A stretch of 64,000 nucleotides of DNA from Beutenbergia cavernae DSM 12333. GTDB taxonomy: Bacteria; Actinomycetota; Actinomycetes; Actinomycetales; Beutenbergiaceae. The stretch is taken from the NCBI RefSeq assembly GCF_000023105.1, contig NC_012669.1, forward strand, positions 310,001-374,000, written 5' to 3'. This document shows positions 1 through 64,000 of this stretch, in pieces. Numbering within the stretch: position 1 is the stretch's first letter; every line of letters starts with the position of its first letter. A program made the position numbers and the translations under genes. The notes beneath the pieces were generated by a model. It was not told the DNA's origin. It saw only the letters and a list, made by a program, of their open reading frames with translations, and did not search any database.

Positions 1-97
1 GGCGCGGCTGCGCCCGGCGTGACTCATCAGCGGGTCCGTCGCACTCACGGACTCACGGTAGCCATCGCCGCGGGCATCCCAGGAGGGCACGTCGTCG

Positions 98-891
98 TCA
101 TACCCGGGCCGTGTCCTTCCGGAACCGCCACGCGGCGCCGAGGGAGAACAGTGCCGCCCAGACGACGACGTTGAGCACGGACGTGAGGGTGAATCCCTCG
201 CCGGTGAGCGGCGCCCGCGTCAGCTCGGCCAGGCCGTACGTCGGCATGAGCTTCGCGACGTCCGCGAACCAGCCGTCGCCGAGCGGCACGAACAGCCCGC
301 CGGCGAACGCGAGCAGCGCGATGCCCGGGCCGAGGATCTGCATCACGTTCTCCGACGGCAGCAGGTATCCCATGAACAGGCCGAATGCCGCGAACACGAA
401 GGAGCCGGCCCACGCGATGAGTCCGCTCGCGATCCAGACGCCCAGCGGCATCTCGGCACCCACGAACGACCCGACGAGCAGAGTCACCACCACGCTCAGC
501 GCGCCGAGCGCCATCGCGGCGAGCAGCTTCGTGGCGACGTACGCCCACGGTCGCAGCGGGGTGAGCCGGAGCTGACGCGTCCAGCCCTGGGCGCGCTCCA
601 CCGACACGCCTGCCCCGCCGGAGGTCGCGCTGAGCAGCGCCCCGTAGAGCGCCATCGACACGAGGACGTACGCGGTGACGTTCCCGTTCCCTGCCGGCTC
701 GTCGCGGTACGCCTGCGACGTGCCGAACATCAAGAAGAACACCGGTGGCATGAGCAGCGAGAAGATCATCGTGCGCACGTTGCGCACACGTCGGCGCAGC
801 TCCAGGCGCAGGTACGTGCTGCTCATCCCGCGAGGAACGTACGACGGCGGCCGCCGGGTCTGGAGGTCGGGTGCGGTGGGGATCGTGGTCG

Positions 892-895
<4 letters not shown>
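98..895 (-). CDS. ABC-2 type transporter permease
   Basis: A 265-residue membrane protein with about six hydrophobic segments after a roughly 35-residue cytoplasmic N-terminus. This is the pattern of ABC-2 membrane subunits of drug or lipid exporters. The start is the ATG whose first bases overlap the stop of the upstream ATPase gene (ATGA), so the two are translationally coupled and form one exporter. The substrate cannot be read from the sequence; single ATPase plus single ABC-2 permease pairs in actinobacteria are often annotated as daunorubicin-type or multidrug exporters. A longer reading of the frame through the ATPase gene is a shadow. Confidence 0.9.
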
Positions 896-1857
<962 letters not shown>

Positions 1858-2209
1858 GGTGTCCACGGTGCTCGCGTCCGGGGCGCCGTCCCCCCGTCGG
1901 GTGTCACCGGCCGGCCATGACATCCGTCATCCGGGCGCTCACCCGGAGCCCCACCAGGCGATTTCTCTCGTTCGTTGCGCCTCCGGCGCGACTCATCGCC
2001 TGCTGACGGCCGGCACCGCGACCCACGGCCTGGTCGCGGCCATCGACGAGACCGCGGCGACGATGTGTCGGGAGCCCCGCCGCCGTACCCGGCGGCGACG
2101 ACCGTCGCGGCCAATCGCGCCGCCGGTTGCACGCGGTGCCCGCGTACGATCAGCCGCGTCGGGCACTACGCGCCCGGCGGGTCCGGCACGGCAGCGAGGC
2201 GGTGAGGCG

Positions 2210-2836
2210 ATGTCCGCGACGGCGAAGGTGACCGCGACGGCGGATGCTGAGTACGCCGTCGTCCCGGCCAACGAGGCGGCCTGGGAGGACCTGCAGGCCG
2301 TCCTCGGGATCCGCGGCCCCGCCTCCCGCTGCCAGTGCCAGCGGTACAAGCTGCACCGCCTGGAGTCCTTCGGCGGGTTCCCGGCCGAGGAGCGCGCCCA
2401 CCGGCTCCGCGAGCAGACCGAGTGCGGGTTCCCCGACGCACCGTCGACGAGCGGGCTCGTGGCCTACCTGGGCGAGGAGGCGGTCGGCTGGTGCGCCGTC
2501 GAGCCGCGGACCGCGTACGAGGGCCTGGTGCGCAACAACCGCGTGCCGTGGACGGGCCGCGACGAGAGCAAGGCCGACGACACCGTGTGGGCCGTGACGT
2601 GCGTGTTCGCGCGCGCGGGGTTCCGACGGCGGGGCGTGAGCCGAGCCCTCGTGGCCGCCGCCGTCGAGTTCGCCGCCTCCCGCGGCGCCCGCGCCCTCGA
2701 GGGCTACCCGATGACGACGACGCGCGCCATCGACGAGGAGCTGCACGTCGGCACGCTGAGCACGTTCCTCGCGGCCGGCTTCCGCGAGGTCGGGCGCCCG
2801 ACGCAGCGCCGCGCCGTCGTCCGCATCGACTTCTGA
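2210..2836 (+). CDS. GNAT family N-acetyltransferase
   Basis: A 208-residue protein with the acetyl-CoA binding motif of GNAT enzymes (core R-R-G-V-S preceding a helix rich in Ala) near residues 140-155. An N-terminal Cys-rich stretch, CQCQRYK, is seen in a subfamily of actinobacterial GNATs whose substrate is unknown. The ATG at 2210 follows a GGTGAGG ribosome-binding site. The reading frame is open far upstream, but that part is antisense to the ABC ATPase gene and is discarded. It stands alone between the exporter and the cell-wall enzyme gene. Confidence 0.85.
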   Translation: MSATAKVTATADAEYAVVPANEAAWEDLQAVLGIRGPASRCQCQRYKLHRLESFGGFPAEERAHRLREQTECGFPDAPSTSGLVAYLGEEAVGWCAVEPRTAYEGLVRNNRVPWTGRDESKADDTVWAVTCVFARAGFRRRGVSRALVAAAVEFAASRGARALEGYPMTTTRAIDEELHVGTLSTFLAAGFREVGRPTQRRAVVRIDF

Positions 2837-2956
2837 GCGCGGCCTCACCCGGCGACTTCACCCCCGCGTTCACCCTCGCGCGCCATTCCCGTGGAGCACG
2901 AGCCGGCGGACGATGGTTCGGTCGCGGTGCTGCACCGCGGGAGGGGAGCACGACCG

Positions 2957-3805
2957 ATGGACGAGCTCGTGATGGACGACGACGTCGGCACCGTGGTCAT
3001 CGAGGACGTCACCACCGAGGGTCCGGCCGAGTCCGAGATCCAGGACCCGGACGCGCCAGACCCGGACGACCCCACGGTGATCCCGGTCGACCCGCCGGGG
3101 GACGGTGACCAGGGTCTCCTGCCGGGACGCCCCGGCGGACTCCCGCGCGCGGAGCGCACCGGCTCCGCGGCGATCCAGAAGTCCCTGACGCTCGCCGGCG
3201 ACGGGTACCGCGGGCTGTGCCTGCAGTTCGTGCGGCTGTGCTTCGGCGTCCCCGCGCGGCACCGCTCGGCGCACGACGCCTGGGTGGCCGCCCGCGTGCG
3301 GCATCCGGGCTCGGGCACCGACGCGCCCGCCGGCACCGCCGTGTTCTGGAACATCACGGCCGGCAAGAACGCACCGTACGACCACGTGGCGATCTCCCTC
3401 GGCGGGGGCGTGTGCCGCTCGACGTCGGTCACGGCGTCGGGCATCGGGAACGTCCGGATCGCCGACCTCACCGCGCGTTGGCGCATGGCGCCCTACGGGT
3501 GGACCGAGGACCTCAACGGGTACCGCATCGTGGGCGGGGGACGACCGCCGAAGGTCGTCGTCGCCCAGGGAGCGGCCGGTCTCAAGAACGGGGACCGCGG
3601 TCCGCGGGTCAAGGCCCTGCAACAGGCCCTCAACCGGTGGAGGTCCGACCTGCCCGCGCTGGTGGCGGACGGCGTCTTCGGCGACCTCACGGAGCGCCGC
3701 CTCCGCGAGTGGCAGACGCGCAACCGCGGCGGCGCGTATCCGGCCGCAGCGCAGATCGACGGCGTGGCGGGTCCGCTCACGCTCGCGGCGCTCGACCTCG
3801 CGTAG
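2957..3805 (+). CDS. Papain-fold amidase-like protein with PG_binding_1 domain
   Basis: A 282-residue protein in three parts: an acidic, Pro/Asp-rich N-terminus (1-60), a Cys/His amidase-like core and a C-terminal peptidoglycan-binding domain (about 205-282). In the core, Cys88 lies in YRGLCLQFV and Asp-His (142-143) in PYDHVAIS, the arrangement of CHAP/NlpC-type hydrolases. The PG_binding_1 domain shows the repeat words [12 protein letters not shown] and DGVFGDLT. No signal peptide or membrane anchor is visible, which is odd for a wall enzyme and resembles phage endolysins; no holin or other phage gene is nearby. The start was chosen because GGGAGGGGAGC lies 8 bases upstream. Confidence 0.72.
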
Positions 3806-3821
3806 CGAGCCGCGACCGGCA

Positions 3822-3827
3822 TACGGT
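3822..3827 (+). promoter_or_regulatory. -10 box of a likely leaderless pgi transcript
   Basis: TACGGT ends 6 bases before the GTG start of pgi, and no Shine-Dalgarno sequence precedes that start. In actinobacteria this spacing places transcription initiation at or next to the start codon. No good -35 hexamer is visible. Confidence 0.55.
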
Positions 3828-3833
3828 TGCGCT

Positions 3834-5546
3834 GTGACCTTCGACGCCGCCGCCCCGATCGACCCGACGTCCACACCAGCGTGGGCCGACCTGCTCGCCC
3901 ACCACGACGCGCTCGACGTCGACCTGCGCGCCTGGTTCGCCGCCGACCCGAAGCGCGCCGAGCGGATGAGCCACCGCCTCGCGGACCTGCACGTCGACCT
4001 GTCGAAGAACACCGTCACGCCCGCGACGCTCGACCTCCTCGTCCAGCTCGCACGCGAGACGAACGTGCCGGAGCGCCTGGCCGCCATGTTCGCCGGCGAG
4101 CACGTCAACACGACCGAGGACCGCGCCGTCCTGCACACCGCGTTGCGCCGCCCCGCAGGAGCGGAGCCGCCGCTCGTGGTCGACGGCCAGCACGTCGACG
4201 ACGACGTACAGGCTGAGCTGGCCAAGATGTACGCCTTCGCGGAGAAGGTCCGCAGCGGCACCTGGCGCGGCCTCACGGGCGAGCGCGTCCGCACCGTCGT
4301 CAACATCGGCATCGGCGGGTCCGACCTCGGCCCCGTCATGGCGTACGAGGCGCTCAAGCCGTACGTGCAGGAGGGCGTCGAGGTCAGGTTCGTCTCGAAC
4401 ATCGACCCGACCGACATCGCCCGCGCGACCCGCGACCTCGACCCGGCCACCACGCTGTTCGTCGTCGCGTCCAAGACGTTCACGACGCTCGAGACGCTCA
4501 CGAACGCGCGTCTCGCACGCGCGTGGCTCTGGGCGCGGCTCGAGGCCGCGGGCGACGTCGACGACGCCACGTCCCGTGCCGCGGCGGTCGCCCACCACTT
4601 CGTCGCCGTCTCGACGGCGCTCGACAAGGTCGCCGCGTTCGGCATCGACCCGGCGAACGCGTTCGGGTTCTGGGACTGGGTGGGCGGGCGCTACTCGGTG
4701 GACTCGACGATCGGGACCTCGCTCGCCATCGCGATCGGTCCCGACGCGTTCGCCCAGCTCCTCGCCGGCTTCCACGCCGTCGACGAGCACGTGCGGACCA
4801 CGCCGATCGAGCGCAACGTGCCGGTCCTCATGGGGTTGCTCAACGTCTGGTACGTCAACGTCGTCGGCGCCCACACGCACGCCGTCCTGCCGTACTCGCA
4901 GTACCTGCACCGGTTCCCCGCGTACCTGCAGCAGCTCACGATGGAGTCGAACGGCAAGTCGGTGCGCTGGGACGGCTCGCCCGTGACGACGCAGACCGGC
5001 GAGGTCTTCTGGGGCGAGCCCGGCACGAACGGGCAGCACGCGTTCTACCAGCTCCTCCACCAGGGCACACGGATCGTCCCGGCGGACTTCATCGCGTTCG
5101 CGACGCCGAACGACCCGCTCCGCGACGGCGCGAACCACGACGCCGACGTCCACTCCCTGCTCCTCGCGAACTTCCTCGCGCAGACCAAGGCGCTCGCGTT
5201 CGGCAAGACCCCGGACGAGGTCCGCGCCGAGGGGACTCCGGAGCACCTCGTGCCCGCCCGCACGTTCGCCGGCAACCGCCCGACGACGTCGATCATGGCG
5301 CCGCTGCTGACGCCGTCGGTGCTCGGCCAGCTCATCGCGCTCTACGAGCACATCACGTTCGTGCAGGGCGCCGTGTGGGGCATCGACAGCTTCGACCAGT
5401 GGGGCGTAGAGCTCGGCAAGACGCTCGCGCTGCAGATCGCGCCCGCGCTGACGGGCGACGCCGCCGCGCTCGCCGCGCAGGACCCCTCCACCGCCGCGCT
5501 CATCGCGTACTCCCGCGCACACCGCGGTCCCGATCCCGAAGCGTGA
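3834..5546 (+). CDS. pgi: Glucose-6-phosphate isomerase
   Basis: Interconverts glucose-6-phosphate and fructose-6-phosphate in the cytoplasm, linking glycolysis and gluconeogenesis. The protein has 570 residues, slightly longer than the usual 550. It carries the family blocks [11 protein letters not shown] (near residue 157), [11 protein letters not shown] and, near the end, QWGVELGK. It starts at GTG. Its last 47 bases overlap the 3' end of the convergent hydrolase gene, so the two transcripts are antisense at their tails. In the island context it would take fructose-6-phosphate derived from amino sugars. Confidence 0.97.
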
Positions 5547-6645
5547 CGTCCAGGAACGTCTCGACGGCGTCCGTGACGGCTTCGGACCGGATCGAGTGGA
5601 AGACGTCGAACGCATGGTGCGCGCCGGGCAGCTCGGCGTAGACCACAGGCTGCCGGGACGCGTCGCGGAGCTCCCGGACGAACCCGCGAGCGGTCTCCAC
5701 CGGCGCGTACGTGTCGTGGTCGCCGTGCGTGAGGAAGAACGGCGGCGCGTCCGGGTTGACGTACGCGAACGGGGACGAAGCCGGCGCGTCGGCGGGGCCC
5801 GTGCCGTAGTAGGAGTCGTACCACCCGTACAGGCAGACGGCGGCCGACACGGACGTGTCAGGCGTGAGAGCACAGATCGACGCCAGGTGCGCGCCCGCTG
5901 ACGACCCGGCGACCACGAGTGTCGACGGGTCACCGCCGAACTCCGCCGCGTGAGCGTGCGCCCAGGCGATCGCCGACTTCGCGTCGGCGAGGTGCTCGGC
6001 GAAGCCGGCCTGCGGGCGCAGGCGGTAGTTCGCGCTGACGCAGACCCAGCCTCGCTGGGCCAACCGGTGCAGGAGCGGCCGGGCCTCCCGGTTCTTGGAG
6101 CCCGAGTAGTACCCGCCGCCGTGCCAGTACACGAGCACGGGCGCGCCCTGGGGCACGTCGCGGCGGTGCAGCACGTCGAGCTGCTGCCGCCGGCCCGCCG
6201 GCCCGTACGCAATGTTCGCGACGCGCGTGACGTTGCGCGGGCGCACCACCACCGGTCCCTGGAGCGCTCGGAGCCACGTGGGAACCCGGCGTGGTGTCCG
6301 TGCCGCGCCCGGCGCGACGCCGAGGTCGTGCTGCAGGGCCGCGGTGAGCACCGCCGTCGCCGGGAGGGCGCGGGCGAGGACGACGGCGAGGCCCACGCTC
6401 GTGAGCAGCGCGAGCGCGAGCACGACCTGCCCGCCCGGGCCGGCGACGTCGCCCTCGGACACGGCGAGCACCGACGACGCCGTGAGCAGGACCAACGCGA
6501 ACACCGGCAGCTCGGCCAGGGCCAGACCGAGGAAGTAGCTGATCGTCGACAGGGGCCGCGGCCGGCGCACCGGCCAGAGCGCGAACGCCGTCGCCAGCGC
6601 CACGAGGGCGGTGCCGAACAGGTAGCCGAACGGGATGTCAGTCAT
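5500..6645 (-). CDS. Membrane-anchored alpha/beta hydrolase (BD-FAE/HSL-like esterase)
   Basis: A 381-residue protein: three hydrophobic helices in the first 95 residues, then an alpha/beta hydrolase domain. The oxyanion motif HGGG is at 175-178, the nucleophile Ser249 in GSSAG, the likely acid Asp311 in GDHDTYAP and the base His in GAHHAF (343/344). This is the hormone-sensitive-lipase or BD-FAE branch of carboxylesterases. With one short N-terminal membrane block, the side on which the catalytic domain lies is undecided. The 3' end overlaps pgi by 47 bases on the opposite strand. The substrate is unknown. Confidence 0.85.
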
Positions 6646-6720
6646 GGCTTCCCCTCCAGGGTGCGGGCTGGGGGAGGCCGGCAGGCCCGGCGCCCACCGA
6701 CCTCCGACGGACGGTCGGGG

Positions 6721-7149
6721 TCATCGGCGCAGGCCGAGGGCGATCACGGCGCCGACGACGACGTGCTCGGCGACCAGCACCGTGACGGCCGCTCCGCCCT
6801 CGGCGCCGAGCGGTCCAGACAACGAGAGCAGGAGGACGACGGCGCAGGTCACCAGCCAGCCGACCTGGCCGGTGCGTCCGCGGCGCCGCGCGATCCGCCC
6901 GACCAGCGCCCGGACGCCCCAGCCGAGGAGTCCTGCGACGAGTCCGGCGACGACGACCGCGACGACGCCGACCTCCGTCCCGTCGACGACGACGGGTCCG
7001 ACGCCTGCCGCTGCTCCGACGAGCCAGACGGCGGCGCCTGCCGCGGCCGCGGCGAACGGGACGATCCAGCGGGGCAGGCGTCGGGCCGGCGCCGCGGAGG
7101 CGAGCTCCGCCGTCGGGCCGGCAGAGACCTCAGGAGTGGTGCGAGACAT
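6721..7149 (-). CDS. DUF6069-like four-helix membrane protein
   Basis: A 142-residue protein with four hydrophobic segments (about 30-50, 60-80, 95-112 and 120-140) and a short charged loop with an Arg cluster. Length and the Leu-Ser-Leu-Ser-Gly-Pro-Leu word in the third helix resemble the actinobacterial DUF6069 family, whose function is unknown. The ATG at 7149 is preceded on the coding strand by AAGGAG at good spacing. It is transcribed away from the histidine kinase gene, so the 170-base interval between them carries both promoters. Confidence 0.72.
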   Translation of the reverse strand: MSRTTPEVSAGPTAELASAAPARRLPRWIVPFAAAAAGAAVWLVGAAAGVGPVVVDGTEVGVVAVVVAGLVAGLLGWGVRALVGRIARRRGRTGQVGWLVTCAVVLLLSLSGPLGAEGGAAVTVLVAEHVVVGAVIALGLRR

Positions 7150-7304
7150 CAGGATGCTCCTTCCGACGGTGGCCGGGTGCCGCCGTCGGCGACCACCCTC
7201 GTTCGCGGGCTCGCGCGGCACAGCGGCCGGCGGTCGGTTCCGCGCGGGACCTCGGCAGGGGAGGCCCCCGACTTCGGTCGGTAGTGCTGGCGTCGCCGAC
7301 CTCA

Positions 7305-7310
7305 TAGCGT
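7305..7310 (+). promoter_or_regulatory. -10 box of the histidine kinase gene
   Basis: TAGCGT lies 8 bases before the GTG start of the sensor kinase, and no ribosome-binding site is seen. This fits a leaderless or nearly leaderless transcript. Confidence 0.45.
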
Positions 7311-7318
7311 CACGGTCC

Positions 7319-8566
7319 GTGACCACCGAACTCCGTACCGCACCCTCCGCGCACGACGCCGCCCGGTCCCCGCTGCGGCGCCGTCGCCGGGCGCTCGTGC
7401 TGTCGTGGGCGGGCGTGGTTGTCCTGACCGCGCTGACCGTGGCGGGTGCCTTCGACGCCACCGGCGTGCTCCCGCTCGGTGGCGGGCTCGACGTTGTCGT
7501 CGCTCTCGCCGCGCTGGCGCTCGTCCCGTTCCTCTGGACCCGGCGCCAGCTGCCCGTGGCGTACGCCCTGGCCGCCCTGGCGGTGCTCGGGCCGACCGCC
7601 ACGCCGGCCTCGACCGTCGCTGTGCTCGCGATCGCGCGTTCGCGCTCGGTCCGGACGGCGCTGCCGGTCGCCGTCGTCGGCTTCGCCGCGCACGCGGTGC
7701 AGGGCCTGTGGCGGCCGATCCCCCTGCCGTACGGGTGGTGGCTGCTCTGCGCTGCCGCCGTGTTCGCGGCACTGCTCGGATGGGGCGCGTACTGGAAGGC
7801 GCGCGCCGAGCTCCTCCTCTCGCTCCGTGAGCGGGCCCGGCGTGCGGAGCGGGACCAGGCGGAACGCGTCGAACGCGCCCGCCACGACGAGCGCACCCGG
7901 ATCGCCCGCGAGATGCACGACACGCTGGCCCACCGGCTCACCCTCATCGCCGCCACGGCCGGGGCGCTCGAGTACCGCCCGGACGCGCCGCCGGAGCAGG
8001 CGGCGGCCGCGGCGGCGCGGGTGCGCGACGCCGTGAGCGGCGCGCTCGATGACCTGCGGGGGATCCTGCGCCTGCTGCGCGCGGGGCCGGACGAGCTCCG
8101 ACCTGCGCCGGGGTTGGCGGACCTGGGCCAGCTGGTCGCCGAGGCGCGCGCGGCCGGTGGCGCGGTGCGGTACGACGACGGCGGGACCCTGGACGGCGTG
8201 GAGGCGCCGCCCGCGCTCGCGCTCGCCGCCTACCGCGTGGTGCAGGAGGGCCTGACGAACGCGCGTCGCCACGCACCCGACGCGGCCGTGTCGGTGACGA
8301 TCGCGCGGGAGCCGGACGGGATGCGCGTGGCGGTGGTCGACGACGGCGCCACCGCCCCTGCCGCGGGCGCGTCGGACGGCTCCGGCACGGGACTCGTCGG
8401 GCTCGCGGAGCGGGTCGAGCTGCTCGGCGGAACCCTCGACGTCGGTCCGCGCCCGGACGGACCCGGCTTCGCCGTCGTCGCCTGGCTACCGTGGGGCGGG
8501 TGGGAACGAGCATCAGGGTCGCGATCGTCGACGACGACGCCCTCGTCCGAGCAGCGCTGCGACTGA
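7319..8566 (+). CDS. Sensor histidine kinase, DesK/NarL-partner type
   Basis: A 415-residue kinase: four to five membrane helices within residues 25-155, a short coiled segment, then HisKA_3 with the phospho-accepting His200 in REMHDTLAHR. The C-terminal HATPase has the N-box VVQEGLTNARRHA and the G-box word GTGLVGLAERV. The GTG start follows a TAGCGT box. The long open frame before it is antisense to other genes and was dropped. The stop lies 67 bases inside the response regulator gene, so the two are coupled. The signal is unknown; the small periplasmic loops suggest sensing within or at the membrane. Confidence 0.92.
   Translation: MTTELRTAPSAHDAARSPLRRRRRALVLSWAGVVVLTALTVAGAFDATGVLPLGGGLDVVVALAALALVPFLWTRRQLPVAYALAALAVLGPTATPASTVAVLAIARSRSVRTALPVAVVGFAAHAVQGLWRPIPLPYGWWLLCAAAVFAALLGWGAYWKARAELLLSLRERARRAERDQAERVERARHDERTRIAREMHDTLAHRLTLIAATAGALEYRPDAPPEQAAAAAARVRDAVSGALDDLRGILRLLRAGPDELRPAPGLADLGQLVAEARAAGGAVRYDDGGTLDGVEAPPALALAAYRVVQEGLTNARRHAPDAAVSVTIAREPDGMRVAVVDDGATAPAAGASDGSGTGLVGLAERVELLGGTLDVGPRPDGPGFAVVAWLPWGGWERASGSRSSTTTPSSEQRCD
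8487..8492 (+). promoter_or_regulatory. -10 box inside the kinase gene, serving the response regulator
   Basis: TACCGT ends 7 bases before the second GTG (8500) of the response regulator frame, the spacing of a leaderless start. The regulator could then be transcribed apart from the kinase. The word is short and could occur by chance. Confidence 0.35.
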
Positions 8567-9162
8567 TGCTCGACGGCGCCGACGGCATCGTCGTGGTCGC
8601 CGAGGCGGACGACGGCGCGGCGCTGCCGGCCGTGCTCGACGCTCACCCCCTCGACGTCGTGCTCATGGATCTGCGCATGCCGCGCGTCGACGGCATCGCC
8701 GCCACCCGTGAGGTGCGACGACGGCGTGACGCGCCCGCCGTCGTCGTCCTCACCACGTTCGACACCCGCGAGGAGGTCGAGGGAGCGCTGCACGCCGGGG
8801 CCGTCGGCTACCTGCTCAAGGACGCCCCGCCGGCCCGGATCGCGGAGGCGGTGCGCGCGGCGGCCCTGGGCGAGCCCGTGCTGTCGCCGCAGGTGGCGCG
8901 CCGGCTGATGACGAGCGCCGCCGACGCCGGTGCCGCCCGGAGCACCGCGAGAGCGGCCCTCGGGCGTCTCACCGCGCGCGGGCGGGAGGTGGCGCTCGAG
9001 ATCGGGCGCGGGGCGAGCAACGCGGATGTCGGGGCGAGGCTCCACCTGAGCGTGCCGACCGTCAAGGCGTACGTGTCGAGCGTGCTCGCCAAGCTCGGCG
9101 TGGAGAACCGGACGCAGGTGGCGCTGCTCGTCCACGAGGCCGCTGAGGAGCCGCCGTCGTGA
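8500..9162 (+). CDS. Response regulator, NarL/FixJ family
   Basis: A 220-residue regulator: an N-terminal receiver domain with acidic pocket D11-D12-D13, phosphorylation site Asp57 in VLMDLRM and Lys in LLKDA, then a LuxR-type helix-turn-helix (about 155-215) with the words LTARGREVALEI and VKAYVSSVLAKLG. Phosphorylated by the overlapping kinase, it should bind DNA and may control its own operon or the divergent DUF6069-like gene. An alternative GTG at 8491 adds three residues; I prefer 8500 because of the -10 box. A strong hairpin follows. Confidence 0.92.
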   Translation: MGTSIRVAIVDDDALVRAALRLMLDGADGIVVVAEADDGAALPAVLDAHPLDVVLMDLRMPRVDGIAATREVRRRRDAPAVVVLTTFDTREEVEGALHAGAVGYLLKDAPPARIAEAVRAAALGEPVLSPQVARRLMTSAADAGAARSTARAALGRLTARGREVALEIGRGASNADVGARLHLSVPTVKAYVSSVLAKLGVENRTQVALLVHEAAEEPPS

Positions 9163-9195
9163 CGAGCGCCCGGGCGTGAGGCCGCCCCGGACATG

Positions 9196-9227
9196 ACGAA
9201 GGCCCGGGCGCGCGCCCGGGCCTTCGT
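9196..9227. terminator. Bidirectional terminator hairpin, perfect 32-bp palindrome
   Basis: The left arm ACGAAGGCCCGGGCGC is followed directly by its exact complement, giving a 32-base palindrome between the convergent response regulator and PLDc_N/SHOCT genes. It is not followed by a long T run, as is usual in actinobacteria. Confidence 0.8.
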
Positions 9228-9243
9228 GTCGATCAGCGTGGCG

Positions 9244-9627
9244 TCAGGACGCGAGCGCCTTCGCCTTGAGCGTGTCGAACTCCGCCTGCGTGATCGTGCC
9301 GGCGTCCAGGAGCGACTTGGCGTGCCCGATCTGCTCCGCCGGCGAGGTCTGCGTCGCCACGGACTGGATGTAGCGATCGGTGTCGGTCTTCGCCTGCTGG
9401 ATCGCGGCGACCTGGCGCTCTCCCATGCCGCGCCCACGCGCGATGAGGTACACCAGCGCCGTCAGGAACGGCAGGATGATGAGGAAGAAGATCCAGACCG
9501 CCTTCCACCAACCGGAGAGCTTCGAGTCGCGGAACAGGTCGCCGATGATCTGGAACAGGACCATCAGGTAGGCGAAGAGCAGGAACGCATAGATCAGCAA
9601 CCAGAAGAAGTCCATGAAGTCGTCCAC
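9244..9627 (-). CDS. PLDc_N and SHOCT domain membrane protein
   Basis: A 127-residue protein with two hydrophobic helices (about 3-25 and 40-62, with D-F-W-L-L-I-Y and W-I-F-F-L-I-I-L-P-F) forming a phospholipase-D-N-terminal-like membrane module. A C-terminal SHOCT segment follows (last 35 residues, LLDAGTITQAEFDTLKAK). Proteins of this build are widespread in actinobacteria and may help assemble membrane complexes; no enzyme activity is expected. The GTG at 9627 was chosen over the ATG at 9660 because AAAGGA lies 9 to 10 bases upstream of it. Confidence 0.82.
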   Translation of the reverse strand: MDDFMDFFWLLIYAFLLFAYLMVLFQIIGDLFRDSKLSGWWKAVWIFFLIILPFLTALVYLIARGRGMGERQVAAIQQAKTDTDRYIQSVATQTSPAEQIGHAKSLLDAGTITQAEFDTLKAKALAS

Positions 9628-9768
9628 GCCAGCACGTCCTTTCGAGGAGTTGGCGTCCATCGGGGTCCCGCGACGCTCGTCGGGACGACCCTAGCGACAG
9701 CGGCCTGCCCCGGTCACGCCGAAACGGCGTCATTCCGCGAGATCACCCGCCACGGGTGAGGTGCGGGC

Positions 9769-10143
9769 TCAGCGCGAGGAGAGCGACTGAGACGTCTGCT
9801 CGGTCGGTGGGACCGGCGTGCGTTCGACCCGGACGAGATCGCCGACGGCGGCCAGCTCGAGCAGCTCCGTGAGCCGGGGCGCCGGGTCGCGGAGCACCAC
9901 CTCGCGGCTCTCCTCCGAACCGTGCTTGTGCAGCTGCAGGATGAAGGCGAGCCCGGTCGAGTCGATGAACGTGACGTCGCGTGCGTCGATGACGACCGGT
10001 CCCGGATCGGCGAGGACCGCCGCCATGGCGGCACTCGCGTCGTCGCGGAGCGCGGCATCCACCTCGCCCCAGATCCGGATGACGACTCCTCCGCCGTTCC
10101 GGGTGTGCGTGATCCCGCCGTGGGCGAGGTCGGAGATGGTCAT
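9769..10143 (-). CDS. STAS-domain anti-sigma factor antagonist
   Basis: A 124-residue single STAS domain. The conserved phosphorylation loop is DSTG with Ser62, preceded by the strand VVIDARDVTFI. In the partner-switch scheme the unphosphorylated form binds an anti-sigma kinase and frees a sigma factor; the kinase would phosphorylate Ser62. No anti-sigma kinase, phosphatase or sigma factor gene lies next to it, so this is an orphan whose partner must be elsewhere. The C-terminal 15 residues are polar and low in complexity. Confidence 0.88.
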   Translation of the reverse strand: MTISDLAHGGITHTRNGGGVVIRIWGEVDAALRDDASAAMAAVLADPGPVVIDARDVTFIDSTGLAFILQLHKHGSEESREVVLRDPAPRLTELLELAAVGDLVRVERTPVPPTEQTSQSLSSR

Positions 10144-10257
10144 CGTGCTCCTGCGAGAGGCGGTGCCCGGTGCGTCGGGTGACGTCGGACCGGCGAGCGT
10201 ACAGCGTGTCCAACGCGCGGGTCCGGCGAGGTGTTCCGCCGCCCGGCGGAAGTGTGC

Positions 10258-11486
10258 GCGACGAGGACGTGACGATCGGATGACCTGACGGCGTCAGCGC
10301 GGGTGCGGCCGCGCGGCCCGCCGCTCAGCCCTCGGCGCGCGGGGCCTGCTGCCACGCCGTCGAGGCGGGTGCGGATGGTCGGGCAAGCCGGTCGCGCTCA
10401 GGGAGCGGCTGCGGCATGGGCCTCAAGCGCGCCGCGGCCCGCGGTTGTGTCCGGTGAGCGCGCCGTGGGCCGCGGTTGTGCCGGGTGAGCGCGCCGTGGG
10501 CCGCGTTTCCGGACGACTGAGCGCGGGTGTGGGCGTGGTCGTGGGGCGCGCCAGGCCGCGGCGCGCTCGGCGTCGCCGCGCAGGATGTGGTGCCGGGTGA
10601 GCGCGCCGTGGGCCGCGGTTGTGCCGGGTGGGCGCGCCGTGGGTCGCGGTTGTGCCGGGTGAGCGCGCCGTGGGTCGCGGTTGTGCCGGGTGAGCGCGCC
10701 GTGGGCCGCGTTTCCGGGCGGTTCAGCGCGGGTGTGGGCGCGGTCGAGGGCGGCGCCGGCAGCGGCGCGCTCGGCGCGGGGCCTGCTGCCACGCCGTCGA
10801 GGCGGGTGCGGATGGCCGGGCCGCCGTCCGCGCTCAGGGAGTAGCTGCGGCATGGGCCTCGAGCGCGCCGTGGGGGCCGCGGTTATGCCCGGTGAGCGCG
10901 CCGTGGGCCGCGGTTGTGCCGGGTGGGCGCGCCGTGGGTCGCGGTTGTGCCGGGTGAGCGCGCCGTGGGCCGCGGTTGTGCCCGGTGAGCGCGCCGTGGG
11001 CCGCGTTTCCGGACGGTTCAGCGCGGGTGTGGGGGTGGTCGAGGGGGGCGCCGGCAATGGCGCGCTCGGCGTCGCCGCGCAGGATGTTGTGCCGGGTGGG
11101 CGCGTCGTGGGCCGCGGTTGTGCCGGGTGGGCGCGCCGTGGGCCGCGTTTCCGGGCGACTCAGCGCGGGTGTGGGCGCGGTCGAGGGGGGCGGCCGCGGC
11201 AACACGCTGCGTGGTCCGGCGGCCGCTCCGCCGCGCGCGCTGGCAATGGCGCGCTCGGCGCCGCCGCGCGGCCCGGGTCACACGGTGCGCGGGGGGTCTG
11301 CGGTGACGACGTCGAGGCGGGTGCGGATGGCGATCCCGCCTCGCTCGTACGCGGTCGGGTCGTTCGAAGCCGGCCGCGCGGCCGTCGAGCGCGTGCTGGA
11401 ACCCCTCGGTCCGCTGACCGTCGCGACGGCACCACGTCCGCGGCGAGGGCGCGACGATCGGATGACCTGACGGCGTCGGCGCGGCC
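10258..11486. repeat. Higher-order non-coding repeat array built on a 31-bp unit
   Basis: About 1.2 kb without a credible gene. The basic unit is 31 bases, starting GTGCCGGGTGAGCGCGCC and ending GTGGGCCGCGGTT. Full units lie at 10447, 10478, 10590, 10621, 10652, 10683, 10885, 10916, 10947, 10978, 11089 and 11120, with partial ones before 10447 and 10885. Each run ends in a unit with GCGTTT in place of GCGGTT, followed by a second element with core AGCGCGGGTGTGGG (near 10519, 10724, 11021 and 11162). A block of about 105 bases (10331-10440) recurs at 10770-10875. The outer borders are near-identical direct repeats of about 45 bases at 10258 and 11440. Open frames here change frame from unit to unit because 31 is not a multiple of three. 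Confidence 0.85.
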
Positions 11487-11494
11487 GCGCGACC

Positions 11495-11881
11495 CTAGGC
11501 CTCGGCGCGCTCGATGTCCCCGCGCAGGATGCAGAACTCGTTGCCCTCGGGGTCGGCCATGACCAGCCATCCGCCGTCGGGCTCACGCAGGTCGTGCACG
11601 TCGGTGGCGCCGAGGCCCCGCACGCGCTCGATCTCCTCGTCGCGGGTGCGGTCCGTCGGGATGAGGTCGAAGTGCATCCGGTTCTTGCCGCTCTTCGCCT
11701 CCGGCACCCGGATGAACAGGACCCGGTGGCTGCGATCGGGCGAGAAGATCATGTTCTCCTCGTGCTCGGGCATGTTCGGGTCGTCGGGATCCTCGGCGTA
11801 CCCGAGCACCGCCGACCAGAAGAGCGACAGCGTGTACGGGTCCTGGGCGTCCAGTGTGGTGTGCGAGATGCGGCTGACCAT
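11495..11881 (-). CDS. VOC (glyoxalase/bleomycin-resistance) family protein
   Basis: A 128-residue single VOC module of the Glyoxalase_6 type. It begins with SRISHTTLDAQDP, has the central HFDLIP strand and ends with the family word DPEGNEFCILRG. Such proteins usually bind a divalent metal and act on small molecules, or simply bind drugs; the substrate is unknown. I took the ATG giving MVSRIS; ten residues upstream another GTG/ATG gives MGLGRR. Its last codons resemble three or four fragments inside the adjacent repeat array, as if the gene end had been duplicated. Confidence 0.85.
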   Translation of the reverse strand: MVSRISHTTLDAQDPYTLSLFWSAVLGYAEDPDDPNMPEHEENMIFSPDRSHRVLFIRVPEAKSGKNRMHFDLIPTDRTRDEEIERVRGLGATDVHDLREPDGGWLVMADPEGNEFCILRGDIERAEA

Positions 11882-11940
11882 GGGGCCGACGATCCTCCGT
11901 CCGAGCCCCACAGGCCAGCGAATTGCGCCGACCGGGCGCC

Positions 11941-12939
11941 TCAGGCCGCGCGCTCGTCGAACACGAGCGAGGCCCGCTTGATGACGTCCAGCCCGTCGGA
12001 GACGTCGACCGCCATCACCCCGGGCAGGCTGCCGACGTCGTCGGTGAGGAACGTGTAGAGCTCCTCGTCACCGCCGACGGCGACCTCGCCGCACAGGTTC
12101 GGCTGGCCGGTGGTGGCGGCGATGTTGAGCACGTTCGGGTGCGCGGCGAGCGCGCGGCCGGCCGCCTCCAGCCGGGAGGGCGCCACGCGGAGCCAGATGA
12201 AGGCGATCACGGGCTGGCCGATGCGCGCGGGCTGGACCACGGCGCGCAGGCGGAGCAACCCCTTGCTCATCAACGCCTCCGCGCGCCGGCTCGCCGTGGC
12301 CGGCTGCACGCCGAGCCGCTCGGCGAGCTCGCGCCAGCTCATCCGGCCGTCCTCGGCGAGCGCCGCGACCACGCCCCGGTCCAGCTCGTCGAGGTCGTGC
12401 CGCGTGTGCGGGCGCTCCTCCGACCAGTGGTCCATGCGGTCGGCCCGCAGCGTGGCGAGCGCGCGGTCCGGGACCAGGCCGCCGGTCCAGCCGTGCGGCG
12501 TCGAGAACCGGCGGATGATCTTCAGCGTCGAGCTGCCGACGACGCCCGGCAGCGCCTTGAGGCGCCCTCCCGTGATCTCCAGCAGGTGGCGGGTCGAGCG
12601 GACGTGCAGCTGGGCCGCGCAGTCGAGGTCGCCGCCGATGAGCGCGACGTACCCGGACTCCGGCCAGCGGGCCAGGGCCTGGGCCACGTCGACGCTCGCC
12701 CCCGGCACGCACCGCAGCCGCAGGAACGCGGCGAAGCCGGCGTCGGCGCGTTGCTGGTCGACGACGCCGACGACGCGGACGACGTCGTCGTCCAGCAGCG
12801 TCGCGAGACGTCGGGACACGGTCGGCGCGCTGGTGGCGGCAGCCGCCGCGATGGCTCCGACGCGGGCACGCGGATGGGCGAGGAGCGCCGCCGTGATGCG
12901 GAGGTCGACGTCCTGCAGAGCGGCGATGTCTTCCATCAT
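11941..12939 (-). CDS. Double-domain Lrp/AsnC family transcriptional regulator
   Basis: A 332-residue protein made of two Lrp-like units in tandem. HTH 1 is near 10-58 (TSAPTVSRRLATL) followed by a RAM-like region to about 165; HTH 2 is near 180-228 (VQPATASRRAEALMSKG) followed by a second RAM domain. Normal Lrp proteins are about 150 residues, so this is a fused pair. It is divergent from the oxidoreductase-GH89-sulfatase-transporter operon, 141 bases away, and is the natural candidate for its regulator, perhaps sensing an amino sugar derivative. GGAG lies about 10 bases before the first of two adjacent ATGs. Confidence 0.9.
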   Translation of the reverse strand: MMEDIAALQDVDLRITAALLAHPRARVGAIAAAAATSAPTVSRRLATLLDDDVVRVVGVVDQQRADAGFAAFLRLRCVPGASVDVAQALARWPESGYVALIGGDLDCAAQLHVRSTRHLLEITGGRLKALPGVVGSSTLKIIRRFSTPHGWTGGLVPDRALATLRADRMDHWSEERPHTRHDLDELDRGVVAALAEDGRMSWRELAERLGVQPATASRRAEALMSKGLLRLRAVVQPARIGQPVIAFIWLRVAPSRLEAAGRALAAHPNVLNIAATTGQPNLCGEVAVGGDEELYTFLTDDVGSLPGVMAVDVSDGLDVIKRASLVFDERAA

Positions 12940-12959
12940 CGATCGAGTTCTCCATCGAT
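12938..12959. promoter_or_regulatory. Two ATCGAT palindromes at the Lrp start, possible autoregulatory site
   Basis: ATCGAT occurs at 12938-12943 and 12954-12959, centres 16 bases apart, covering the start codon region of the Lrp gene. Paired palindromes on nearly the same helix face suit a dimeric regulator, but the site is inferred only from the pattern. Confidence 0.35.
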
Positions 12960-13080
12960 TCGTTCATCGGACGCGTGATCCTTGCACCGGGACGCGACGG
13001 ACGCCAAGTATCGGCGGCGCACCCGACGGCGGGGGCGGGCGAGCACCGGACGGGTGCGGCCGGGACGGGAGGACGAGGCG

Positions 13081-14448
13081 TTGTCAGCAGTGACCCTGAG
13101 CGTGATCGGTGCGGGACACCGGGGCGGGGACGCCTATGGCGACTACTGCTTGCGACACCCGGAGCACGCACGCGTCGTCGCCGTGGCCGAGCCCGACGAC
13201 CGGCGCCGGGCCGAGTTCGCCGACCTGCACGGCATCCCCGCGGAGCGCCAGTACGCCACCTGGGAGGAGCTGCTCGCCGCCGGTCGGCTGAGCGACGGAC
13301 TCGTCGTCTCGTCGCCCGACCTCGTGCGGCAGGGACCGGTCGTCGGCGGTGCCCGCCTCGGGTACGGGCTGCTCGTCGAGAAGCCGTTCGCCCCGGACGA
13401 GGCGCAGCTCGATGCGATGGTGGCCGAGATCGCCCGCACGGACGCGCTCGTCGGCGTCGCGCACGTGCTCCGGTACACGTCGTTCTACGCCACGCTCAAG
13501 GAGCTCGTCGAGCAGGGGACGATCGGCCGCCTCGTGCACCTCGACCAGACCGAGGACATCGGCTACTGGCACTTCGCGCACAGCTACGTGCGCGGGAGCT
13601 GGCGCAAGGCGGCGGACGCGACGCCGATGCTGCTGGCGAAGTCCTGCCACGACCTCGACATCATCACGTGGCTCGTCGGCCTGGACTGCACCCACGTCGA
13701 GTCCACGGGATCGCTCACGCACTTCCGCCCCGAGCAGGCGCCGGACGGCGCACCGGAGCGGTGCACCGACGGCTGCCCCGCGGCGTCGACCTGTCCGTTC
13801 TACGCACCCCGCCTCTACCTCGACCGGCTCGCCGACCACCACCAGCTCCCGGTCACCGCCGTCACGCGCGAGCCCGGCCGGGCGGCGCGCCTCGAGGCGC
13901 TCCGCTCCGGCCCGTACGGGCGGTGCGTGTACCGCAGCGACAACGACGTCGTCGACCACCAGACGGTCACCCTCACGTTCGCGGGCGGCGTGCTCGCGAC
14001 CCTGCGGACGGCGGCGTTCACGGCGTCGAACACGCGCACCATCCGGCTGCTCGGCTCGCACGGGGAGATCAGCGGGCGCCTCGACACCGGTGAGATCGAG
14101 GTCCGCCGCTTCCTGCCGGCGCCGGGCCAGGAGATCGGCACGTGGCACCCGTGGGACCGCGACGCGCTCGGCCGCTCCGGGCCGCGGGACGACGAGACGT
14201 GGACGGTCAACGCCGGGCCGGTGGACGACCCCGACCTGGAGGGCCGACCGGGCCGGCGCGCCAGCGACGGTCACGCCGGCGGCGACGACGGGCTCATGCG
14301 CGAGTTCGTGGAACGCCTGCGCCTGCGCCGCGAGGGGGCCGCCGTGTCCATGCCCACGCACGTCCGCGACGCGGAACGCAGCCACCGCATCGCGTTCGCC
14401 GCGGAACGATCGCGCCGGGAGGGCCGAACAGTGGAGATGAGCGCATGA
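13081..14448 (+). CDS. Gfo/Idh/MocA family oxidoreductase
   Basis: A 455-residue cytoplasmic NAD(P)-dependent oxidoreductase. The N-terminal Rossmann fold has the nucleotide motif VIGAGHRGGDAYG, and the family signature EKPFAPDE follows near residue 100; the C-terminal half is the GFO_IDH_MocA_C sheet domain. Cys-rich words (C-T-D-G-C-P, C-P-F-Y-A-P) sit in the middle, as in a subgroup found in polysaccharide loci. The TTG start is chosen because GGGAGGA lies 7 bases upstream. It overlaps the GH89 gene by ATGA. In this operon it may oxidise a sugar hydroxyl before or after hydrolysis; the substrate is inferred only from context. Confidence 0.9.
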   Translation: MSAVTLSVIGAGHRGGDAYGDYCLRHPEHARVVAVAEPDDRRRAEFADLHGIPAERQYATWEELLAAGRLSDGLVVSSPDLVRQGPVVGGARLGYGLLVEKPFAPDEAQLDAMVAEIARTDALVGVAHVLRYTSFYATLKELVEQGTIGRLVHLDQTEDIGYWHFAHSYVRGSWRKAADATPMLLAKSCHDLDIITWLVGLDCTHVESTGSLTHFRPEQAPDGAPERCTDGCPAASTCPFYAPRLYLDRLADHHQLPVTAVTREPGRAARLEALRSGPYGRCVYRSDNDVVDHQTVTLTFAGGVLATLRTAAFTASNTRTIRLLGSHGEISGRLDTGEIEVRRFLPAPGQEIGTWHPWDRDALGRSGPRDDETWTVNAGPVDDPDLEGRPGRRASDGHAGGDDGLMREFVERLRLRREGAAVSMPTHVRDAERSHRIAFAAERSRREGRTVEMSA

Positions 14449-16700
14449 GCAGCCGGACGAACGCCGCACCGGCGGCCGGCGTCGTGCACAGCGACGCCGT
14501 GCGGGCGCTGGCCGGGCGGGTCCTGGGCGCGGCCGCGGAGCGGGTCGTCGTCGGCCCGTTGGACGACGGGTCCGAACGCGGTGCGGACGGCGCTCCCGAG
14601 GGTGCCGCCGAGTTCGCGTACGCCGCGTCCGGCGGGGAGCTGGTGGTCCGGGCGAGCGACACGCCGGCGGCGGCGGCGGGGCTCTACCACTACCTCAAGC
14701 ACGCGGGCGGGCGACAGGTCACGTGGGACCGGCTGCGCCCCGAGGCGCTCACGCGGCTCCCGGACGCCCCGCCCACGCGGCGCAGCACGCCGGCCGCCGC
14801 CCGCTACGACCTCAACGTCGTGACCACCGGCTACACGGCGCCGTACTGGGACTGGGCGCGCTGGGAGCGCGAGATCGACTGGATGGCGCTGCACGGGATC
14901 ACGACGCCGCTCATGGTCGTGGGGCACGAGACGGTGCTGCTGCGCACGTTCACCGCTCTCGGGCTCGACCCCGGCGACGTCGTCGCCTGGCTCGGGAGCG
15001 CGGCTCACCTCCCGTGGACGCTCATGGGTTCGACGAGCTCGTTCGGCGGCCCGCTGCCGGACTCGTGGTTCGAGCGCCGCGCCGAGCTCGGCCGGCGGAT
15101 CCTCGAGCGGCAGCGGGAGCTCGGCATGCGCGCCGTGCTGCCGGCGTTCGGCGGGCACGTGCCCGACGGGCTCGGCGCCGGCGCGCGCACGCACTGGCAG
15201 GGATTCTCGACGGCGCTGCTGGGCCCGGACGACGACGCGTTCGCCGTCGTCGCCGCGGAGTTCGCGCGCCAGCAGCGGGAGCTGTTCGGCACCGACCACC
15301 TGTACGCGGCTGACCCGTTCATCGAGTCGGTCCCGCCGTCGGGCGAGCCGGAGGACCTGGCCGCGTTCGCCGCGGCGACGTACGCCGGGATGAGCGCGGC
15401 CGACCCCGAGGCCACCTGGGTGATGCAGGCCTGGCCGTTCCACTACCACCGGCGCTTCTGGACGGCGGAGCGCATCGCTGCCGTGACCGACGCCGTCCCG
15501 CGCGACCGCCTGCTGCTGCTCGACCTGTGGGCCGAGCACGCGCCGGTGTGGGACGACGGGCGCGGCATCGCCGAGCACCAGTGGCTGTGGTGCGCCGTGC
15601 ACAACTTCGGCGGCAGGTTCTCGGTGCACGGCGACCTCCACGGGCTCGCCCGGGACCTCGGCGGCGTGCTCGACGACGGCGCCCGCACCGGCGGTTTCAC
15701 CGGCGTCGGCATGGCGATGGAGGCGCTGGAGAACAACCCGGTCTTCTACGAGCTCCTCACCGATCTCGTGTGGGAACGACCCGACGTCGACGCGTGGGTC
15801 GGGCGGTTCGTCGACCAGCGCTACGGCTTCGCGGACGGCACCGCCGCGCGCGATGCGGTCCACGGGGCCTGGGCGATCCTCCTGCGCACGCTGTACGGGC
15901 CGGGCATGACCCGGTCGATCCCGTCACCGGTGATCGCGCGCCCGGCCGACGTCGTCGCCCCCTTCCACACGCAGCGCCTCGCCGGGGAGTTCCTCGACCC
16001 GGACGCCCCCGTGATCGTCTCCGCCAACATCGACGCCGAGGCCGACCCGCGCGTCGAGGGCGACCTGCCCGAGATCGCCAGGGCCGCGGCTCTCCTGCGC
16101 GAGGCGGCCGGGAGCTCCGACGCCGGCGGTCCTCTCGCGCACGACCTCGCGGACCTGCTCACGCACGTCGTCGCGCAGCGCACGCGCGCGCCGATCCGGG
16201 CGATCGTCGCCGCGGCTCGGGCGGGGGACGCCGACGCCGTCCGGGCGAACGGTGCGCTGCTCGCCGCGGCGATCGCCGACCTCGACGCCGTCGCCGCCAC
16301 CCAGCCCGACCGCCTCCTCGGCACGTGGCTCGCGGCCGCGCAGCGGTGGGCGGACGACGACGGCGAGCGTCGCGTCCTGCTGCGCGACGCGCGTCGCCAG
16401 CTCACCGTGTGGGGCGAGCAGACGTCCGGGCTGCACGACTACTCCGGCCGGCACTGGTCGGGTCTGCTCGGCGGGTTCTACGCCCCGCGCTGGCAGCTCT
16501 GGGTCGACTGGCTCGCGGAGGCTGCCGAGAGCGGCAGCGAGCCCGACCCGCAGGAGCTGCGCCGCGCCGTCGTCGCCCTCGAGGAGAGCTGGGTGGCCCG
16601 CGACGAGACCGGACCGACGGACCCGGCCGGCGATCTGGCGGCGCTCGCGGACCGGGTGCTCGCCACCTACTCCGCCCCGCTCGAGGTGTCCGGCCGATGA
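14445..16700 (+). CDS. Alpha-N-acetylglucosaminidase, glycoside hydrolase family 89 (NAGLU-like)
   Basis: A 751-residue hydrolase of terminal alpha-linked N-acetylglucosamine. Regions in order: a small N-terminal NAGLU domain (about 1-110, ending in the word GLYHYLKHAGG); the (beta/alpha)8 catalytic domain with TTGYTAPYWDWARWE, HLPWTLMGSTSSFGG, MQAWPFHYHRRFW, AVHNFGGRFSVHG and GMAMEALENN, the last containing a candidate catalytic Glu; and a helical C-terminal domain with the word LTVWGEQ near its end. No signal peptide is visible, so it should act in the cytoplasm on imported oligosaccharide. It is coupled by ATGA overlaps to the oxidoreductase before and the sulfatase after. The known substrates of the family are heparan-type and mucin-type alpha-GlcNAc. 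Confidence 0.93.
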   Translation: MSSRTNAAPAAGVVHSDAVRALAGRVLGAAAERVVVGPLDDGSERGADGAPEGAAEFAYAASGGELVVRASDTPAAAAGLYHYLKHAGGRQVTWDRLRPEALTRLPDAPPTRRSTPAAARYDLNVVTTGYTAPYWDWARWEREIDWMALHGITTPLMVVGHETVLLRTFTALGLDPGDVVAWLGSAAHLPWTLMGSTSSFGGPLPDSWFERRAELGRRILERQRELGMRAVLPAFGGHVPDGLGAGARTHWQGFSTALLGPDDDAFAVVAAEFARQQRELFGTDHLYAADPFIESVPPSGEPEDLAAFAAATYAGMSAADPEATWVMQAWPFHYHRRFWTAERIAAVTDAVPRDRLLLLDLWAEHAPVWDDGRGIAEHQWLWCAVHNFGGRFSVHGDLHGLARDLGGVLDDGARTGGFTGVGMAMEALENNPVFYELLTDLVWERPDVDAWVGRFVDQRYGFADGTAARDAVHGAWAILLRTLYGPGMTRSIPSPVIARPADVVAPFHTQRLAGEFLDPDAPVIVSANIDAEADPRVEGDLPEIARAAALLREAAGSSDAGGPLAHDLADLLTHVVAQRTRAPIRAIVAAARAGDADAVRANGALLAAAIADLDAVAATQPDRLLGTWLAAAQRWADDDGERRVLLRDARRQLTVWGEQTSGLHDYSGRHWSGLLGGFYAPRWQLWVDWLAEAAESGSEPDPQELRRAVVALEESWVARDETGPTDPAGDLAALADRVLATYSAPLEVSGR

Positions 16701-18190
16701 GCGACCGCCCGAACGTCCTGCTCGTCATGACGGACCAGCAGCGCTGGGACACGCTCGGGTCCGCCGGGGGTCCCGTCGAGACGGCGAACCTCGACCACCT
16801 GGCGGCGCAGGGCACCACGTTCACGCACGCGTACTCGGCGACGCCGTCGTGCACCCCGGCGCGGGCGTCCCTGCTCACCGGGCAGGACCCGTGGCACACC
16901 GGCATCCTCGGCATGGGCGCCGGCCAGCCTCCGATGGCGGGCCTGGAGAACACGCTCCCGGAGGCGCTCGCGGACGCGGGCTACCACACGCAGGGCGTCG
17001 GCAAGATGCACTTCTCGCCGCAGCGGGCGCTGCACGGGTTCCACGCGACGACGATCGACGAGTCGCTCCGCGTCGAGGAGCCGGGCTTCACCTCCGACTA
17101 CACGCAGTGGTTCGAGCGCCACGCGCCGGCGGACGTGCGGCAGGCCGACCACGGGCTGGACTTCAACTCGTGGCTGGCGCGACCGTTCCACACCGGCGAG
17201 CACCTGCACCCGTCGACCTGGACGGTGACGGAGTCGATCCGCTTCCTGGAGCGCCGCGACCCCACCCGGCCCTTCTTCCTCATGACGTCGTTCGCGCGGC
17301 CGCACTCGCCGTACGACCCGCCCGCGTTCTACTACGAGCACTACCTGCGCCGGCACCACACCGGCGACCTGCCGCCCGCCGTCGTCGGCGACTGGGCGTC
17401 CGTGCACGATGTGGGCGGCGCGGAGGGCATGGACCCCAACGCCTGGCGCGGCCGGCGGACCGCCGACGAGATCGGGCGCGCCCGCGCCGGCTACTACGGG
17501 TCGATCCACCACATCGACCACCAGATCGGCCGGCTGATGCGGTACCTGCGCGACCGGCGTCTCGACGCCGAGACGCTCGTCGTCTTCACCGCCGACCACG
17601 GCGACATGCTCGGCGACCACCACCTGTGGCGGAAGACGTACGCGTACGAGGGGTCGGCGCACGTGCCGCTCGTCGTGCGGCTGCCCGCCGGCATGCGCTC
17701 CGCCGGCGACGCCGAGGTGGTGGACGATCCCGTGTGCCTGCAGGACGTCATGCCGACGATCCTCGACGCGTGCGGCGTCGACGTCCCGGCCAGCGTCGAC
17801 GGCGCCAGCACGCTGCCGCTCGTCACCGGCGAGCGCGTGCCGTGGCGGGAGTTCGTGCACGGCGAGCACTCCACGTGCTACCACCCGAGCCAGGAGATGC
17901 AGTACCTCACCGACGGCGCCTGGAAGTACGTGTGGTTCCCGCGCGGGGACGGCCCCGGCTCACCGCGCGAGCAGCTGTTCGACCTGCGCTCCGACCCGTA
18001 CGAGGAGCGCGACCTCGCGCCGCGGTCCGACCACGCCGCCGTCCTGCGGCGGTGGCGAGCACGCCTGGTCGACGTCCTCGCCCCTCGGGACGCCGGCCTG
18101 ACCGACGGCGGGGCGCTCGTCCCGCAGGACGGGCGGCCACCGCTCGTCTCGCCTCACGCCGCGTCGCGCGTCGCGGAGCGGCTCGCGTGA
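16697..18190 (+). CDS. Type I sulfatase without signal peptide
   Basis: A 497-residue sulfatase of the alkaline-phosphatase superfamily. The formylglycine site is Cys52 in S-C-T-P-A-R, the CxPxR type that can be matured by FGE. Metal ligands appear in MTDQQRWD near the start and in TADHGDMLGDH in the centre. The N-terminus SDRPNVLLVM enters the fold directly, so the enzyme is cytoplasmic, unlike most polysaccharide sulfatases. It is coupled to the GH89 gene (ATGA). The pair suggests removal of sulfate from imported alpha-GlcNAc glycosides. No FGE or anSME gene is in the window, so maturation must come from elsewhere. Confidence 0.93.
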   Translation: MSDRPNVLLVMTDQQRWDTLGSAGGPVETANLDHLAAQGTTFTHAYSATPSCTPARASLLTGQDPWHTGILGMGAGQPPMAGLENTLPEALADAGYHTQGVGKMHFSPQRALHGFHATTIDESLRVEEPGFTSDYTQWFERHAPADVRQADHGLDFNSWLARPFHTGEHLHPSTWTVTESIRFLERRDPTRPFFLMTSFARPHSPYDPPAFYYEHYLRRHHTGDLPPAVVGDWASVHDVGGAEGMDPNAWRGRRTADEIGRARAGYYGSIHHIDHQIGRLMRYLRDRRLDAETLVVFTADHGDMLGDHHLWRKTYAYEGSAHVPLVVRLPAGMRSAGDAEVVDDPVCLQDVMPTILDACGVDVPASVDGASTLPLVTGERVPWREFVHGEHSTCYHPSQEMQYLTDGAWKYVWFPRGDGPGSPREQLFDLRSDPYEERDLAPRSDHAAVLRRWRARLVDVLAPRDAGLTDGGALVPQDGRPPLVSPHAASRVAERLA

Positions 18191-18359
18191 CCCGGCAGCG
18201 CTGGGCGCCGACCCAGGCGACGGACTGTTCGATCTCGCCGCAGAACTCGCTCGTTTCGTTCATCACGACCCGTTTCATGGACGCCCCGGCCCGGGGCGCC
18301 GTTCGATCGGTCGCACGCCCCACCGACGGGGCGACGATCGTGCACCCCGAGGAGGATTC
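18191..18359 (+). other. Intergenic segment with two GC hairpins before the SBP gene
   Basis: A 169-base gap inside the operon. It holds two short inverted repeats: CGCCCCGG and its complement with a one-base spacer at 18282-18298, and CGCCCC/GGGGCG at about 18315-18332. A strong ribosome-binding site GAGGAGG precedes the SBP start. The hairpins could attenuate or process the mRNA and raise SBP expression relative to the enzymes. No convincing promoter was found. Confidence 0.4.
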
Positions 18360-19781
18360 ATGAGGAAGTCGACAGCCCGGCCGCGCCGGGTTCACCGAGC
18401 CGCGGGGGCGGCAGTCGTCGCTGCCGCGGCCATCGTGCTCGCTGCCTGTTCCGGCGGAGGAGGCGGCGGCGAGGGCGACGACGGCGACGCGCCCGCCGAG
18501 AGCATCACGTTCTGGACGCCGCACGTCACTCCGGAGCGGCTCGCGGCCCAGGAGGCCGTCGCGGAGCAGTTCACGGAGGAGACCGGCATCGAGGTCGAGG
18601 TCGTGGCCCTCGCCGGCCCGGACCAGAACACCACGCTCGTGGCGGGTGCCGCCTCGGGCGACGTGCCCGACGTCATCCTGCACGGCTTCGACCAGGCCGC
18701 GGCGTGGGTCGATCAGGGGCTCCTCGACCAGGAGGCGGCGCAGGCGGTCATCGACGAGCTGGACCCGTCGACGTTCGCCGAGGCCGCGCTCAACCTCTCG
18801 AGCATCGACGGCGTCCCGACGGGTGTCCCGATGGACGGGTGGGGGCACATGCTCGTCTACCGGACGGACCTGTTCGAGGCCGCCGGTCTCGACGCACCCG
18901 AGTCGATCGAGGACGTCGCCGCGGCGGCCACCCGTCTGCACGAGGACGGCTACACCGGCATCGCGCTCGGCACGCAGGCCGGCAACCCGTTCACGCGCGA
19001 GACGATGGAGGCGATGCTGCTCGCGAACGGGTGCGAGCTCGTCACGGACGGCACCGTCACGCTCGACTCCCCGGAGTGCGTCGAGGGCCTGCGGCTGTAC
19101 CAGGAGATGGCGGCCTCCGGCGGGAGCGGTGAGCTCGACGTCGAGGCTGCGCGCGCCGCGTACCTGGCCGGCGACGCCGCCATGCTCGTCTTCTCGTCGC
19201 ACATCCTCGACGAGCTCGCCGGACTCGACCCCAACAACCCGGTGACGTGCGACGAGTGCACGGAGAACCCGCAGTTCCTGCTCGAGAACTCGGGCTTCGC
19301 GATGGGCCTGTCCGGCCCGGACAACGACGAGCCGCAGCTCTTCGGGAACATCCTCCAGCTCGGGATCCCCGTCGGGGCCCACACCGAGGAGGCCCAGCAG
19401 TTCGCCGAGTTCCTCCTCTCCGACGGGTACATGGAGTCGGTGGGCAGCGCGACCGAGGGCCGCATCCCGGTGCGCCTCGGCACGCCGGAGAACCCGACGG
19501 AGTACACCGAGGCCTGGGCGAACCTGCCGTTCGGCGCCGCGGGCGACGGGTCGTCGATCGCCGAGGTGTACGGCCAGGACGTCGCCGACCTCATCTCCGG
19601 CGGGAGCGAGAGCTACGCGCGCTGGGGCGCCGGGACGGCCGACGCCCTCCTGGCCTCCGTGGTCGCGCAGCAGAACGTGATCCCGCAGAACCTCGGCTCG
19701 TTCTTCACCGGCGGCGACCCGGCGGAGGTCGCCACGGGCCTGCAGACCGCCGTCGAGAGCGCGCAGCAGGACGCCGGGTGA
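18360..19781 (+). CDS. Extracellular solute-binding lipoprotein (ABC sugar importer, system 1)
   Basis: A 473-residue binding protein with a lipoprotein signal: basic N-terminus, hydrophobic stretch and lipobox LAAC with Cys30, followed by a Gly-rich linker. The mature part begins ITFWTPHVTPE, as in family 1 sugar-binding proteins (SBP_bac_1). It captures an oligosaccharide outside the cell and delivers it to the two permeases encoded next. Its gene overlaps the first permease by GTGA. The linked GH89 and sulfatase suggest a GlcNAc-containing, possibly sulfated ligand. Confidence 0.93.
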   Translation: MRKSTARPRRVHRAAGAAVVAAAAIVLAACSGGGGGGEGDDGDAPAESITFWTPHVTPERLAAQEAVAEQFTEETGIEVEVVALAGPDQNTTLVAGAASGDVPDVILHGFDQAAAWVDQGLLDQEAAQAVIDELDPSTFAEAALNLSSIDGVPTGVPMDGWGHMLVYRTDLFEAAGLDAPESIEDVAAAATRLHEDGYTGIALGTQAGNPFTRETMEAMLLANGCELVTDGTVTLDSPECVEGLRLYQEMAASGGSGELDVEAARAAYLAGDAAMLVFSSHILDELAGLDPNNPVTCDECTENPQFLLENSGFAMGLSGPDNDEPQLFGNILQLGIPVGAHTEEAQQFAEFLLSDGYMESVGSATEGRIPVRLGTPENPTEYTEAWANLPFGAAGDGSSIAEVYGQDVADLISGGSESYARWGAGTADALLASVVAQQNVIPQNLGSFFTGGDPAEVATGLQTAVESAQQDAG

Positions 19782-20746
19782 CAGCCGAGTCCCTCGCGGC
19801 ACCGCGCCGTCGCGGTCGTCCTGCCTCGTCCACCCGGGCGAGGCAGGACGACCGGGCCGGTCGCCTGCTCGTCGCCCCGACGGCGCTCGTCGTCGGGTTC
19901 GTCGTGCTGCTCCCGTTCGCGGCGGTGCTGGTCCTCGCGTTCCAGGACATCCGCCTCGCCGAGCTGTCCCGGATCACGTTCGCCGACCTCGGGTTCGACC
20001 TCGAGGCGTTCCTCTCCACGTTCCGCCGCGACGGGTTCTGGGACTCGTTGCGCGCGACCCTCGTCTTCGCCTCGCTCACGGCCATCGGCTCCGTGGCGCT
20101 CGGCGTCGCCGTCGCCCTCGCGCTGCGCACGCCGTTCCGCGGGCGCGCGATCGTGCGCGGCCTCATCCTCATGCCGTACGTGCTCCCGGTGGTCGCGGCG
20201 GCGCAGACCTGGCGCACCCTGCTCAACACGCAGTACGGCTTCGTCAACGAGTTCGGCATGCGGTTCCTCGGATGGGACGGCCCGATCGCGTTCCTCACGA
20301 CGCCGTCGGCCTCGGTCCTCGGTGTCGAGGTGCCGCTCGCGCTGCTGAGCGTCGTGCTCGTGCAGATCTGGGGCACGTTCCCGCTCGCGTTCCTGTTCGC
20401 GACGGCGCGGCTGCACGCGGTGCCCGGCGACCTCGAGGAGGCCGCGTCGCTCGACGGCGCCGGGGCGTGGCAGCGGATCCGCTACGTCGTCCTGCCCGAG
20501 CTGTCCGGCGTCATCGGGCTGCTCCTGCTGCTGCGCTTCATCTGGACGTTCCAGACCTTCAACGAGGTCTACCTGCTCACCGGTGGTGCAGCGGGCACCC
20601 AGGTGCTCGGCGTCCGCGTCTACAACGAGCTCATCGGCCGCGCGGACATCGGGAGCGCGTCGGGCGTCGGCGTGGCCATCACGGTCATGCTCGCCGGATT
20701 CATCGCGCTCTACCTGATCCTCGCCCGGCGTCGGGGGGAACGATGA
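19778..20746 (+). CDS. ABC sugar permease, MalF/UgpA type (system 1)
   Basis: A 322-residue inner membrane subunit with six main helices after a basic 30-residue cytoplasmic tail. The EAA loop contacting the ATPase is visible as LEEAASLDGAGAWQ. It starts at a GTG overlapping the SBP stop and ends in an ATGA overlap with the second permease, so the three transporter genes are strictly coupled. No ATPase gene follows; a shared MsiK-like ATPase is expected. Confidence 0.93.
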   Translation: MTAESLAAPRRRGRPASSTRARQDDRAGRLLVAPTALVVGFVVLLPFAAVLVLAFQDIRLAELSRITFADLGFDLEAFLSTFRRDGFWDSLRATLVFASLTAIGSVALGVAVALALRTPFRGRAIVRGLILMPYVLPVVAAAQTWRTLLNTQYGFVNEFGMRFLGWDGPIAFLTTPSASVLGVEVPLALLSVVLVQIWGTFPLAFLFATARLHAVPGDLEEAASLDGAGAWQRIRYVVLPELSGVIGLLLLLRFIWTFQTFNEVYLLTGGAAGTQVLGVRVYNELIGRADIGSASGVGVAITVMLAGFIALYLILARRRGER

Positions 20747-21675
20747 CCACCACCAGCCACACCCGCCCGACCGGCCCGCAGGCCGCCGCGCGGACCTCCC
20801 CGGCGGCGCGCCGCCGTCGTCGCCGGCGGGGCGAGATCGGCCCGGCGATCGTCCGGGTGGTCGTCATCGTGGGAGCCGTGCTGTTCGCCGCCGGTCCCGT
20901 GGTCTACGCGTTCGGACTCTCGCTGCAGCCGCTGGCCGCTGTCGCCGCGAACCCGCTCGACGTGTTCCCGTCGTTCTCCGAGCTGGACTTCTCGGCGTAC
21001 TCGCGTGCGCTGCTCGACGAGTCGGACGGCGGCTTCGGCCTCGGTCGCTTCATGCGGAACTCGCTCGTCCTCGCGAGCCTCACGACGCTCGCCACCTTGG
21101 CCGTGTGCGTGCTCGGGGCCTATGCGACGGCGCGGCTCGAGTTCCGCGGTCGGGGTGCGATCGGGGCGATCTTCCTCGGCGTCTACGTGCTGCCGGGCAT
21201 CGCGCTCGCCGTGCCGCTGTACGTGCTCTTCAGCCGGATCGGGCTCCGGGGCACCCTCGTCGGGCTGGTGCTCATCTACATGGCGTCCACGGTGCCGCTC
21301 GCGATCTACATGCTGCGCAACTACTTCGACGGCGTCCCCCGCAGCGTCGAGGAGGCGGCGGCGATCGACGGGGCGGGACGCATGCAGATCATCGGCCGGG
21401 TCGTCCTGCCGATGACGCTGCCCGGCATCGCCGCGACCGGCCTCTACATCTTCATGATCGCGTGGAACGAGTACCTGTACGCGCTGCTGTTCCTCGTGGA
21501 GGATCGCGAACGCTGGACCGTGTCGCTCGGCGTCGCCCAGCTCGCGACGTTCGACGTCCCGGTCACGGTGCTCATGGCCGGGTCGATCGCCATCACCCTC
21601 CCGGTGGTCATCGGGTTCTTCGCCAGCCAGCGGCTCCTCATCTCTGGGCTCACCGCCGGCGCCGAGAAGGGCTGA
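20743..21675 (+). CDS. ABC sugar permease, MalG/UgpE type (system 1)
   Basis: A 310-residue membrane subunit with six helices. The N-terminus is strongly basic (R-R-R-R-R-R-R-R near residue 24), and the EAA loop reads VEEAAAIDGAGRMQ. It partners the preceding permease to form the channel of the importer. It is the last gene of the Idh-GH89-sulfatase-transporter operon and is followed by a repeat-rich region with a strong hairpin. Confidence 0.93.
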   Translation: MTTTSHTRPTGPQAAARTSPAARRRRRRRGEIGPAIVRVVVIVGAVLFAAGPVVYAFGLSLQPLAAVAANPLDVFPSFSELDFSAYSRALLDESDGGFGLGRFMRNSLVLASLTTLATLAVCVLGAYATARLEFRGRGAIGAIFLGVYVLPGIALAVPLYVLFSRIGLRGTLVGLVLIYMASTVPLAIYMLRNYFDGVPRSVEEAAAIDGAGRMQIIGRVVLPMTLPGIAATGLYIFMIAWNEYLYALLFLVEDRERWTVSLGVAQLATFDVPVTVLMAGSIAITLPVVIGFFASQRLLISGLTAGAEKG

Positions 21676-21718
21676 CCCGGCGAGCTGGCGGCGGCGCCAG
21701 CCCTGGCGCCGACCCCGC

Positions 21719-21820
21719 CCGCCGAGTCAGACCCGCCGACCCCGACCCGCCGAGTCAGACCCGAGCGGCCGAGTCAGACCTCCCGGAAGGTCTGACTCGG
21801 CCGCTCGCGTCTGACTCGGC
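21719..21820 (+). terminator. Repeated GAGTCAGACC words ending in a 20-bp-stem hairpin
   Basis: CCGAGTCAGACC occurs three times in direct orientation (near 21722, 21750 and 21769) and twice inverted (near 21790 and 21809). The third direct and first inverted copies form a perfect 20-base stem (21762-21781 with 21788-21807) and a 6-base loop, CCCGGA. This should terminate the system 1 operon. The extra copies are unexplained. Confidence 0.7.
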
Positions 21821-21846
21821 AGTGGTGCCCTCCTCGCGCTCGCCTC

Positions 21847-21876
21847 TTGACACGATTCAACGCCTCCTGGCATCGT
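21847..21876 (+). promoter_or_regulatory. Promoter candidate for the LacI-ABC operon
   Basis: A perfect -35 hexamer TTGACA (21847-21852) is followed after 18 bases by CATCGT (21871-21876), a weak -10. It stands just upstream of the inverted repeat proposed as operator, about 155 bases before the LacI start. Confidence 0.45.
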
Positions 21877-21890
21877 GGCGTCGCATCAGT

Positions 21891-21917
21891 GTGGAACCGG
21901 TACCACATCGGTTCCAC
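21891..21917 (+). promoter_or_regulatory. Inverted repeat, likely LacI-family operator
   Basis: GTGGAACCG and its exact complement CGGTTCCAC are separated by 9 bases. The left half also belongs to a near-palindrome, GTGGAACCGGTACCAC, with only one mismatched pair. Placed directly after the promoter candidate, it is a good site for autoregulation by the LacI protein encoded next. Confidence 0.5.
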
Positions 21918-21960
21918 ATCCACCCGGGTCGCGAGCCCATGGTGGGTCCCGCGTCCCACG

Positions 21961-22011
21961 GCGGCTCGCGTCCCACAGCGGCTCGAGTCCCACGGCGGCT
22001 CGAGTCCCACG
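21961..22011 (+). repeat. 17-bp tandem repeats in the leader of the LacI gene
   Basis: Three contiguous copies of GCGGCTCGAGTCCCACG (the first with two changes) at 21961, 21978 and 21995, plus a degenerate half copy before them. They end 19 bases before the LacI start. The TCCCAC core is shared with the operator region only in part. Confidence 0.7.
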
Positions 22012-22030
22012 GCGCGGCAGGAGGTGCGAC

Positions 22031-23071
22031 ATGGCCGTCACGATCTACGAGATCGCGCGGCGCGCCGGCGTCGGCGTCTCCACGGTGTCGCGGTACCTCA
22101 ACTCGTCCGGCTACGTCGGTGCCGACGCCGCCCGGCGCATCGCCGCCGTCGTCGAGGAGACGGGCTACGTCTCGAGCCGCGCCGCCAGCTCACTGACGAC
22201 CAAGCGCAGCGGCGCCATCGGGTTCGTCACGTCGAGCCTCCTCAACCCGTTCGCCGCGGAGCTCGCCCACGCGATGGCCGCGGAGGCCGCCAGCGAGGGG
22301 TTCTCCGTGCTGTCGGCGGTCACGGACGGCGACGACGACCGCCTCGTCCACGTGCTGCGCGACCTGCGCAGCCACCGCGTCGACGGCGTCATCGTCACGC
22401 CGCCGGAGACCCCTGCCGTCCGCGAGGAGCTGGCCCGGACCGTGGCGTCCGGGGTGCCGGTCACGACCATCGGGATGGCGATCCCGGACGCCGCCCACGA
22501 CGAGGTCAGCACGGACACGTACGGCGGGGCGCTCGACGCCGTCCGGCACCTCCTCGAGCAGGGTCACCGCGCGATCGCCGTCGTGGCCGGCCCCGATCCG
22601 GAGCGCGTCGCCGCAAGCCGGTTCCGCGCCTACCGGGACGCCCTCGACGCCGCCGGCCTCGCCGTCCGCGCCGAGCTGGTGCCCGCCACGGCGCTCGACC
22701 GTGAGGGCGGGGCCGAGGCCGCGGCGCGCCTCTTCGCCCTCGACGCACCCCCGACGGCGGTGTTCGCCGCGAACGACCTGGCGGCGCTCGGCGTCCTCCA
22801 GGCCGCCCACGAGGCGGGACTGCGCGTGCCCGACGACCTGTCCGTCGTCGGCTTCGACGACATCGCGATGGCCTCCCACGCCACCCCGCCCCTCACCACG
22901 GTGCGGCAGCCCAAGACCGCGATGGGGGTCCGCGCCGTCCGGCTGCTGCTCGACCGGATCGCCGAGCCCGAGCGCGAACCACGTTCCGAACGGCTGGAGT
23001 GCGAGCTGGTGGTGCGCGCCTCGGTGGCCCCGCCGCGCCGTGGCCGGGAAGGAGCCGCCACCGACCTCTGA
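22031..23071 (+). CDS. LacI family transcriptional regulator
   Basis: A 346-residue regulator: LacI-type HTH in the first 50 residues (TIYEIARRAGVGVSTVSRYL), hinge, then a periplasmic-binding-protein-like effector domain with the words GFVTSSLLNPFAAEL and GFDDIAMASHATPPLTTVRQP. It heads the operon SBP - permease - permease - ADP-ribosylglycohydrolase-like protein and probably represses it until the imported sugar or a derivative binds. The ATG follows GGAGG. The leader carries an inverted repeat and 17-bp tandem repeats. Confidence 0.95.
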   Translation: MAVTIYEIARRAGVGVSTVSRYLNSSGYVGADAARRIAAVVEETGYVSSRAASSLTTKRSGAIGFVTSSLLNPFAAELAHAMAAEAASEGFSVLSAVTDGDDDRLVHVLRDLRSHRVDGVIVTPPETPAVREELARTVASGVPVTTIGMAIPDAAHDEVSTDTYGGALDAVRHLLEQGHRAIAVVAGPDPERVAASRFRAYRDALDAAGLAVRAELVPATALDREGGAEAAARLFALDAPPTAVFAANDLAALGVLQAAHEAGLRVPDDLSVVGFDDIAMASHATPPLTTVRQPKTAMGVRAVRLLLDRIAEPEREPRSERLECELVVRASVAPPRRGREGAATDL

Positions 23072-23103
23072 CGACACCCGTCCACTGCCACCCAGGAGTG
23101 ACC

Positions 23104-24435
23104 ATGCCGGATCAGCGACGATCTCTTCCCCCCATGAGCAGGCGTTCCTTCCTCGGTGGAGCCGCGGCGGCCGGTGCGCTGACGCTCGGCGCCTGCGGCT
23201 CTCCACGCTCCGCCCGCGACCTGACCTTCCTCATCAACCACACCAACCAGGAGGCCCAGCTCTTCGACGAGCAGATCGGGGTCTTCCTCGACGGCGACCC
23301 GGAGCACCGCATCACGCTCCAGAACATCGCGAGCGGCCCGCAGTTCTACACGCGGCTGCGCACCGTCTCCGTGACGAACGACCTGCCGGACGTCTGGTAC
23401 GCCCGCACGCTCGACACCGCGTTCAACGTGTCCAACTCGTGGCAGCTGCCCCTCGACGAGTTCATCCGCGACGACCCCGACGCCGCTGTCGACGACATCT
23501 GGGCCGCGCAGGTGCGGCAGATGTCCGTCGACGACGTGCAGTACTCGATGCCGTACGACCTGTCCTGCTACTGCATCTACTACAACCGCACCGCCTTCGA
23601 GGAGAAGGGGATCGACCGTCCCGACGACGAGAGCTGGACCTGGGACGAGCTCTTCGAGATCGCCGAGGCGTTCACCGAGAGCTCGGGCGGGCGGCAGACG
23701 CGGTGGGGCTTCTACTTCTCGCTCGGCACCTGGTTCTTCGACGGGGTGTTCCGGTCCAACGGCGGCGGGCTCTTCGAGGACGACGGCCGGACGGTCGTCA
23801 TCGCGTCCGAGGAGAACATCGCCACGCTCGACACCTTCTACGCGATGATGGACAGCGGCGTGGCGGCCCAGCCGCAGACGCTCGGGGCCGCCGTCGACCC
23901 GTTCATCTCCGGTCTGGTCGCCATGGCCGTCAACGGTTCGTGGGCGACGGCGCAGACCCGGGACCAGATCGGCGACCGGTTCGCGTGGGACGTCCTCAAG
24001 CTCCCGAAGGGCACGACCGGACGGCGCGAGGTGGCGACGGCCGGCGGGGCGTGGGGCATCTCCCGCGACTCGGCCAACCCGGAGCTCGCCTGGGAGTTCA
24101 TCCGCTTCCTCTCCGACACCGAACGCCTCAACCTCTTCATCTCCGAGCCGCTGCGCGGCATCCCCGGGCGGATCTCGGCGGCCGAGGACGAGGAGGCCAT
24201 GAACGCCTCGGCCGGACTGCCGCCGGAGAGCTTCCGCATCCTGCGCCAGATGCTCGTGGAGGACGCGTACGAGGTGACGTGGCCGCCGTTCTGGGCCGAG
24301 TTCGAGACGATCTGGAACAACCGCGCCACCGCGCTGAACGGCGGCGCGCGCCCGCGCGACGTCCTCACCCAGATCGACAGCGACGTCCGCGCGGCCTCCG
24401 CGCGGTTCTTCGGATCCGAAGGAGGAGACCGATGA
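23104..24435 (+). CDS. Extracellular solute-binding lipoprotein with Tat-like signal (system 2)
   Basis: A 443-residue binding protein. The signal has twin arginines in M-S-R-R-S-F-L-G-G and a lipobox LGAC with Cys31, so it may be exported folded and then lipidated. The mature part has SBP_bac_1 features (NDLPDVWYAR and MPYDLSCYCIYYN). It lies 32 bases after the LacI gene and overlaps the next permease by ATGA. The ligand is unknown; the associated enzyme suggests a ribosyl or other furanosyl compound, but this is only a context guess. Confidence 0.92.
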   Translation: MPDQRRSLPPMSRRSFLGGAAAAGALTLGACGSPRSARDLTFLINHTNQEAQLFDEQIGVFLDGDPEHRITLQNIASGPQFYTRLRTVSVTNDLPDVWYARTLDTAFNVSNSWQLPLDEFIRDDPDAAVDDIWAAQVRQMSVDDVQYSMPYDLSCYCIYYNRTAFEEKGIDRPDDESWTWDELFEIAEAFTESSGGRQTRWGFYFSLGTWFFDGVFRSNGGGLFEDDGRTVVIASEENIATLDTFYAMMDSGVAAQPQTLGAAVDPFISGLVAMAVNGSWATAQTRDQIGDRFAWDVLKLPKGTTGRREVATAGGAWGISRDSANPELAWEFIRFLSDTERLNLFISEPLRGIPGRISAAEDEEAMNASAGLPPESFRILRQMLVEDAYEVTWPPFWAEFETIWNNRATALNGGARPRDVLTQIDSDVRAASARFFGSEGGDR

Positions 24436-25397
24436 GCACGTCAGCCCCCGCGCGCGCTTCCAGCGACGCCTCCGCCGTCGAGCAGCGCACCGGAGCGACG
24501 GGGAACCGCCCGTCCGCCCATGCGCGCCGCGAGGCCCGGACCGGATGGCTGTGGGTCCAGTCCTGGCTCGTCGGCTTCCTGCTGTTCACGCTGTTCCCGC
24601 TCGCGTTCTCGCTCTACCTGGCGTTCACGGAGTGGAACGGCCGAGGAGCACCCCGGTGGATCGGTCTGCAGAACTTCTCGACGCTCGCCGTCGACCCGCT
24701 GTTCTGGCAGTCCGTGAAGGTCACGGCCGTGTTCTCCGTGCTGTACCTGCCGCTGAGCCTGGTCATCGGCTTCGGGATGGCGATGCTCATGAACCAGCGG
24801 CTGCGCGGTGTCCGGGTGTTCCGCACGATCTACTACCTGCCGTCGGTGCTCTCCGGCGTCGCCGTCGCCGTCCTGTGGCAGTTCGTGTTCAACCGCGACT
24901 ACGGGCTCGCGAACTGGCTGCTCTCGCTCGTCGGCGTCGGCCCGGTGAACTGGCTGCAGGACTCCTCGTGGGTCATCCCGGCGCTCGTCATCATGCAGCT
25001 GTGGGGCGTCGGGTCGTCGATCATCATCTACCTCGGCGGGCTGCAGGGGATCCCGACGGAGCTGTACGAGGTCGCGAGCATGGACGGCGCCGGGTTCTGG
25101 CGCACGTTGACCTCCGTGACGCTGCCGATGATGTCGCCGGTCATCTTCTTCCAGGTCGTGCTGGGCATCATCTCGACCCTGCAGATCTTCACGCAGGCCT
25201 ACATCATGACCGGCGGCGGCCCGAACTACGGCTCGTACTTCCTCAGCCTCAACATCTTCAACCAGGCGTTCACGAACCTGCGCCTCGGCTACTCGTCAGC
25301 GATCGCGTGGGTGCTGTTCCTCATGATCCTCGCGATCACGCTCGTGATCTTCCGGACCTCGAAGTACTGGGTCCACGACCCGAACCGGAGGGACTGA
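24432..25397 (+). CDS. ABC sugar permease, MalF/UgpA type (system 2)
   Basis: A 321-residue membrane subunit with six helices after a 35-residue polar N-terminus. The EAA loop reads LYEVASMDGAGFWR, and the typical word FTQAYIMTGGGP lies between helices 5 and 6. It overlaps the SBP by ATGA and is followed after one base by the second permease. No ATPase is encoded in the operon. Confidence 0.94.
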   Translation: MSTSAPARASSDASAVEQRTGATGNRPSAHARREARTGWLWVQSWLVGFLLFTLFPLAFSLYLAFTEWNGRGAPRWIGLQNFSTLAVDPLFWQSVKVTAVFSVLYLPLSLVIGFGMAMLMNQRLRGVRVFRTIYYLPSVLSGVAVAVLWQFVFNRDYGLANWLLSLVGVGPVNWLQDSSWVIPALVIMQLWGVGSSIIIYLGGLQGIPTELYEVASMDGAGFWRTLTSVTLPMMSPVIFFQVVLGIISTLQIFTQAYIMTGGGPNYGSYFLSLNIFNQAFTNLRLGYSSAIAWVLFLMILAITLVIFRTSKYWVHDPNRRD

Positions 25398-25398
25398 C

Positions 25399-26295
25399 AT
25401 GGTCGTCCTCGGAAGCCGCGGCGCCGCGCCCGTCGTCCGTCACCCGCTGGGTGACCCCCACTCACGATCCCGGGTCGGACGACGGCGGTCCGCCGTCAGC
25501 TACCTCATCCTGCTGCTCGGCTGCCTCGCGTTCCTCTTTCCCCTCGCGTGGCTCGTCAGCACGAGCCTCAAGACGCAGGACCAGATCCTCGTCTTCCCGA
25601 TCCAGTGGATCCCCGACCCCGTCGCCTGGGAGAACTACGCGGAGATCTTCCGGGTGGCTCCGTTCGGGCGGTACCTCCTCAACACGGTGATCCTCACCGC
25701 GTTCGGGGTGCTCGGCTCGATCATCGGGGCGTCGATCGCCGGGTACGCGTTCGCCCGGCTGCGGTTCCGCGGCCGGGACACGCTGTTCCTCGTGATGCTC
25801 GCGACGATGATGGTGCCGTCGTGGGCGACGCTCATCCCGTCGTACGTGCTGTTCGCGCGGATCGGATGGCTCGACACGTTCCTGCCGATCATCGTGCCGG
25901 CGTTCTTCGCCGCCCCGTTCAACGCGTTCCTGCTGCGGCAGTTCTTCATGTCCGTGCCCCTCGAGCTGGAGGAGGCGGCGCGGATCGACGGCGCCGGGAC
26001 GTTCCGGACGTTCCGCACCATCGCCCTGCCGCTGGCGAAGCCCGCGCTGATCATCGTGGGGCTGTTCTCGTTCCTCCTGTACTGGAACGACTATCTCGGC
26101 CCCCTGGTCTACCTGCAGAGCGAGCGGAACTACCCGCTCGCGCTCGGCATCGCGAACTTCGTCGGGCTGCAGAACCAGGACTACGCGCTCGCCATGACGG
26201 GCGCCGCCATCGCCATCGCACCGTGCGTGCTGCTGTTCTTCTTCGCGCAGCGATGGTTCGTCCAAGGAGTTGTGATCACCGGAGTGAAGGGATGA
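25399..26295 (+). CDS. ABC sugar permease, MalG/UgpE type (system 2)
   Basis: A 298-residue membrane subunit with six helices and the EAA loop LEEAARIDGAGTFR. The conserved word LVSTSLKTQDQIL follows the first helix, as in the UgpE group. Its stop overlaps the ATG of the ADP-ribosylglycohydrolase-like gene, so the enzyme is made with the transporter. Confidence 0.94.
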   Translation: MVVLGSRGAAPVVRHPLGDPHSRSRVGRRRSAVSYLILLLGCLAFLFPLAWLVSTSLKTQDQILVFPIQWIPDPVAWENYAEIFRVAPFGRYLLNTVILTAFGVLGSIIGASIAGYAFARLRFRGRDTLFLVMLATMMVPSWATLIPSYVLFARIGWLDTFLPIIVPAFFAAPFNAFLLRQFFMSVPLELEEAARIDGAGTFRTFRTIALPLAKPALIIVGLFSFLLYWNDYLGPLVYLQSERNYPLALGIANFVGLQNQDYALAMTGAAIAIAPCVLLFFFAQRWFVQGVVITGVKG

Positions 26296-28214
26296 CCATG
26301 CACGTCGACGTCCGCTCGGAGACGTTCCGCGACAAGGTGCTCGGCTGTTGGATCGGGAAGAACTGCGGCGGGACGCTCGGCACCCCGCTCGAGGAGGGAT
26401 GGGGGAGGGACGAGCCGTTCGACGTCTGGTGGTACCCGGAGCTGCAGAGCGGCGGCCTGCCGAACGACGACCTGGAGATGCAGCTCGTGTGGCTCGCGGC
26501 GCTGCGCGACGTCGGCCCGGAGCTGCGGGCGGCCGATCTGGCGACGTACTGGCTGGACCACATCGGGTACAACTTCGACGAGTACGGCCTGTCGAAGACG
26601 AACCTGCGGCTCGGGCTCCGGCCGCCCGTGTCCGGCGCGTTCAACAACTGGTTCGTGGACTGCATGGGGTGCCCGATCCGGTCGGAGGTGTGGGCGTGCG
26701 TCACGCCCGGACACCCGCGGATCGCCGCGCGCTACGCGTACGAGGACGCGATTTGCGACCACGCCGGCGGGGAGTCGGTGTACGGCGAGCTGTTCAACGC
26801 CGCACTCGAGTCGGCGGCGTTCGTCGTCGAGGACCGCGACCTCCTGCTCGACATCGCGACGTCGTACGTGCCGCAGGACTCCGCCACGCGTCGGGCGATC
26901 GACGCCGCCCGCGCCGCGCACGCCGAGGGTGTCGACTGGGTGACGGCGCGCCGTCGCGTCATCGACGCCGCACCCAGCAAGGTCGCGCAGTACTCGCCCA
27001 TCAACCTCGGGTTCCAGGTCATCGGCTGGCTGTACGGCAAGGACTTCGGCGAGGCCATGTGCATCACCGTGAACTGCGGCTACGACACCGACTCCTCCGG
27101 CGGCACGATCGGCTCGTGGCTGGGCGTCCGCGCCGGCCTGTCGAACCTGCCGGAGAAGTGGACCGAGCCGTTCGGGATGGGGCTGTCGACCAACGAGTCG
27201 TGGGGCGGGGTGCGGCACCTGTCCGACGGCGCCCGCGGCATCCCGGGTGACGTTCCGGAGCTGACCGACGAGATCGTCCGGCAGGCCGAGCGGGTGCTGC
27301 TGCACCACGGCGTGCGGCTCCGAGACGGCGCGTTCGACGTCGACGTCGCCGACCTGTACGCCGACGACGCCGTTCGCGAGCTGTGGTCGCGGCCGGTCAC
27401 CTCGGTCTCGGGTGGTACGGCGAGCCACGCGATCAGCGTCGACTACGGCCCGACGCCGGTGGTGCGGCCCGGCGAGGACGTCGTCTACGACGTCGCCGTG
27501 ACCAGTCACCTGTCGGACCCGGTGCGGGCCGTGGTGAGCGCCGTCGTCCCCGGCGGCTGGCGGGCACCGGAGCCGGTCGAGCTCGTGCTCGACCCGCACG
27601 CGACGTCGGCGACGAAGCTCGCGCTGCCCGGCCCCGCGCGGGCGGCGATCGCGCGCACCAACCCCGTGCTGGTGTCCGTGCAGGTCGACCACATGCCGGT
27701 GGTGCCGCCGGTCCCGGCACCGCTGGTCGGCGCGCAGGCCTGGCGCGTGCTGACGGGCGACGCCGGCGTCGTCGACGGACCCGCGGACCTGCCGGACCGT
27801 TCGGCTGCGGGCCCGGCCTGGCGGGAGATCGCCGTCGACGGCAACGAGCTGCCGCTGGAGTCGCTCCGGGGAGCCGGCGACGTCGTCCTGCAGACGTTCC
27901 TGCAGGCGTTCGCGCAGCAGCAGGTACGGCTCGCCGTCGATGCGTCGGTCGCCGTGACGGTCTGGGCGGACGGCGAGCAGGTGATCGACCTGCCCGGCGG
28001 GCGGATGATCCGGCCGTCCTACGGGTCGACGGGCGACGTCGGGGCGACGCTCGACCTCGCGGAGGGCTTCCACGAGGTGGTCGTGCGGTTCCGGTTCGAC
28101 GGCGCCGCTGAGGGCGCGTCGCCCGCCCTCGCGCACGTGCTGCTGTTCTCCGCGGACCGGCTCAAGCACGGCGACGTGACGCTCGGTCGGACCACGTTCC
28201 CCTGGGACGACTGA
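26292..28214 (+). CDS. ADP-ribosylglycohydrolase-family protein with C-terminal beta domain
   Basis: A 640-residue protein. Residues 10-330 form a DraG/ARH fold. The metal-binding words are N-D-D-L-E (58-62, in place of T-D-D-T) and G-Y-D-T-D-S-S-G-G (263-271), the latter matching the D-T-D site of the family. Residues 370-640 are a predicted beta-sandwich region unrelated to the usual 300-residue enzymes. No signal peptide is seen. It is coupled by ATGA to the sugar permease, so the likely role is cleavage of an imported N- or O-glycoside rather than protein de-ADP-ribosylation. In E. coli, YegU of this family also sits beside a nucleoside-type transporter. The substrate is unproven. Confidence 0.85.
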   Translation: MTMHVDVRSETFRDKVLGCWIGKNCGGTLGTPLEEGWGRDEPFDVWWYPELQSGGLPNDDLEMQLVWLAALRDVGPELRAADLATYWLDHIGYNFDEYGLSKTNLRLGLRPPVSGAFNNWFVDCMGCPIRSEVWACVTPGHPRIAARYAYEDAICDHAGGESVYGELFNAALESAAFVVEDRDLLLDIATSYVPQDSATRRAIDAARAAHAEGVDWVTARRRVIDAAPSKVAQYSPINLGFQVIGWLYGKDFGEAMCITVNCGYDTDSSGGTIGSWLGVRAGLSNLPEKWTEPFGMGLSTNESWGGVRHLSDGARGIPGDVPELTDEIVRQAERVLLHHGVRLRDGAFDVDVADLYADDAVRELWSRPVTSVSGGTASHAISVDYGPTPVVRPGEDVVYDVAVTSHLSDPVRAVVSAVVPGGWRAPEPVELVLDPHATSATKLALPGPARAAIARTNPVLVSVQVDHMPVVPPVPAPLVGAQAWRVLTGDAGVVDGPADLPDRSAAGPAWREIAVDGNELPLESLRGAGDVVLQTFLQAFAQQQVRLAVDASVAVTVWADGEQVIDLPGGRMIRPSYGSTGDVGATLDLAEGFHEVVVRFRFDGAAEGASPALAHVLLFSADRLKHGDVTLGRTTFPWDD

Positions 28215-28221
28215 GGCCCGA

Positions 28222-28262
28222 GCGGGTAGGTCGGCGGCGTGCGGCGCCGCCGATCTACCCGC
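28222..28262. terminator. Bidirectional hairpin between convergent genes
   Basis: An 18-base stem, GCGGGTAGGTCGGCGGCG, pairs with 28245-28262 around a 5-base loop; the single mismatch would be a G-U pair in one transcript. It lies between the ends of the ADP-ribosylglycohydrolase-like gene and the FAH-family gene. Confidence 0.75.
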
Positions 28263-28268
28263 GTCGCC

Positions 28269-29114
28269 TCAGGCCGTCCCGACGACGGCGACCGGGTTCG
28301 TCAGCCGCCCCACGCCGTCGATCGCGATCTCGACGACGTCCCCCGCCGCGAGCGTGAAGCCCGCCTCGGGCACGAGGCCGGTGCCGGTGAGCAGGACGGC
28401 GCCGTACGGGAAGTCCAGAGCACGGAAGAGCCACGATGCGAGGTCCGGCAGCGTGCGGTGCAGCTGCGCCGTCGACGTCGTACCCTCGAACGCCGCGCCG
28501 CCGTCGCGCTCGATCCGCAGCGAGATGTCGAACGGGCCCTCGCCCGCGTCCCAGACCGGCACGATCACCGGACCGAGCGCGCACGCCGCCGTGTAGACCT
28601 TCGCCTGCGGCAGGTAGAGCGGGTTCTCGCCCTCGATGGACCGGCTCGACATGTCGTTCCCGACGACGTAGCCGAAGATCTCGCCGCTCGAGCTGAGCAC
28701 GAGACCGAGCTCGGGCTCCGGGACGTCCCACCCGGAGTCGGCGCGGATCCCGACGGCGTCGCCCGGCCCCACGACCCGCTCGGGAGTCGATTTGAGGAAC
28801 AGCTCCGGACGCGGCGCCTCGTAGACGAGGTCGTACATGAGCGCGTGCGCGGACTCCTCGGCGCGGCCGTCGCGACTGCGCTCGTACGTGACGCCGGCGG
28901 CCCAGACCTCCTGCCGGTCCACCGGGGCGAGCGTCACGCCGTCGTCGGGGACCGGTGCTCCGGACGCCGCTGCCTGCTCGACGGCGGCCCTCGCCGCGGT
29001 GAGCGGCAGCGCGAGCAGCTCGGCGAGCGGCGGGCACTCGCGGGAGGTCCCCTCCTCGCCGGTCACGACCCAGCGCGCCTCGCCGCCGTGGAGCTCTCGG
29101 GCGATCGTCGTCAT
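28269..29114 (-). CDS. Fumarylacetoacetate hydrolase (FAH) family protein
   Basis: A 281-residue metal-dependent enzyme of the FAH superfamily. Metal ligands are seen in EPELGLVL (Glu133 and Glu135) and in the GNDMSSRSIEGENPL loop; GTGLVPE is the conserved C-terminal turn. The words ENPLYLPQAKVY and CALGP recall bacterial 2-keto-3-deoxy-sugar-acid dehydratases of the FAH fold, which would fit a sugar catabolic island, but hydratases of aromatic degradation look similar. GAGGAGG stands 9 bases before the ATG. It is transcribed alone, divergent from the AraC gene. Confidence 0.88.
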   Translation of the reverse strand: MTTIARELHGGEARWVVTGEEGTSRECPPLAELLALPLTAARAAVEQAAASGAPVPDDGVTLAPVDRQEVWAAGVTYERSRDGRAEESAHALMYDLVYEAPRPELFLKSTPERVVGPGDAVGIRADSGWDVPEPELGLVLSSSGEIFGYVVGNDMSSRSIEGENPLYLPQAKVYTAACALGPVIVPVWDAGEGPFDISLRIERDGGAAFEGTTSTAQLHRTLPDLASWLFRALDFPYGAVLLTGTGLVPEAGFTLAAGDVVEIAIDGVGRLTNPVAVVGTA

Positions 29115-29202
29115 GCGGTGTCCTCCTCGGTGTCCGGCCCCACCCTGCCATGGCGCGTGCGAGCACGGGTGCCCGGGACCGGGCGGTCACCGGCGTGCGA
29201 CG

Positions 29203-29709
29203 ATGGCGCGGGGTGAGGCGGTGAGCGAGGTCCTGGTGCGCGACGAGGCGGTGACGGCGCTGCGCCGCGCGCGCGACCTCGCGGACTCGCGGTATGCGGA
29301 CGAGATCGACGTCGACACGCTTGCGGCGTCGGCGGGGTACTCGCGGTACCACTTCTCCCGGCTCTTCCGGCGCGTCTACGGCGAGACGCCGGGCCAGTAC
29401 CTCTCGCGCCGGCGGGTGGAGCGGGCGCAGCAGATCCTCTCGTCGACCAACCTCACGGTGACCGAGGTGTGCCATCTCGTCGGGTTCACGAGCCTGGGCT
29501 CCTTCAGCAGCCGCTTCCGCGCGCTCGTCGGCGTGGGTCCGCAGGAGTACCAGCGTCGGAAGGTCGCGGAGGGCGTCCCGCCGATCCCCGGGTGCTTCCT
29601 GCTCCTCGCCGCCGGTCTCCCGACGGCGGATCGGACGACGGCGGATCGGACGACGGCGGACCGCATCACCGCACGTGTGGAGAAGCAGACGGGCCAGGGT
29701 GCGCCGTAG
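29203..29709 (+). CDS. AraC family transcriptional regulator, DNA-binding domain only
   Basis: A 168-residue protein with two AraC-type helix-turn-helices in residues 15-115 (YSRYHFSRLFRRVYGETPGQ and VGFTSLGSFSSRFR). No ligand-binding domain precedes them; the C-terminal 45 residues are polar, with the repeat T-A-D-R-T. Short AraC proteins like this often act with a neighbouring VOC gene. Here a VOC gene follows after 58 bases and is the likely target or partner. The start is uncertain between ATG 29203 and GTG 29221. Confidence 0.85.
   Translation: MARGEAVSEVLVRDEAVTALRRARDLADSRYADEIDVDTLAASAGYSRYHFSRLFRRVYGETPGQYLSRRRVERAQQILSSTNLTVTEVCHLVGFTSLGSFSSRFRALVGVGPQEYQRRKVAEGVPPIPGCFLLLAAGLPTADRTTADRTTADRITARVEKQTGQGAP
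29622..29666 (+). repeat. 15-bp in-frame tandem repeat in the AraC gene
   Basis: GACGGCGGATCGGAC occurs twice exactly and a third time with three changes at the end. Each unit adds five residues, T-A-D-R-T, to the tail of the AraC protein. Copy number is likely variable between strains. Confidence 0.75.
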
Positions 29710-29767
29710 CGTCGGTCACGGCCGAACGGCCGAACGGCCGCAGTATCCGGCGAGAGGAAGACCCCGC

Positions 29768-30226
29768 ATGATCACGGGACTGGGTGTGGCGAGCGTGTTC
29801 GTCACGGACTACGACGAGGCCAAGGCGTTCTTCGTGCAGAAGCTCGGCTTCACCGAACGCCACGACCTCGTGCTCGACAACGGGTACCGGTGGCTCACCG
29901 TCGGTCCCTCGGCGAGCCCGGAGCTGCAGCTGAGCGTGACTGTTCCCGGGCCTCCCGTGCACGACGACGAGACGGCGCGGATGCTCCGGACCCTGCTGGC
30001 GAAGGGGGTGCTGAGCGGGGGCGCGTGGAACACCGACGACTGCCGCGCGACGTTCGAGCTGTACACGTCGCGGGGTGTGGAGTTCCTCCAGGAACCGCAG
30101 GAGCGCCCGTACGGCGTCGAGGCCGTGTTCCGGGACCCGTTCGGGAACTGGTACAGCCTCAACGAGACCAACCGGGCGGCCTTCGACGCCGCCGCCATGA
30201 AGGACGCGTTCCCCGAACTGGCCTGA
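29768..30226 (+). CDS. VOC family protein
   Basis: A 152-residue VOC module: it begins with ITGLGVASVFVTDYDEA, has FFVQKLGFTERHD in the first beta-alpha unit and ends with FRDPFGNWYSLNE, the usual metal-site strand. It resembles the small glyoxalase/bleomycin-resistance proteins that follow AraC-like genes in actinobacteria. GAGAGGA lies 9 bases before the ATG. The substrate is unknown. It is followed by the convergent FAD oxidoreductase gene with only 9 bases between the stops. Confidence 0.88.
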   Translation: MITGLGVASVFVTDYDEAKAFFVQKLGFTERHDLVLDNGYRWLTVGPSASPELQLSVTVPGPPVHDDETARMLRTLLAKGVLSGGAWNTDDCRATFELYTSRGVEFLQEPQERPYGVEAVFRDPFGNWYSLNETNRAAFDAAAMKDAFPELA

Positions 30227-30235
30227 GCGCGGGCG

Positions 30236-32521
30236 TCAGCCCTCGGCCGCCCAGGCGCGCAGCGACACGACGCGCGCCGCCGACGCCCCGTTCGTCGCCG
30301 TCACGACCATCCGCAGCTCGGTCGCCGACACGGGCGAGGGCAGCACGTGTCGGCGGTGGCGCGCCCGGTTGTCGGTGACGTCCGCGAGGACCACCCACGG
30401 TGCGCCGTCGCCGGCGCGCGCCTCGATCCGGTAGTCGCGCACGAGCGTGGGCAGGACGTCGAACGGCGTCCGGTGGTGGTGCAGGTTGATGAGGTCCTCG
30501 TCGAGGTCGTCGTCGAGGACCACCGCCACCTCACCCACGACCGCGGGTGAGGACCACGTGAGCGCGAGCCACGGCTCGCCGTCGTGCTCCACCGGCTGCG
30601 ACACCCACATCTGCGGACCGCCCCACGGCCGCGCGTACCCGCCGACGGCCTTCGACGGCGCGTACGCGGACGTCGCGGCGTCGAGCCGCAGGCACACGGA
30701 GCCGCGCTGCAGCACCTGCTTCCAGGCGCGCCACTGCTCGGTGAACTCCTCCTGGGGTGACGGCTCCCGGTGCGTGAACGTCAGCACGCCCGGCAGCACC
30801 TCGTCCGACGTGTGGACGACGACGTCGGGGTTCGCCCGCACCACCACGAACGCGTTCCGCGGCGAGGTGGGGCGCCACTGCACGGGCACGCGCACCCACT
30901 GCTTCTCCCCGGCGCTCACCTCGACCGACGCCGAGGCCGCGAGCTCCCGCGGCACGTAGTTCTGCGGCAGGTCGGGGTCGTGCACCTCGACCTCGAGCGT
31001 CGTCGCGACCGCCGCGTCCACCAGGAGCCAGATCCCGTCGAGCTCCGGGTCCACCGGCACCACGAAGCCCAGGTGGTCGGCCAGCTCCCAGGTAGCTGTC
31101 GGCGTCTCCGCGGCGAGCGTGAGCAGCGTGGACGACGCCGTGACGTCGGCGGCGAGCGCGAGGTCTGCCGGGTCGTCGTGCAGCACGCCGAGCACCGAGG
31201 CGTCGGCCCGCACGAGCGCTCGCCGCACCCGCTCGAAACGCTCCGTCGCGAGCTCGCGCGGCGCGACGCCGTCGGCCACCGCGAGCGCGGCCGCCACGCC
31301 GGCAGCCTCACCGATGACGGCGCACGTCGCCATCACGCGCGTCGTCCCGAACGCCACGTGCGACGCCGAGATGTTGCGTCCGGCGAGCCACATGTTGCGG
31401 GTGTTCGCCGAGTACAGGCTGCGCAGCGGGACGTGGTAGTTGCCGTCCGGGTGCCAGTGCCGCGAGCCGCTCTCGGAGGCATACATGCCGCCCGGAGGGT
31501 GGAGGTCGATGGACCAGCCGCCGAACGCGACCCGGTCGTCGAACGGCTCCTGCTCGAGCACGTCGGACTGCGTGAGCGTGTGGTCGCCCACGAAGCGCCG
31601 GTACTCGCGCTTGCCCGGGACGGCGCCGATCCACTCGAGCGTGAGGTTGTCGGCGTCGAACTTCCCGGAGTTCTTGATGTAGTCCCAGATGCCGTAGACA
31701 GCGCCCTGCAGCTCGTCGCGGATCCGCTCGTTGTCGGCGACGACGTCGAGCTCGCCGCCCCACTCGATCCACCAGTACGCGCACCCGTTCGCCTCGATGC
31801 GGATGGGCCGCAGGTCGGGAATGGACGTCTCGGCGATGTCCACGGCGAACGAGGGCGGCACGAACTTCACCGGTTCCCCGGCGTCCTTGGAGTAGAAGAG
31901 GATCGTGGACCCGAGGGTGGAGCGGTCCGGCCCTTCGGGTGCCCACGACTCCCCGTACGTCTCGCGCGACTCGCGGCCCGTGCGGTACCAGGCGCCGGCC
32001 AGGTGCCCGACGAGGCCGTCGCCCGTGGCGTCGACGAACGCCGGCGAGACGAACCGCAGCACCCGCTCCGACCCCATCTGCCAGCCGGTCACGGAGCTGA
32101 TGGTGCGGTCGTCGTCGGGTCCCGACGCGTCCACGGAGCGCACGTCCGTGTTGAGGTACAGCGTGATGTTCGGCTCGGCGCGGACCGCCTCGAGCACCAC
32201 GAGGTCCCAGTAGTACGGGTTCCCGGAGGGGTTCGTGAACTGGTTCTCCACGAACAGCTCGCCCATGATCCCGGTCTCGCGCGCGAAGTGCTGCACCCCG
32301 TGCGCGGTGGCGCCGCACACCCAGACGCGGACCTCGGAGGAGGAGTTCCCGCCGAGCACGGGTCGGTTCTGCACGAGAGCCACCCGAGCGCCCTGGCGTG
32401 CGGCGCCGATCGCGGCGCACACGCCGGCGAGCCCACCGCCGACCACCGTGAGGTCGGAGTTCACCTCCTCCGTCGTCACGACGGGCGAGGTGGAGGGGGA
32501 CGACGTCGCAGCGCTGGTCAT
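30236..32521 (-). CDS. FAD-dependent oxidoreductase (FAD_oxidored family) with C-terminal beta domains
   Basis: A 761-residue flavoprotein. A Rossmann dinucleotide motif, VVGGGLAGVCAAIGAARQGA (about 26-45), opens a FAD_oxidored domain that runs to about residue 460, with GGNSSSEVRVW and DATGDGLVGHLAG as landmarks and the final FAD-site word NISASHVAFGTTRVM. Residues 480-761 look like all-beta, probably carbohydrate-contacting, domains. No signal peptide is seen. Its ATG overlaps the stop of the RpiR gene. As the last gene of the system 3 sugar operon it may oxidise an imported sugar; such proteins are frequent in polysaccharide loci but poorly characterised. Confidence 0.87.
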   Translation of the reverse strand: MTSAATSSPSTSPVVTTEEVNSDLTVVGGGLAGVCAAIGAARQGARVALVQNRPVLGGNSSSEVRVWVCGATAHGVQHFARETGIMGELFVENQFTNPSGNPYYWDLVVLEAVRAEPNITLYLNTDVRSVDASGPDDDRTISSVTGWQMGSERVLRFVSPAFVDATGDGLVGHLAGAWYRTGRESRETYGESWAPEGPDRSTLGSTILFYSKDAGEPVKFVPPSFAVDIAETSIPDLRPIRIEANGCAYWWIEWGGELDVVADNERIRDELQGAVYGIWDYIKNSGKFDADNLTLEWIGAVPGKREYRRFVGDHTLTQSDVLEQEPFDDRVAFGGWSIDLHPPGGMYASESGSRHWHPDGNYHVPLRSLYSANTRNMWLAGRNISASHVAFGTTRVMATCAVIGEAAGVAAALAVADGVAPRELATERFERVRRALVRADASVLGVLHDDPADLALAADVTASSTLLTLAAETPTATWELADHLGFVVPVDPELDGIWLLVDAAVATTLEVEVHDPDLPQNYVPRELAASASVEVSAGEKQWVRVPVQWRPTSPRNAFVVVRANPDVVVHTSDEVLPGVLTFTHREPSPQEEFTEQWRAWKQVLQRGSVCLRLDAATSAYAPSKAVGGYARPWGGPQMWVSQPVEHDGEPWLALTWSSPAVVGEVAVVLDDDLDEDLINLHHHRTPFDVLPTLVRDYRIEARAGDGAPWVVLADVTDNRARHRRHVLPSPVSATELRMVVTATNGASAARVVSLRAWAAEG

Positions 32522-33525
32522 GAGAGGTCCTTCGTCGATGACGTGGTCGGGTGCGGTCGGTCGGCGGTGCCCGCGGAGCGGGGGTGGGAGTGGGGTACGG
32601 CGAACTCGACGCCGAGGGCGTCGGGCACGCGCTGGGCCACGAGGACCCACAGGAGGGCCGCGGTGAGCGTGTCGCTGGCGCGTCCCGCGAAGTAGTCGGT
32701 CCACGCCGTGCCCTCGCGCGTCCCGGTGAACAGGACGAGGTCGGCGACGTCGGCGAGCGGGCCCTCAGGGTCGCCGGTGATGACCACGGTGTGCGCGCCG
32801 TTCTCCTGCGCGAGAGCGCAGAACGCCTCGCCCACCGCGTCGTGCCCGGCGCGGGAGAGCGCGATGGCGACGTCGCCCGGGCGCAGCAGGCTGGCGGCGA
32901 CGCGGGTGGCCTGCTTCCCCTCGTGGAACCAGACCGGGCGGCCGATGCGCAGGAGCCGCAGGTAGAGCTCGTGGAGCGACACGGAGTCGCCCCACTCGCC
33001 GTACAGGTGGATGCGTTCGGCCGCCGCGATCCAGTCGGCGGCGCGCGTGGCGCCCGCGAGGTCGAGCGCGCCCATGGCGTTGCGTGCCGCGCGGCTGGAG
33101 TGGGCCACCAGGACGCCGAGCACCTGGTCGGCCGGGTCATCCGGCGCGATCGCCGTGCCGATGTCGCGCTGCCAGCCGCCCTGCACCTCGCGACCGTGCT
33201 CCGTGGCGATCGCGGCCCGCATCGCCGGGAAGCCGTCGTACCCGAGCAGACCGGCCAGCCGCGTGAGAGTGGCGGGGGAGACGCCGGACGCCGTCGCCAG
33301 CCGGGTGATCGACCCCCGGCTCGCCTCCGCCGGGGCGTCGACGATGTGCGCCGCGGCACGGGCGAGCGCGCCGGTGAGCGACGGCAGAGCGTCGCGCAGC
33401 GCCTGGAGCGGGCTCGCGTCGTCCGCGTGCGCGACGACGCGCGGCGACCGCGCCGCCGCGGCGGACACCGCCGTCGACGACGACCCTGCGTCGTCGCCGT
33501 CCTGCCCCGGTCGCCTCGCCGGCAT
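32518..33525 (-). CDS. MurR/RpiR family transcriptional regulator
   Basis: A 335-residue regulator: an N-terminal HTH_6 domain (about 40-115, ITRLATASGVSPATLTRLAG) and a C-terminal SIS sugar-phosphate-binding domain (about 145-280, IHLYGEWGDSVSLHE and VAIALSRAGHDAVG). The SIS domain usually senses a phosphosugar, so a kinase or isomerase acting on the imported sugar is expected. The gene is embedded inside the system 3 operon, which gives autoregulation. CGAGGAGG stands shortly before the ATG. Confidence 0.92.
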   Translation of the reverse strand: MPARRPGQDGDDAGSSSTAVSAAAARSPRVVAHADDASPLQALRDALPSLTGALARAAAHIVDAPAEASRGSITRLATASGVSPATLTRLAGLLGYDGFPAMRAAIATEHGREVQGGWQRDIGTAIAPDDPADQVLGVLVAHSSRAARNAMGALDLAGATRAADWIAAAERIHLYGEWGDSVSLHELYLRLLRIGRPVWFHEGKQATRVAASLLRPGDVAIALSRAGHDAVGEAFCALAQENGAHTVVITGDPEGPLADVADLVLFTGTREGTAWTDYFAGRASDTLTAALLWVLVAQRVPDALGVEFAVPHSHPRSAGTADRPHPTTSSTKDLS

Positions 33526-33542
33526 GCGTCGTCCTCCTCGCC

Positions 33543-34982
33543 TCACGTGTAGAACAGCTGTGCGCTGGCCCGTCCGTCGTCGTCGCTCACGAGCCGCACC
33601 CAGTGCGCGCTGAACCCCGGCGGGAAGACGTGCGTGCTGAGCTCGCCCGCCGCCACGTCCAGCGTGCCGATCCTGCCGAACGTGCCGTCCCCGCGCGCGT
33701 CGATCTCGATGTGCACGCGCATCGCGTGCTCGCCGTGGTTCTGCACGTGGAGGCACTTGTTGTCGAATCCGGTCATGAGGTACGGGTCCGACGGCGCGCC
33801 GGCGCTGACGTCCTCGTCCCACCACGGGCCGCCCCACCCGGTGGGCTTCCCGAACGACCACAGGTCGTCGGTCTTGCCGAAGAACATCCCGGACTGCGGC
33901 TCCGCCGTCGTCGGGTTCAGGCCGTGGCTCGGGGAGGCGTTGTCGGCGCCGGCCACGAACATGCCGCGCCAGCTGCAGAAGTCGCCGAGCACCCACAGGT
34001 GGGTCGAGATCGGGCGCACGCCCCAGATGCGGTTGCCGTAGGCCCACGGCGACAGCTCGTAGAACATCCCGTGGTGGTCGAGCAGGAGCCGCTCGTGCTC
34101 GACCTCGCGGATCCGCGGCCACTCCGTCTGCCACTTGTGGTCGAAGCAGTGCGAGGCCTTCGGCAGCCGGTAGCGCCGCCACTCGCCGTCGCCCTCCGTG
34201 AACACCTCGAGGATGGCGGACGCGGCGTCCCAGCCGGACGCGAAGATCGTGCCGCCGAACTCGTGCCGGCCGCCGATGGCCGTGAACGGCTTGCGCTCGA
34301 GGATGCGCCACGTCTCGCCGTCGAACTCCGCCAGGCGGCCCCGCGCACGTTCGCCCCGCCACTCCTCCTCCGCGTACTCGTTCGAGCACACGACGAGCCG
34401 GCCGAAGCTGGAGTAGCAGTCCTTGTAGTGGACCTTCCACTCGCCCTCGGTGCCGAGCTCGTCGTTGAGGTCCCAGGCGAGCTCGACGTCGAGCGTGGTG
34501 ACGTCGAGGGAGAAGACCTCGCCCTCCATCGTGAGCACGTACACGTGCGTGTCCGGCTTGGTGAGGTGCCGGGCGGTGCCGCACAGCCGGTGGGGCGCCA
34601 GCTCGGGCACGGTGCGGATCTCGTGGTCGGGCGAGATGACGTGCGGGCCGATGACGAGGTTGCCGGTCGCCCAGTGGATGAAGCGGTTCGTGTACGTCCC
34701 GTCGACTCCCAGCGTCTCGGGCACCACCTCCATGGTGAGGTCCGGGTGCACCCGGCGCAGGCTCACCCCGCCACCGCTGGCCGCCTTGTGCGAGTTGTAG
34801 TTCTGCACGTACAGCACACCGTTGTACGGCATGAGCGAGCCGATCCCGAGCTCGCTGCGCGGCGGGCCGAAGTCGCCGATCTGCGCCAGGTGCGGGAACA
34901 CGCCCGAGACCTGGGTCGGTGACGTGTCCGTGCGAGTGGCGACCGCCGTCGTCGTCGTCGGGCGCTGATCAGTGGTGGTCAC
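33543..34982 (-). CDS. Uncharacterised 479-residue protein of a sugar operon, probable beta-propeller
   Basis: I do not recognise a named family. The protein is cytoplasmic (no signal; Thr-rich first 25 residues) and rich in short beta strands with regularly spaced aromatic words such as GGVSLRRV, YKDCYSSFGRLVVCSNEY, GGTIFASGWDAAS, LLLDHHGMFYELSPW and WGVRPISTHLWVLG, the look of a six- or seven-bladed propeller followed by a small C-terminal sandwich. It lies between the permeases and the RpiR gene, 10 bases from the first and 17 from the second. Its conservation with the FAD oxidoreductase would suggest a joint reaction on the imported sugar. Confidence 0.8.
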   Translation of the reverse strand: MTTTDQRPTTTTAVATRTDTSPTQVSGVFPHLAQIGDFGPPRSELGIGSLMPYNGVLYVQNYNSHKAASGGGVSLRRVHPDLTMEVVPETLGVDGTYTNRFIHWATGNLVIGPHVISPDHEIRTVPELAPHRLCGTARHLTKPDTHVYVLTMEGEVFSLDVTTLDVELAWDLNDELGTEGEWKVHYKDCYSSFGRLVVCSNEYAEEEWRGERARGRLAEFDGETWRILERKPFTAIGGRHEFGGTIFASGWDAASAILEVFTEGDGEWRRYRLPKASHCFDHKWQTEWPRIREVEHERLLLDHHGMFYELSPWAYGNRIWGVRPISTHLWVLGDFCSWRGMFVAGADNASPSHGLNPTTAEPQSGMFFGKTDDLWSFGKPTGWGGPWWDEDVSAGAPSDPYLMTGFDNKCLHVQNHGEHAMRVHIEIDARGDGTFGRIGTLDVAAGELSTHVFPPGFSAHWVRLVSDDDGRASAQLFYT

Positions 34983-34992
34983 GAGCGATTCC

Positions 34993-35895
34993 TCACTTGA
35001 TGCCGGTGTGGGTCATGGCGTGCACGAAGCGCTTCTGCAGCAGCAGGAACACGATGAGCACGGGGATGATCGAGACGACCGACGCCGCCATCGACAGGTT
35101 GGGTGCGAGCGAGCCCTGCTCGTCGGTGAAGTTCGTCAGGCTCAGCGGGAGCGTGAACGCCTCGGGGCTCGAGATGAGCACGAGCGGCGTCTCGTAGTCG
35201 TTCCACGACCACACGAACGCGAGGATCCCGAGTGCGCTCATGACGGGCGTCGCCATCGGCAGGTAGAGCCGCCAGAAGATCTGCCACTCGTTCGCACCGT
35301 CGATCCGGGCGGCCTCCGCGAACGCCGACGGCTGCGCCACGAAGAACTGCCGCATGAGGAACGTGCCGAGCACCGTGAACATGCCGGGCAGGATGAGCGC
35401 CCACAGCGTGTCGTACAGCCCCATCTGCTGGAAGTAGATGAACCGGGGCACGAGCAGGAGCTGGGCGGGGATGATCGACGTCGCCAGGTAGGCCAGGAAG
35501 ATCTTGTCGCGTCCGCGGAAGTGCAGGCGGGCGAACGCGTAGCCGGCCATCGTCGCCGTCAGCACCTCGCCGAGCACGCGGGCGGTCGCCACGATCACGG
35601 AGTTCGCGAAGGCCGGCACGATCGACGTCGGGCCGGTGAGCACCGCGACGAACGAGTCCCACCGCAGCGGGTCCGGGATCCACTCCATCGGGATCGTGAA
35701 CGCGTCCGCGTTCGTCTTCAGCGACGTCGAGAGCATCCACGCGAACGGCGCGAGGAACGCGATCGCGAGGATCCACAGAGCCGCTGCCCAGATCCAGCGC
35801 GTGCGCCGGGCGCGGCGCTGCTTCGCGGAGCGGCCCGTGCGAGCCGTGCCGACGACGGCGGGCGCGGCGGCGGGGGAGAGCGTCGCGTCAGTCAT
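34993..35895 (-). CDS. ABC sugar permease, MalG/UgpE type (system 3)
   Basis: A 300-residue membrane subunit with six helices; the N-terminal 35 residues are basic. The EAA loop reads FAEAARIDGANEWQ, and the word MLSTSLKTNADAF follows helix 1. The ATG lies 8 bases inside the preceding permease gene. It works with the SBP and permease of the same operon; the ATPase is not encoded here. Confidence 0.94.
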   Translation of the reverse strand: MTDATLSPAAAPAVVGTARTGRSAKQRRARRTRWIWAAALWILAIAFLAPFAWMLSTSLKTNADAFTIPMEWIPDPLRWDSFVAVLTGPTSIVPAFANSVIVATARVLGEVLTATMAGYAFARLHFRGRDKIFLAYLATSIIPAQLLLVPRFIYFQQMGLYDTLWALILPGMFTVLGTFLMRQFFVAQPSAFAEAARIDGANEWQIFWRLYLPMATPVMSALGILAFVWSWNDYETPLVLISSPEAFTLPLSLTNFTDEQGSLAPNLSMAASVVSIIPVLIVFLLLQKRFVHAMTHTGIK

Positions 35896-36838
35896 GGAGA
35901 GCCTTTCCGCGCTGGGCTCGCCACATCGCGAGCGTGAGGGCGAGGACGCCGACGAACGTCACGAGGCCGATCGCCGCGGCGTACCCGAACCGGTAGAACT
36001 GGAAGCCGGTCTGATACATGTAGAAGGACATGACGGTTGTCGCGTCACCCGGGCCGCCCGCCGTCAGCAGGGCCACGAGGCCGAAGCCCTGCGACGTCCC
36101 GATGAACAGCGTGACGAGCAGGAACACGGTGGTCGGCATGAGCGCCGGCCACGTGATCGTGCGGAACCGCAGCCACGCGCCGGCGCCGTCCATCTCCGCC
36201 GCCTCGTACAGGTCGGATGGGGCGTCCTGCAGCGCCGACAGGTAGATGACGGCGGCGTACCCGACGCCGCTCCAGATCGCGATGACGATGAGGGCGGGCA
36301 GTGCCCAGCGCGACGACGCGAACCACGCCGGGGCGTTCTCGATGCCCAGGCCGTGGAGCACCTGGTTGACGAGGCCGGCCGACGGGTTCATGAGCATGAG
36401 CCACGTCATGCCGACCGCGACCGTGGACACGATGTACGGCAGGAAGAACACGGCCCGCAGCGCGCCGCGGCCAGGGATGTCGCGGTTGAGCGCGATCGCG
36501 AGCGCCATGCCGAGCAGCACGGTGAGCGGCACGCTGACACCGGCGTACACGATGGTCCGGCCGACGCTGCCCCAGAAGACGGGGTCGCGCAGCACGTTCA
36601 CGAAGTTGTCGACGCCGATGAACTCGATGCCGCCGAGCCCCGAGACGAGGTTCCAGTCCGTGAACGCCAGCACGATCACCGAGACCAGCGGGATGAACGT
36701 GAACAGCGCGACGCCGATGAGGTTCGGTGCGATGAAGAGCCAGCCGACGCGGGCGCGCGGACCGGTGCCGCGGCTGGTCCGGGAGCCGGACGACGGCGCC
36801 TGAGCGGGCGCGGAGGTGGGTGCGGTCAGGGTGGCCAT
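35888..36838 (-). CDS. ABC sugar permease, MalF/UgpA type (system 3)
   Basis: A 316-residue membrane subunit with six helices after a polar 30-residue N-terminus. The EAA loop is LYEAAEMDGAGAWL, and GLVALLTAGGPGDAT lies between helices 5 and 6. The ATG shares one base with the stop of the SBP gene (TGATG). A longer upstream frame is a shadow in the SBP gene. Confidence 0.94.
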   Translation of the reverse strand: MATLTAPTSAPAQAPSSGSRTSRGTGPRARVGWLFIAPNLIGVALFTFIPLVSVIVLAFTDWNLVSGLGGIEFIGVDNFVNVLRDPVFWGSVGRTIVYAGVSVPLTVLLGMALAIALNRDIPGRGALRAVFFLPYIVSTVAVGMTWLMLMNPSAGLVNQVLHGLGIENAPAWFASSRWALPALIVIAIWSGVGYAAVIYLSALQDAPSDLYEAAEMDGAGAWLRFRTITWPALMPTTVFLLVTLFIGTSQGFGLVALLTAGGPGDATTVMSFYMYQTGFQFYRFGYAAAIGLVTFVGVLALTLAMWRAQRGKALHD

Positions 36839-38175
36839 CAGCTGCTCCGTCCGTACCGCGTGATCGCGGCGCCTGCCTGGCGGTCGATCGCGTCGACGGC
36901 GTCCACGGGTGCGCGCTCGCCGATCCAGCACAGGTCGCGCTGCTGGCGCACGGCGAGGTCGATCTCCGGGAACGCCGTGAGGTTCGTGTCGACGAACAGC
37001 TCCGGGTCGTCGTCGAACAGGACGCGGCGGAACGAGTCGACGTCGAACCAGTCCGCGGCGTCGGGTCCGAGCAGCGAGCCGAGCATGTCCTCGGTGCCGA
37101 CGTTCTGCAGCGTCGGGATCTTGCCGCCCGGCGCCATGAACTCCGAGCCGGAGAGGATCCAGAAGCGCACGAACTCCCAGGCCAGGTCCTGCTTCGACGA
37201 GCGCGGGTTCACCATGATGTGGTTGCCGAAGACGCCGGTGTTCCAGGCGCCGACGTCAGTGGTCGGGATCGGCGCGGCGGCGACCTTGAAGTCGTGCGGG
37301 TAGTTCTCGGCGTCAGCGAGGAAGCGCAGGGAGAACGGCGCCGTCATCCACAGCGCGAAGTCCTCGGCGACGAACGCGTTCTGCTGGTACGCCTCGAGCT
37401 GCCGGGCGAGGATCTCCGTCCACGGGTACAGGACGCCGTCGTCGATGAGGTCGCGGCTCAGGGCCATGTGCTCGCCGAACGCCGGGTCGGCGAAGTTCGA
37501 GCCGCCGTCGTCGGTGTACCAGTAGTTCGGGCCGAGGCTCACGCGCGCGGTGTCGGGGAGCATGTACGCGCCGTAGGTGCCGTCGCCCGTGAGCTCGGCG
37601 GCCGCGGCGACGAACTCGTCGAGCGTCCACGCCTGGGGCAGCTCGATCCCCGCCGCCTCGAGGCGGGCCAGGTTGACCAGGATCATGTTCGGTTCGCGCG
37701 TGGTGGCGAGCGCCGTCAGCCGGTCGTCCTGCCAGAAGCCCTTCGGGGCCTCGGTGTCGAGGAACTCCGCGAGCTCGGGGTCGGCCTCGACGCGGTCCGT
37801 GAGGTCGAGCGTCATGCCCGAACCGGCGCGGAGCGCGAGGTTGCCCGTGGCGTACGTGAAGTAGACGTCGATGTCGACGCCGCCCTGGAGCGCGGTGTCG
37901 AGCTTGAGGTTGCCCCGGTCGTCGTTGACGAACCGCGTGTAGTTCACCGTGTACTCGGGATGGGCCTCGTGGAAGGCGTCCACGAGGGCGCCGGGTCCGG
38001 ACTCCGGTGGGACGCCGCCCCACACGTTGAGGGTGTTCTGCGGCGTGGTGCCGCCGCCGCCTCCGGAGCACGCCGCCAGCGCGCCGGCAGTACCGGCGCC
38101 GAGCGCTCCGGCGAGCACGGCGCGGCGGGTGAGGCTGGGGGCACGACGCGATGGCCGCGGTGGAACTCTGCTCAT
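36838..38175 (-). CDS. Extracellular solute-binding lipoprotein (system 3)
   Basis: A 445-residue sugar-binding protein. The signal peptide carries twin Arg in S-L-T-R-R-A-V-L-A-G and a lipobox LAAC with Cys36, so Tat export followed by lipidation is possible. The mature part starts NTLNVWGGVPPE, as in SBP_bac_1 proteins. It is the first gene of the six-gene minus-strand operon with two permeases, the unknown 479-residue protein, the RpiR regulator and the FAD oxidoreductase. The ATG at 38175 has GGGAG upstream; a TTG nine codons earlier is less likely. Confidence 0.93.
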   Translation of the reverse strand: MSRVPPRPSRRAPSLTRRAVLAGALGAGTAGALAACSGGGGGTTPQNTLNVWGGVPPESGPGALVDAFHEAHPEYTVNYTRFVNDDRGNLKLDTALQGGVDIDVYFTYATGNLALRAGSGMTLDLTDRVEADPELAEFLDTEAPKGFWQDDRLTALATTREPNMILVNLARLEAAGIELPQAWTLDEFVAAAAELTGDGTYGAYMLPDTARVSLGPNYWYTDDGGSNFADPAFGEHMALSRDLIDDGVLYPWTEILARQLEAYQQNAFVAEDFALWMTAPFSLRFLADAENYPHDFKVAAAPIPTTDVGAWNTGVFGNHIMVNPRSSKQDLAWEFVRFWILSGSEFMAPGGKIPTLQNVGTEDMLGSLLGPDAADWFDVDSFRRVLFDDDPELFVDTNLTAFPEIDLAVRQQRDLCWIGERAPVDAVDAIDRQAGAAITRYGRSS

Positions 38176-38211
38176 GCGATCTCCCTCGACCGTCCTCGAC
38201 AACGGTGCAAG

Positions 38212-38240
38212 AAGTTACCGAGCATGACGTGGAGAAGCAA
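38212..38240 (-). promoter_or_regulatory. Promoter of the system 3 operon
   Basis: Read on the minus strand: -35 TTGCTT (38240-38235), a 17-base spacer and -10 TAACTT (38217-38212). This would start transcription near 38205, giving a leader of about 30 bases with a ribosome-binding site. Just upstream is an unusually AT-rich stretch (38255-38272), which may be an UP-like or regulator-binding region. Confidence 0.55.
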
Positions 38241-38389
38241 ATGAGCGCGAGAGAGATTTTTAGACGGGCGAGTCCCGGACGCTCGACGGGCGCACCCAGG
38301 AGCTCACGTACGCGCCGACGCTCCACCCGTCTCGTCGGGTGTGACGCCACCGATCGAACGGCCAGGGCGCCCGGCGTTCCGGCGCGGGC

Positions 38390-38953
38390 TCACTCGTTCC
38401 TGGCCCTGTGCTGGGCGTTCTTCACGCGGTTCTGGCAGGTGACCCCGCAGAAGCGTCGCGTGCCGTTCTTGGAGCTGTCGACGTAGACCCGGTCGCAACG
38501 CGGTGCTTCGCAGACGCCGAGGCGGCCCGCGTGCCGGCTCCCGATCGCCATCGTCAGAGCCGCTGCGCAGCCTGCCGCCCAGCCGTCGCCGAGCTCGTCG
38601 GTCGGTCCGTGGAAGTGCATGTGCCAGCCGTCGCCCGCGTTGTCGAGCCTCGGCGCCGGACGGCACCAGGTGAGGAGCGCGTTGGTCCTGCGGGCGGCCT
38701 CGTCGTAGTCCTCGTCGGCCACGGCTTCGAAGATCGGGCGGGCGTCGTCGGCGAAGCGCCTGAGGATGAGCTCCGCGTCGCGGGAGACGTGCACCGGCTG
38801 TCCGCCTCTGGCCAGCGCGACGCCGAGGTCGCGCCGGAGCTGGGCACCGGTCGGCACCTCGGCCGGCCTGCCCCCCGCATCCCGGCATGTCATGAGATTG
38901 ACAAGCTCCGTGGACGCCCGGAGAAGGTCGGCGACGTGACTGTCAAAGTACAT
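38390..38953 (-). CDS. ABATE-domain / CGNR zinc finger regulator
   Basis: A 187-residue protein: an N-terminal ABATE (putative stress-ligand-binding) domain to about residue 135, then the C-terminal CGNR zinc finger with Cys ligands in VCEAPRCDRVY and RRFCGVTCQNR and the SSKNG turn between them. Proteins of this class are thought to be transcription regulators that sense small molecules. It is divergent from the MFS gene with only 36 bases between the start codons, so it most likely regulates the exporter and itself. Its start appears leaderless, with TAGACT six bases upstream. Confidence 0.9.
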   Translation of the reverse strand: MYFDSHVADLLRASTELVNLMTCRDAGGRPAEVPTGAQLRRDLGVALARGGQPVHVSRDAELILRRFADDARPIFEAVADEDYDEAARRTNALLTWCRPAPRLDNAGDGWHMHFHGPTDELGDGWAAGCAAALTMAIGSRHAGRLGVCEAPRCDRVYVDSSKNGTRRFCGVTCQNRVKNAQHRARNE

Positions 38954-38963
38954 TTGAACAGTC
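38938..38963. promoter_or_regulatory. Inverted repeat operator between ABATE and MFS genes
   Basis: GACTGTCAAA (38938-38947) faces TTTGAACAGTC (38953-38963), complementary except for one extra base, with a 5-base spacer. It covers the start codon of the ABATE gene and the -35 of the MFS promoter, so a protein bound here would block both. Confidence 0.55.
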
Positions 38964-38982
38964 TAGGTCAACCATCTAGCGT
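38954..38982 (+). promoter_or_regulatory. MFS gene promoter, leaderless
   Basis: -35 TTGAAC (38954-38959), 17-base spacer and -10 TAGCGT (38977-38982), ending 7 bases before the GTG start. The -35 lies inside the inverted repeat. The complementary strand carries TAGACT (38965-38960) as -10 for the ABATE gene, so the two promoters overlap. Confidence 0.6.
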
Positions 38983-38989
38983 CGCTCGC

Positions 38990-40198
38990 GTGACTGATGA
39001 AAGGCGGATGAACAGTCTCGGCTGGCTTCAGCTGCTCGCGTCCCTGCCACGCGCGGTGAAGGTCCTGCTGGTGGCTCGCTTCGTGAACCGCATCGGTGCC
39101 TTCTCGATGCCGTTCCTGGCCGTTCTGCTGGTTCAGGAGGTCGAGGCGAGCACCGTGCTGGCAGGGACGGTGATGGCCGCCTTCGGTGTCGCGACCATCC
39201 CGTCCCGACTCCTCGGAGGCGTGCTCGCGCAGCGCGTCGCTACACGCCACGCGGTGGCCGTCGGGCTGCTCGGCACGGCTGCGGCCCAGGGGCTGATCGC
39301 GAGCGCGTCCTCCGTGGCGATGGCGCTGGTCGGGGCCGTCCTTCTCGGGCTGTTCTTCGAGATCTACGAACCGGCGAGCCAGGCACTCATCGCGGACACC
39401 ACACCAGATGCGCTGCTGCCACGAACCTACGGCCTGTTCGGCGCAACGCTCGCCTGTGCGGGACTTGCCGCGGGGACGATCGCTGCCCTCGTGGGACAGA
39501 TCGGCCTGCGGTGGTTGTTCGTCGTCGACGCCGCCACGGCCACGGCCTGTGCCGCACTGGTCATCGGGTTGATGCCACGGTCGACCCGCTCTACCGCGCC
39601 CTCGGCGACGCGGACGCGATCCGCGTGGGGCGATCGGCGGCTGTGGTCCCTGATGCTGACGGGAACGGCCTTCGCGACGGTCTACCTGACCGTCCCGATG
39701 GCGATGCCCTTGGCGTTGATCGACGCGGGGCACCATCCCTCGGTGGCCGGATGGCTCGAGGCGCTGTCCGCGCTGGTGGTGATCGCGGCGCAACCACTCC
39801 TGAGCGGGCGCCCGGCGGCTGCTCGACGCATGGTCGTCGGCTACGCCGCCATCGCCGCCGGGCTCGCCACGGCGGCCGCCGCGCCCACGCTCGCCGGGTA
39901 CGCGGCCGCGACTCTCGTCATGAGCGTCGGCGACGCTCTGTTGCTCGGCTACAGCCTCACCCTGGTGGCGCGGATCGCCCCAGCGGGATCGACGGCCGCC
40001 TACTTCGCCGCGTACGGGCTCACCTGGGGTGTGGCCCTCATCCTCGGGCCTCCCGCCATGGGCTACCTCATCGGCATCGGTCCGCCGACGTTCTGGTCGG
40101 CGTGCGCCATCGTCATGGTCTGCACCGGAGCGGCCACGGCAGTCATCGTTCGACGCCTGGCTCGTGCCACGACGAGGGGGCGCGGCGGCGTCGGCTAG
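38990..40198 (+). CDS. MFS transporter
   Basis: A 402-residue protein with twelve hydrophobic segments and the loop 2-3 motif region GGVLAQRVATRHAV, typical of the drug:H+ antiporter groups. The GTG start is chosen from the leaderless promoter spacing; an ATG 18 bases further is an alternative. The paired ABATE/CGNR regulator suggests induction by an exported small molecule, perhaps an antibiotic. Its TAG stop shares the tetranucleotide CTAG with the stop of the convergent small gene. Confidence 0.92.
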   Translation: MTDERRMNSLGWLQLLASLPRAVKVLLVARFVNRIGAFSMPFLAVLLVQEVEASTVLAGTVMAAFGVATIPSRLLGGVLAQRVATRHAVAVGLLGTAAAQGLIASASSVAMALVGAVLLGLFFEIYEPASQALIADTTPDALLPRTYGLFGATLACAGLAAGTIAALVGQIGLRWLFVVDAATATACAALVIGLMPRSTRSTAPSATRTRSAWGDRRLWSLMLTGTAFATVYLTVPMAMPLALIDAGHHPSVAGWLEALSALVVIAAQPLLSGRPAAARRMVVGYAAIAAGLATAAAAPTLAGYAAATLVMSVGDALLLGYSLTLVARIAPAGSTAAYFAAYGLTWGVALILGPPAMGYLIGIGPPTFWSACAIVMVCTGAATAVIVRRLARATTRGRGGVG

Positions 40199-40407
40199 GA
40201 GGGGCGGTCCGTGGGTGCGGTGGTCGGCACGCCGTCCGGGATCACGCACACACCGTCCACGCACTGACCGGCGCCGGCGTCCGCGCCGACGAGCGTGAAC
40301 GGCGACGCCGCGCCGTCGAGCACCGGAACCCGGAGGGTCGATGGGCTCGGGGCGCTGGGATCCTCCGCGTCGCTCGCCGAGCCGGGGGAGCCGGGGGCGG
40401 CGCTCAC
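40195..40407 (-). CDS. Small protein coupled to the DsbA-like gene
   Basis: A 70-residue frame that overlaps the end of the DsbA-like gene by GTGA, the coupling used by real operon partners in this window. The N-terminal third is Ser/Pro/Ala-rich; the C-terminal part contains a C-x4-C pair in GQCVDGVCVIP, which might be a substrate or partner of the thioredoxin-like protein. No signal peptide is seen. I do not recognise a family. It may be only a chance frame. Confidence 0.45.
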   Translation of the reverse strand: MSAAPGSPGSASDAEDPSAPSPSTLRVPVLDGAASPFTLVGADAGAGQCVDGVCVIPDGVPTTAPTDRPS

Positions 40408-41108
40408 GCGGAGGCGACGGCGGTGGCCGCCTCGTCCGGGGCCGGGGCCGGGGCAGGACGCTCGGCGGAGGCCCGGTCCGCGGCGGCCTGCGCGAGGACC
40501 TGCCGGAACACGGCCGACTCCTGGGCGCCGGCGACGCCGTAACGGCCGTCGACCACGAAGAACGGGACACCGGTGATCCCGTAGGCACGGGCCTGGGCGA
40601 TGTCCGCCTGCACCTCGTCGCGGTACCGGCCGTCCTCGAGAGCCGCGCGTGCGGCCTCCGGATCGAGCCCGACGTCAGCCGCCAGAGCGAGGAGCTCCTC
40701 CGTGTGCCCGATGTGCCGCCCCTCGGTGAAGTACGCGGCGAACAGCCGTTCCTTCAGCTCGAGCTGGGTGCCGTGCGCCTTCGCGTGGTGCAGCAGCTCG
40801 TGGGCGGCGAGCGTCTTCGTGTGGCGGACGGCGTCGAAGTCGTACGTGAGTCCCTCCGTCGCCGCCAGCAGCGTCATCTGCTCCAGCATCTGCTCGACCT
40901 GCGCCACCGGCATGCCCTTGTGGCCGGCGAGGAAGTCGACCTCGGAGCCGTCGAAGTCCACAGGGGTGTCGGGGGCCAGGTCGAAGCTGTGGAACTCGAC
41001 GTCCACGTCGACGTCGTCGACGTCGACAGCTGCCTGGAAGCGCCGCAACCCGATGTAGCACCAGGGGCAGGCGATGTCGGACCAGATGTCCACCTTGATC
41101 GCACTCAC
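40404..41108 (-). CDS. DsbA family oxidoreductase, FrnE-like
   Basis: A 234-residue cytoplasmic thioredoxin-fold protein with redox motif C-P-W-C (Cys14 and Cys17) in DIACPWCYIG and the cis-proline loop GVPFFV near residue 175; the helical insert lies between. FrnE-like proteins act as disulfide isomerases or in polyketide tailoring and stress tolerance. The GTG giving SAIKVDIW fits the family start; an upstream start adding MLVVPG is possible. The C-terminal tail is Ala/Pro-rich. Confidence 0.92.
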   Translation of the reverse strand: MSAIKVDIWSDIACPWCYIGLRRFQAAVDVDDVDVDVEFHSFDLAPDTPVDFDGSEVDFLAGHKGMPVAQVEQMLEQMTLLAATEGLTYDFDAVRHTKTLAAHELLHHAKAHGTQLELKERLFAAYFTEGRHIGHTEELLALAADVGLDPEAARAALEDGRYRDEVQADIAQARAYGITGVPFFVVDGRYGVAGAQESAVFRQVLAQAAADRASAERPAPAPAPDEAATAVASA

Positions 41109-41169
41109 GCCGGGCACAACGAGCAAACGGTCCGCAGGATTCCCGTGGCCTCCCTGGGGGAGTCGTCCC

Positions 41170-41175
41170 TAGGCT
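41170..41175 (+). promoter_or_regulatory. -10 box of the APH-like kinase gene
   Basis: TAGGCT ends 7 bases before the GTG start of the kinase, with no ribosome-binding site between: a leaderless start. Confidence 0.5.
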
Positions 41176-41182
41176 CGACGAC

Positions 41183-42190
41183 GTGCTCCCGGACGATCTG
41201 CCCGACCTCTCGCCGTGGGGTCTGCGTGAGCCCACCACCGTCACGCGTCCGGCGGACGGGATCAACAACGCGGTGTGGCTGCTCGACGAGGAGTACGTCG
41301 TGCGCCGGTACTCCACCCTCGACGCCGAGCACGTCGCTGCCGAGCACCGCCTGCTCGCCGCGCTCGACGAGCGTGCCGACCTGCCGTTCGCCGTCCCGGC
41401 CCCGATCCGGACCTCCGACGGCGCCACGTTCGTCGTCGCCGGAGGCAGGCCGGTCGCCGTCTTCGCCTACCGCGCCGGCGCTCCGGCACCGCCCGACCCG
41501 GCGTCGATGGAGCTGGCCGGCGAGGCTCTCGGGCTGCTCGACGCGGCGCTCGCGGAGCTGCCGGCCGAGCTCGCGCCGCGGGTCGGCCCCGCGTCGATGG
41601 CCGGGCTGCACCCCGCCGTCGACGACCTCGACGAGCTGGGCGCGGAGCTGGAGCGTCGCCTCCCCGGTGACGACGGCGTGGCGTGGTTCCGGGCCGCCTG
41701 GGCGCCGGCGGACGAGGCGTACGCCTCCTTGCGCCGGACGCTTCCGACGCAGATCCTGCACGCCGACCTGTCGCCGTCGAACGTGCTGATCCACCAGTCC
41801 CGCGTCAGCGCGATCCTCGACTTCGACCACGCCTGCCTCGGGCTGCGTGTCGAGGATCCCGTCGCGGCGATGCACATGGCGGCCGTCTTCGGCACGGCGG
41901 GCCCCGAGGAGACACTCCGGGCGTTCCGCCGCGGGTACGTCCGCACCGGCGAGATCCTCCCCGCCGAGGACGCGGCCGTCCCGGTGCTGCTGCGACGTCG
42001 CGGCGTCGGCGCCGTGGTGTGGCAGTCCGGACTCTGGCGGTCTGGCCTCGGCACGTTCGACGACGTCCGGGCACGACTGGCGGACGGTCCGGCGTTCGAG
42101 GAGCGGCTGACCGCGGGGGCCGCTGTCACCGCGCGCGCCCCGCGCTCGGCCGCTAGGCTGCGCGCGACCGGGGGCGTGCGCAGGGGCTGA
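41183..42190 (+). CDS. Aminoglycoside phosphotransferase (APH) family kinase
   Basis: A 335-residue small-molecule kinase. The catalytic loop is ILHADLSPSNVLI (catalytic Asp in H-A-D) and the metal site ILDFDHACLG. The N-lobe begins with the nucleotide-binding strand near VTRPADGINNAVWLL. The closest look is the homoserine-kinase/choline-kinase-like branch rather than true resistance enzymes, so the substrate is open. The C-terminal 30 residues are basic and probably disordered. It is divergent from the DsbA-like gene. Confidence 0.87.
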   Translation: MLPDDLPDLSPWGLREPTTVTRPADGINNAVWLLDEEYVVRRYSTLDAEHVAAEHRLLAALDERADLPFAVPAPIRTSDGATFVVAGGRPVAVFAYRAGAPAPPDPASMELAGEALGLLDAALAELPAELAPRVGPASMAGLHPAVDDLDELGAELERRLPGDDGVAWFRAAWAPADEAYASLRRTLPTQILHADLSPSNVLIHQSRVSAILDFDHACLGLRVEDPVAAMHMAAVFGTAGPEETLRAFRRGYVRTGEILPAEDAAVPVLLRRRGVGAVVWQSGLWRSGLGTFDDVRARLADGPAFEERLTAGAAVTARAPRSAARLRATGGVRRG

Positions 42191-42207
42191 ACCGATCGGG
42201 GTCGGTG

Positions 42208-42705
42208 ATGGTGCGTCCGATGCAGGCGTGGTTCCGGATCGTGTCGGTGATGGCGCTCGCCGTCGCCGCGTTCGCGACCGCCGGCTGCGGTCCGGGAGGG
42301 ACGCCGTTCGACGAGGCCGAGGCAGGCGACTGCCTCGGGGACACGGGCGACACGGACACGGACGACCTGCGCGTGACCGACTGCGCCGAGGCGGATGCCA
42401 GGTGGACGGTGCTCGGGCAGGTGGAGGGAGCCGGCGCCGATGCCTGTGCCGACCTGCCGGACACCGACGTCATCATCTCCGCCGCTGACGACTCCACGTC
42501 GACGTGCGTGCGCTTCCGCGCCGCCGAGGGCGACTGCGTCTGGACCGACCTCTCGGGGTATGCGAACTGCGAGGAGGACAGCGGCTACCAGCTCGCGGCG
42601 ATCGTCGAGGCCGCCGCCGACGACACCGGCTGCCCGGAGGACACCGCGCAGAGCCGCATCTACAGCGACGGCGTCGTCTACTGCTGGGTGCAGCACAGCG
42701 TGTAG
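42208..42705 (+). CDS. LppU-like lipoprotein
   Basis: A 165-residue lipoprotein: signal peptide with hydrophobic stretch VSVMALAVAAFAT and lipobox ending in TAGC, then an acidic Cys-containing domain with the pattern A-G-D-C-L ... V-T-D-C-A-E-A-D-A. The regular cysteines probably form disulfides outside the cell. This pattern matches the LppU/SCO3897 group of unknown function. Start ATG 42208 is preceded by GGGGTCGG; the GTG before it is alternative. It lies 17 bases after the kinase gene and may be co-transcribed. Confidence 0.8.
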   Translation: MVRPMQAWFRIVSVMALAVAAFATAGCGPGGTPFDEAEAGDCLGDTGDTDTDDLRVTDCAEADARWTVLGQVEGAGADACADLPDTDVIISAADDSTSTCVRFRAAEGDCVWTDLSGYANCEEDSGYQLAAIVEAAADDTGCPEDTAQSRIYSDGVVYCWVQHSV

Positions 42706-42764
42706 CCGCACGGCCCGGCAGCGCCATGCGGCGTCGTCGTCCGCCGCCCTACACTCCACCGCCC

Positions 42765-42770
42765 TACGCT
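42765..42770 (+). promoter_or_regulatory. -10 box of the threonine aldolase-like gene
   Basis: TACGCT ends 6 bases before GTG 42777. A second similar box, TACACT, lies 15 bases further upstream. This supports GTG 42777 as a leaderless start rather than the in-frame ATG at 42726. Confidence 0.5.
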
Positions 42771-42776
42771 GTCGCC

Positions 42777-43853
42777 GTGCCCGTTGCGCCCGTCTCGTTC
42801 GCGTCCGACAACTACGCCCCGGCGCACCCGGAGGTGCTCGCGGCGCTGACGGAGGCGAACTCCGGGCACGCCGTCTCCTACGGCGAGGACCCGTGGACCG
42901 AGCGACTGGCCGACGTCGTCCGCCGCCACTTCGGGGAGCACGCGCTCGCGTACCCGGTGCTCACGGGGACGGGCGCGAACGTCGTCGCCCTCGCGTCGGT
43001 GCTCCCGCGGTGGGGCGGGGTGCTCGTCAGCCGGCACGCACACCTGCACACGGACGAGGCCGGAGCGCCCGAGCAGGTCGCGGGCATCAAGCTTCTCCCG
43101 GTCGCGGCACCGGACGGGCGGATCGCGCCGTCCGACGTCGAGCGGGCCGCCGTCGACCTGGCGGACGTCCACCGGGCCCAGCCGCTCGCCGTGTCGCTCA
43201 CGCAGGCGACCGAGCTCGGCACCGTGTACGAGCCGGAGGCGCTCCGCGCGATCGCCGACGCCGCGCACGCCCGCGGGATGCGGGTGCACGTCGACGGCGC
43301 CCGGCTGGCGAACGCCGCGGCGCACCTCGGCGTCGGCCTGCGTGAGCTGACGACGGACGCCGGGGTCGACGTCGTGTCGTTCGGCGGGACGAAGAACGGG
43401 CTGCTGCTGGGAGAGATGGTGGTCGTGTGCGCGCCGGACGCCGTCGCCGGCCTGGAGAACCTCCGCAAGCAGGCGATGCAGCTCGCGTCGAAGATGCGGT
43501 ACGTCTCGGCGCAGCTCGTCGCCCTGCTCGACGGCGACCTGTGGCTGCGTTCGGCACGGCACGCCAACGAGATGGCCGCCCTGCTGCGCACGACCCTCGA
43601 CGACGCCGTCGCCTCCGGGCGAGCGCCCGGCCTCGCGTTCACGCAGCCGACGCAGGCGAACTCCCTCTTCGCGACGCTGCCTCCCGGCGTCGCCGACCGC
43701 CTGCGCGCCCGGTTCCGCTTCTACGACTGGGACGCCGCGCGCCGGGAGGTGCGCTGGATGTGCGCGTGGGACACGACGCCGGGTGACGTCGAAGGGTTCG
43801 CGGCCGCTGTCGTGGCGGAGCTCGGAGCCGCGGGGAGCGCGGCGTCCACCTGA
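42777..43853 (+). CDS. Low-specificity L-threonine aldolase-like PLP enzyme
   Basis: A 358-residue fold-type I PLP enzyme of the beta-eliminating-lyase family. Landmarks: FASDNYAPAHPEV at the start, GEDPWTERL, HVDGARLANAAAHLG with the PLP-contacting Asp, and the Schiff-base Lys in SFGGTKNGLL. It should cleave L-threonine or L-allo-threonine to glycine and acetaldehyde, or a related beta-hydroxy amino acid. The last four codons belong to a sequence repeated downstream (GCGTCCACCTGAGCGCGG), so the gene end takes part in an intergenic repeat. Confidence 0.9.
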   Translation: MPVAPVSFASDNYAPAHPEVLAALTEANSGHAVSYGEDPWTERLADVVRRHFGEHALAYPVLTGTGANVVALASVLPRWGGVLVSRHAHLHTDEAGAPEQVAGIKLLPVAAPDGRIAPSDVERAAVDLADVHRAQPLAVSLTQATELGTVYEPEALRAIADAAHARGMRVHVDGARLANAAAHLGVGLRELTTDAGVDVVSFGGTKNGLLLGEMVVVCAPDAVAGLENLRKQAMQLASKMRYVSAQLVALLDGDLWLRSARHANEMAALLRTTLDDAVASGRAPGLAFTQPTQANSLFATLPPGVADRLRARFRFYDWDAARREVRWMCAWDTTPGDVEGFAAAVVAELGAAGSAAST

Positions 43854-43930
43854 GCGCGGCCGCTGCGTCCACCTGAGCGCGGAGCTTGTGCGTCGACCTG
43901 AGCGCGAGTCCCGTGTGCTGCGTCGACCTA
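43841..43930 (+). repeat. Repeats of the threonine aldolase gene end
   Basis: The word GCGTCCACCTGAGCGCGG, containing the gene's stop codon, recurs at 43865, and as GCGTCGACCTGAGCGCG near 43890. A fourth copy, GCGTCGACCT at about 43920, runs into the terminator hairpin. Spacing is 24 to 30 bases. Confidence 0.75.
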
Positions 43931-43965
43931 CGTCACTGACCCACCAGCCGGGTCAGTGACGTAGG
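43927..43965. terminator. Perfect 16-bp-stem hairpin
   Basis: CCTACGTCACTGACCC and its exact complement flank the loop ACCAGCC. It closes the threonine aldolase transcript and separates it from the GxGYxYP gene 150 bases further on. No T run follows. Confidence 0.75.
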
Positions 43966-44118
43966 ACGCCGCCGCGCCCATTCCCTGACGCCTGCAGCAA
44001 CGAATATGTTCAAAGTGTGGGATAGGCGTTGCGGGCCAGTGATCGATCGACCACGCTCGAATCCTCGACGTGAACCCCTGCCCAGCACGCAGAACCGAGC
44101 ACGACGGAGTGATATCGG

Positions 44119-46173
44119 ATGGTCTCTCGACGCGCATTTCTCGGCACGACCGGCCTCGCCGCCACGGGCGCCGTCGCCGCGAGCTGGTTCAGCCCGACGG
44201 CGGCACCGGCGGCGGCCGGGTCCGGCGGACTCTCCTGGGACCGGCGCCGGCTCCTGCCGCGGTTCGCGACGGCGAGACGGTTGCAGGTGGGCGACATCCA
44301 GCACCTGACCGGCGACGAGCAGCTGCTGCTCGGCACCCTGCAGGGCGCCGTCAACCGCCATCGTCCGGAGCTCTACTTCCACTACGACGACGCCGACAAG
44401 CCGTGGCTGTCCTCGATCGACGTCCCGCAGACCGTCCACGAGGACCCGCTGGAGCTGGTCGCCGCGTACGCGGACCGGGTGGCCGGCGCGATCGTGTACG
44501 ACCCGGAGGTGCGGGACTCGATCAACGTGGCGACCACGCTGGCCGGGCTGCGGGGCGCCGTCGTCGCGTCCCCTGAGCTGGCGGCCGCGTACGAGCTGCC
44601 GGTGGTCGACGACCTGCGAGGCCGGTTCACCGGGCAGGACAAGGTGGACATCTACCGGTGGCAGCTCGACGAGCTGTGGCCGCAGTGCGAGCACCGGCTG
44701 CTCACGGGGCTGCCGCCCACGCGCGTGGTGGACGTCGAGGGCGTCACCTGGCGGGAGGTCGCCCGCGAGGCCGAGCAGATCCGGGACGAGTCCAACCGGG
44801 ACCACTACACCGTCGACGTCTCGGCGGAGCTGGGCGGCGAGGCCGTCTATGTGAAGTTCTCCGACGGGTTCGGCAACGACGGCTGGGGCGCCTCGGTCGC
44901 CTCGGTGTCGGTGCTCGCCGACGGCGTCGAGATCGCCGCGTTCGTCCCCGGCAGCCCCGAGGAGGAGCAGGTGCTCGTCGAGGGTGGCAACTCCTCGCTG
45001 GGCGGCGACGGCAACCGGTTCGCCGACGGCGGCAACTTCTTCGTGTACCGGCTCGCGCCCCCGGAGGGCACCACCACCCTCGAGGTGACGGTGGACATGT
45101 GGAACCAGTACGTGGTCAGTGCCACGGACACGGCGCCGACCCGCGTCGAGCCGTTCCCGCACTTCCGCGACTACGTCGTGGCCACCCAGGCGATGGTCGT
45201 GTGGCTCGACCCGAACGGAGAGCCCGGGGAGCTGCTGTCGGAGATCTTCGCGCTCAGCGAGCCGACGACGCCGTACCTCGGGTGGTTCTCCAACGACGTC
45301 GCCGGCGAGTGGGGCGGCGTCGACCTGGCCGCCACGCAGAGCGTGGAGGTGCTCCCCGCTGACTTCTTCGCCAACGGCACGGTGCTGGGCGGCGTCCCGG
45401 CCCGGATCTCGTCTCGCCGGCGCCGGGCTCCGCGGACCGAGCTGACCGACACCGTGTACGTGACGATGACCGTGGGCGAGGGCGACAACCTGCAGTACTG
45501 CCAGCGGCACATGCGCACCCTCTGGGACAACCCGGACCGCGGTGCGGCGCCGACGAACTGGACCATCAGCCCGGTGCTGGCCGACGCCGCCCCGGCGATC
45601 TTCCGGTACTACCAGGAGACCGCCACGGAGAACGACCTGCTGGTGTGCGGGCCGTCCGGTGCCGGATACACGTACGGCGGGTCGTGGCCGCAGGAGGACT
45701 TCGACGCCTACACCGACGTGACCGGCCGGTACCTCCGGGAGACCGGACTCGACCTCGTGTACGCGTACAACAACCGCGACGACGACGGGTGGATCCCGAT
45801 GCCGGAGTGGGTGATCGACTCGTACCGGCGCAACACCCAGCTCGGCGGGATCATGCAGTCCTGGGACGGCGGCGGGGTGATCGCGGCCGGCGACCTGCCG
45901 GTGATCGGCCACTTCAACGCCCCGGGGCAGGCGGTCGAGTTCAAGCAGGGGCTGGACGACTACATCGCCCAGTGGGACGGCACGAGGCCCCTGTTCGTCT
46001 CGGCCGGCATCTTCGCCTGGGGCTGGAACCCGACCGACATCGCCGAGCTGCACCAGCTCCTGGCAGCCGACGACCGGTACCAGGTGCTCCTCGGCCACGC
46101 GTTCTTCGACCTGCTGCGGCGCGCGCCGAACCCGGGCCCGCCGCCCCCGCCGCGGCCCTCCGGCCAGGGCTGA
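44119..46173 (+). CDS. Tat-exported GxGYxYP-domain protein (putative glycosidase)
   Basis: A 684-residue exported protein. The N-terminus has the twin-arginine motif S-R-R-A-F-L-G-T and an Ala-rich hydrophobic stretch, with a cleavage site near residue 33. A GxGYxYP N-terminal-like domain follows (50-210). About residues 225-335 form an inserted beta-rich segment with F-S-D-G-F-G-N-D-G-W-G, then the main GxGYxYP domain resumes, with its signature GPSGAGYTYGG near residue 515. The family is thought to contain polysaccharide hydrolases but lacks a characterised member that I can name. A Pro-rich tail ends the protein. It is monocistronic. Confidence 0.82.
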   Translation: MVSRRAFLGTTGLAATGAVAASWFSPTAAPAAAGSGGLSWDRRRLLPRFATARRLQVGDIQHLTGDEQLLLGTLQGAVNRHRPELYFHYDDADKPWLSSIDVPQTVHEDPLELVAAYADRVAGAIVYDPEVRDSINVATTLAGLRGAVVASPELAAAYELPVVDDLRGRFTGQDKVDIYRWQLDELWPQCEHRLLTGLPPTRVVDVEGVTWREVAREAEQIRDESNRDHYTVDVSAELGGEAVYVKFSDGFGNDGWGASVASVSVLADGVEIAAFVPGSPEEEQVLVEGGNSSLGGDGNRFADGGNFFVYRLAPPEGTTTLEVTVDMWNQYVVSATDTAPTRVEPFPHFRDYVVATQAMVVWLDPNGEPGELLSEIFALSEPTTPYLGWFSNDVAGEWGGVDLAATQSVEVLPADFFANGTVLGGVPARISSRRRRAPRTELTDTVYVTMTVGEGDNLQYCQRHMRTLWDNPDRGAAPTNWTISPVLADAAPAIFRYYQETATENDLLVCGPSGAGYTYGGSWPQEDFDAYTDVTGRYLRETGLDLVYAYNNRDDDGWIPMPEWVIDSYRRNTQLGGIMQSWDGGGVIAAGDLPVIGHFNAPGQAVEFKQGLDDYIAQWDGTRPLFVSAGIFAWGWNPTDIAELHQLLAADDRYQVLLGHAFFDLLRRAPNPGPPPPPRPSGQG

Positions 46174-46224
46174 GCGCGGCGCTCGCCAGGGCGCGGCCGA
46201 TCGCCGGACCGCCCGGGCGCCGGC

Positions 46225-46926
46225 TCAGCCCGCGAGCACCGCCGGCTTGCACACGGCTGCCCACATGTCCGGCGTGAGCTCCTGGCGCGCGCGCTCCTCG
46301 AGGTCCGCCCAGCGGCGGCACTCGGCGATCGTCTCGTCGAGCAGGTCGTAGAGCCGGTCGTCGCTGTCGGGCACGGCCGCCTCGGCGATGCCCTGGACCG
46401 AGCTCGAGATGATCGCGGCGGCGGCCCTGTCGCCGAAGCGCTCGGGCCGCACCGGTGCCCCGGCGCAGAAGTCGACGGCCCACGCCGCGGCACGCGGCGC
46501 CCGGGCGAGCGCGGCCCGGCCGCGCGGCGTCAGCTCGTCGACCGGGTGCCCGTCGAGGACGGCGAGCGCGCGCTCGGCAGCGATGATCCCGACGGCGAGG
46601 GTGTTCTGGCGCTCCGCCGCCGCGATGGGCAGCGCGGTGGTCGCCGCACGGAGCGCGATCCCGGCGTCCCAGCGCAGGTCCGCACTCGTCAGCCCGATCA
46701 CCGACGGGATGAGCGGCGCGAGCCGCGGGCGGGCGGCGTCGTTCGTGAGGTCGTTGACGAGCCGCGCCATGGACGCGAGCAGGCGGTGCGTGCACGCGGG
46801 ATGGTCGCTCCACGCCTCGCCGGCCAGGTACGAGGCGAGCTCCATGAAGCAGGCGCCCTTGCGGGGCGACCGGTGCTTGCCCTTCGCGAGCATCGGCATG
46901 ATGTCGATCGGTGCGTCGTCGGACAC
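46225..46926 (-). CDS. Conserved hypothetical actinobacterial protein
   Basis: A 233-residue, mostly helical protein without signal or membrane segment. It opens MSDDAPIDIMPMLAKGKH, followed by SPRKGACFMELASYLAGEAW and DHPACTHRLLASMARLVND, words that recur in a widespread actinobacterial family of unknown function. The rest is Ala-rich helices ending in TPDMWAAVCKPAVLAG. It lies convergent with the GxGYxYP gene and divergent from the DinB gene. I can give no function. Confidence 0.85.
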   Translation of the reverse strand: MSDDAPIDIMPMLAKGKHRSPRKGACFMELASYLAGEAWSDHPACTHRLLASMARLVNDLTNDAARPRLAPLIPSVIGLTSADLRWDAGIALRAATTALPIAAAERQNTLAVGIIAAERALAVLDGHPVDELTPRGRAALARAPRAAAWAVDFCAGAPVRPERFGDRAAAAIISSSVQGIAEAAVPDSDDRLYDLLDETIAECRRWADLEERARQELTPDMWAAVCKPAVLAG

Positions 46927-47043
46927 GGGACACCTCCAGCGCTGTCTGGGTCCAGTGTGCGCTGTTCGGCGGGCCGTGACAACGGGAACGCCTGGCAGCG
47001 ACGTTCCGCCTGGGTGTGCAAGCCGCGGTCAAGCGCCGCGGGC

Positions 47044-47049
47044 TACGGT
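47044..47049 (+). promoter_or_regulatory. -10 box of the DinB-like gene
   Basis: TACGGT ends 7 bases before the ATG, with no ribosome-binding site: a leaderless start. Confidence 0.5.
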
Positions 47050-47056
47050 CGCGACC

Positions 47057-47590
47057 ATGACTTCTCCCCCGCGGCTCGACCCGCCGCAGCACGGGCCCGA
47101 GGCCGAGATCCTCCTGGGCTTCCTCGACTTCCACCGGCGCACGCTCCAGCTGAAGACCGACGGCCTGGACGCCGAGCAGCTGAACCGCACCCTGGCGCCG
47201 TCGTCCATGACGCTCGGCGGACTGCTCAAGCACCTGGCGTACGTCGAGGACAACTGGTTCTCGGTGGTGCTCCTCGGCAACGACGACGCCGAGCCGTGGC
47301 GAGACGTCGACTGGGGCGCCGACCGTGACTGGGAGTGGCACAGCGCGGCGCTGGACGATCCGGAGGAGCTGCGGGCTCTGCACGCCGCGGCGGTCGAGGC
47401 GTCGGAGCGCATCGTCGCCGGGGTCCTGGCGGACGACGGACTGGACCGGCTCTCCGTGCGCCGGAGCAGGTCGACGGACGAGCCGTTCAGCCTGCGCTGG
47501 ATCCTCGTCCACATGATCGAGGAGTACTGCCGGCACAACGGGCACGCCGACCTCATCCGCGAGTCGATCGACGGCGCGGTCGGCGAGTAG
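47057..47590 (+). CDS. DinB family (DUF664) protein
   Basis: A 177-residue four-helix-bundle protein of the DinB/YfiT type. Metal-binding His residues are seen in LLKHLAYVEDNWF and in HMIEEYCRHNGHADLIRE near the C-terminus, giving the usual three-His site. Related proteins are thiol-S-transferases using mycothiol or bacillithiol; here mycothiol would be the natural cofactor. It is convergent with the isoaspartyl methyltransferase gene, with 7 bases between. Confidence 0.9.
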   Translation: MTSPPRLDPPQHGPEAEILLGFLDFHRRTLQLKTDGLDAEQLNRTLAPSSMTLGGLLKHLAYVEDNWFSVVLLGNDDAEPWRDVDWGADRDWEWHSAALDDPEELRALHAAAVEASERIVAGVLADDGLDRLSVRRSRSTDEPFSLRWILVHMIEEYCRHNGHADLIRESIDGAVGE

Positions 47591-47597
47591 CTCGCCG

Positions 47598-48257
47598 TCA
47601 CTGACGGAGGGGCACGAACCGGTACGCACCGTGCGCACTGAGACGGCGGCCGCCCTCGTCCTGATCGACGACGACCAGCTCGCCCCGCACCGGGATCACC
47701 ATCACACCGGTGGGGGCGAGCTGATCGAGGAGCGCGTCGGGCACCTCGCGCGCCGCCTGGGCCGAGACGAGGATCCGGTCGTACGGGGCGGCCGCCGGCC
47801 AGCCGAGCGTGTGGGGTGGGGCGACGTGGACGACGACGGCGACGCCGGACGCCGGGTCCGGCGTCGTTCGCGTGGCCGGCTCGTGCGCTGACGTCTCGTC
47901 GTCGAGAAGACCCGCGTGCGCGAGGGCGGCGCGGGACGTCGCGACGAGCTCCTCCTCGAGGTCGACGCCGACGACGGCGCCGTCCGGCGCCACGAGATGC
48001 GCCAGCAGGGCGGTGGTCCACCCGGACCCGGACCCGACGTCGAGCACGCGGTGGCCGGGCCGCGGGTCGAGCAGCAGGAGCATGTCGCGGACGGTGCGCG
48101 GCTGGCTGCACGTGGCGCCGTGGCCGATCGGGAGCGGGGCGTCGTCGCCGGCGCGGTGGCGCAGCTGACGCGGGAGGAACGGCGCGCGGCGGACGGCGGC
48201 GAACGCGTCGTCCACGCGCCGTTCCCGTTCGGCCGTCCGGTCGGCGGCTGCGGCCAT
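47598..48257 (-). CDS. Protein-L-isoaspartate O-methyltransferase family protein
   Basis: A 219-residue SAM-dependent methyltransferase. Motif I is VLDVGSGSGWTTALLA, and the Pcm-type N-terminal block GHGATCSQPRTV precedes it. The enzyme methylates isoaspartyl residues in damaged proteins; some actinobacterial members have other targets. A small acidic insertion (about 122-135) lies after motif II. GATGGAGG precedes the ATG. It is divergent from the TIGR03086 gene by 122 bases. Confidence 0.87.
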   Translation of the reverse strand: MAAAADRTAERERRVDDAFAAVRRAPFLPRQLRHRAGDDAPLPIGHGATCSQPRTVRDMLLLLDPRPGHRVLDVGSGSGWTTALLAHLVAPDGAVVGVDLEEELVATSRAALAHAGLLDDETSAHEPATRTTPDPASGVAVVVHVAPPHTLGWPAAAPYDRILVSAQAAREVPDALLDQLAPTGVMVIPVRGELVVVDQDEGGRRLSAHGAYRFVPLRQ

Positions 48258-48367
48258 CCTCCATCGTGCGCCCGCGCGGAGGTCGGTGCATGCCGGGGGC
48301 GGGCGAGGACGGCGCCCGTGCCGGCAGGAGCTCGAACGCGGGCCGCGAGGCGGTCGGCGGAGGGCTC

Positions 48368-48373
48368 TACGAT
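48368..48373 (+). promoter_or_regulatory. -10 box of the TIGR03086 gene
   Basis: TACGAT ends 6 bases before the ATG at 48380, consistent with leaderless transcription. Confidence 0.5.
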
Positions 48374-48379
48374 CGGCGG

Positions 48380-48982
48380 ATGTCGACGCCGTCGGACCTC
48401 CGCCCCCTGCACCGCACCGCCGTCACCATCAGCGTGGACATCGTCTCGCGCGTGAGGGCGGACGACCTCGACCGGCCCACGCCGTGCGGGGACTGGACGC
48501 TGAGGGACCTGCTCGCCCACATGACCGTGCAGCACCTCGGGTTCGCCGCCGCGGCCCGCGGCCACGGCGGTGACCCCGGTCTGTGGGACGCGAACCCGGA
48601 CGAGCCGGACCCGGTCGGTGCGTACGCCACGGCCGCCGCGGACGTGCTCGACGCGTTCGCCGCCGACGACGTCCTCACCGCCGAGCTCGAGCTTCCCGAG
48701 TTCGCTCCCGTCACCCGTTACCCGGGCGCCCAGGCGATCGGGTTCCACTTCATCGACTACGTCGCCCACGGCTGGGACGTCGCGGCGACGCTGGGCGTGC
48801 CGTACGAGATTCCCGACGACGTCGCGGCCGCCGTCCTGCCGCTCGCGCTCCAGGTGCCGAACGGTGCCGGCCGCGGAGCGCCCGGTGCGGCGTTCGCCGC
48901 GGCGATCGAGTCGGGCGACGGCAGCAGCGACCTGGACCGCTTCCTGCTGTGGCTCGGCCGCGACCCCGCCTGGCGCCCGTGA
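48380..48982 (+). CDS. TIGR03086 family metal-binding protein (MDMPI-like)
   Basis: A 200-residue DinB-fold protein of the maleylpyruvate-isomerase N-terminal class. The words RPTPCGDWTLRDLLAHM (Cys and His) and FHFIDYVAHGWDVA (metal His) are diagnostic for the TIGR03086 group of actinobacteria. Members probably use mycothiol; the actual reaction is unknown. The other frames in this region are shadows. Confidence 0.9.
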   Translation: MSTPSDLRPLHRTAVTISVDIVSRVRADDLDRPTPCGDWTLRDLLAHMTVQHLGFAAAARGHGGDPGLWDANPDEPDPVGAYATAAADVLDAFAADDVLTAELELPEFAPVTRYPGAQAIGFHFIDYVAHGWDVAATLGVPYEIPDDVAAAVLPLALQVPNGAGRGAPGAAFAAAIESGDGSSDLDRFLLWLGRDPAWRP

Positions 48983-49040
48983 CGTCTCCTGCGCCGCCGG
49001 GCCGCGATCACCAACCGAGCGTTCCGGGCGGCCGGGCGTC

Positions 49041-49703
49041 TCAGACGACGCCGGCCTCGCGCGCCAGCAGCGCCGCCTGCACGCGCGAGCTGCACCCCAG
49101 CTTGGCGAGCACGCGGGAGACGTGCGTCTTCGCCGTCGCCTCCGTGATGACGAGCTCGCGCGCGATGCCCGCGTTCGAGAGCCCGCGCCCGAGGCAGGCG
49201 AGCACGTCGCGCTCGCGGTCGGTCAGCTCGGCCAGGCCGTGCGGGACCGCCGGGTCGTCCGAGCCTCCGGGCGCCGGCCCGCGGGCGACGGCGTCGAGCA
49301 CCCGCCGCGTGACCTCCGGCGCCAGGGCACCCTCGCCCGCCGCGACCCGGCGTACGGCGTCGAGCAGAGCCGGCGCGTCGGTCGTCTTGAGCAGGAACCC
49401 GGCGGCGCCCGCGCGGAGAGCCGCGAACACGTACTCGTCGAGGTCGAACGTGGTGAGGACGACGACGTCGGCCAGGCCTTCTCCGACGATCGTCTCCGTG
49501 GCGGCGATGCCGTCGGTCCCGGGCATGCGCACGTCCATGAGCACGACGTCGGGACGGAGTGCGCGGACGTTCGTGACGGCGGCGGCGCCGTCGGCCGCCT
49601 CGCCGACGACCTCGACGTCGCCCGCCTGCTCGAGCATGAGCCGGAGGCCGGCGCGGATCGCGGCGTGGTCGTCGGCGAGCAGGACGCGGATCGGGGTCGA
49701 CAC
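49041..49703 (-). CDS. Response regulator, NarL/FixJ family
   Basis: A 220-residue regulator: receiver domain with Asp-Asp pocket in VLLADDHAAIR, phosphorylation Asp in VVLMDVRMPG and the conserved Lys in FLLKTT; C-terminal LuxR HTH with LTDRERDVLACLGRGLSN. The GTG start is preceded by a -10 box TACGCT (49716-49711 on the minus strand) with 7 bases between, so it is probably leaderless. The likely kinase is the DesK-type gene at 50.4-51.7 kb, separated from it by a membrane protein gene on the other strand. Confidence 0.93.
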   Translation of the reverse strand: MSTPIRVLLADDHAAIRAGLRLMLEQAGDVEVVGEAADGAAAVTNVRALRPDVVLMDVRMPGTDGIAATETIVGEGLADVVVLTTFDLDEYVFAALRAGAAGFLLKTTDAPALLDAVRRVAAGEGALAPEVTRRVLDAVARGPAPGGSDDPAVPHGLAELTDRERDVLACLGRGLSNAGIARELVITEATAKTHVSRVLAKLGCSSRVQAALLAREAGVV

Positions 49704-49765
49704 GCGTTCGAGCGTAGCCGCGGCGCTGCGGACCTCACGTGCCAGGATGCTCGCCGAGGAGGCAC

Positions 49766-50416
49766 ATGTCTGACGACGTCCCCGCGCCCGAGACGCGATC
49801 GGGCCGGCCGGAGTGGTGGAGCCTCGCCGCGGCGATCATCCTCAGCGCGGCGACAGTGGCCTCGGCGTGGAGCGGGTACGAGGCGTCCCGCTGGGCCGGG
49901 GAGAGCGTCCGGTGGAACAGGTCGGCCACGGTCGCCCGGTTCGACGCGACGGCGCAGCTCGCCGCCGCCGACAGTCAACGCATCACCGACGTCGAGGTGT
50001 TCGGCACCTGGTTGACGGCCGAGGTGGCCGGTGACGACGCCCTGGCCGACGCCGTCCGCGAGCGCTTCCGGCCGGAGTTCGTGCCGGCGTTCGACGCCTG
50101 GTTCGCCACCACCGACGACGGGCTCCCGCCGGGCTCGCCGTTCGAGCGGGACGAGTACGTCCTCGCCGCGCAGGAGCAGGCGGACGGCTTCGTCGCCGAG
50201 GCCGAACGGAACGCCCTGCGCGCCGACGACGCCAGCGGGCTGTCCACGGACTACGTGCTGGTCGCCGTGCTGTACGCCTCGGTGCTCTTCCTGGCCGGGA
50301 TCGCGTCGAAGCTGCGCAACGAGCGCGTCGCGCACCTGATGGTCGCGCTGGCCGCCCTCGTGTTCGTGGGTGCGGCGATCGCGATGCTCAGCCTGCCCAT
50401 CACGTTCGGCTCCTGA
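49766..50416 (+). CDS. Three-helix membrane protein of unknown function
   Basis: A 216-residue protein: one helix at residues 18-38 (LAAAIILSAATVASAWSGY), a polar middle domain of about 120 residues that looks helical, then two C-terminal helices (165-185 and 192-210). The word SAWSGYEASRW is shared with DUF4337-like proteins. GAGGAGG precedes the ATG. It sits between the response regulator and kinase genes but on the opposite strand, and its last 17 bases overlap the kinase gene end. A role in the same signal pathway is possible but unproven. Confidence 0.8.
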   Translation: MSDDVPAPETRSGRPEWWSLAAAIILSAATVASAWSGYEASRWAGESVRWNRSATVARFDATAQLAAADSQRITDVEVFGTWLTAEVAGDDALADAVRERFRPEFVPAFDAWFATTDDGLPPGSPFERDEYVLAAQEQADGFVAEAERNALRADDASGLSTDYVLVAVLYASVLFLAGIASKLRNERVAHLMVALAALVFVGAAIAMLSLPITFGS

Positions 50417-51659
50417 CGTCCGCCGGCGGGAGCGGGAGCCGAGCCCGCACGACCCACGTGCCGCCGTCGTCCGCGATCCCCGCCGTGACGGTGCCGCCCA
50501 GCGGCGTCGCGCGCTCGTTCATCCCGATGACGCCGTGGCCCCCGGTGGCCGTGGGCACGCCGGGGCGCGCGCGGTTGCTCACGTCGATCTCGAGGGTCGC
50601 GGCGTCGACAGTGAGGCTCAGCTCGGCCTGCGGGCTCGCCCCGTGCTTCGCCACGTTCGTCAGGCACTCCTGCACGATGCGATAGGCGGTCTGGTCGACG
50701 GCGCGCGGCAGCCCGTGCTCCTGCAGGCTGGCCTCGCCGGTCACCCGGACGGCGACGGCGCCGCCGAGCAGCGCGGGCAGGTCCTGCGTGAGGCGGGGTG
50801 GTGTCGTGCGCTGCTCGTCGGGGTCGTCGTCGCTCTCGCGGGCCCGCAGGATCTCGATGAGGGTGCGCATCTCGGCGAGCGCCGCAAGGCCGCCGGCGCG
50901 CACGGCGGTGAGGGCGGCGCGGTCCCGCTCGTGGTCGGGCGGGGCGGCCAGGGCGGCCTCCGCATGGATGACGACGGCGGAGACCTCGCCCGCGACGGCG
51001 TCGTGCAGGTCGCGTGCCATGCGGGTGCGTTCCGCCTCGACGGCGCTCGTGCGCTCGGCCGCTGCGAGCCGCTCGAGGCTCTCGGCCCGCTCGATCTCGA
51101 GTCGCGCCCGCTCCTCGGCAGCGGCGGCGAGCTCGGCCGCCTGCCGCACGCTGGAGGCCCACCAGATCGGCAGGCCGAGGAGCCCGCCGGTCTGCAGGCC
51201 GAGCGCGAGGACGTCCCGCAGCTCGTTCCCGCCGCGGACGGAGGCCAGGACGATGCCGACCACGATCACGCCCGCGGCCAGGTGGACGGAGCGGCGCAGG
51301 CGGGTCCCACCGAAGCGTTCGGCGGCGTAGATCGCGTCGAACAGGACGAGGGTCACGGCGAAGGACCCGCCGAGGATCGCGTCCGCGATGAACACGACCG
51401 TCGCGACGCCGAGCGTGAAGCCCGGGCGCCGGCGCCGCACCGTCATGGCCGCGCAGCCGACGGCGAGCGGGACCAGGTGCCACGCGGGCGCGACACCGCG
51501 TCCGGGTCCCCAGACGTCCACGAGACCGAGGGCGATCGTCAGGGCTCCGAGCCCGAACAGCCAGACGGCCGTCGTCGGCCCGGCGTCTTCACCGAGGTCG
51601 CGCCACGCGCGCCGAAGCCACACCACCGCACCTCCCAGGGCCTGTGCCATGAGGGTCAT
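50400..51659 (-). CDS. Sensor histidine kinase, DesK type
   Basis: A 419-residue kinase with about six hydrophobic helices in residues 25-165, a coiled-coil linker rich in Glu/Ala/Arg and a HisKA_3 domain with RMARDLHDAVAGEVSAVV, then HATPase with IVQECLTNVAKHG and GHGVIGMNERATPLGG. It is probably the partner of the response regulator at 49.0-49.7 kb. The start is uncertain: ATGs at 51659 and 51650, or a GTG near 51623 that follows GGGAGG. Confidence 0.9.
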   Translation of the reverse strand: MTLMAQALGGAVVWLRRAWRDLGEDAGPTTAVWLFGLGALTIALGLVDVWGPGRGVAPAWHLVPLAVGCAAMTVRRRRPGFTLGVATVVFIADAILGGSFAVTLVLFDAIYAAERFGGTRLRRSVHLAAGVIVVGIVLASVRGGNELRDVLALGLQTGGLLGLPIWWASSVRQAAELAAAAEERARLEIERAESLERLAAAERTSAVEAERTRMARDLHDAVAGEVSAVVIHAEAALAAPPDHERDRAALTAVRAGGLAALAEMRTLIEILRARESDDDPDEQRTTPPRLTQDLPALLGGAVAVRVTGEASLQEHGLPRAVDQTAYRIVQECLTNVAKHGASPQAELSLTVDAATLEIDVSNRARPGVPTATGGHGVIGMNERATPLGGTVTAGIADDGGTWVVRARLPLPPADVRSRT

Positions 51660-51776
51660 CCCAGCACAGGGCGCGGCGGGGCGGATCCGTCGAACGAGTG
51701 ACCTCACCGCACGGGCGGCCCGCGCCCGGCCCCGCTAGGGTTCCAGCACCGACCGCCGGACGTGCGAGGGGGTGCC

Positions 51777-52853
51777 GTGACCCAGGACCGGCCGCGAGCG
51801 CTCGTGCTGGAGGACGACGCCGACGCCGCCGAGTTCACCCGGATCGCGCTGGAGCGGTTCGGTGGGATGGACGTCGCCGTCGTGGGTACCGCCGGCGACG
51901 CCCTCCGGCTGCTGCGGGAGCAGCACTTCGACATCCTCGTCAGCGACATCGAGCTGCCGGGGCGCTCGGGCCTGGAGATCCTGCCCGAGGTCCGCATGAT
52001 CGACCCGACGCTGCCCGTCATGGTCATCACGGCGCACGGCAGCGTGAGTCACGCCGTCGAGGCGCTCCGGAAGAGCGCCGACGAGTTCCTCGTCAAGCCC
52101 GTGACGGCCATGCAGATCGTGGAGCGGGCCACCGAGCTCGTGCGGTCGGGACGGGAGCGCGATGCCGCAGGGCGCGAGGCGGTCCTCGCGATCGGCGCGC
52201 ATCCGGACGACGTCGAGATCGGCGTCGGTGCGACTCTGGCGGCGCATGCCGCGGCAGGCGACCGTCTGACGATCCTGACGCTGTCCCCGGGCGCCGTCGG
52301 CGGCGAGGTGACCCTCCGGCACGCGGAGGCGCTCGAGGCGGCGGCCGTCGTCGGGGCACGCCTGGTCCATCTCGCGTTCCCGGACACCCGGCTGGATCCC
52401 GCCGACGGTCTCATCACGGCGATCGAGGAGGTTGTCGCCGACGTGCGGCCGGACCGCGTCTACACGCACACGTCCCACGACCGGCACCAGGACCACCGCG
52501 CGGTGCACGAGGCGGTGCAGGTCGCGGCGCGCCAGGTGCCGAGCCTGTGGTGCTACCAGAGCCCGTCGTCGACCGTGCAGTTCCAGCCCAACAGGTTCGT
52601 CGACGTCGACGGCTTCGTGGAGACGAAGCTCCGGATGCTCGCCGCGTACGCGTCGCAGGCACATCGTGACTACATGGACCCCGGCCTGGTGCAGGCGACG
52701 GCGCGCTACTGGTCGCGGTTCAGTCCTGCCCTCGCGGTCGAGCCGCTGGAGACGGTGCGGGCGAGCGAGTCGCTCGCCGCCGCCGCGCAGGCGGTTCGGC
52801 CTGCCCTCGGGGACGTCGAGGTGGAGCACCTTCGCGGGGTCGACGAGTCGTGA
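51777..52853 (+). CDS. Response regulator fused to a PIG-L (LmbE) deacetylase
   Basis: A 358-residue two-domain protein. Residues 6-125 form a receiver domain with Asp13-Asp14, phosphorylation Asp57 in LVSDIELPG and Lys107 in LVKPVT. Residues 135-330 form a PIG-L/LmbE zinc deacetylase: AHPDDVE (141-147) gives the metal His and Asp, and HDRHQDH (234-240) the second metal/catalytic motif. The output of this two-component system is thus an enzyme rather than DNA binding. PIG-L enzymes deacetylate GlcNAc-type sugars, as in mycothiol or glycolipid synthesis. It overlaps the kinase gene by GTGA. A TAGGGT box at 51736-51741 may be the promoter, and GGGGG precedes the GTG. Confidence 0.92.
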   Translation: MTQDRPRALVLEDDADAAEFTRIALERFGGMDVAVVGTAGDALRLLREQHFDILVSDIELPGRSGLEILPEVRMIDPTLPVMVITAHGSVSHAVEALRKSADEFLVKPVTAMQIVERATELVRSGRERDAAGREAVLAIGAHPDDVEIGVGATLAAHAAAGDRLTILTLSPGAVGGEVTLRHAEALEAAAVVGARLVHLAFPDTRLDPADGLITAIEEVVADVRPDRVYTHTSHDRHQDHRAVHEAVQVAARQVPSLWCYQSPSSTVQFQPNRFVDVDGFVETKLRMLAAYASQAHRDYMDPGLVQATARYWSRFSPALAVEPLETVRASESLAAAAQAVRPALGDVEVEHLRGVDES

Positions 52854-54589
52854 ACAGCGCTGCCACCCGGACCGCGGAGAGCGTCCGGCTTCCGGCGATC
52901 ATCTCCCGCTGGTTCGAGCCGACGGCGGTGGGGCTGCGGCAGGTGCCGCTGACGGTGAGCTACGCCCTGGTGCTCGCTTCGATCACCGTCACGCACGAGG
53001 TCGGCCACACGGTGCTGCTCGTGGTGGGCGCACTGATCGTGCTCGCGGTCCAGCTCATCGGCAGCCTCGGGCGCTGGACGCAGTGGTCGCCGTGGCAGTA
53101 CGCGCTGCCGCTCGCCCAGATGGTCGCGCTCGTGCTGCTCGAGCTGGGCGCCGGCGTGGAGCGCAGCTACTTCCTCAGCCTCGTGTTCATACCCGTGGCC
53201 AGCCTCGCGCTCCAACCGGGCCTGCTCGGCACCGTCCTCGCGATCGCCGGCGCGACCGCCGTCATCACCCTCGGAGTGACGACGAACCCGGACATCGAAG
53301 GCACCCCGCCCGCGATCCGGGTCTTCGTGGTCGGGATCGTCGCCGCGTTCGTCGCGATCGGCACGCACGGGGCGACTGACGCCCTGCGACGGCAGGCCGA
53401 CGACCTGACATCGGCGCGCGACGAGCTGACGGCGCGCGCGAAACAGCTCGTCTCCTCGCGCGACCTGCTGCGCAGCGTCATGGCCGCCGCGACGGAGCAG
53501 GCGGTCGTCGCCACCGACGCCGACGGGACAGTGGTCGCCGTGAGCACCGGGGCGGAGCGGATGTTCGAGCGTCCGCAGGACGAGCTCCTCGGCACGTGCG
53601 TCGCTGATCTCTTCCCGCCGGGCGCGGCGGATCCGGGGGGGCCGGCGCCGGCGCGCCCGTGGGCGCGCGTGGCCGCCCTCGTCGCGGCGGCGACGGCAGA
53701 CGGTGCGACGTCAGCGGAGCGCACCCTCACCCGGCGCGACGGATCGGCGCGGGCGCTGGAGGTCGTGGTGACGCGCCGACCTCCGTTGTCGGACGAGCTC
53801 CCGGCGCCCGCGCCCGGGTACCTGTTCGTCGCGACGGACGTCACCGCACGGCATGAGGCGGAGCGCCTGCAGGACGAGTTCATCGGCCTCGTGAGCCACG
53901 AGCTGAGGACCCCGCTCTCCTCGATCCTCGGCTACGTCGAGCTGCTGCAGCTCGGTGGCGCCTTGAGCGGAGAGGACGAGACGTACGTCGACGTCATCGA
54001 CCGCAACGCGCGTCGCCTCCTGCGGATGGTCGACGACCTGCTCACGAGCGTGCAGCTCACGGCGGGAACGTTCACCTTCCTCCCCGAGCAGGTCGACGTC
54101 GTCGGCGTGGTCCGCGAGCTCGTCACGGACATCGAGCCGACGGCGCGGCGCGCCGAGGTCCAGGTGGTCGTGGCGGGCGACGACGCCGTCCCGCTGCGCT
54201 CCGATCCTGGGCGCCTGGGGCAGGTGGTCGGGAACGTCCTGGGCAACGCCGTGAAGTTCAGCGCGCGTGGAGCCACAGTGACGGTGAAGGTCACCGGTCT
54301 GCTCGGTGCCGACGGCCGGCGCCGCGCGCGGATCGTCGTGACCGACACGGGCAGCGGGATCGCCCCGGACGATCTCGCGCGGATCACCGAACGCTTCTAC
54401 CGCTCGAGCGACGCCCGCCGACGTCGCGTGCGCGGCGTCGGCATCGGGCTGTCGGTCGTGCAGGCGATCGTGGACGCGCACGGCGGCACGATCACGATCC
54501 GGTCGCAGCCGGGAGAGGGCACAGTCGTCGAGATCGACCTGCCGGACCTGACCGGCCGACCCGCCCCCGCGGCGTCGCCAGCCGAGTGA
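52850..54589 (+). CDS. Membrane sensor histidine kinase with PAS domain
   Basis: A 579-residue kinase: about six helices within residues 30-175, a short coiled coil (178-205), a PAS-like domain (207-335), HisKA with His350 in LVSHELRTPLSSILGY and an HATPase domain with the N-box VVGNVLGNAVKFSA and G-boxes TDTGSGIAPDD and GVGIGLSVVQ. The gene overlaps the REC-PIG-L gene, so it is the obvious kinase for Asp57 of that protein. It is convergent with the exopolysaccharide-like cluster, 31 bases away. Confidence 0.94.
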   Translation: MNSAATRTAESVRLPAIISRWFEPTAVGLRQVPLTVSYALVLASITVTHEVGHTVLLVVGALIVLAVQLIGSLGRWTQWSPWQYALPLAQMVALVLLELGAGVERSYFLSLVFIPVASLALQPGLLGTVLAIAGATAVITLGVTTNPDIEGTPPAIRVFVVGIVAAFVAIGTHGATDALRRQADDLTSARDELTARAKQLVSSRDLLRSVMAAATEQAVVATDADGTVVAVSTGAERMFERPQDELLGTCVADLFPPGAADPGGPAPARPWARVAALVAAATADGATSAERTLTRRDGSARALEVVVTRRPPLSDELPAPAPGYLFVATDVTARHEAERLQDEFIGLVSHELRTPLSSILGYVELLQLGGALSGEDETYVDVIDRNARRLLRMVDDLLTSVQLTAGTFTFLPEQVDVVGVVRELVTDIEPTARRAEVQVVVAGDDAVPLRSDPGRLGQVVGNVLGNAVKFSARGATVTVKVTGLLGADGRRRARIVVTDTGSGIAPDDLARITERFYRSSDARRRRVRGVGIGLSVVQAIVDAHGGTITIRSQPGEGTVVEIDLPDLTGRPAPAASPAE

Positions 54590-54620
54590 GCGAACCACGC
54601 CCTGTGCGAACGGCGCGCCG

Positions 54621-55850
54621 TCAGGACGTTCCAGGCGGGTTCCAGACCGCTGCGAGCGCCGCCCAGTGCTCGGCCGACATCATCGAGTACGGCGTGACGT
54701 TGACGGAGGTGATGCCGTTCGTCGCCGCCCGGCGTACGGCGCCCGCGAGCTCCCCCGGTTCGATCGAGGTCGGGTCGTCCGCTCTCCCCTTCCACAGCCC
54801 GACCGACATCGTCAGCCGGGACATGTCGTACCCGGCCTCCGCCAGCGCCGCCGTCAGCGACTCGACGTCGTCAGGACTGCGCTGAACCGGGCCGATGTAC
54901 ACCCAGACGACGAGCCGGTCGGCTACCTCCAGCAGGGTGCTGTAGTCGTGGCCGCTGTCCGGCCGGCCGGCCGCCGGGTCCGTCCAGTCGACGCGCACGT
55001 CCGCGCTCAGCTCGATCTGCTCCCCTCGGCCCTCGCGGACCTCGTCCAGCGCCGCCCGGACCCGGCTGAGCAAGCCCGCGACGACGTCGGAACGCCACGT
55101 CCCGATCAGCGGGGAACCGGTGTCGATCGTCCCGTCCTCGTTCCGTGGCCAGTCCGCTTCCTGGGTCATCTCGCGGAACAGGTCGAAGTCCTCCTCCCCG
55201 AACGTGAAGCGGTCGAGGTTCAGCTCGGTGAGCTCGATCGCGTTCGGGTCGTACCGCTCGCCGAGGGCAGCCGCGTAGTCGGCGATCCGCTCGCCGACCT
55301 CGCCCCGCATCAGCTGGGTGGCGGATGCCACGTGCGTGGAACGGACACCGTTCGCGTCGATGCCGGCGAGCGAGGGATCCTCCTTGATCAGCTCGGGGGT
55401 GTAGGCGTCGATGATGAGGTTGATCTGGCGGGCGACGCCGTCCTGCGACTCGTGGAGTGCGCGGGCGGCCACGGCGAGGTGGTCGGTGCCCGGCTCCGCC
55501 GCGTACTGGGGATAGGCGGGCCAGTCGAACGCGGTGAACTCGATGCGGCCCGCGTTGAGGTGGACGGTGGTCGCGTCGACCTCGTCCAGCCGTGCGGCGA
55601 CCGCGTCCCAGTCGGTCTCGTCGTCGACGACGACGTCGAAGTCCAGGCTGATCGACCGGACCTCCTCAGGCGGTGCCGCCGGACGGAACGACGGCAGCGC
55701 GTCCTCGTCGACCCACGGCCGGGCGAGCACGACGCCCACGCCGACGAGCGCCACCACGGCCGTCAGGACGACGACGGCGGTGAGGCGTCGTCGTCGTCGT
55801 CCACGAGCCCCTTCACGGACACCGTCCCGCTCCGGTCGAGCTTGTTCCAT
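54621..55850 (-). CDS. Membrane-anchored glycosidase-like protein
   Basis: A 409-residue protein with a basic cytoplasmic start, one helix (about 23-45) and an extracytoplasmic TIM-barrel-like domain. Landmarks are SISLDFDVVVDDETDWDAV, TTVHLNAGRIEFTAFDWP, IIDAYTPELI and AIELTELNLDRFTFGEEDFD, with carboxylates placed as in GHL-type domains. It recalls the hydrolase half of PgaB, but lacks a deacetylase domain. Its first 88 bases lie within the 3' end of the glycosyltransferase gene, so the two are coupled. Trimming or export of the polymer made by the synthase is a reasonable guess. Confidence 0.75.
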   Translation of the reverse strand: MEQARPERDGVREGARGRRRRRLTAVVVLTAVVALVGVGVVLARPWVDEDALPSFRPAAPPEEVRSISLDFDVVVDDETDWDAVAARLDEVDATTVHLNAGRIEFTAFDWPAYPQYAAEPGTDHLAVAARALHESQDGVARQINLIIDAYTPELIKEDPSLAGIDANGVRSTHVASATQLMRGEVGERIADYAAALGERYDPNAIELTELNLDRFTFGEEDFDLFREMTQEADWPRNEDGTIDTGSPLIGTWRSDVVAGLLSRVRAALDEVREGRGEQIELSADVRVDWTDPAAGRPDSGHDYSTLLEVADRLVVWVYIGPVQRSPDDVESLTAALAEAGYDMSRLTMSVGLWKGRADDPTSIEPGELAGAVRRAATNGITSVNVTPYSMMSAEHWAALAAVWNPPGTS

Positions 55851-57049
55851 CGCTGCTCCGCCCCGCCGAGCTCCAGCCGCACGGCGTCGATCGTCACGAA
55901 CGTCATCATCGCCGAGTACAGCGGCCACAGCGGGACGGTCCACAGGAAGCGGAGGTCGCCGGGGGCACGGTCGAGAGCGATCGCGAGCAGCAGCAGGGCC
56001 AGCGACAAGGGGATCCCGAGGAACAGCACCCACGGCCACAGCCCGGACGGCAGCCAGCTCGTGCCGTCCGTGAGGACCAGCACAGCCAGGACGACGACCG
56101 CGAGGACCTGGACGAACGGCAGGACCAGCTGGGCGAGGGTGTTGTAGGCAAGGTACGGCCCGAAGAAGCCGTACCGCGGGTTGCCGATCGTCCGCCGGTG
56201 CAGGTCGGTCGTCTGCAGCAGGCCGCGTGCCCAGCGCACGCGCTGCCGCCACAGGCCGCGCAGCGTCGACGGCGACTCGGCATGCACCAGTGCCCGGGGG
56301 GCGAACGTCACCCGGTACCCGCGCTCGTAGATCCGCCACGTGAGCTCGAGGTCCTCGCCGAGCGTGTCCGTGCGGAACGGGCCGGTGCGCTCCAAGACGT
56401 CGCGCCGGAACGCTCCGACGTTGCCGGAGACGATGGGGAGGGCGTGCACGACGTCGAGAGCCCGGCGCATGAGGCCCGTGCCGACGTGGCTGATGAGGGC
56501 GAGGAGCTTGGTCTGGACGCGGTCGAGGTTCACCGGGCGGTCGTTCCCGCAGACGGCCCCGACGCGCTCGTCCCGGAACCCGCGCAGCAGCTCTGTGACG
56601 GTGTCCGGGCGGAACAGGCCATCCGCGTCGACGAGCAGCAGCACCTCGCCGTGGGCGGCGGCGATGCCCGTGTTCAGGGCGGCGCCCTTTCCGGCGTTCG
56701 CCTGCCGGATCGCGCGGACCGAGGGGTGCTCGGCGGCGAGGCCTTCCATGAGTGCGAACGTGTCGTCCGTCGAGCCGTCGTCGACGCACACGACCTCGAG
56801 GTGGGGGTGATCGCTGCGCAGGATCGACCGCACGCAGTGAACGATCACCACTGCCTCGTTGTACGCCGGCACGACCACGCTCACGTGCGGTGGTTCGGGG
56901 AACATCGGGCCGACGTCGTGGGGGCCGCGCGGTGCGCGTCCGTACCGAGCCTCGAACACGAGCGCGAACGGCGTCAGCAGGAGCCGGAGGACCCCGACGA
57001 CCAGCAACGTGATGCCGAAGACGAGCGCGACCGAGGTGAGGATCGCCAC
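55763..57049 (-). CDS. Membrane glycosyltransferase family 2, PgaC/HAS-like
   Basis: A 428-residue processive-type GT2. N-terminal helix, then the GT-A domain with SVVVPAYNEA, VDDGSTDDT, the metal site VDADGLF and LGEDLELTWR, and the product-channel motif RQRVRWARG (QxxRW). Three to four C-terminal helices follow. It should polymerise a hexosamine or glucose polymer across the membrane. It starts at GTG 7 bases after the ATP-grasp gene and overlaps the glycosidase-like gene. The tail, rich in Asp and Ser, lies in the overlap. Confidence 0.9.
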   Translation of the reverse strand: MAILTSVALVFGITLLVVGVLRLLLTPFALVFEARYGRAPRGPHDVGPMFPEPPHVSVVVPAYNEAVVIVHCVRSILRSDHPHLEVVCVDDGSTDDTFALMEGLAAEHPSVRAIRQANAGKGAALNTGIAAAHGEVLLLVDADGLFRPDTVTELLRGFRDERVGAVCGNDRPVNLDRVQTKLLALISHVGTGLMRRALDVVHALPIVSGNVGAFRRDVLERTGPFRTDTLGEDLELTWRIYERGYRVTFAPRALVHAESPSTLRGLWRQRVRWARGLLQTTDLHRRTIGNPRYGFFGPYLAYNTLAQLVLPFVQVLAVVVLAVLVLTDGTSWLPSGLWPWVLFLGIPLSLALLLLAIALDRAPGDLRFLWTVPLWPLYSAMMTFVTIDAVRLELGGAEQRWNKLDRSGTVSVKGLVDDDDDASPPSSS

Positions 57050-57056
57050 GCCGTCG

Positions 57057-57965
57057 TCACGTTCCCCAGGTCCCGAGCACGGCGTCGAGGAGCTCCGGAG
57101 CGTGCGCCGACACCGCCCCGAAGCGGGCGTTGACCTCGAGCAGGACGGGGATGCCGTCCGCGTCGCGTCGCACGTCCATGTCGAGCGGCCCGACCAGGCC
57201 GAGCGCGGCTGCGGCGTGGGCGGCGACGTCGGCCGCGTCGATCGCCTCGCCGTCTGGTACCCGGGTCACGGTCGTGGCATTCCCGACCCTGCCCTCCTTG
57301 CGCCCCGTCTTCTCGAGGAGGACGACGACGGTGCCGCCGTCCCCAGGAGCGCGGTAGAGCTGCGGGCTGTACTCGACGCCGGGTGCGAAGGTCTGGACGA
57401 TCCAGGAGCCGTCGGTCGCCGACCAGTCGTCGTCCGCATGCTCGACGACGCGGACCCCGCGCCCGCCGCGGGCGACCCGCGGCTTGACCACGACGGGGCC
57501 GCCGGCCCAGTCCAACGCCTCGCCCGCGGAGCCGAACGCGCTCGCCGGAGCGAAGCGGGGGACCGGCACGCCTGCGCGCTCGAGTGCCCACATCGTGAGG
57601 AGCTTGTCGGCGGCGACGGCTGTCGGCCCCGGGGGCGACACCACGATCGGGCCGCCGGCCGCTGTCGCGAGCACCGACAGCTGGGGCAGCTCCTCCGACA
57701 CGGTCGGGACGACGAGCTCGGGCCTGTGTCTCCGTACGAGGTCGAGGGTGTGGGCGTCGTAGTCGGGGTCGGCAGCGGCAGGAACACGTTCGATCACGTC
57801 GAACGCGCTGTCCGTGACGGGCGCCATGTCGACACCGACGAGGCGGAGGCGCGCGCCGTCGACGCGACGCCGCGCGAGCTGGGCGCCGAGGCTCCGACCT
57901 GCCGGGCCACCGATCCCGGTGATGAGCACGGTGCGCACGGGGTCGGAGGAGGAGTCGCTCTGCAC
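57057..57965 (-). CDS. ATP-grasp domain ligase
   Basis: A 302-residue ATP-grasp protein: N-terminal Rossmann-like part with LITGIGGPAGRSLGAQLARR, then the ATP-binding lysine strand GGPVVVKPRVARGGRGVRV and the metal-binding C-terminal Glu/Asn in VLLEVNARFGAVS. It resembles the PylC/carbamoyl-phosphate-synthase-like ligases that join a carboxylate to an amine or other nucleophile. As first gene of an operon with a GT2 polymerase it may make an amino-acid-modified sugar precursor. It begins at GTG with a -10 box 6 bases upstream. Confidence 0.88.
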   Translation of the reverse strand: MQSDSSSDPVRTVLITGIGGPAGRSLGAQLARRRVDGARLRLVGVDMAPVTDSAFDVIERVPAAADPDYDAHTLDLVRRHRPELVVPTVSEELPQLSVLATAAGGPIVVSPPGPTAVAADKLLTMWALERAGVPVPRFAPASAFGSAGEALDWAGGPVVVKPRVARGGRGVRVVEHADDDWSATDGSWIVQTFAPGVEYSPQLYRAPGDGGTVVVLLEKTGRKEGRVGNATTVTRVPDGEAIDAADVAAHAAAALGLVGPLDMDVRRDADGIPVLLEVNARFGAVSAHAPELLDAVLGTWGT

Positions 57966-57971
57966 GCGGAA

Positions 57972-57977
57972 AGCCTA
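57972..57977 (-). promoter_or_regulatory. -10 box of the ATP-grasp operon
   Basis: On the minus strand TAGGCT ends 6 bases before the GTG start of the ATP-grasp gene: a leaderless transcript for the three-gene cluster. Confidence 0.5.
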
Positions 57978-58021
57978 GGAGACGGGTGGCGCTCCCGCAG
58001 TGTGCTGGCGGCGCGGGTCGG

Positions 58022-58513
58022 TCAGACGCCGGCGGCGCGGCGGTACGGCTCCTGCATCGCCGGGAAGTAGGAGTCGAAGGACGGCGTCTCGCCTCCGGTC
58101 TCCGCGGCGACCAGCGCGTCGAGGTAGAACTCCCACCCGGGCCCGACGCTGCTGACGTCGACCTCCGGCGTGAGGTGCTGGACGAAGGTGAGCGTGGTGA
58201 CCCCGCCGCTCTCGACGAGGCCGAGCTCGATGTTCCACGTGCCGTGCTCGTCGACCATCTCGACGGCGAGGTGGCGCGGGGCGTCGCACGCGAGGATGCG
58301 GATGTCACCCTCCGGGTCGCCGTCCTCGGCCGTCATCGTGAACCGCACGGTGGCGCCGGCGCTCGCGGCGCCGTCGTACCGCCCGATCCAGCGGTCGAGA
58401 CGTTCGGACTCGGTGACGGCCGCCCACACGTCGTCGATCGGGGCGCGGAACGTGCGGTGCAGCGTGAGGTCGCGACCGGAGCGGCTCGTGGTCACGGTGC
58501 CGGTGATGCTCAT
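58022..58513 (-). CDS. SRPBCC (AHSA1-like) domain protein
   Basis: A 163-residue START/Bet v1-like protein: it opens with LTLHRTFRAPIDDVWAAVTE and DRWIGRYDG, and ends with a helix GWEFYLDALVAAE, the usual pattern of the AHSA1 or polyketide-cyclase-like family. It probably binds a hydrophobic ligand. The ATG overlaps the stop of the ArsR gene (ATGA), the standard ArsR-SRPBCC pair of actinobacteria. Confidence 0.9.
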   Translation of the reverse strand: MSITGTVTTSRSGRDLTLHRTFRAPIDDVWAAVTESERLDRWIGRYDGAASAGATVRFTMTAEDGDPEGDIRILACDAPRHLAVEMVDEHGTWNIELGLVESGGVTTLTFVQHLTPEVDVSSVGPGWEFYLDALVAAETGGETPSFDSYFPAMQEPYRRAAGV

Positions 58514-58866
58514 GCGGTGTGCTCCTCGGTGTCGGGCTGGGTGGTGCGCCGTTCCCGGCGCGTGCGGTAGACCTCGGTCTCGAGCGCGTCGAGCCGGGCC
58601 GGCCATGGACCGCTGCGGAGCTCGGCGAGCCAGCGCTCGAGCTCCGCGAGGGGTGCCGGGTCGAGGCGGTAAACCTGCCGGCGACCCTCGGGGCGCGCGC
58701 GCACGAGCCCGGCTTCGCGCAGCACACGCAGGTGCCGGCTGATCGCCGGCCGGGAGACGGGGAAGCGGGCGGCGATCGACCCGGCCGCGAGGTCGCCGTC
58801 GCGGAGCAGGCGGAGGATCTCCCGGCGGACCGGGTCGTCGAGCGCCGCGAGCACGTCCACGTCCAT
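58510..58866 (-). CDS. ArsR family transcriptional regulator
   Basis: A 118-residue winged-helix repressor. The HTH reads FPVSRPAISRHLRVLREAGL, with LDDPVRREILRLL as first helix and the wing ARPEGRRQVYRLD. No metal-binding Cys motif is seen, so it belongs to the metal-free branch that controls SRPBCC partners. The start is leaderless: TACGCT (58879-58874) ends 7 bases before the ATG and overlaps the operator. Confidence 0.94.
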   Translation of the reverse strand: MDVDVLAALDDPVRREILRLLRDGDLAAGSIAARFPVSRPAISRHLRVLREAGLVRARPEGRRQVYRLDPAPLAELERWLAELRSGPWPARLDALETEVYRTRRERRTTQPDTEEHTA

Positions 58867-58874
58867 GAAGCGAA

Positions 58875-58894
58875 GCGTAACAAGGTGGTTACGC
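58875..58894. promoter_or_regulatory. ArsR operator, perfect inverted repeat
   Basis: GCGTAAC (58875-58881) and GTTACGC (58888-58894) are exact complements separated by 6 bases. The repeat covers all but one base of the -10 box of the ArsR gene, so binding would block its own promoter. Confidence 0.65.
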
Positions 58895-59135
58895 GTTGGC
58901 TAGGCGCGCGGCTGGATGGGCGGGGCGCCCGCGCGTGCCGGTGCCGGGCCGGTGCACGGGTACAGCTCGCGGGCAGGTGTCCGAGCGACACGAGGGCGTG
59001 GGCACCGGGCCCGAGGCGGTGGGCTGCGGCCGCGTGCCGGTACCCGTAGCCGCGGCCGTCTACATCGAAGGGTGCACGGCGTTCCCGCCGTTCGGCCGAC
59101 GACGGCGCGGCCCCGCGGCACGGAAGGTAGGCACC
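58895..59135. other. Intergenic region between the ArsR and GAP-family genes
   Basis: About 240 bases of GC-rich sequence. Words of the GTGCCGGT/GGGCCGGTGC type recur near 58936-58955 and 59033, without a regular period. A weak promoter for the GAP-family gene may lie near 59060 (CTACAT). A GGAAGG ribosome-binding site stands at about 59122. Nothing else is seen. Confidence 0.4.
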
Positions 59136-60113
59136 ATGACCCCCGAACTGCTCGGCCAGCTCGCCGTTCTCGCGCTGATCGACTCCACGAGCTTCGGCAC
59201 CCTGCTCATCCCGATCTGGCTCATGCTTGCGCCCGGGCGGCTTCGCGCCGGCCGTGTGCTCGTGTTTCTCGGCACGGTCGGGACGTTCTACTTCGTGCTC
59301 GGTCTGGCGCTGCTGGCTGGCGCCACGGCGCTGTACGGCCGGCTCGGCGGATGGCTGGAGAGTCCGACCGCCGGGTACCTGCAGCTTGCGCTCGGTGTCG
59401 GCCTCTTCGTGGCGTCGTTCTACATCGGACGCAAGAAGAAGGGCGACGACGCCGCCGATCCCACCGCGAAGCCGGGTCGCCTCTCGAGGTGGCGTGCTCG
59501 CGCGATGGGCGCCGACGCCGCGGTGGTGGGCGGCGCCGGGGCGGTCAGCGGGAGTGGCGCGGCGCCGAACGCGACCGCGGGCAGCGGCGGGGCTGCGGGC
59601 TCGACCGCGGGCAGCCCTGGGGCGATGAGCTCGACCACCGGCAGCGGCGGGGCGGCGGGCGCCTACGCCGCTCCGGCGTCGACGGTGCCGACCGGCGCCT
59701 ACGCTGCTCCGGCGCCGACCGGAGCGCTCACCACCGACCGGCGCGCGGCGCGTTCGTCGCTGCTCGCCCTCATGGGTCTCGCGCTGGGCGCGGCGCTCAT
59801 CGAGTCGGCGAGCATGATCCCGTACCTCACGGCGATCGGGCTCATGACCGGCGCCGACCTGCAGACGCCCACGGCTGTCGGGGTCCTCGCGCTCTACTGC
59901 GCCGTGATGCTGCTTCCCGCGCTCGTGATCCTCGGGGCACGGATCCTCGCGGCGGGTCTCGTGCGACGGCCGCTCGAAAAGCTCGAGGGGTGGATGACGC
60001 GGAGCGCCGCCGAGACGACGGCGTGGATCGTGGGCATCCTCGGGTTCCTCATCGCGCGTGACGCGCTCATGAGGACCGGCATCCTGGAGCAGTTCGGCGT
60101 CGTCGTGTCATGA
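59136..60113 (+). CDS. GAP-family membrane protein (SfLAP/Sap-like)
   Basis: A 325-residue membrane protein of the Sap/GAP type, related to the mycobacterial sulfolipid-addressing protein and glycopeptidolipid exporters. Three N-terminal helices (about 5-25, 38-60 and 73-95) with LIDSTSFGTLLIP, a long cytoplasmic-type loop (98-215), then three C-terminal helices with GAALIESASMIPYLTAIG. The loop is unusually long and built partly of three 10-residue repeats rich in Gly, Ala, Ser and Thr. Transport of a lipid or small molecule is inferred from the family. No partner is nearby. Confidence 0.88.
   Translation: MTPELLGQLAVLALIDSTSFGTLLIPIWLMLAPGRLRAGRVLVFLGTVGTFYFVLGLALLAGATALYGRLGGWLESPTAGYLQLALGVGLFVASFYIGRKKKGDDAADPTAKPGRLSRWRARAMGADAAVVGGAGAVSGSGAAPNATAGSGGAAGSTAGSPGAMSSTTGSGGAAGAYAAPASTVPTGAYAAPAPTGALTTDRRAARSSLLALMGLALGAALIESASMIPYLTAIGLMTGADLQTPTAVGVLALYCAVMLLPALVILGARILAAGLVRRPLEKLEGWMTRSAAETTAWIVGILGFLIARDALMRTGILEQFGVVVS
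59571..59660 (+). repeat. 30-bp in-frame tandem repeat in the GAP-family gene
   Basis: Three contiguous 30-base units at 59571, 59601 and 59631, each coding for ten residues of the type T-A-G-S-G-G-A-A-G-S. A further pair of YAAPA-coding repeats follows at 59661 and 59696. Confidence 0.75.
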
Positions 60114-60200
60114 GCCCGACCGCCGTGCTCGGTGGGAGGTCCTGCTCGACGCGACAGCGGGCGACGCTCTGGTCGGGGGCTCCGGGTCGGTCGGCGCTCC

Positions 60201-62128
<1,928 letters not shown>

Positions 62129-63988
62129 CTACTGGCGTCGTGGCGGCAGGGGCGGACGGTGGTAGGTGTTGCGCACCGGGCGACGCCCGGCCCCGCGGCT
62201 CGGACTGGAATTCGGCTCGTGGAACTGCGGGACTCCGGACGCGGTTGTCACGCGGCTGCGCCCGGCGTGGATGAGGTGATGGTGGTACGCGCAGAGCAGC
62301 ACGCCGTCGTTGATGCTCGTGCCGCCTCCGCGCCACCACTCCACGACGTGGTGGCCTTCGCACCACGGGGCTGGGATGTGGCAGCCGGGGTAGGCGCAGC
62401 CGCCGTCTCGGGCGATCAGTGCCCGGCGCTGGTGGGGCGGAAAGAGGCGGTGCGCGCGTCCGACGTCGAGGACCTGCCCGCGTGTGCCGAGCACGATCGG
62501 GATGATGTCGGCGTCGCAGGCCAACTGGCGGACGTCACGGGCCCGGATCGGGCCGGTGTACGGAAGGTGGGCGGAGCCGAGCCCGCTCCGTAGCTCATCA
62601 AGCGAGACGGTGACCATGACCTGCGTGGGCAGACCCCCGGTCTTGGGCAGCGCCCGCACGCGAAGTGCGGCACCGCACGCCGCGAGCAGGGCGTCCAGCC
62701 GTAGCCTGGCGACGGAGCGGCGTTCGGGGGGAGCAGCGGTCGTTGCGGCCGTGGCGGTCATGCCCGCGTCGGAGCCCGCGGCGGCGTTGGGTGAGTCGCC
62801 GCCCGGGCGCGTGCCGGTGCCCGCCGTTCCGCTCTGGGGCTCGTCGGCAGCAGTGGATCCGGTATCGGTGTCGGTGCGGGCGTTCTCGCAGGTGGTGTCC
62901 TCGAACGTGCGCGGGTTGGTCGCTGTGGCGAACACGGTGTCGAGAAGCTCCCGCCCGACGTCGTCGACCAGGACGCGGAGGTGGTGCAGTCCGTGACGGC
63001 GTCCCATCTCCCACACGCCAGCGGCGGCGAGGTCCGGAACCATCGGCTCCGGGCCGTCCTGGTCGACCAGGTGGACGATCCGCTCGGCCAGGCGTCGGAC
63101 ACTGTCGGCGTCGACCTCCCGCGCCGCCGTCACGAGAATCTCCTCGGCACCGGTGAGCTGCTCGACCGCCTCCGCTCGGGCGCGCTCGCTCGCGGTCGCC
63201 CCGCCGTCCCCGTCGACGCCCTCCTCGCCACCGCCACCGTCCTCGTCGTGGTTCGCGACCGTGACGCCGATCGAGCGCCGGCGGCGGATAGCCTCGTCGA
63301 CCTGGTGGAGTCCGCGCAGGATGTGTCCGACGGCGTCCCGATCGCCCTCGCCGTCCGCGATCAGCGCACCGACTCGAGGAAACGCCGCCGGGAGCTCTGC
63401 CCCGGAGATCGCCACGCCCGGGAGAACGTCCCGCGCCGTGGCGACCCGCCGCCGCGCTTCGTAGCCGGACAGCCGAAGTCGCACCCGCAGGGCGTCCGCC
63501 GCACTGCGATAGGGCGACCGGTTCCGCGCGGCCCGACCCCGACGACCAGCGGTGGCTCCCGCGGCGGCCTGAGGGGCCGCGGCGCCCTGTCCTGCTGACG
63601 TCGCAGCGCTGCCTCGTTCCATGAGCCCGCCGTCCGACGTGTCCTCGGTGGCCGCCGTGTCGTCACGAGTCGTTCTACCGCTCGACGTGAGCCCGCCGTT
63701 CGACCGGAGCGAACCGTTTGTCATCGCGCCGCCGTCGCCATCGACGAGCCCGAGGTGTGCACGCTTGCCGAACGACAGGGGGTGGCCGTCGTCCGCGTCG
63801 CCGAGCCGAGTAGCGCCTGCTCCGGGGTCGCGCCCACGGTCGTGGACGTCGGCCACGGCGTGTGCTGCGACGAGCTGCAGGTGCCGGACTGCGCGCGCGA
63901 AGTCCTCGATCACGGCGGCGACGTCGAGTGCCTCATCCTCGCGCCACCCGCCCGACCCCGCACCCACCGCCGCGGTGACCGACCTCAT
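62129..63988 (-). CDS. DUF222 / HNH endonuclease (13E12 repeat family)
   Basis: A 619-residue protein: a long helical DUF222 region (about 60-500, Ala/Arg-rich with VGHILRGLHQVDEAI and TGPIRARDVRQLACDADI), then a C-terminal HNH nuclease domain with the zinc-knuckle and active-site words RDGGCAYPGCHIP, CEGHHVVEWW and LLCAYHHHLIH. Such genes occur in many copies in actinobacterial genomes and behave like low-impact mobile or repeated genes. The frame is open to the window edge through a TTG at 64000, so the true start could lie further upstream; ATG 63988 is the first ATG. An acidic and Gly/Thr-rich insertion splits the middle (about 385-425). Confidence 0.85.
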   Translation of the reverse strand: MRSVTAAVGAGSGGWREDEALDVAAVIEDFARAVRHLQLVAAHAVADVHDRGRDPGAGATRLGDADDGHPLSFGKRAHLGLVDGDGGAMTNGSLRSNGGLTSSGRTTRDDTAATEDTSDGGLMERGSAATSAGQGAAAPQAAAGATAGRRGRAARNRSPYRSAADALRVRLRLSGYEARRRVATARDVLPGVAISGAELPAAFPRVGALIADGEGDRDAVGHILRGLHQVDEAIRRRRSIGVTVANHDEDGGGGEEGVDGDGGATASERARAEAVEQLTGAEEILVTAAREVDADSVRRLAERIVHLVDQDGPEPMVPDLAAAGVWEMGRRHGLHHLRVLVDDVGRELLDTVFATATNPRTFEDTTCENARTDTDTGSTAADEPQSGTAGTGTRPGGDSPNAAAGSDAGMTATAATTAAPPERRSVARLRLDALLAACGAALRVRALPKTGGLPTQVMVTVSLDELRSGLGSAHLPYTGPIRARDVRQLACDADIIPIVLGTRGQVLDVGRAHRLFPPHQRRALIARDGGCAYPGCHIPAPWCEGHHVVEWWRGGGTSINDGVLLCAYHHHLIHAGRSRVTTASGVPQFHEPNSSPSRGAGRRPVRNTYHRPPLPPRRQ

Positions 63989-64000
63989 CTGCGTTTTCAA

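Follow-up and report, generated by a model that had tools for sequence, protein, structure and literature searches.

What is the repeat array of approximately 1.2 kb that fills most of one intergenic gap in the cave bacterium Beutenbergia cavernae DSM 12333 (HKI 0122T), and how did it come to be there? The window, the whole stretch of 64 kb analyzed here, covers bases 310001–374000 of one contig of 4,669,183 bases; positions below are those of the window. The gap measures 1,351 bp (10144–11494). On one side lies a STAS-domain (anti-sigma-factor antagonist-like) gene (9769–10143, minus strand; Pfam STAS_2, E 2.8e-14), and on the other a glyoxalase-like gene of the Glyoxalase_6 type (11495–11911, minus strand; PF18029, E 1.2e-27). 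An Lrp/AsnC-type regulator gene is found beyond the glyoxalase-like gene at 11941–12939. The minus strand is the sense strand for both genes that flank the array, and on this strand the STAS gene is the next gene downstream of the array. Among 23 other genomes of the family, no relative of the STAS gene with more than 39 % identity was found. Either the gene or its location may be peculiar to the B. cavernae lineage.

Read along the plus strand, the first part of the array starts with the left outer direct repeat (D-left, 10254–10307). It is followed by block A1 (10337–10426), run 1 with two full 31-bp units plus a terminal variant (10427–10519), the element E1 with a copy of a gene tail, T (10520–10600, T at about 10553–10587), and run 2 with three full units plus a terminal variant (10601–10724). 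This part closes with E2, at the end of which a T-like sequence starts (10725–10773), and block A2 (10774–10862). The second part opens with run 3, in which one 33-bp unit and three of 31 bp are closed by a terminal variant (10863–11019). Then come E3 and a second copy of T (11020–11099), run 4 with a single full unit plus a terminal variant (11100–11161), E4 with a unique insert and a T-like sequence (11162–11266), and the diverged block A3 (11267–11345). The right outer direct repeat (D-right, 11436–11489) belongs to the 3′ flanking sequence of the glyoxalase-like gene, whose end comes next.

A reading made from the sequence only had placed a non-coding array here, and the array is real, lies where that reading put it, and contains every structural level described. 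The details differ in part. The four runs were found as described, but the count of at least 12 full units was too high: there are ten full units of the GCGGTT type, one of them 33 bp long, and four terminal variants of the GCGTTT type, 14 in all. Every run closes with the GCGTTT variant and then the second element, as had been noted; the window contains exactly four occurrences of the core of this element, AGCGCGGGTGTGGG (at 10520, 10725, 11020, and 11162), and the E elements are 88–93 % identical to each other. The block common to two larger segments is present, and it measures approximately 90 bp (A1 and A2, 92 % identical). Above this level, the array forms a higher-order repeat of two 437-bp copies that are 84 % identical, and Tandem Repeats Finder (TRF) reports a period of 437. 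The direct repeats of approximately 54 bp that frame the array are 87 % identical, with an alignment score of 75 compared to a maximum of 41 in 300 shuffles. The score of A3 against A1 is 69, compared to a maximum of 32 in 300 shuffles. The outer direct repeats thus share ancestry, and so do A3 and A1; A3 is probably an older copy of A. Chance can be excluded for the unit because all 12 sites within nine mismatches of it, searched over 64 kb on both strands, fall inside the array. The TRF score of the array is 1098, and that of the next intergenic array is 328 in 864 kb of the genome (800 kb of sampled stretches plus the 64 kb window).

Repetitive GC-rich DNA is readily mis-assembled, and the array might on these grounds be an assembly artefact. 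We consider this the least probable of all the readings. The copies differ at many substitutions, and the higher-order copies, as given above, are only 84 % identical. The genome is also a finished one, built from 8-kb and fosmid Sanger libraries with 1,627 finishing reads; Sanger clones and finishing reads were applied to its repeats (PMC3035217).

The array does not code for protein. All ORFs of at least 60 codons that overlap it, the flanking genes excepted, score negative against the codon model of the genome (codon log-likelihood), whereas the same model gives the flanking genes values of +0.39 to +0.52 per codon. The GC content is flat over the three phases in the array, and six array ORFs gave no match in Pfam. 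These three results rule out a coding function. The sequence-only reading had reached the same conclusion from the 31-base period. That argument is not strictly valid, because repetition of a 31-nt unit that contains no stop can yield a protein repeat of 31 residues; the conclusion holds, as the spacers disrupt the frame and the ORFs score negative. A GC3-rich open stretch between A3 and D-right (11312–11452) looks like a gene remnant. We rejected this candidate, since its 47-residue translation has no credible family relative (best E 0.03 outside the locus).

A search of the whole genome showed that the unit is confined to the array locus. It is absent from the 395 other genomes of the order when a 30-base pattern with up to three mismatches is used, which was the comparison proposed along with the first description. 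A 25-base pattern gave a single match with three mismatches in one other genome of the family, which was taken as chance. The unit is also absent from the collections of viral contigs, plasmids, and phages that were searched, and no mobile-element genes were present among the near neighbors of the array that were scanned. A mobile or dispersed element was rejected, as the genome has no copy of the unit outside the array and the phages, plasmids, and viral contigs have none. When proteins from neighboring genes of the window were used in tblastn, the homologues of the glyoxalase were adjoined only by glyoxalases, save for one weak response-regulator match; because of this, there was no homologous gap with which to compare the array.

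The confinement of the unit also bears on two functions that had been suggested from the sequence, a protein-binding array and an integration hotspot. Neither found support: the unit is present nowhere else, and the scanned near neighbors lack mobile-element genes. In the first case, the units would offer a regulator of the STAS gene, or a chromosome-organizing protein, a site that always faces the same side of the helix. A unit length of 31 bp corresponds to roughly three helical turns, the 31-bp spacing is regular inside the runs, and the array sits upstream of the STAS gene. The longest palindromes in the unit are, however, only 6 bp, and segments of 112, 169, and 111 bp disrupt the phasing of the units. 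A unit that occurs at one place in the genome is also unlike most regulator sites. We therefore regard a binding array as improbable.

The origin of part of the array can be traced to the neighboring gene. Outside the array itself, its best match in the whole genome is the tail of the glyoxalase-like gene, 11 bp past the array end. T and the 3′ end of this gene are identical at 31 of 35 bp, and the match stops at the end of the gene. The alignment score is 50 compared to a maximum of 42, and none of 300 dinucleotide shuffles was as good. BLAST scores equal to that of the gene-tail match also arise by chance in related GC-rich genomes, and for this reason the link rests on position, orientation, and the shuffle test. 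The gene tail encodes the residues EFCILRGDIER. Relatives of the glyoxalase from other genera conserve them, which argues that the array was copied from the gene and not the reverse. The likely source of the T copies is thus the 3′ end of the glyoxalase-like gene. As two blocks repeat this end, the array appears to have been seeded in part by a duplicated gene tail with its 3′ flank. Between the core of the second element and the left flank repeat there is a resemblance that 2 of 500 shuffles equaled. For the origin of the 31-bp unit, the shuffle tests were not significant. Similarity of the array to the sequence of the STAS or the Lrp gene was no better than that of shuffles, and both were rejected.

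We assign a probability of roughly 0.7 to the reading that the array is a lineage-specific, non-coding composite minisatellite, seeded by a gene-tail duplication, grown by unequal exchange or slippage, and mainly neutral. First, the glyoxalase-like gene would have had its 3′ end duplicated together with its 3′ flank. A 31-bp segment would have been amplified after this seeding. As the repeats grew, unequal recombination between them or slippage during replication may then have duplicated the 437-bp blocks. The array would persist mainly as the gap tolerates it, without a selected sequence-specific function. Repeated unequal exchange, one of the possibilities put forward in the sequence-only reading, fits best with the nested duplications, the runs of one to four units, and the copies of the neighboring gene tail built into the array. 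We view the array as an ordinary bacterial minisatellite in kind, although an unusually elaborate one. Its value lies in an unusually clear record of the way in which a minisatellite can arise from the 3′ end of a neighboring gene and grow to three nested levels. One observation stands against the neutral minisatellite: the strand asymmetry of the array is strong, which could mean selection.

This asymmetry is the basis of the strongest functional alternative, in which the array is an extended Rho-loading (rut) zone on the glyoxalase-like transcript and stops read-through into the STAS gene. The RNA would be C-rich, G-poor, and weakly structured, such that Rho loads onto it, and amplified units would strengthen the effect. 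RhoTermPredict uses as its rut-site criterion an excess of C over G along 78 nt of the RNA (PMC6407284), and the array shows such an excess. Over 78-nt windows, the C/G ratio of the sense strand has a mean of 1.53 in the array and a maximum of 2.39, with 91 % of the windows above 1. Among the 69 co-directional gaps that span 300 bp or more, the gap ranks first for this ratio (1.51, with the next at 1.33), and the 500-nt 3′ flank of the glyoxalase-like gene is 6th of 635 for sense-strand C excess. The sense RNA of runs 1–2 folds weakly, at −143.7 kcal mol−1 compared to −209 kcal mol−1 for the antisense (plus) strand. No intrinsic terminator was found at the array, which is consistent with the involvement of Rho.

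The same skew would, however, arise without selection by amplifying one skewed unit, and it counts effectively as one event. A consistent C excess on the sense strand is missing from arrays in other co-directional gaps, and 3′ gaps overall average near zero. Because there is no general C>G bias in 3′ gaps or in co-directional arrays, the Rho reading is weakened, and we consider it unlikely. A Rho-loading role of the array is possible as a passive one, for which the C-rich skew is suggestive only. It is more doubtful still that the array is an evolvable Rho barrier, in which C-rich 31-bp modules derived from the 3′ end of the gene itself would have been amplified under selection and the number of units would tune read-through into the STAS gene. 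The array nevertheless offers a clean place to test Rho termination by C-rich intergenic repeats in high-GC actinobacteria.

The folding calculations also weigh on the earlier suggestion of a structural RNA, here a structured non-coding RNA made of repeated modules. On the antisense strand, the fold of runs 1–2 is mildly better than that of shuffles (z=−2.3), but on the sense strand it is no better (z=−0.35). A search of Rfam returned nothing above threshold, only sub-threshold miRNA and snoRNA matches, and no sigma-70-like promoter was found at the array. A structured RNA is thus very improbable, and the suggestion was not borne out.

As a composite minisatellite, the array can be set beside known systems. 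Its near-identical head-to-tail units fall in the range of approximately 10–100 bp, are non-coding, and lie between genes, as is typical of intergenic minisatellites of the variable number tandem repeat (VNTR) type. The MIRUs of Mycobacterium tuberculosis are minisatellites, mostly intergenic, that are thought to lie in polycistronic operons (PMC3635867). Like these, the array consists of tandem minisatellite units between co-directional genes of an actinobacterium. MIRUs occupy many dispersed loci with known variation in copy number, whereas the unit described here is confined to one locus and known from one genome; the array adds three nested levels and the gene-tail copies. In the higher-order repeats of satellite DNA, several units together form a larger block, and the block in turn recurs. 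The array shares this repetition of unit groups as blocks, and differs in being bacterial, with two higher-order copies and a total of 1.2 kb. With a CRISPR array it shares direct repeats of approximately 31 bp, but its units abut without spacers. A CRISPR array was rejected on this ground, and Cas1 was not found in the genome (controls matched in 9 of 14 genomes). For B. cavernae, a single CRISPR repeat region is given in the genome paper (PMC3035217). This region may be one of the tandem arrays.

The array is otherwise ordinary, in that unrelated intergenic arrays of similar size are present in the same family. In 864 kb of B. cavernae, there are 14 intergenic tandem arrays with a TRF score of at least 80, the studied array included, and their units are unrelated. 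Four other members of the family gave 12 intergenic arrays in 400 kb, one of which scores 1048 (genome G001). From these counts, large intergenic arrays with unrelated units recur in the family. In G001, the arrays comprise a 216-bp unit in 3.1 copies (score 1048) and a 111-bp unit in 3.6 copies (score 671), at L248:15258–16148 and L249:6130–6524.

A 22-bp tandem repeat of B. cavernae, GCGAGAGGTTCGTGGCGCCACC, resembles the studied array in its short units, in that several of its arrays are intergenic, and in being largely confined to this genome. It differs in sequence, which is unrelated, and in being dispersed over about 20 places. With its variants, it has 55 matches in the genome (up to three mismatches), and the relatives contain isolated matches with three mismatches alone. 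Sites include L181:8177–8353, L190:18703–18786, L195:17674–17736, L198:1005–1058, L224:10122–10174, and L229:19095–19146. This dispersed repeat is possibly more interesting than the studied array.

The window holds a second array at 61853–62002, with a 41-bp unit in 3.7 copies that match at 95 %. It lies upstream of a gene that we take, from reading its translation, to be glutamate-dehydrogenase-like. The minus-strand gene that precedes it likewise has a 3′ flank rich in C on the sense strand, which ranks 7th of 635.

What the first reader, a model, noticed from the sequence alone, without database searches (positions are those of the whole stretch)
51777..52853. Receiver domain fused to a PIG-L deacetylase
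The protein has a complete receiver (Asp57, Lys107) and a complete zinc deacetylase site (AHPDDVE and HDRHQDH). The enzyme should thus be switched by phosphorylation from the overlapping kinase. Most response regulators bind DNA; an enzymatic output acting on a GlcNAc-type substrate would be a direct signal-to-chemistry route.
Basis: partly seen in the sequence, partly recalled or inferred. Interest (0 to 1): 0.7.

Follow-up and report, generated by a model that had tools for sequence, protein, structure and literature searches.

The report
Kinase-linked sugar deacetylase in glycan cluster
This gene encodes a bacterial phosphorylation switch fused to a sugar-deacetylating enzyme; it sits beside its likely sensor kinase and genes that look like an exopolysaccharide machine, suggesting that the cell may turn a step of sugar-polymer chemistry on and off directly rather than through gene expression.

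Summary
ORF 51777-52853 (+) encodes a complete receiver (D13, D14, D57, T85, K107) fused by a short helix to a complete PIG-L zinc deacetylase domain (H142, D144, D145, H237, H240). It overlaps a membrane histidine kinase gene by 4 bases.

The fusion is a conserved family in Actinobacteria and Proteobacteria. In 69 non-redundant fusion loci the usual partners are an ATP-grasp ligase (60), a processive GT2 synthase (52) and a PHP protein (47). Of 61 loci with D57 and K107 intact, 50 carry a kinase nearby; of 8 that lost K107 none does. Phylogenetically this is only about four independent cases.

In the window the ATP-grasp, a PgaC-like GT2 and a protein with the fold of the PgaB glycoside hydrolase lie convergent. 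Relatives of those genes elsewhere stand with a membrane-anchored PIG-L, so an unregulated deacetylase appears to have been replaced by a kinase-linked one. The genome has no GGDEF or PilZ hit.

Most likely this is phospho-control of a cytoplasmic deacetylation step in exopolysaccharide synthesis. Switching itself, and the substrate, are inferred. It is a new variant of enzymatic response regulators; nine literature searches found no paper describing it.

The parts
51777..52853 (+). receiver-PIG-L fusion protein, 358 aa
51795..52136 (+). receiver domain (about residues 7-120); D57 codon 51945-51947, K107 codon 52095-52097
   Evidence: Pfam Response_reg 85.3 bits; residue check; model strands and helices
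52179..52790 (+). PIG-L domain (about residues 135-338) with H142, D144, D145, H237, H240
   Evidence: Pfam PIG-L 90.3 bits; conservation; Foldseek to BshB/BC1534
52850..54589 (+). membrane sensor histidine kinase, 579 aa: hydrophobic N-terminus, PAS, HisKA (HELRTP), HATPase_c; start overlaps the fusion's stop by 4 bases
54621..55757 (-). glycoside-hydrolase-like protein, 378 aa, no Pfam match, probably exported (relatives have lipoprotein-like N-termini by eye); predicted fold closest to the PgaB C-terminal hydrolase domain
55763..57049 (-). GT2 membrane glycosyltransferase, 428 aa, with DDGS, DAD, GED and QRVRW motifs; 35% identity to E. coli PgaC over 244 residues
57057..57965 (-). ATP-grasp ligase, 302 aa

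Best explanation
A membrane histidine kinase (52850-54589) phosphorylates D57 of the receiver. The change at the receiver is passed through the short, rigid link (helix 5 runs into the first PIG-L strand) to the attached zinc deacetylase, switching it on or off. The enzyme removes an acetyl group from an N-acetylated amino sugar on the cytoplasmic side. That product (perhaps nucleotide- or lipid-linked, perhaps then acylated on the freed amine by the ATP-grasp ligase) feeds or modifies a glycan made by the PgaC-like processive GT2 synthase and trimmed outside by the PgaB-hydrolase-like protein. So a two-component signal acts directly on exopolysaccharide chemistry, at a place where c-di-GMP acts in known synthase-dependent systems. 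Shown: both active sites complete and conserved; the kinase linkage; the conserved partners; the hydrolase fold (predicted). Inferred: phosphotransfer from this kinase, the sign of control, the substrate, the role of ATP-grasp, and that the product is an exopolysaccharide.
For: Receiver residues D57, T85, K107 and the PIG-L site are invariant in 14 aligned fusions; PIG-L residues H142, D144, D145, H240 intact in all members of the 74-locus set whose region is complete, H237 to N in two. K107-to-H142 distance is 29-37 residues in 42 of 42 fusions, 35-37 in 36 of them. Kinase nearby in 50 of 61 D57/K107-intact loci and 0 of 8 K107-lost loci. Two-gene units of fusion plus kinase alone (L088, L090, L091). 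Partners in 69 fusion loci: ATP-grasp 60, GT2 52, PHP 47; QxxRW in 53 of 53 GT2. Window GT2 35% identical to E. coli PgaC. Convergent neighbour's fold: PgaB C-terminal hydrolase first by Foldseek and by VIA-align, Z 30.6, 325 aligned, 2.8 A, next other fold Z 26.1. TPR proteins beside GT2 in three proteobacterial loci. No GGDEF and no PilZ match in the genome. Module replacement in window, L075 and L107.
Against: No biochemical data. Phylogenetic control of the kinase association leaves 4 independent pairs, 2.4 agreeing on average, none opposing: not significant. Eleven of 61 intact-receiver loci show no kinase in the stretch, and G335, G085, G547 and G759 have no kinase of this kind genome-wide at E<=1e-60. 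Known deacetylases of synthase-made polymers act outside the membrane, whereas this one has no hydrophobic segment. The hydrolase resembles PgaB in fold only (hhalign probability 0.4%). Minimal loci lack GT2 and ATP-grasp nearby.
Confidence: 0.5

Rival explanations
1. The receiver controls where or with whom the deacetylase works (dimerisation, docking on the GT2 or kinase at the membrane), not its catalytic rate. Phosphorylation recruits a constitutively active enzyme.
For: In sister operons the N-terminal module at the same position is two or three hydrophobic segments (by eye) that would tether PIG-L to the membrane, so the N-terminus may serve location; pTM 0.73 with pLDDT 91.5 leaves the domain arrangement unsure.
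Against: The K107-H142 spacing is nearly fixed, which suits direct coupling better than a free docking module.
Confidence: 0.22
2. The receiver is mainly a phosphate sink, relay partner or kinase-feedback element, and the PIG-L enzyme is constitutive.
For: Several operons add one or two stand-alone receivers between GT2 and kinase, and one locus (L141) has four kinases on one strand; receivers in eight members lost K107 while the enzyme stayed intact.
Against: The fused receiver is retained in nearly the whole clade (69 of 70 rows including degenerate ones), even in two-gene units without stand-alone receivers.
Confidence: 0.15
3. The cluster makes a small molecule or lipid-linked saccharide (as in mycothiol or bacillithiol: GT, PIG-L, then ligation to the amine by the ATP-grasp enzyme), not an exopolysaccharide; the receiver controls its synthesis.
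For: Best named family for the PIG-L domain is BshB1, 86.9 bits, below cut-off; closest solved folds include BshB and MshB; GT + PIG-L + ligase is the logic of those pathways (recalled); PIG-L and ATP-grasp look cytoplasmic.
Against: GT2 carries QxxRW in 53 of 53 proteins and is PgaC-like; a PgaB-hydrolase-like protein and TPR proteins accompany it.
Confidence: 0.25
4. The fusion is a decayed or non-functional joining, of no regulatory meaning.
For: Receivers decayed in eight members.
Against: Conservation across two phyla with both sites intact in most.
Confidence: 0.05

Closest known systems
Response regulators with enzymatic output (CheB, GGDEF/EAL types, PorX; archaeal REC-GT2 protein MTH_548)
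   Same: Receiver joined to an enzyme instead of a DNA-binding domain. PMC5847659 section 14 (read) describes receivers fused to metabolic enzymes, among them a cellulose-synthase-like GT2 domain. PorX is in the Foldseek list. CheB and GGDEF/EAL types are recalled.
   Different: Output is a PIG-L (GlcNAc-PI de-N-acetylase type) zinc hydrolase; I found no paper describing that.
BshB1 / BcZBP / MshB deacetylases (PIG-L family)
   Same: Same fold and zinc motif; BC1534 and BshB are among the top Foldseek matches.
   Different: 86.9 bits against a BshB1 cut-off of 182.5; carries a receiver; operon partners differ.
PNAG (pgaABCD / ica) synthase-dependent exopolysaccharide system
   Same: PgaC-like GT2 (35% identity) and a protein with the PgaB C-terminal hydrolase fold; deacetylation is central to PNAG (PMC6307706, passages).
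   Different: No CE4 deacetylase gene seen in the cluster; deacetylase is PIG-L and without a hydrophobic segment; an ATP-grasp ligase is present; no PgaA- or PgaD-like gene noted in the window cluster; control by a receiver rather than c-di-GMP (no GGDEF or PilZ).
Pseudo-receiver proteins
   Same: Eight members have receivers without K107, as in the pseudo-receivers of PMC12632262 (passages).
   Different: The window's receiver is complete.

Membership tests
Response regulator (PF00072 receiver) | Curated family match above cut-off | tested here: met
   85.3 bits against 30.2
Response regulator (PF00072 receiver) | Acidic pair, phospho-acceptor Asp, Thr/Ser, Lys | tested here: met
   D13, D14, D57, T85, K107
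Response regulator (PF00072 receiver) | Phosphotransfer from a histidine kinase | not testable with these tools
   Adjacent complete kinase; no assay possible
PIG-L / LmbE deacetylases (PF02585) | Curated family match above cut-off | tested here: met
   90.3 bits against 28.2
PIG-L / LmbE deacetylases (PF02585) | AHPDD and HxDH zinc and catalytic residues | tested here: met
PIG-L / LmbE deacetylases (PF02585) | De-N-acetylase activity on an amino sugar | not testable with these tools
   No assay; a hydratase, GalB, shares the fold
BshB1 bacillithiol deacetylase (TIGR04001) | Score above curated cut-off | tested here: not met
   86.9 against 182.5 bits
PgaC/IcaA PNAG synthase (TIGR03937), window GT2 | Score above curated cut-off | tested here: not met
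   181.6 against 422.3 bits; 35% identity to E. coli PgaC over 244 residues
GH153 (PgaB C-terminal hydrolase), window 54621-55757 | Fold | tested here: met
   VIA-align Z 30.6, 2.8 A over 325 residues, first of the 50 entries shown; predicted model, pLDDT 87.3
GH153 (PgaB C-terminal hydrolase), window 54621-55757 | Sequence-profile similarity | tested here: not met
   hhalign probability 0.4% against E. coli PgaB alone
GH153 (PgaB C-terminal hydrolase), window 54621-55757 | Catalytic Asp (D474 of Bordetella PgaB) and aspartates of the -3 site | tested here: inconclusive
   By eye only: PgaB IDLDYVYD and FHDD beside SLDFDVVVD and FDD or NLD of this family; L075 lacks the latter; residues of PgaB from PMC5933820 passages
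pga/ica PNAG operon | Extracytoplasmic CE4 deacetylase in the operon | tested here: not met
   The one PF01522 match in the genome lies about 240 kb away from the fusion

The most novel reading that the evidence does not exclude
A broadly distributed class of exopolysaccharide machines in Actinobacteria and Proteobacteria whose amino-sugar chemistry is gated by phosphorylation of a receiver fused to a cytoplasmic PIG-L deacetylase, doing by His-Asp phosphotransfer what c-di-GMP does in PNAG, cellulose and Pel systems. In some lineages the kinase-linked deacetylase has replaced a membrane-anchored, unregulated one in an otherwise PNAG-like operon.
Probability: 0.33. Interest if true: 0.82.

Novelty: new variant of a known kind. 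Interest (0 to 1): 0.62.

Why it matters
If true, a two-component signal changes surface-glycan chemistry in one step, without transcription and without c-di-GMP. It would give a function to a conserved but apparently undescribed operon (receiver-PIG-L, ATP-grasp, PHP, GT2, kinase), and a simple in vitro test: one soluble two-domain enzyme, one kinase, one acetate-release assay. Natural variants (intact receiver, K107-lost receiver, membrane anchor, no N-terminal domain) are ready-made controls.

Tried and rejected
Rejected: that the fusion is an artefact of gene calling or a private oddity of this genome. Rejected as family names: BshB1 and PgaC (below cut-offs). A profile comparison of the hydrolase with E. 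coli PgaB gave nothing, and its profile matched no PDB sequence at E<=1; only the fold links them. A tree of receiver domains was too short to decide one or several fusions: 7 label changes, 3 forced by starred branches. The sign test on independent pairs has no power. In the viral collection only three PIG-L relatives without the receiver part appeared. Literature: searches listed no paper; 52 and 89 listed one and three, none about such a fusion by their listings; 32, 53 and 82 listed broader papers.

Errors of mine: the reference string also held the antisense translation P0002 (positions 1-358 unaffected; repeated clean); the row L031 was cut wrongly (its residues are right). Kinase presence is scored by a profile built from two kinases (score 100 or more anywhere in the fetched stretch), so contig ends (L132, L136, L140 among them) can hide a kinase. 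Searches scored only the 5 best candidates per genome. Before the 69-row count, four identical loci (L111, L112, L148, L151) and one fragment (L152) were dropped from the 74. L099 (both domains degenerate) is in the tree as 'noREC' and not in the 69.

Full report
Observation. Frame 51777-52853 (+) gives 358 aa, with Pfam Response_reg at 9-117 and PIG-L at 137-250, both far above their cut-offs. D57 and K107 complete the receiver (with D13, D14, T85); the PIG-L motifs are AHPDDVE 141-147 and HDRHQDH 234-240. By analogy with solved PIG-L enzymes (recalled) H142, D145 and H240 bind zinc, D144 is the base and H237 assists. The kinase frame at 52850 starts inside the fusion's last codons; it has a hydrophobic N-terminus, PAS, HisKA with HELRTP, and HATPase_c. 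AlphaFold2 gives both domains with confidence (pLDDT 91.5, pTM 0.73); helix 5 of the receiver (111-130) runs into the first PIG-L strand at 135. Foldseek finds BC1534, BshB and TT1542 for the enzyme half and ordinary receivers for the other.

Distribution. In 39 genomes (own plus relatives) one other genome has the full fusion in the listing (52% identity). Among 396 genomes drawn from the order, 21 have a full-length match, and among 396 from the phylum 3, the window's genome being one in each (my count of rows spanning both domains). A scan of named genomes (80 best loci kept) shows the fusion in Cellulomonas, Promicromonospora, Microbacterium, Leifsonia, Leucobacter, Blastococcus, Solirubrobacterales, Thermoleophilia and Ilumatobacteraceae, and in Proteobacteria and a myxobacterium: Legionella, Marinicella, Burkholderiales, Lysobacterales, Rhodospirillales, UBA1660. 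In a tree of 118 PIG-L domains the receiver-bearing rows (61 with D57 and K107, 8 without K107, plus one divergent paralogue L099) stand on one side of a branch with support 100/99. The receiver tree is too poorly resolved to prove one fusion.

Conservation of function-bearing residues. In 14 aligned fusions D13, D57, T85, A86, K107, P108 and H142, P143, D144, D145, E147, H237, Q238, D239, H240 are invariant. In the 74-locus set, all members whose region is complete keep H142, D144, D145 and H240; two have N for H237. The distance K107-H142 is 29-37 residues in all 42 fusions aligned, 35-37 in 36 of them. So the enzyme is under strong constraint everywhere, the receiver in most lineages.

Kinase linkage. 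A kinase of this type lies in the fetched stretch in 50 of 61 non-redundant loci with D57 and K107, and in 0 of 8 that lost K107 (Fisher 9e-6). Related rows are not independent: only 4 independent pairs exist, on average 2.4 agree and none opposes, so the tree-aware test has no power. Genome-wide, this kinase is absent (E<=1e-60) from four genomes with degenerate receivers (G014, G007, G302, G261), but equally from four with intact receivers (G335, G085, G547, G759), which must then use another donor or none. Three loci (L088, L090, L091) are just fusion plus kinase; some add stand-alone receivers between GT2 and kinase.

Operon context. In the 69 fusion loci an ATP-grasp protein is present in 60, a GT2 in 52, a PHP-domain protein in 47. 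Typical order: fusion, ATP-grasp, PHP, GT2, kinase, often with 4-base overlaps. All 53 GT2 proteins have QxxRW, a mark of processive synthases (recalled). Three proteobacterial loci (L132, L134, L143) have a TPR protein next to the GT2, as PgaA, BcsC and PelB are in known systems (recalled).

The window's own arrangement. Fusion and kinase (+) face a convergent set on the minus strand: 54621-55757, GT2 55763-57049, ATP-grasp 57057-57965. The first has no Pfam match. Its AlphaFold2 model (pLDDT 87.3, pTM 0.87) has the PgaB C-terminal hydrolase as closest solved fold: Foldseek ranks 1-6, VIA-align Z 30.6 over 325 residues at 2.8 A, the next other fold at Z 26.1. Sequence profiles do not connect them. 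PgaB's hydrolase (GH153) cleaves deacetylated PNAG (PMC5933820, passages). The GT2 is 35% identical to E. coli PgaC over 244 residues but has under half the bit score that the PgaC model demands.

Module replacement. The window's GT2 and ATP-grasp are 59% and 53% identical to those of L032 and L036, but 33% and 31% to those of the L031 operon that carries the other fusion. L032 and L036 have the order PIG-L, ATP-grasp, GT2, hydrolase-like gene, and their PIG-L has hydrophobic N-terminal segments instead of a receiver (by eye). In the window that membrane PIG-L is missing: the genome has one match to the fusion at E<=1e-20, itself, while such membrane forms match it at 1e-37 to 1e-42 in relatives. 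The window, L075 and L107 (Promicromonospora soli) are the 3 of 69 fusion loci with the hydrolase-like gene, and all three have it convergent to fusion plus kinase. The simplest reading is that a kinase-linked deacetylase took the place of an unregulated, membrane-bound one in the same pathway. This is inference from gene content; absence from P. soli's whole genome was not tested.

Mechanism. Best reading: kinase phosphorylates D57; the receiver acts on the attached PIG-L domain; deacetylation of a cytoplasmic N-acetyl amino sugar then feeds or alters the glycan. The ATP-grasp enzyme may acylate the freed amine, as ligases do in mycothiol-type pathways (recalled). The genome has no GGDEF and no PilZ match, so the usual c-di-GMP control of such synthases is unlikely here. 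The weak point is topology: known polymer deacetylases work after extrusion (PMC6307706, passages), whereas this protein has no hydrophobic segment; so the substrate should be a precursor or nascent chain, or the product is not a polymer. A CE4 deacetylase exists elsewhere in the genome and could act outside.

Known or new. Enzymatic response regulators are a known kind; PMC5847659 (section 14 read) even cites receivers joined to a cellulose-synthase-like GT2. I found no paper on a receiver-PIG-L protein (open-licence papers only). A 2010 census of response-regulator outputs (recalled) was not held, so an earlier mention in a table cannot be excluded. A paper on PIG-L and biofilm in Clostridioides difficile was seen only as a listing (PMC12613277). 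Verdict: real, conserved, functionally suggestive; a new variant of a known kind, with an apparently undescribed operon as the larger finding.

Noticed in passing
window 49041-51626 (-): A NarL/LuxR-type response regulator (49041-49703) and a HisKA_3 kinase (50400-51626 or to 51707) lie just upstream, pointing away from the fusion, with another gene (49766-50416, +) between them; a second two-component system next door.
   Followed up: no
window 44281-46173 (+): A GxGYxYP putative glycoside hydrolase (PF14323, 217.6 bits) about 5.6 kb upstream.
   Followed up: no
L033, L034, L097, L149, L094, L143, L145, L146: PIG-L fusions whose receiver lost K107, mostly with other pocket residues too, while the enzyme site stays intact: natural pseudo-receiver enzymes.
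   Followed up: partly
L099:8102-9313 (-): Paralogue with both receiver and PIG-L sites altered (HPED and DQDPHH in place of the motifs) in genome G080, which also has an intact fusion.
   Followed up: no
L141:7905-17392: Fusion followed on one strand by three small receiver-type genes and four histidine kinases.
   Followed up: no
L032, L036, L100, L101, L154: Operons PIG-L, ATP-grasp, GT2, PgaB-hydrolase-like gene without any receiver; PIG-L has hydrophobic N-terminal segments where read (L032, L036): possibly an undescribed PNAG-like system of actinomycetes.
   Followed up: partly
L084:4309-5074 (-), L086:12553-12900, L092:4521-4910: Stand-alone receivers between GT2 and kinase in the fusion operons, hinting at a relay or sink.
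   Followed up: no
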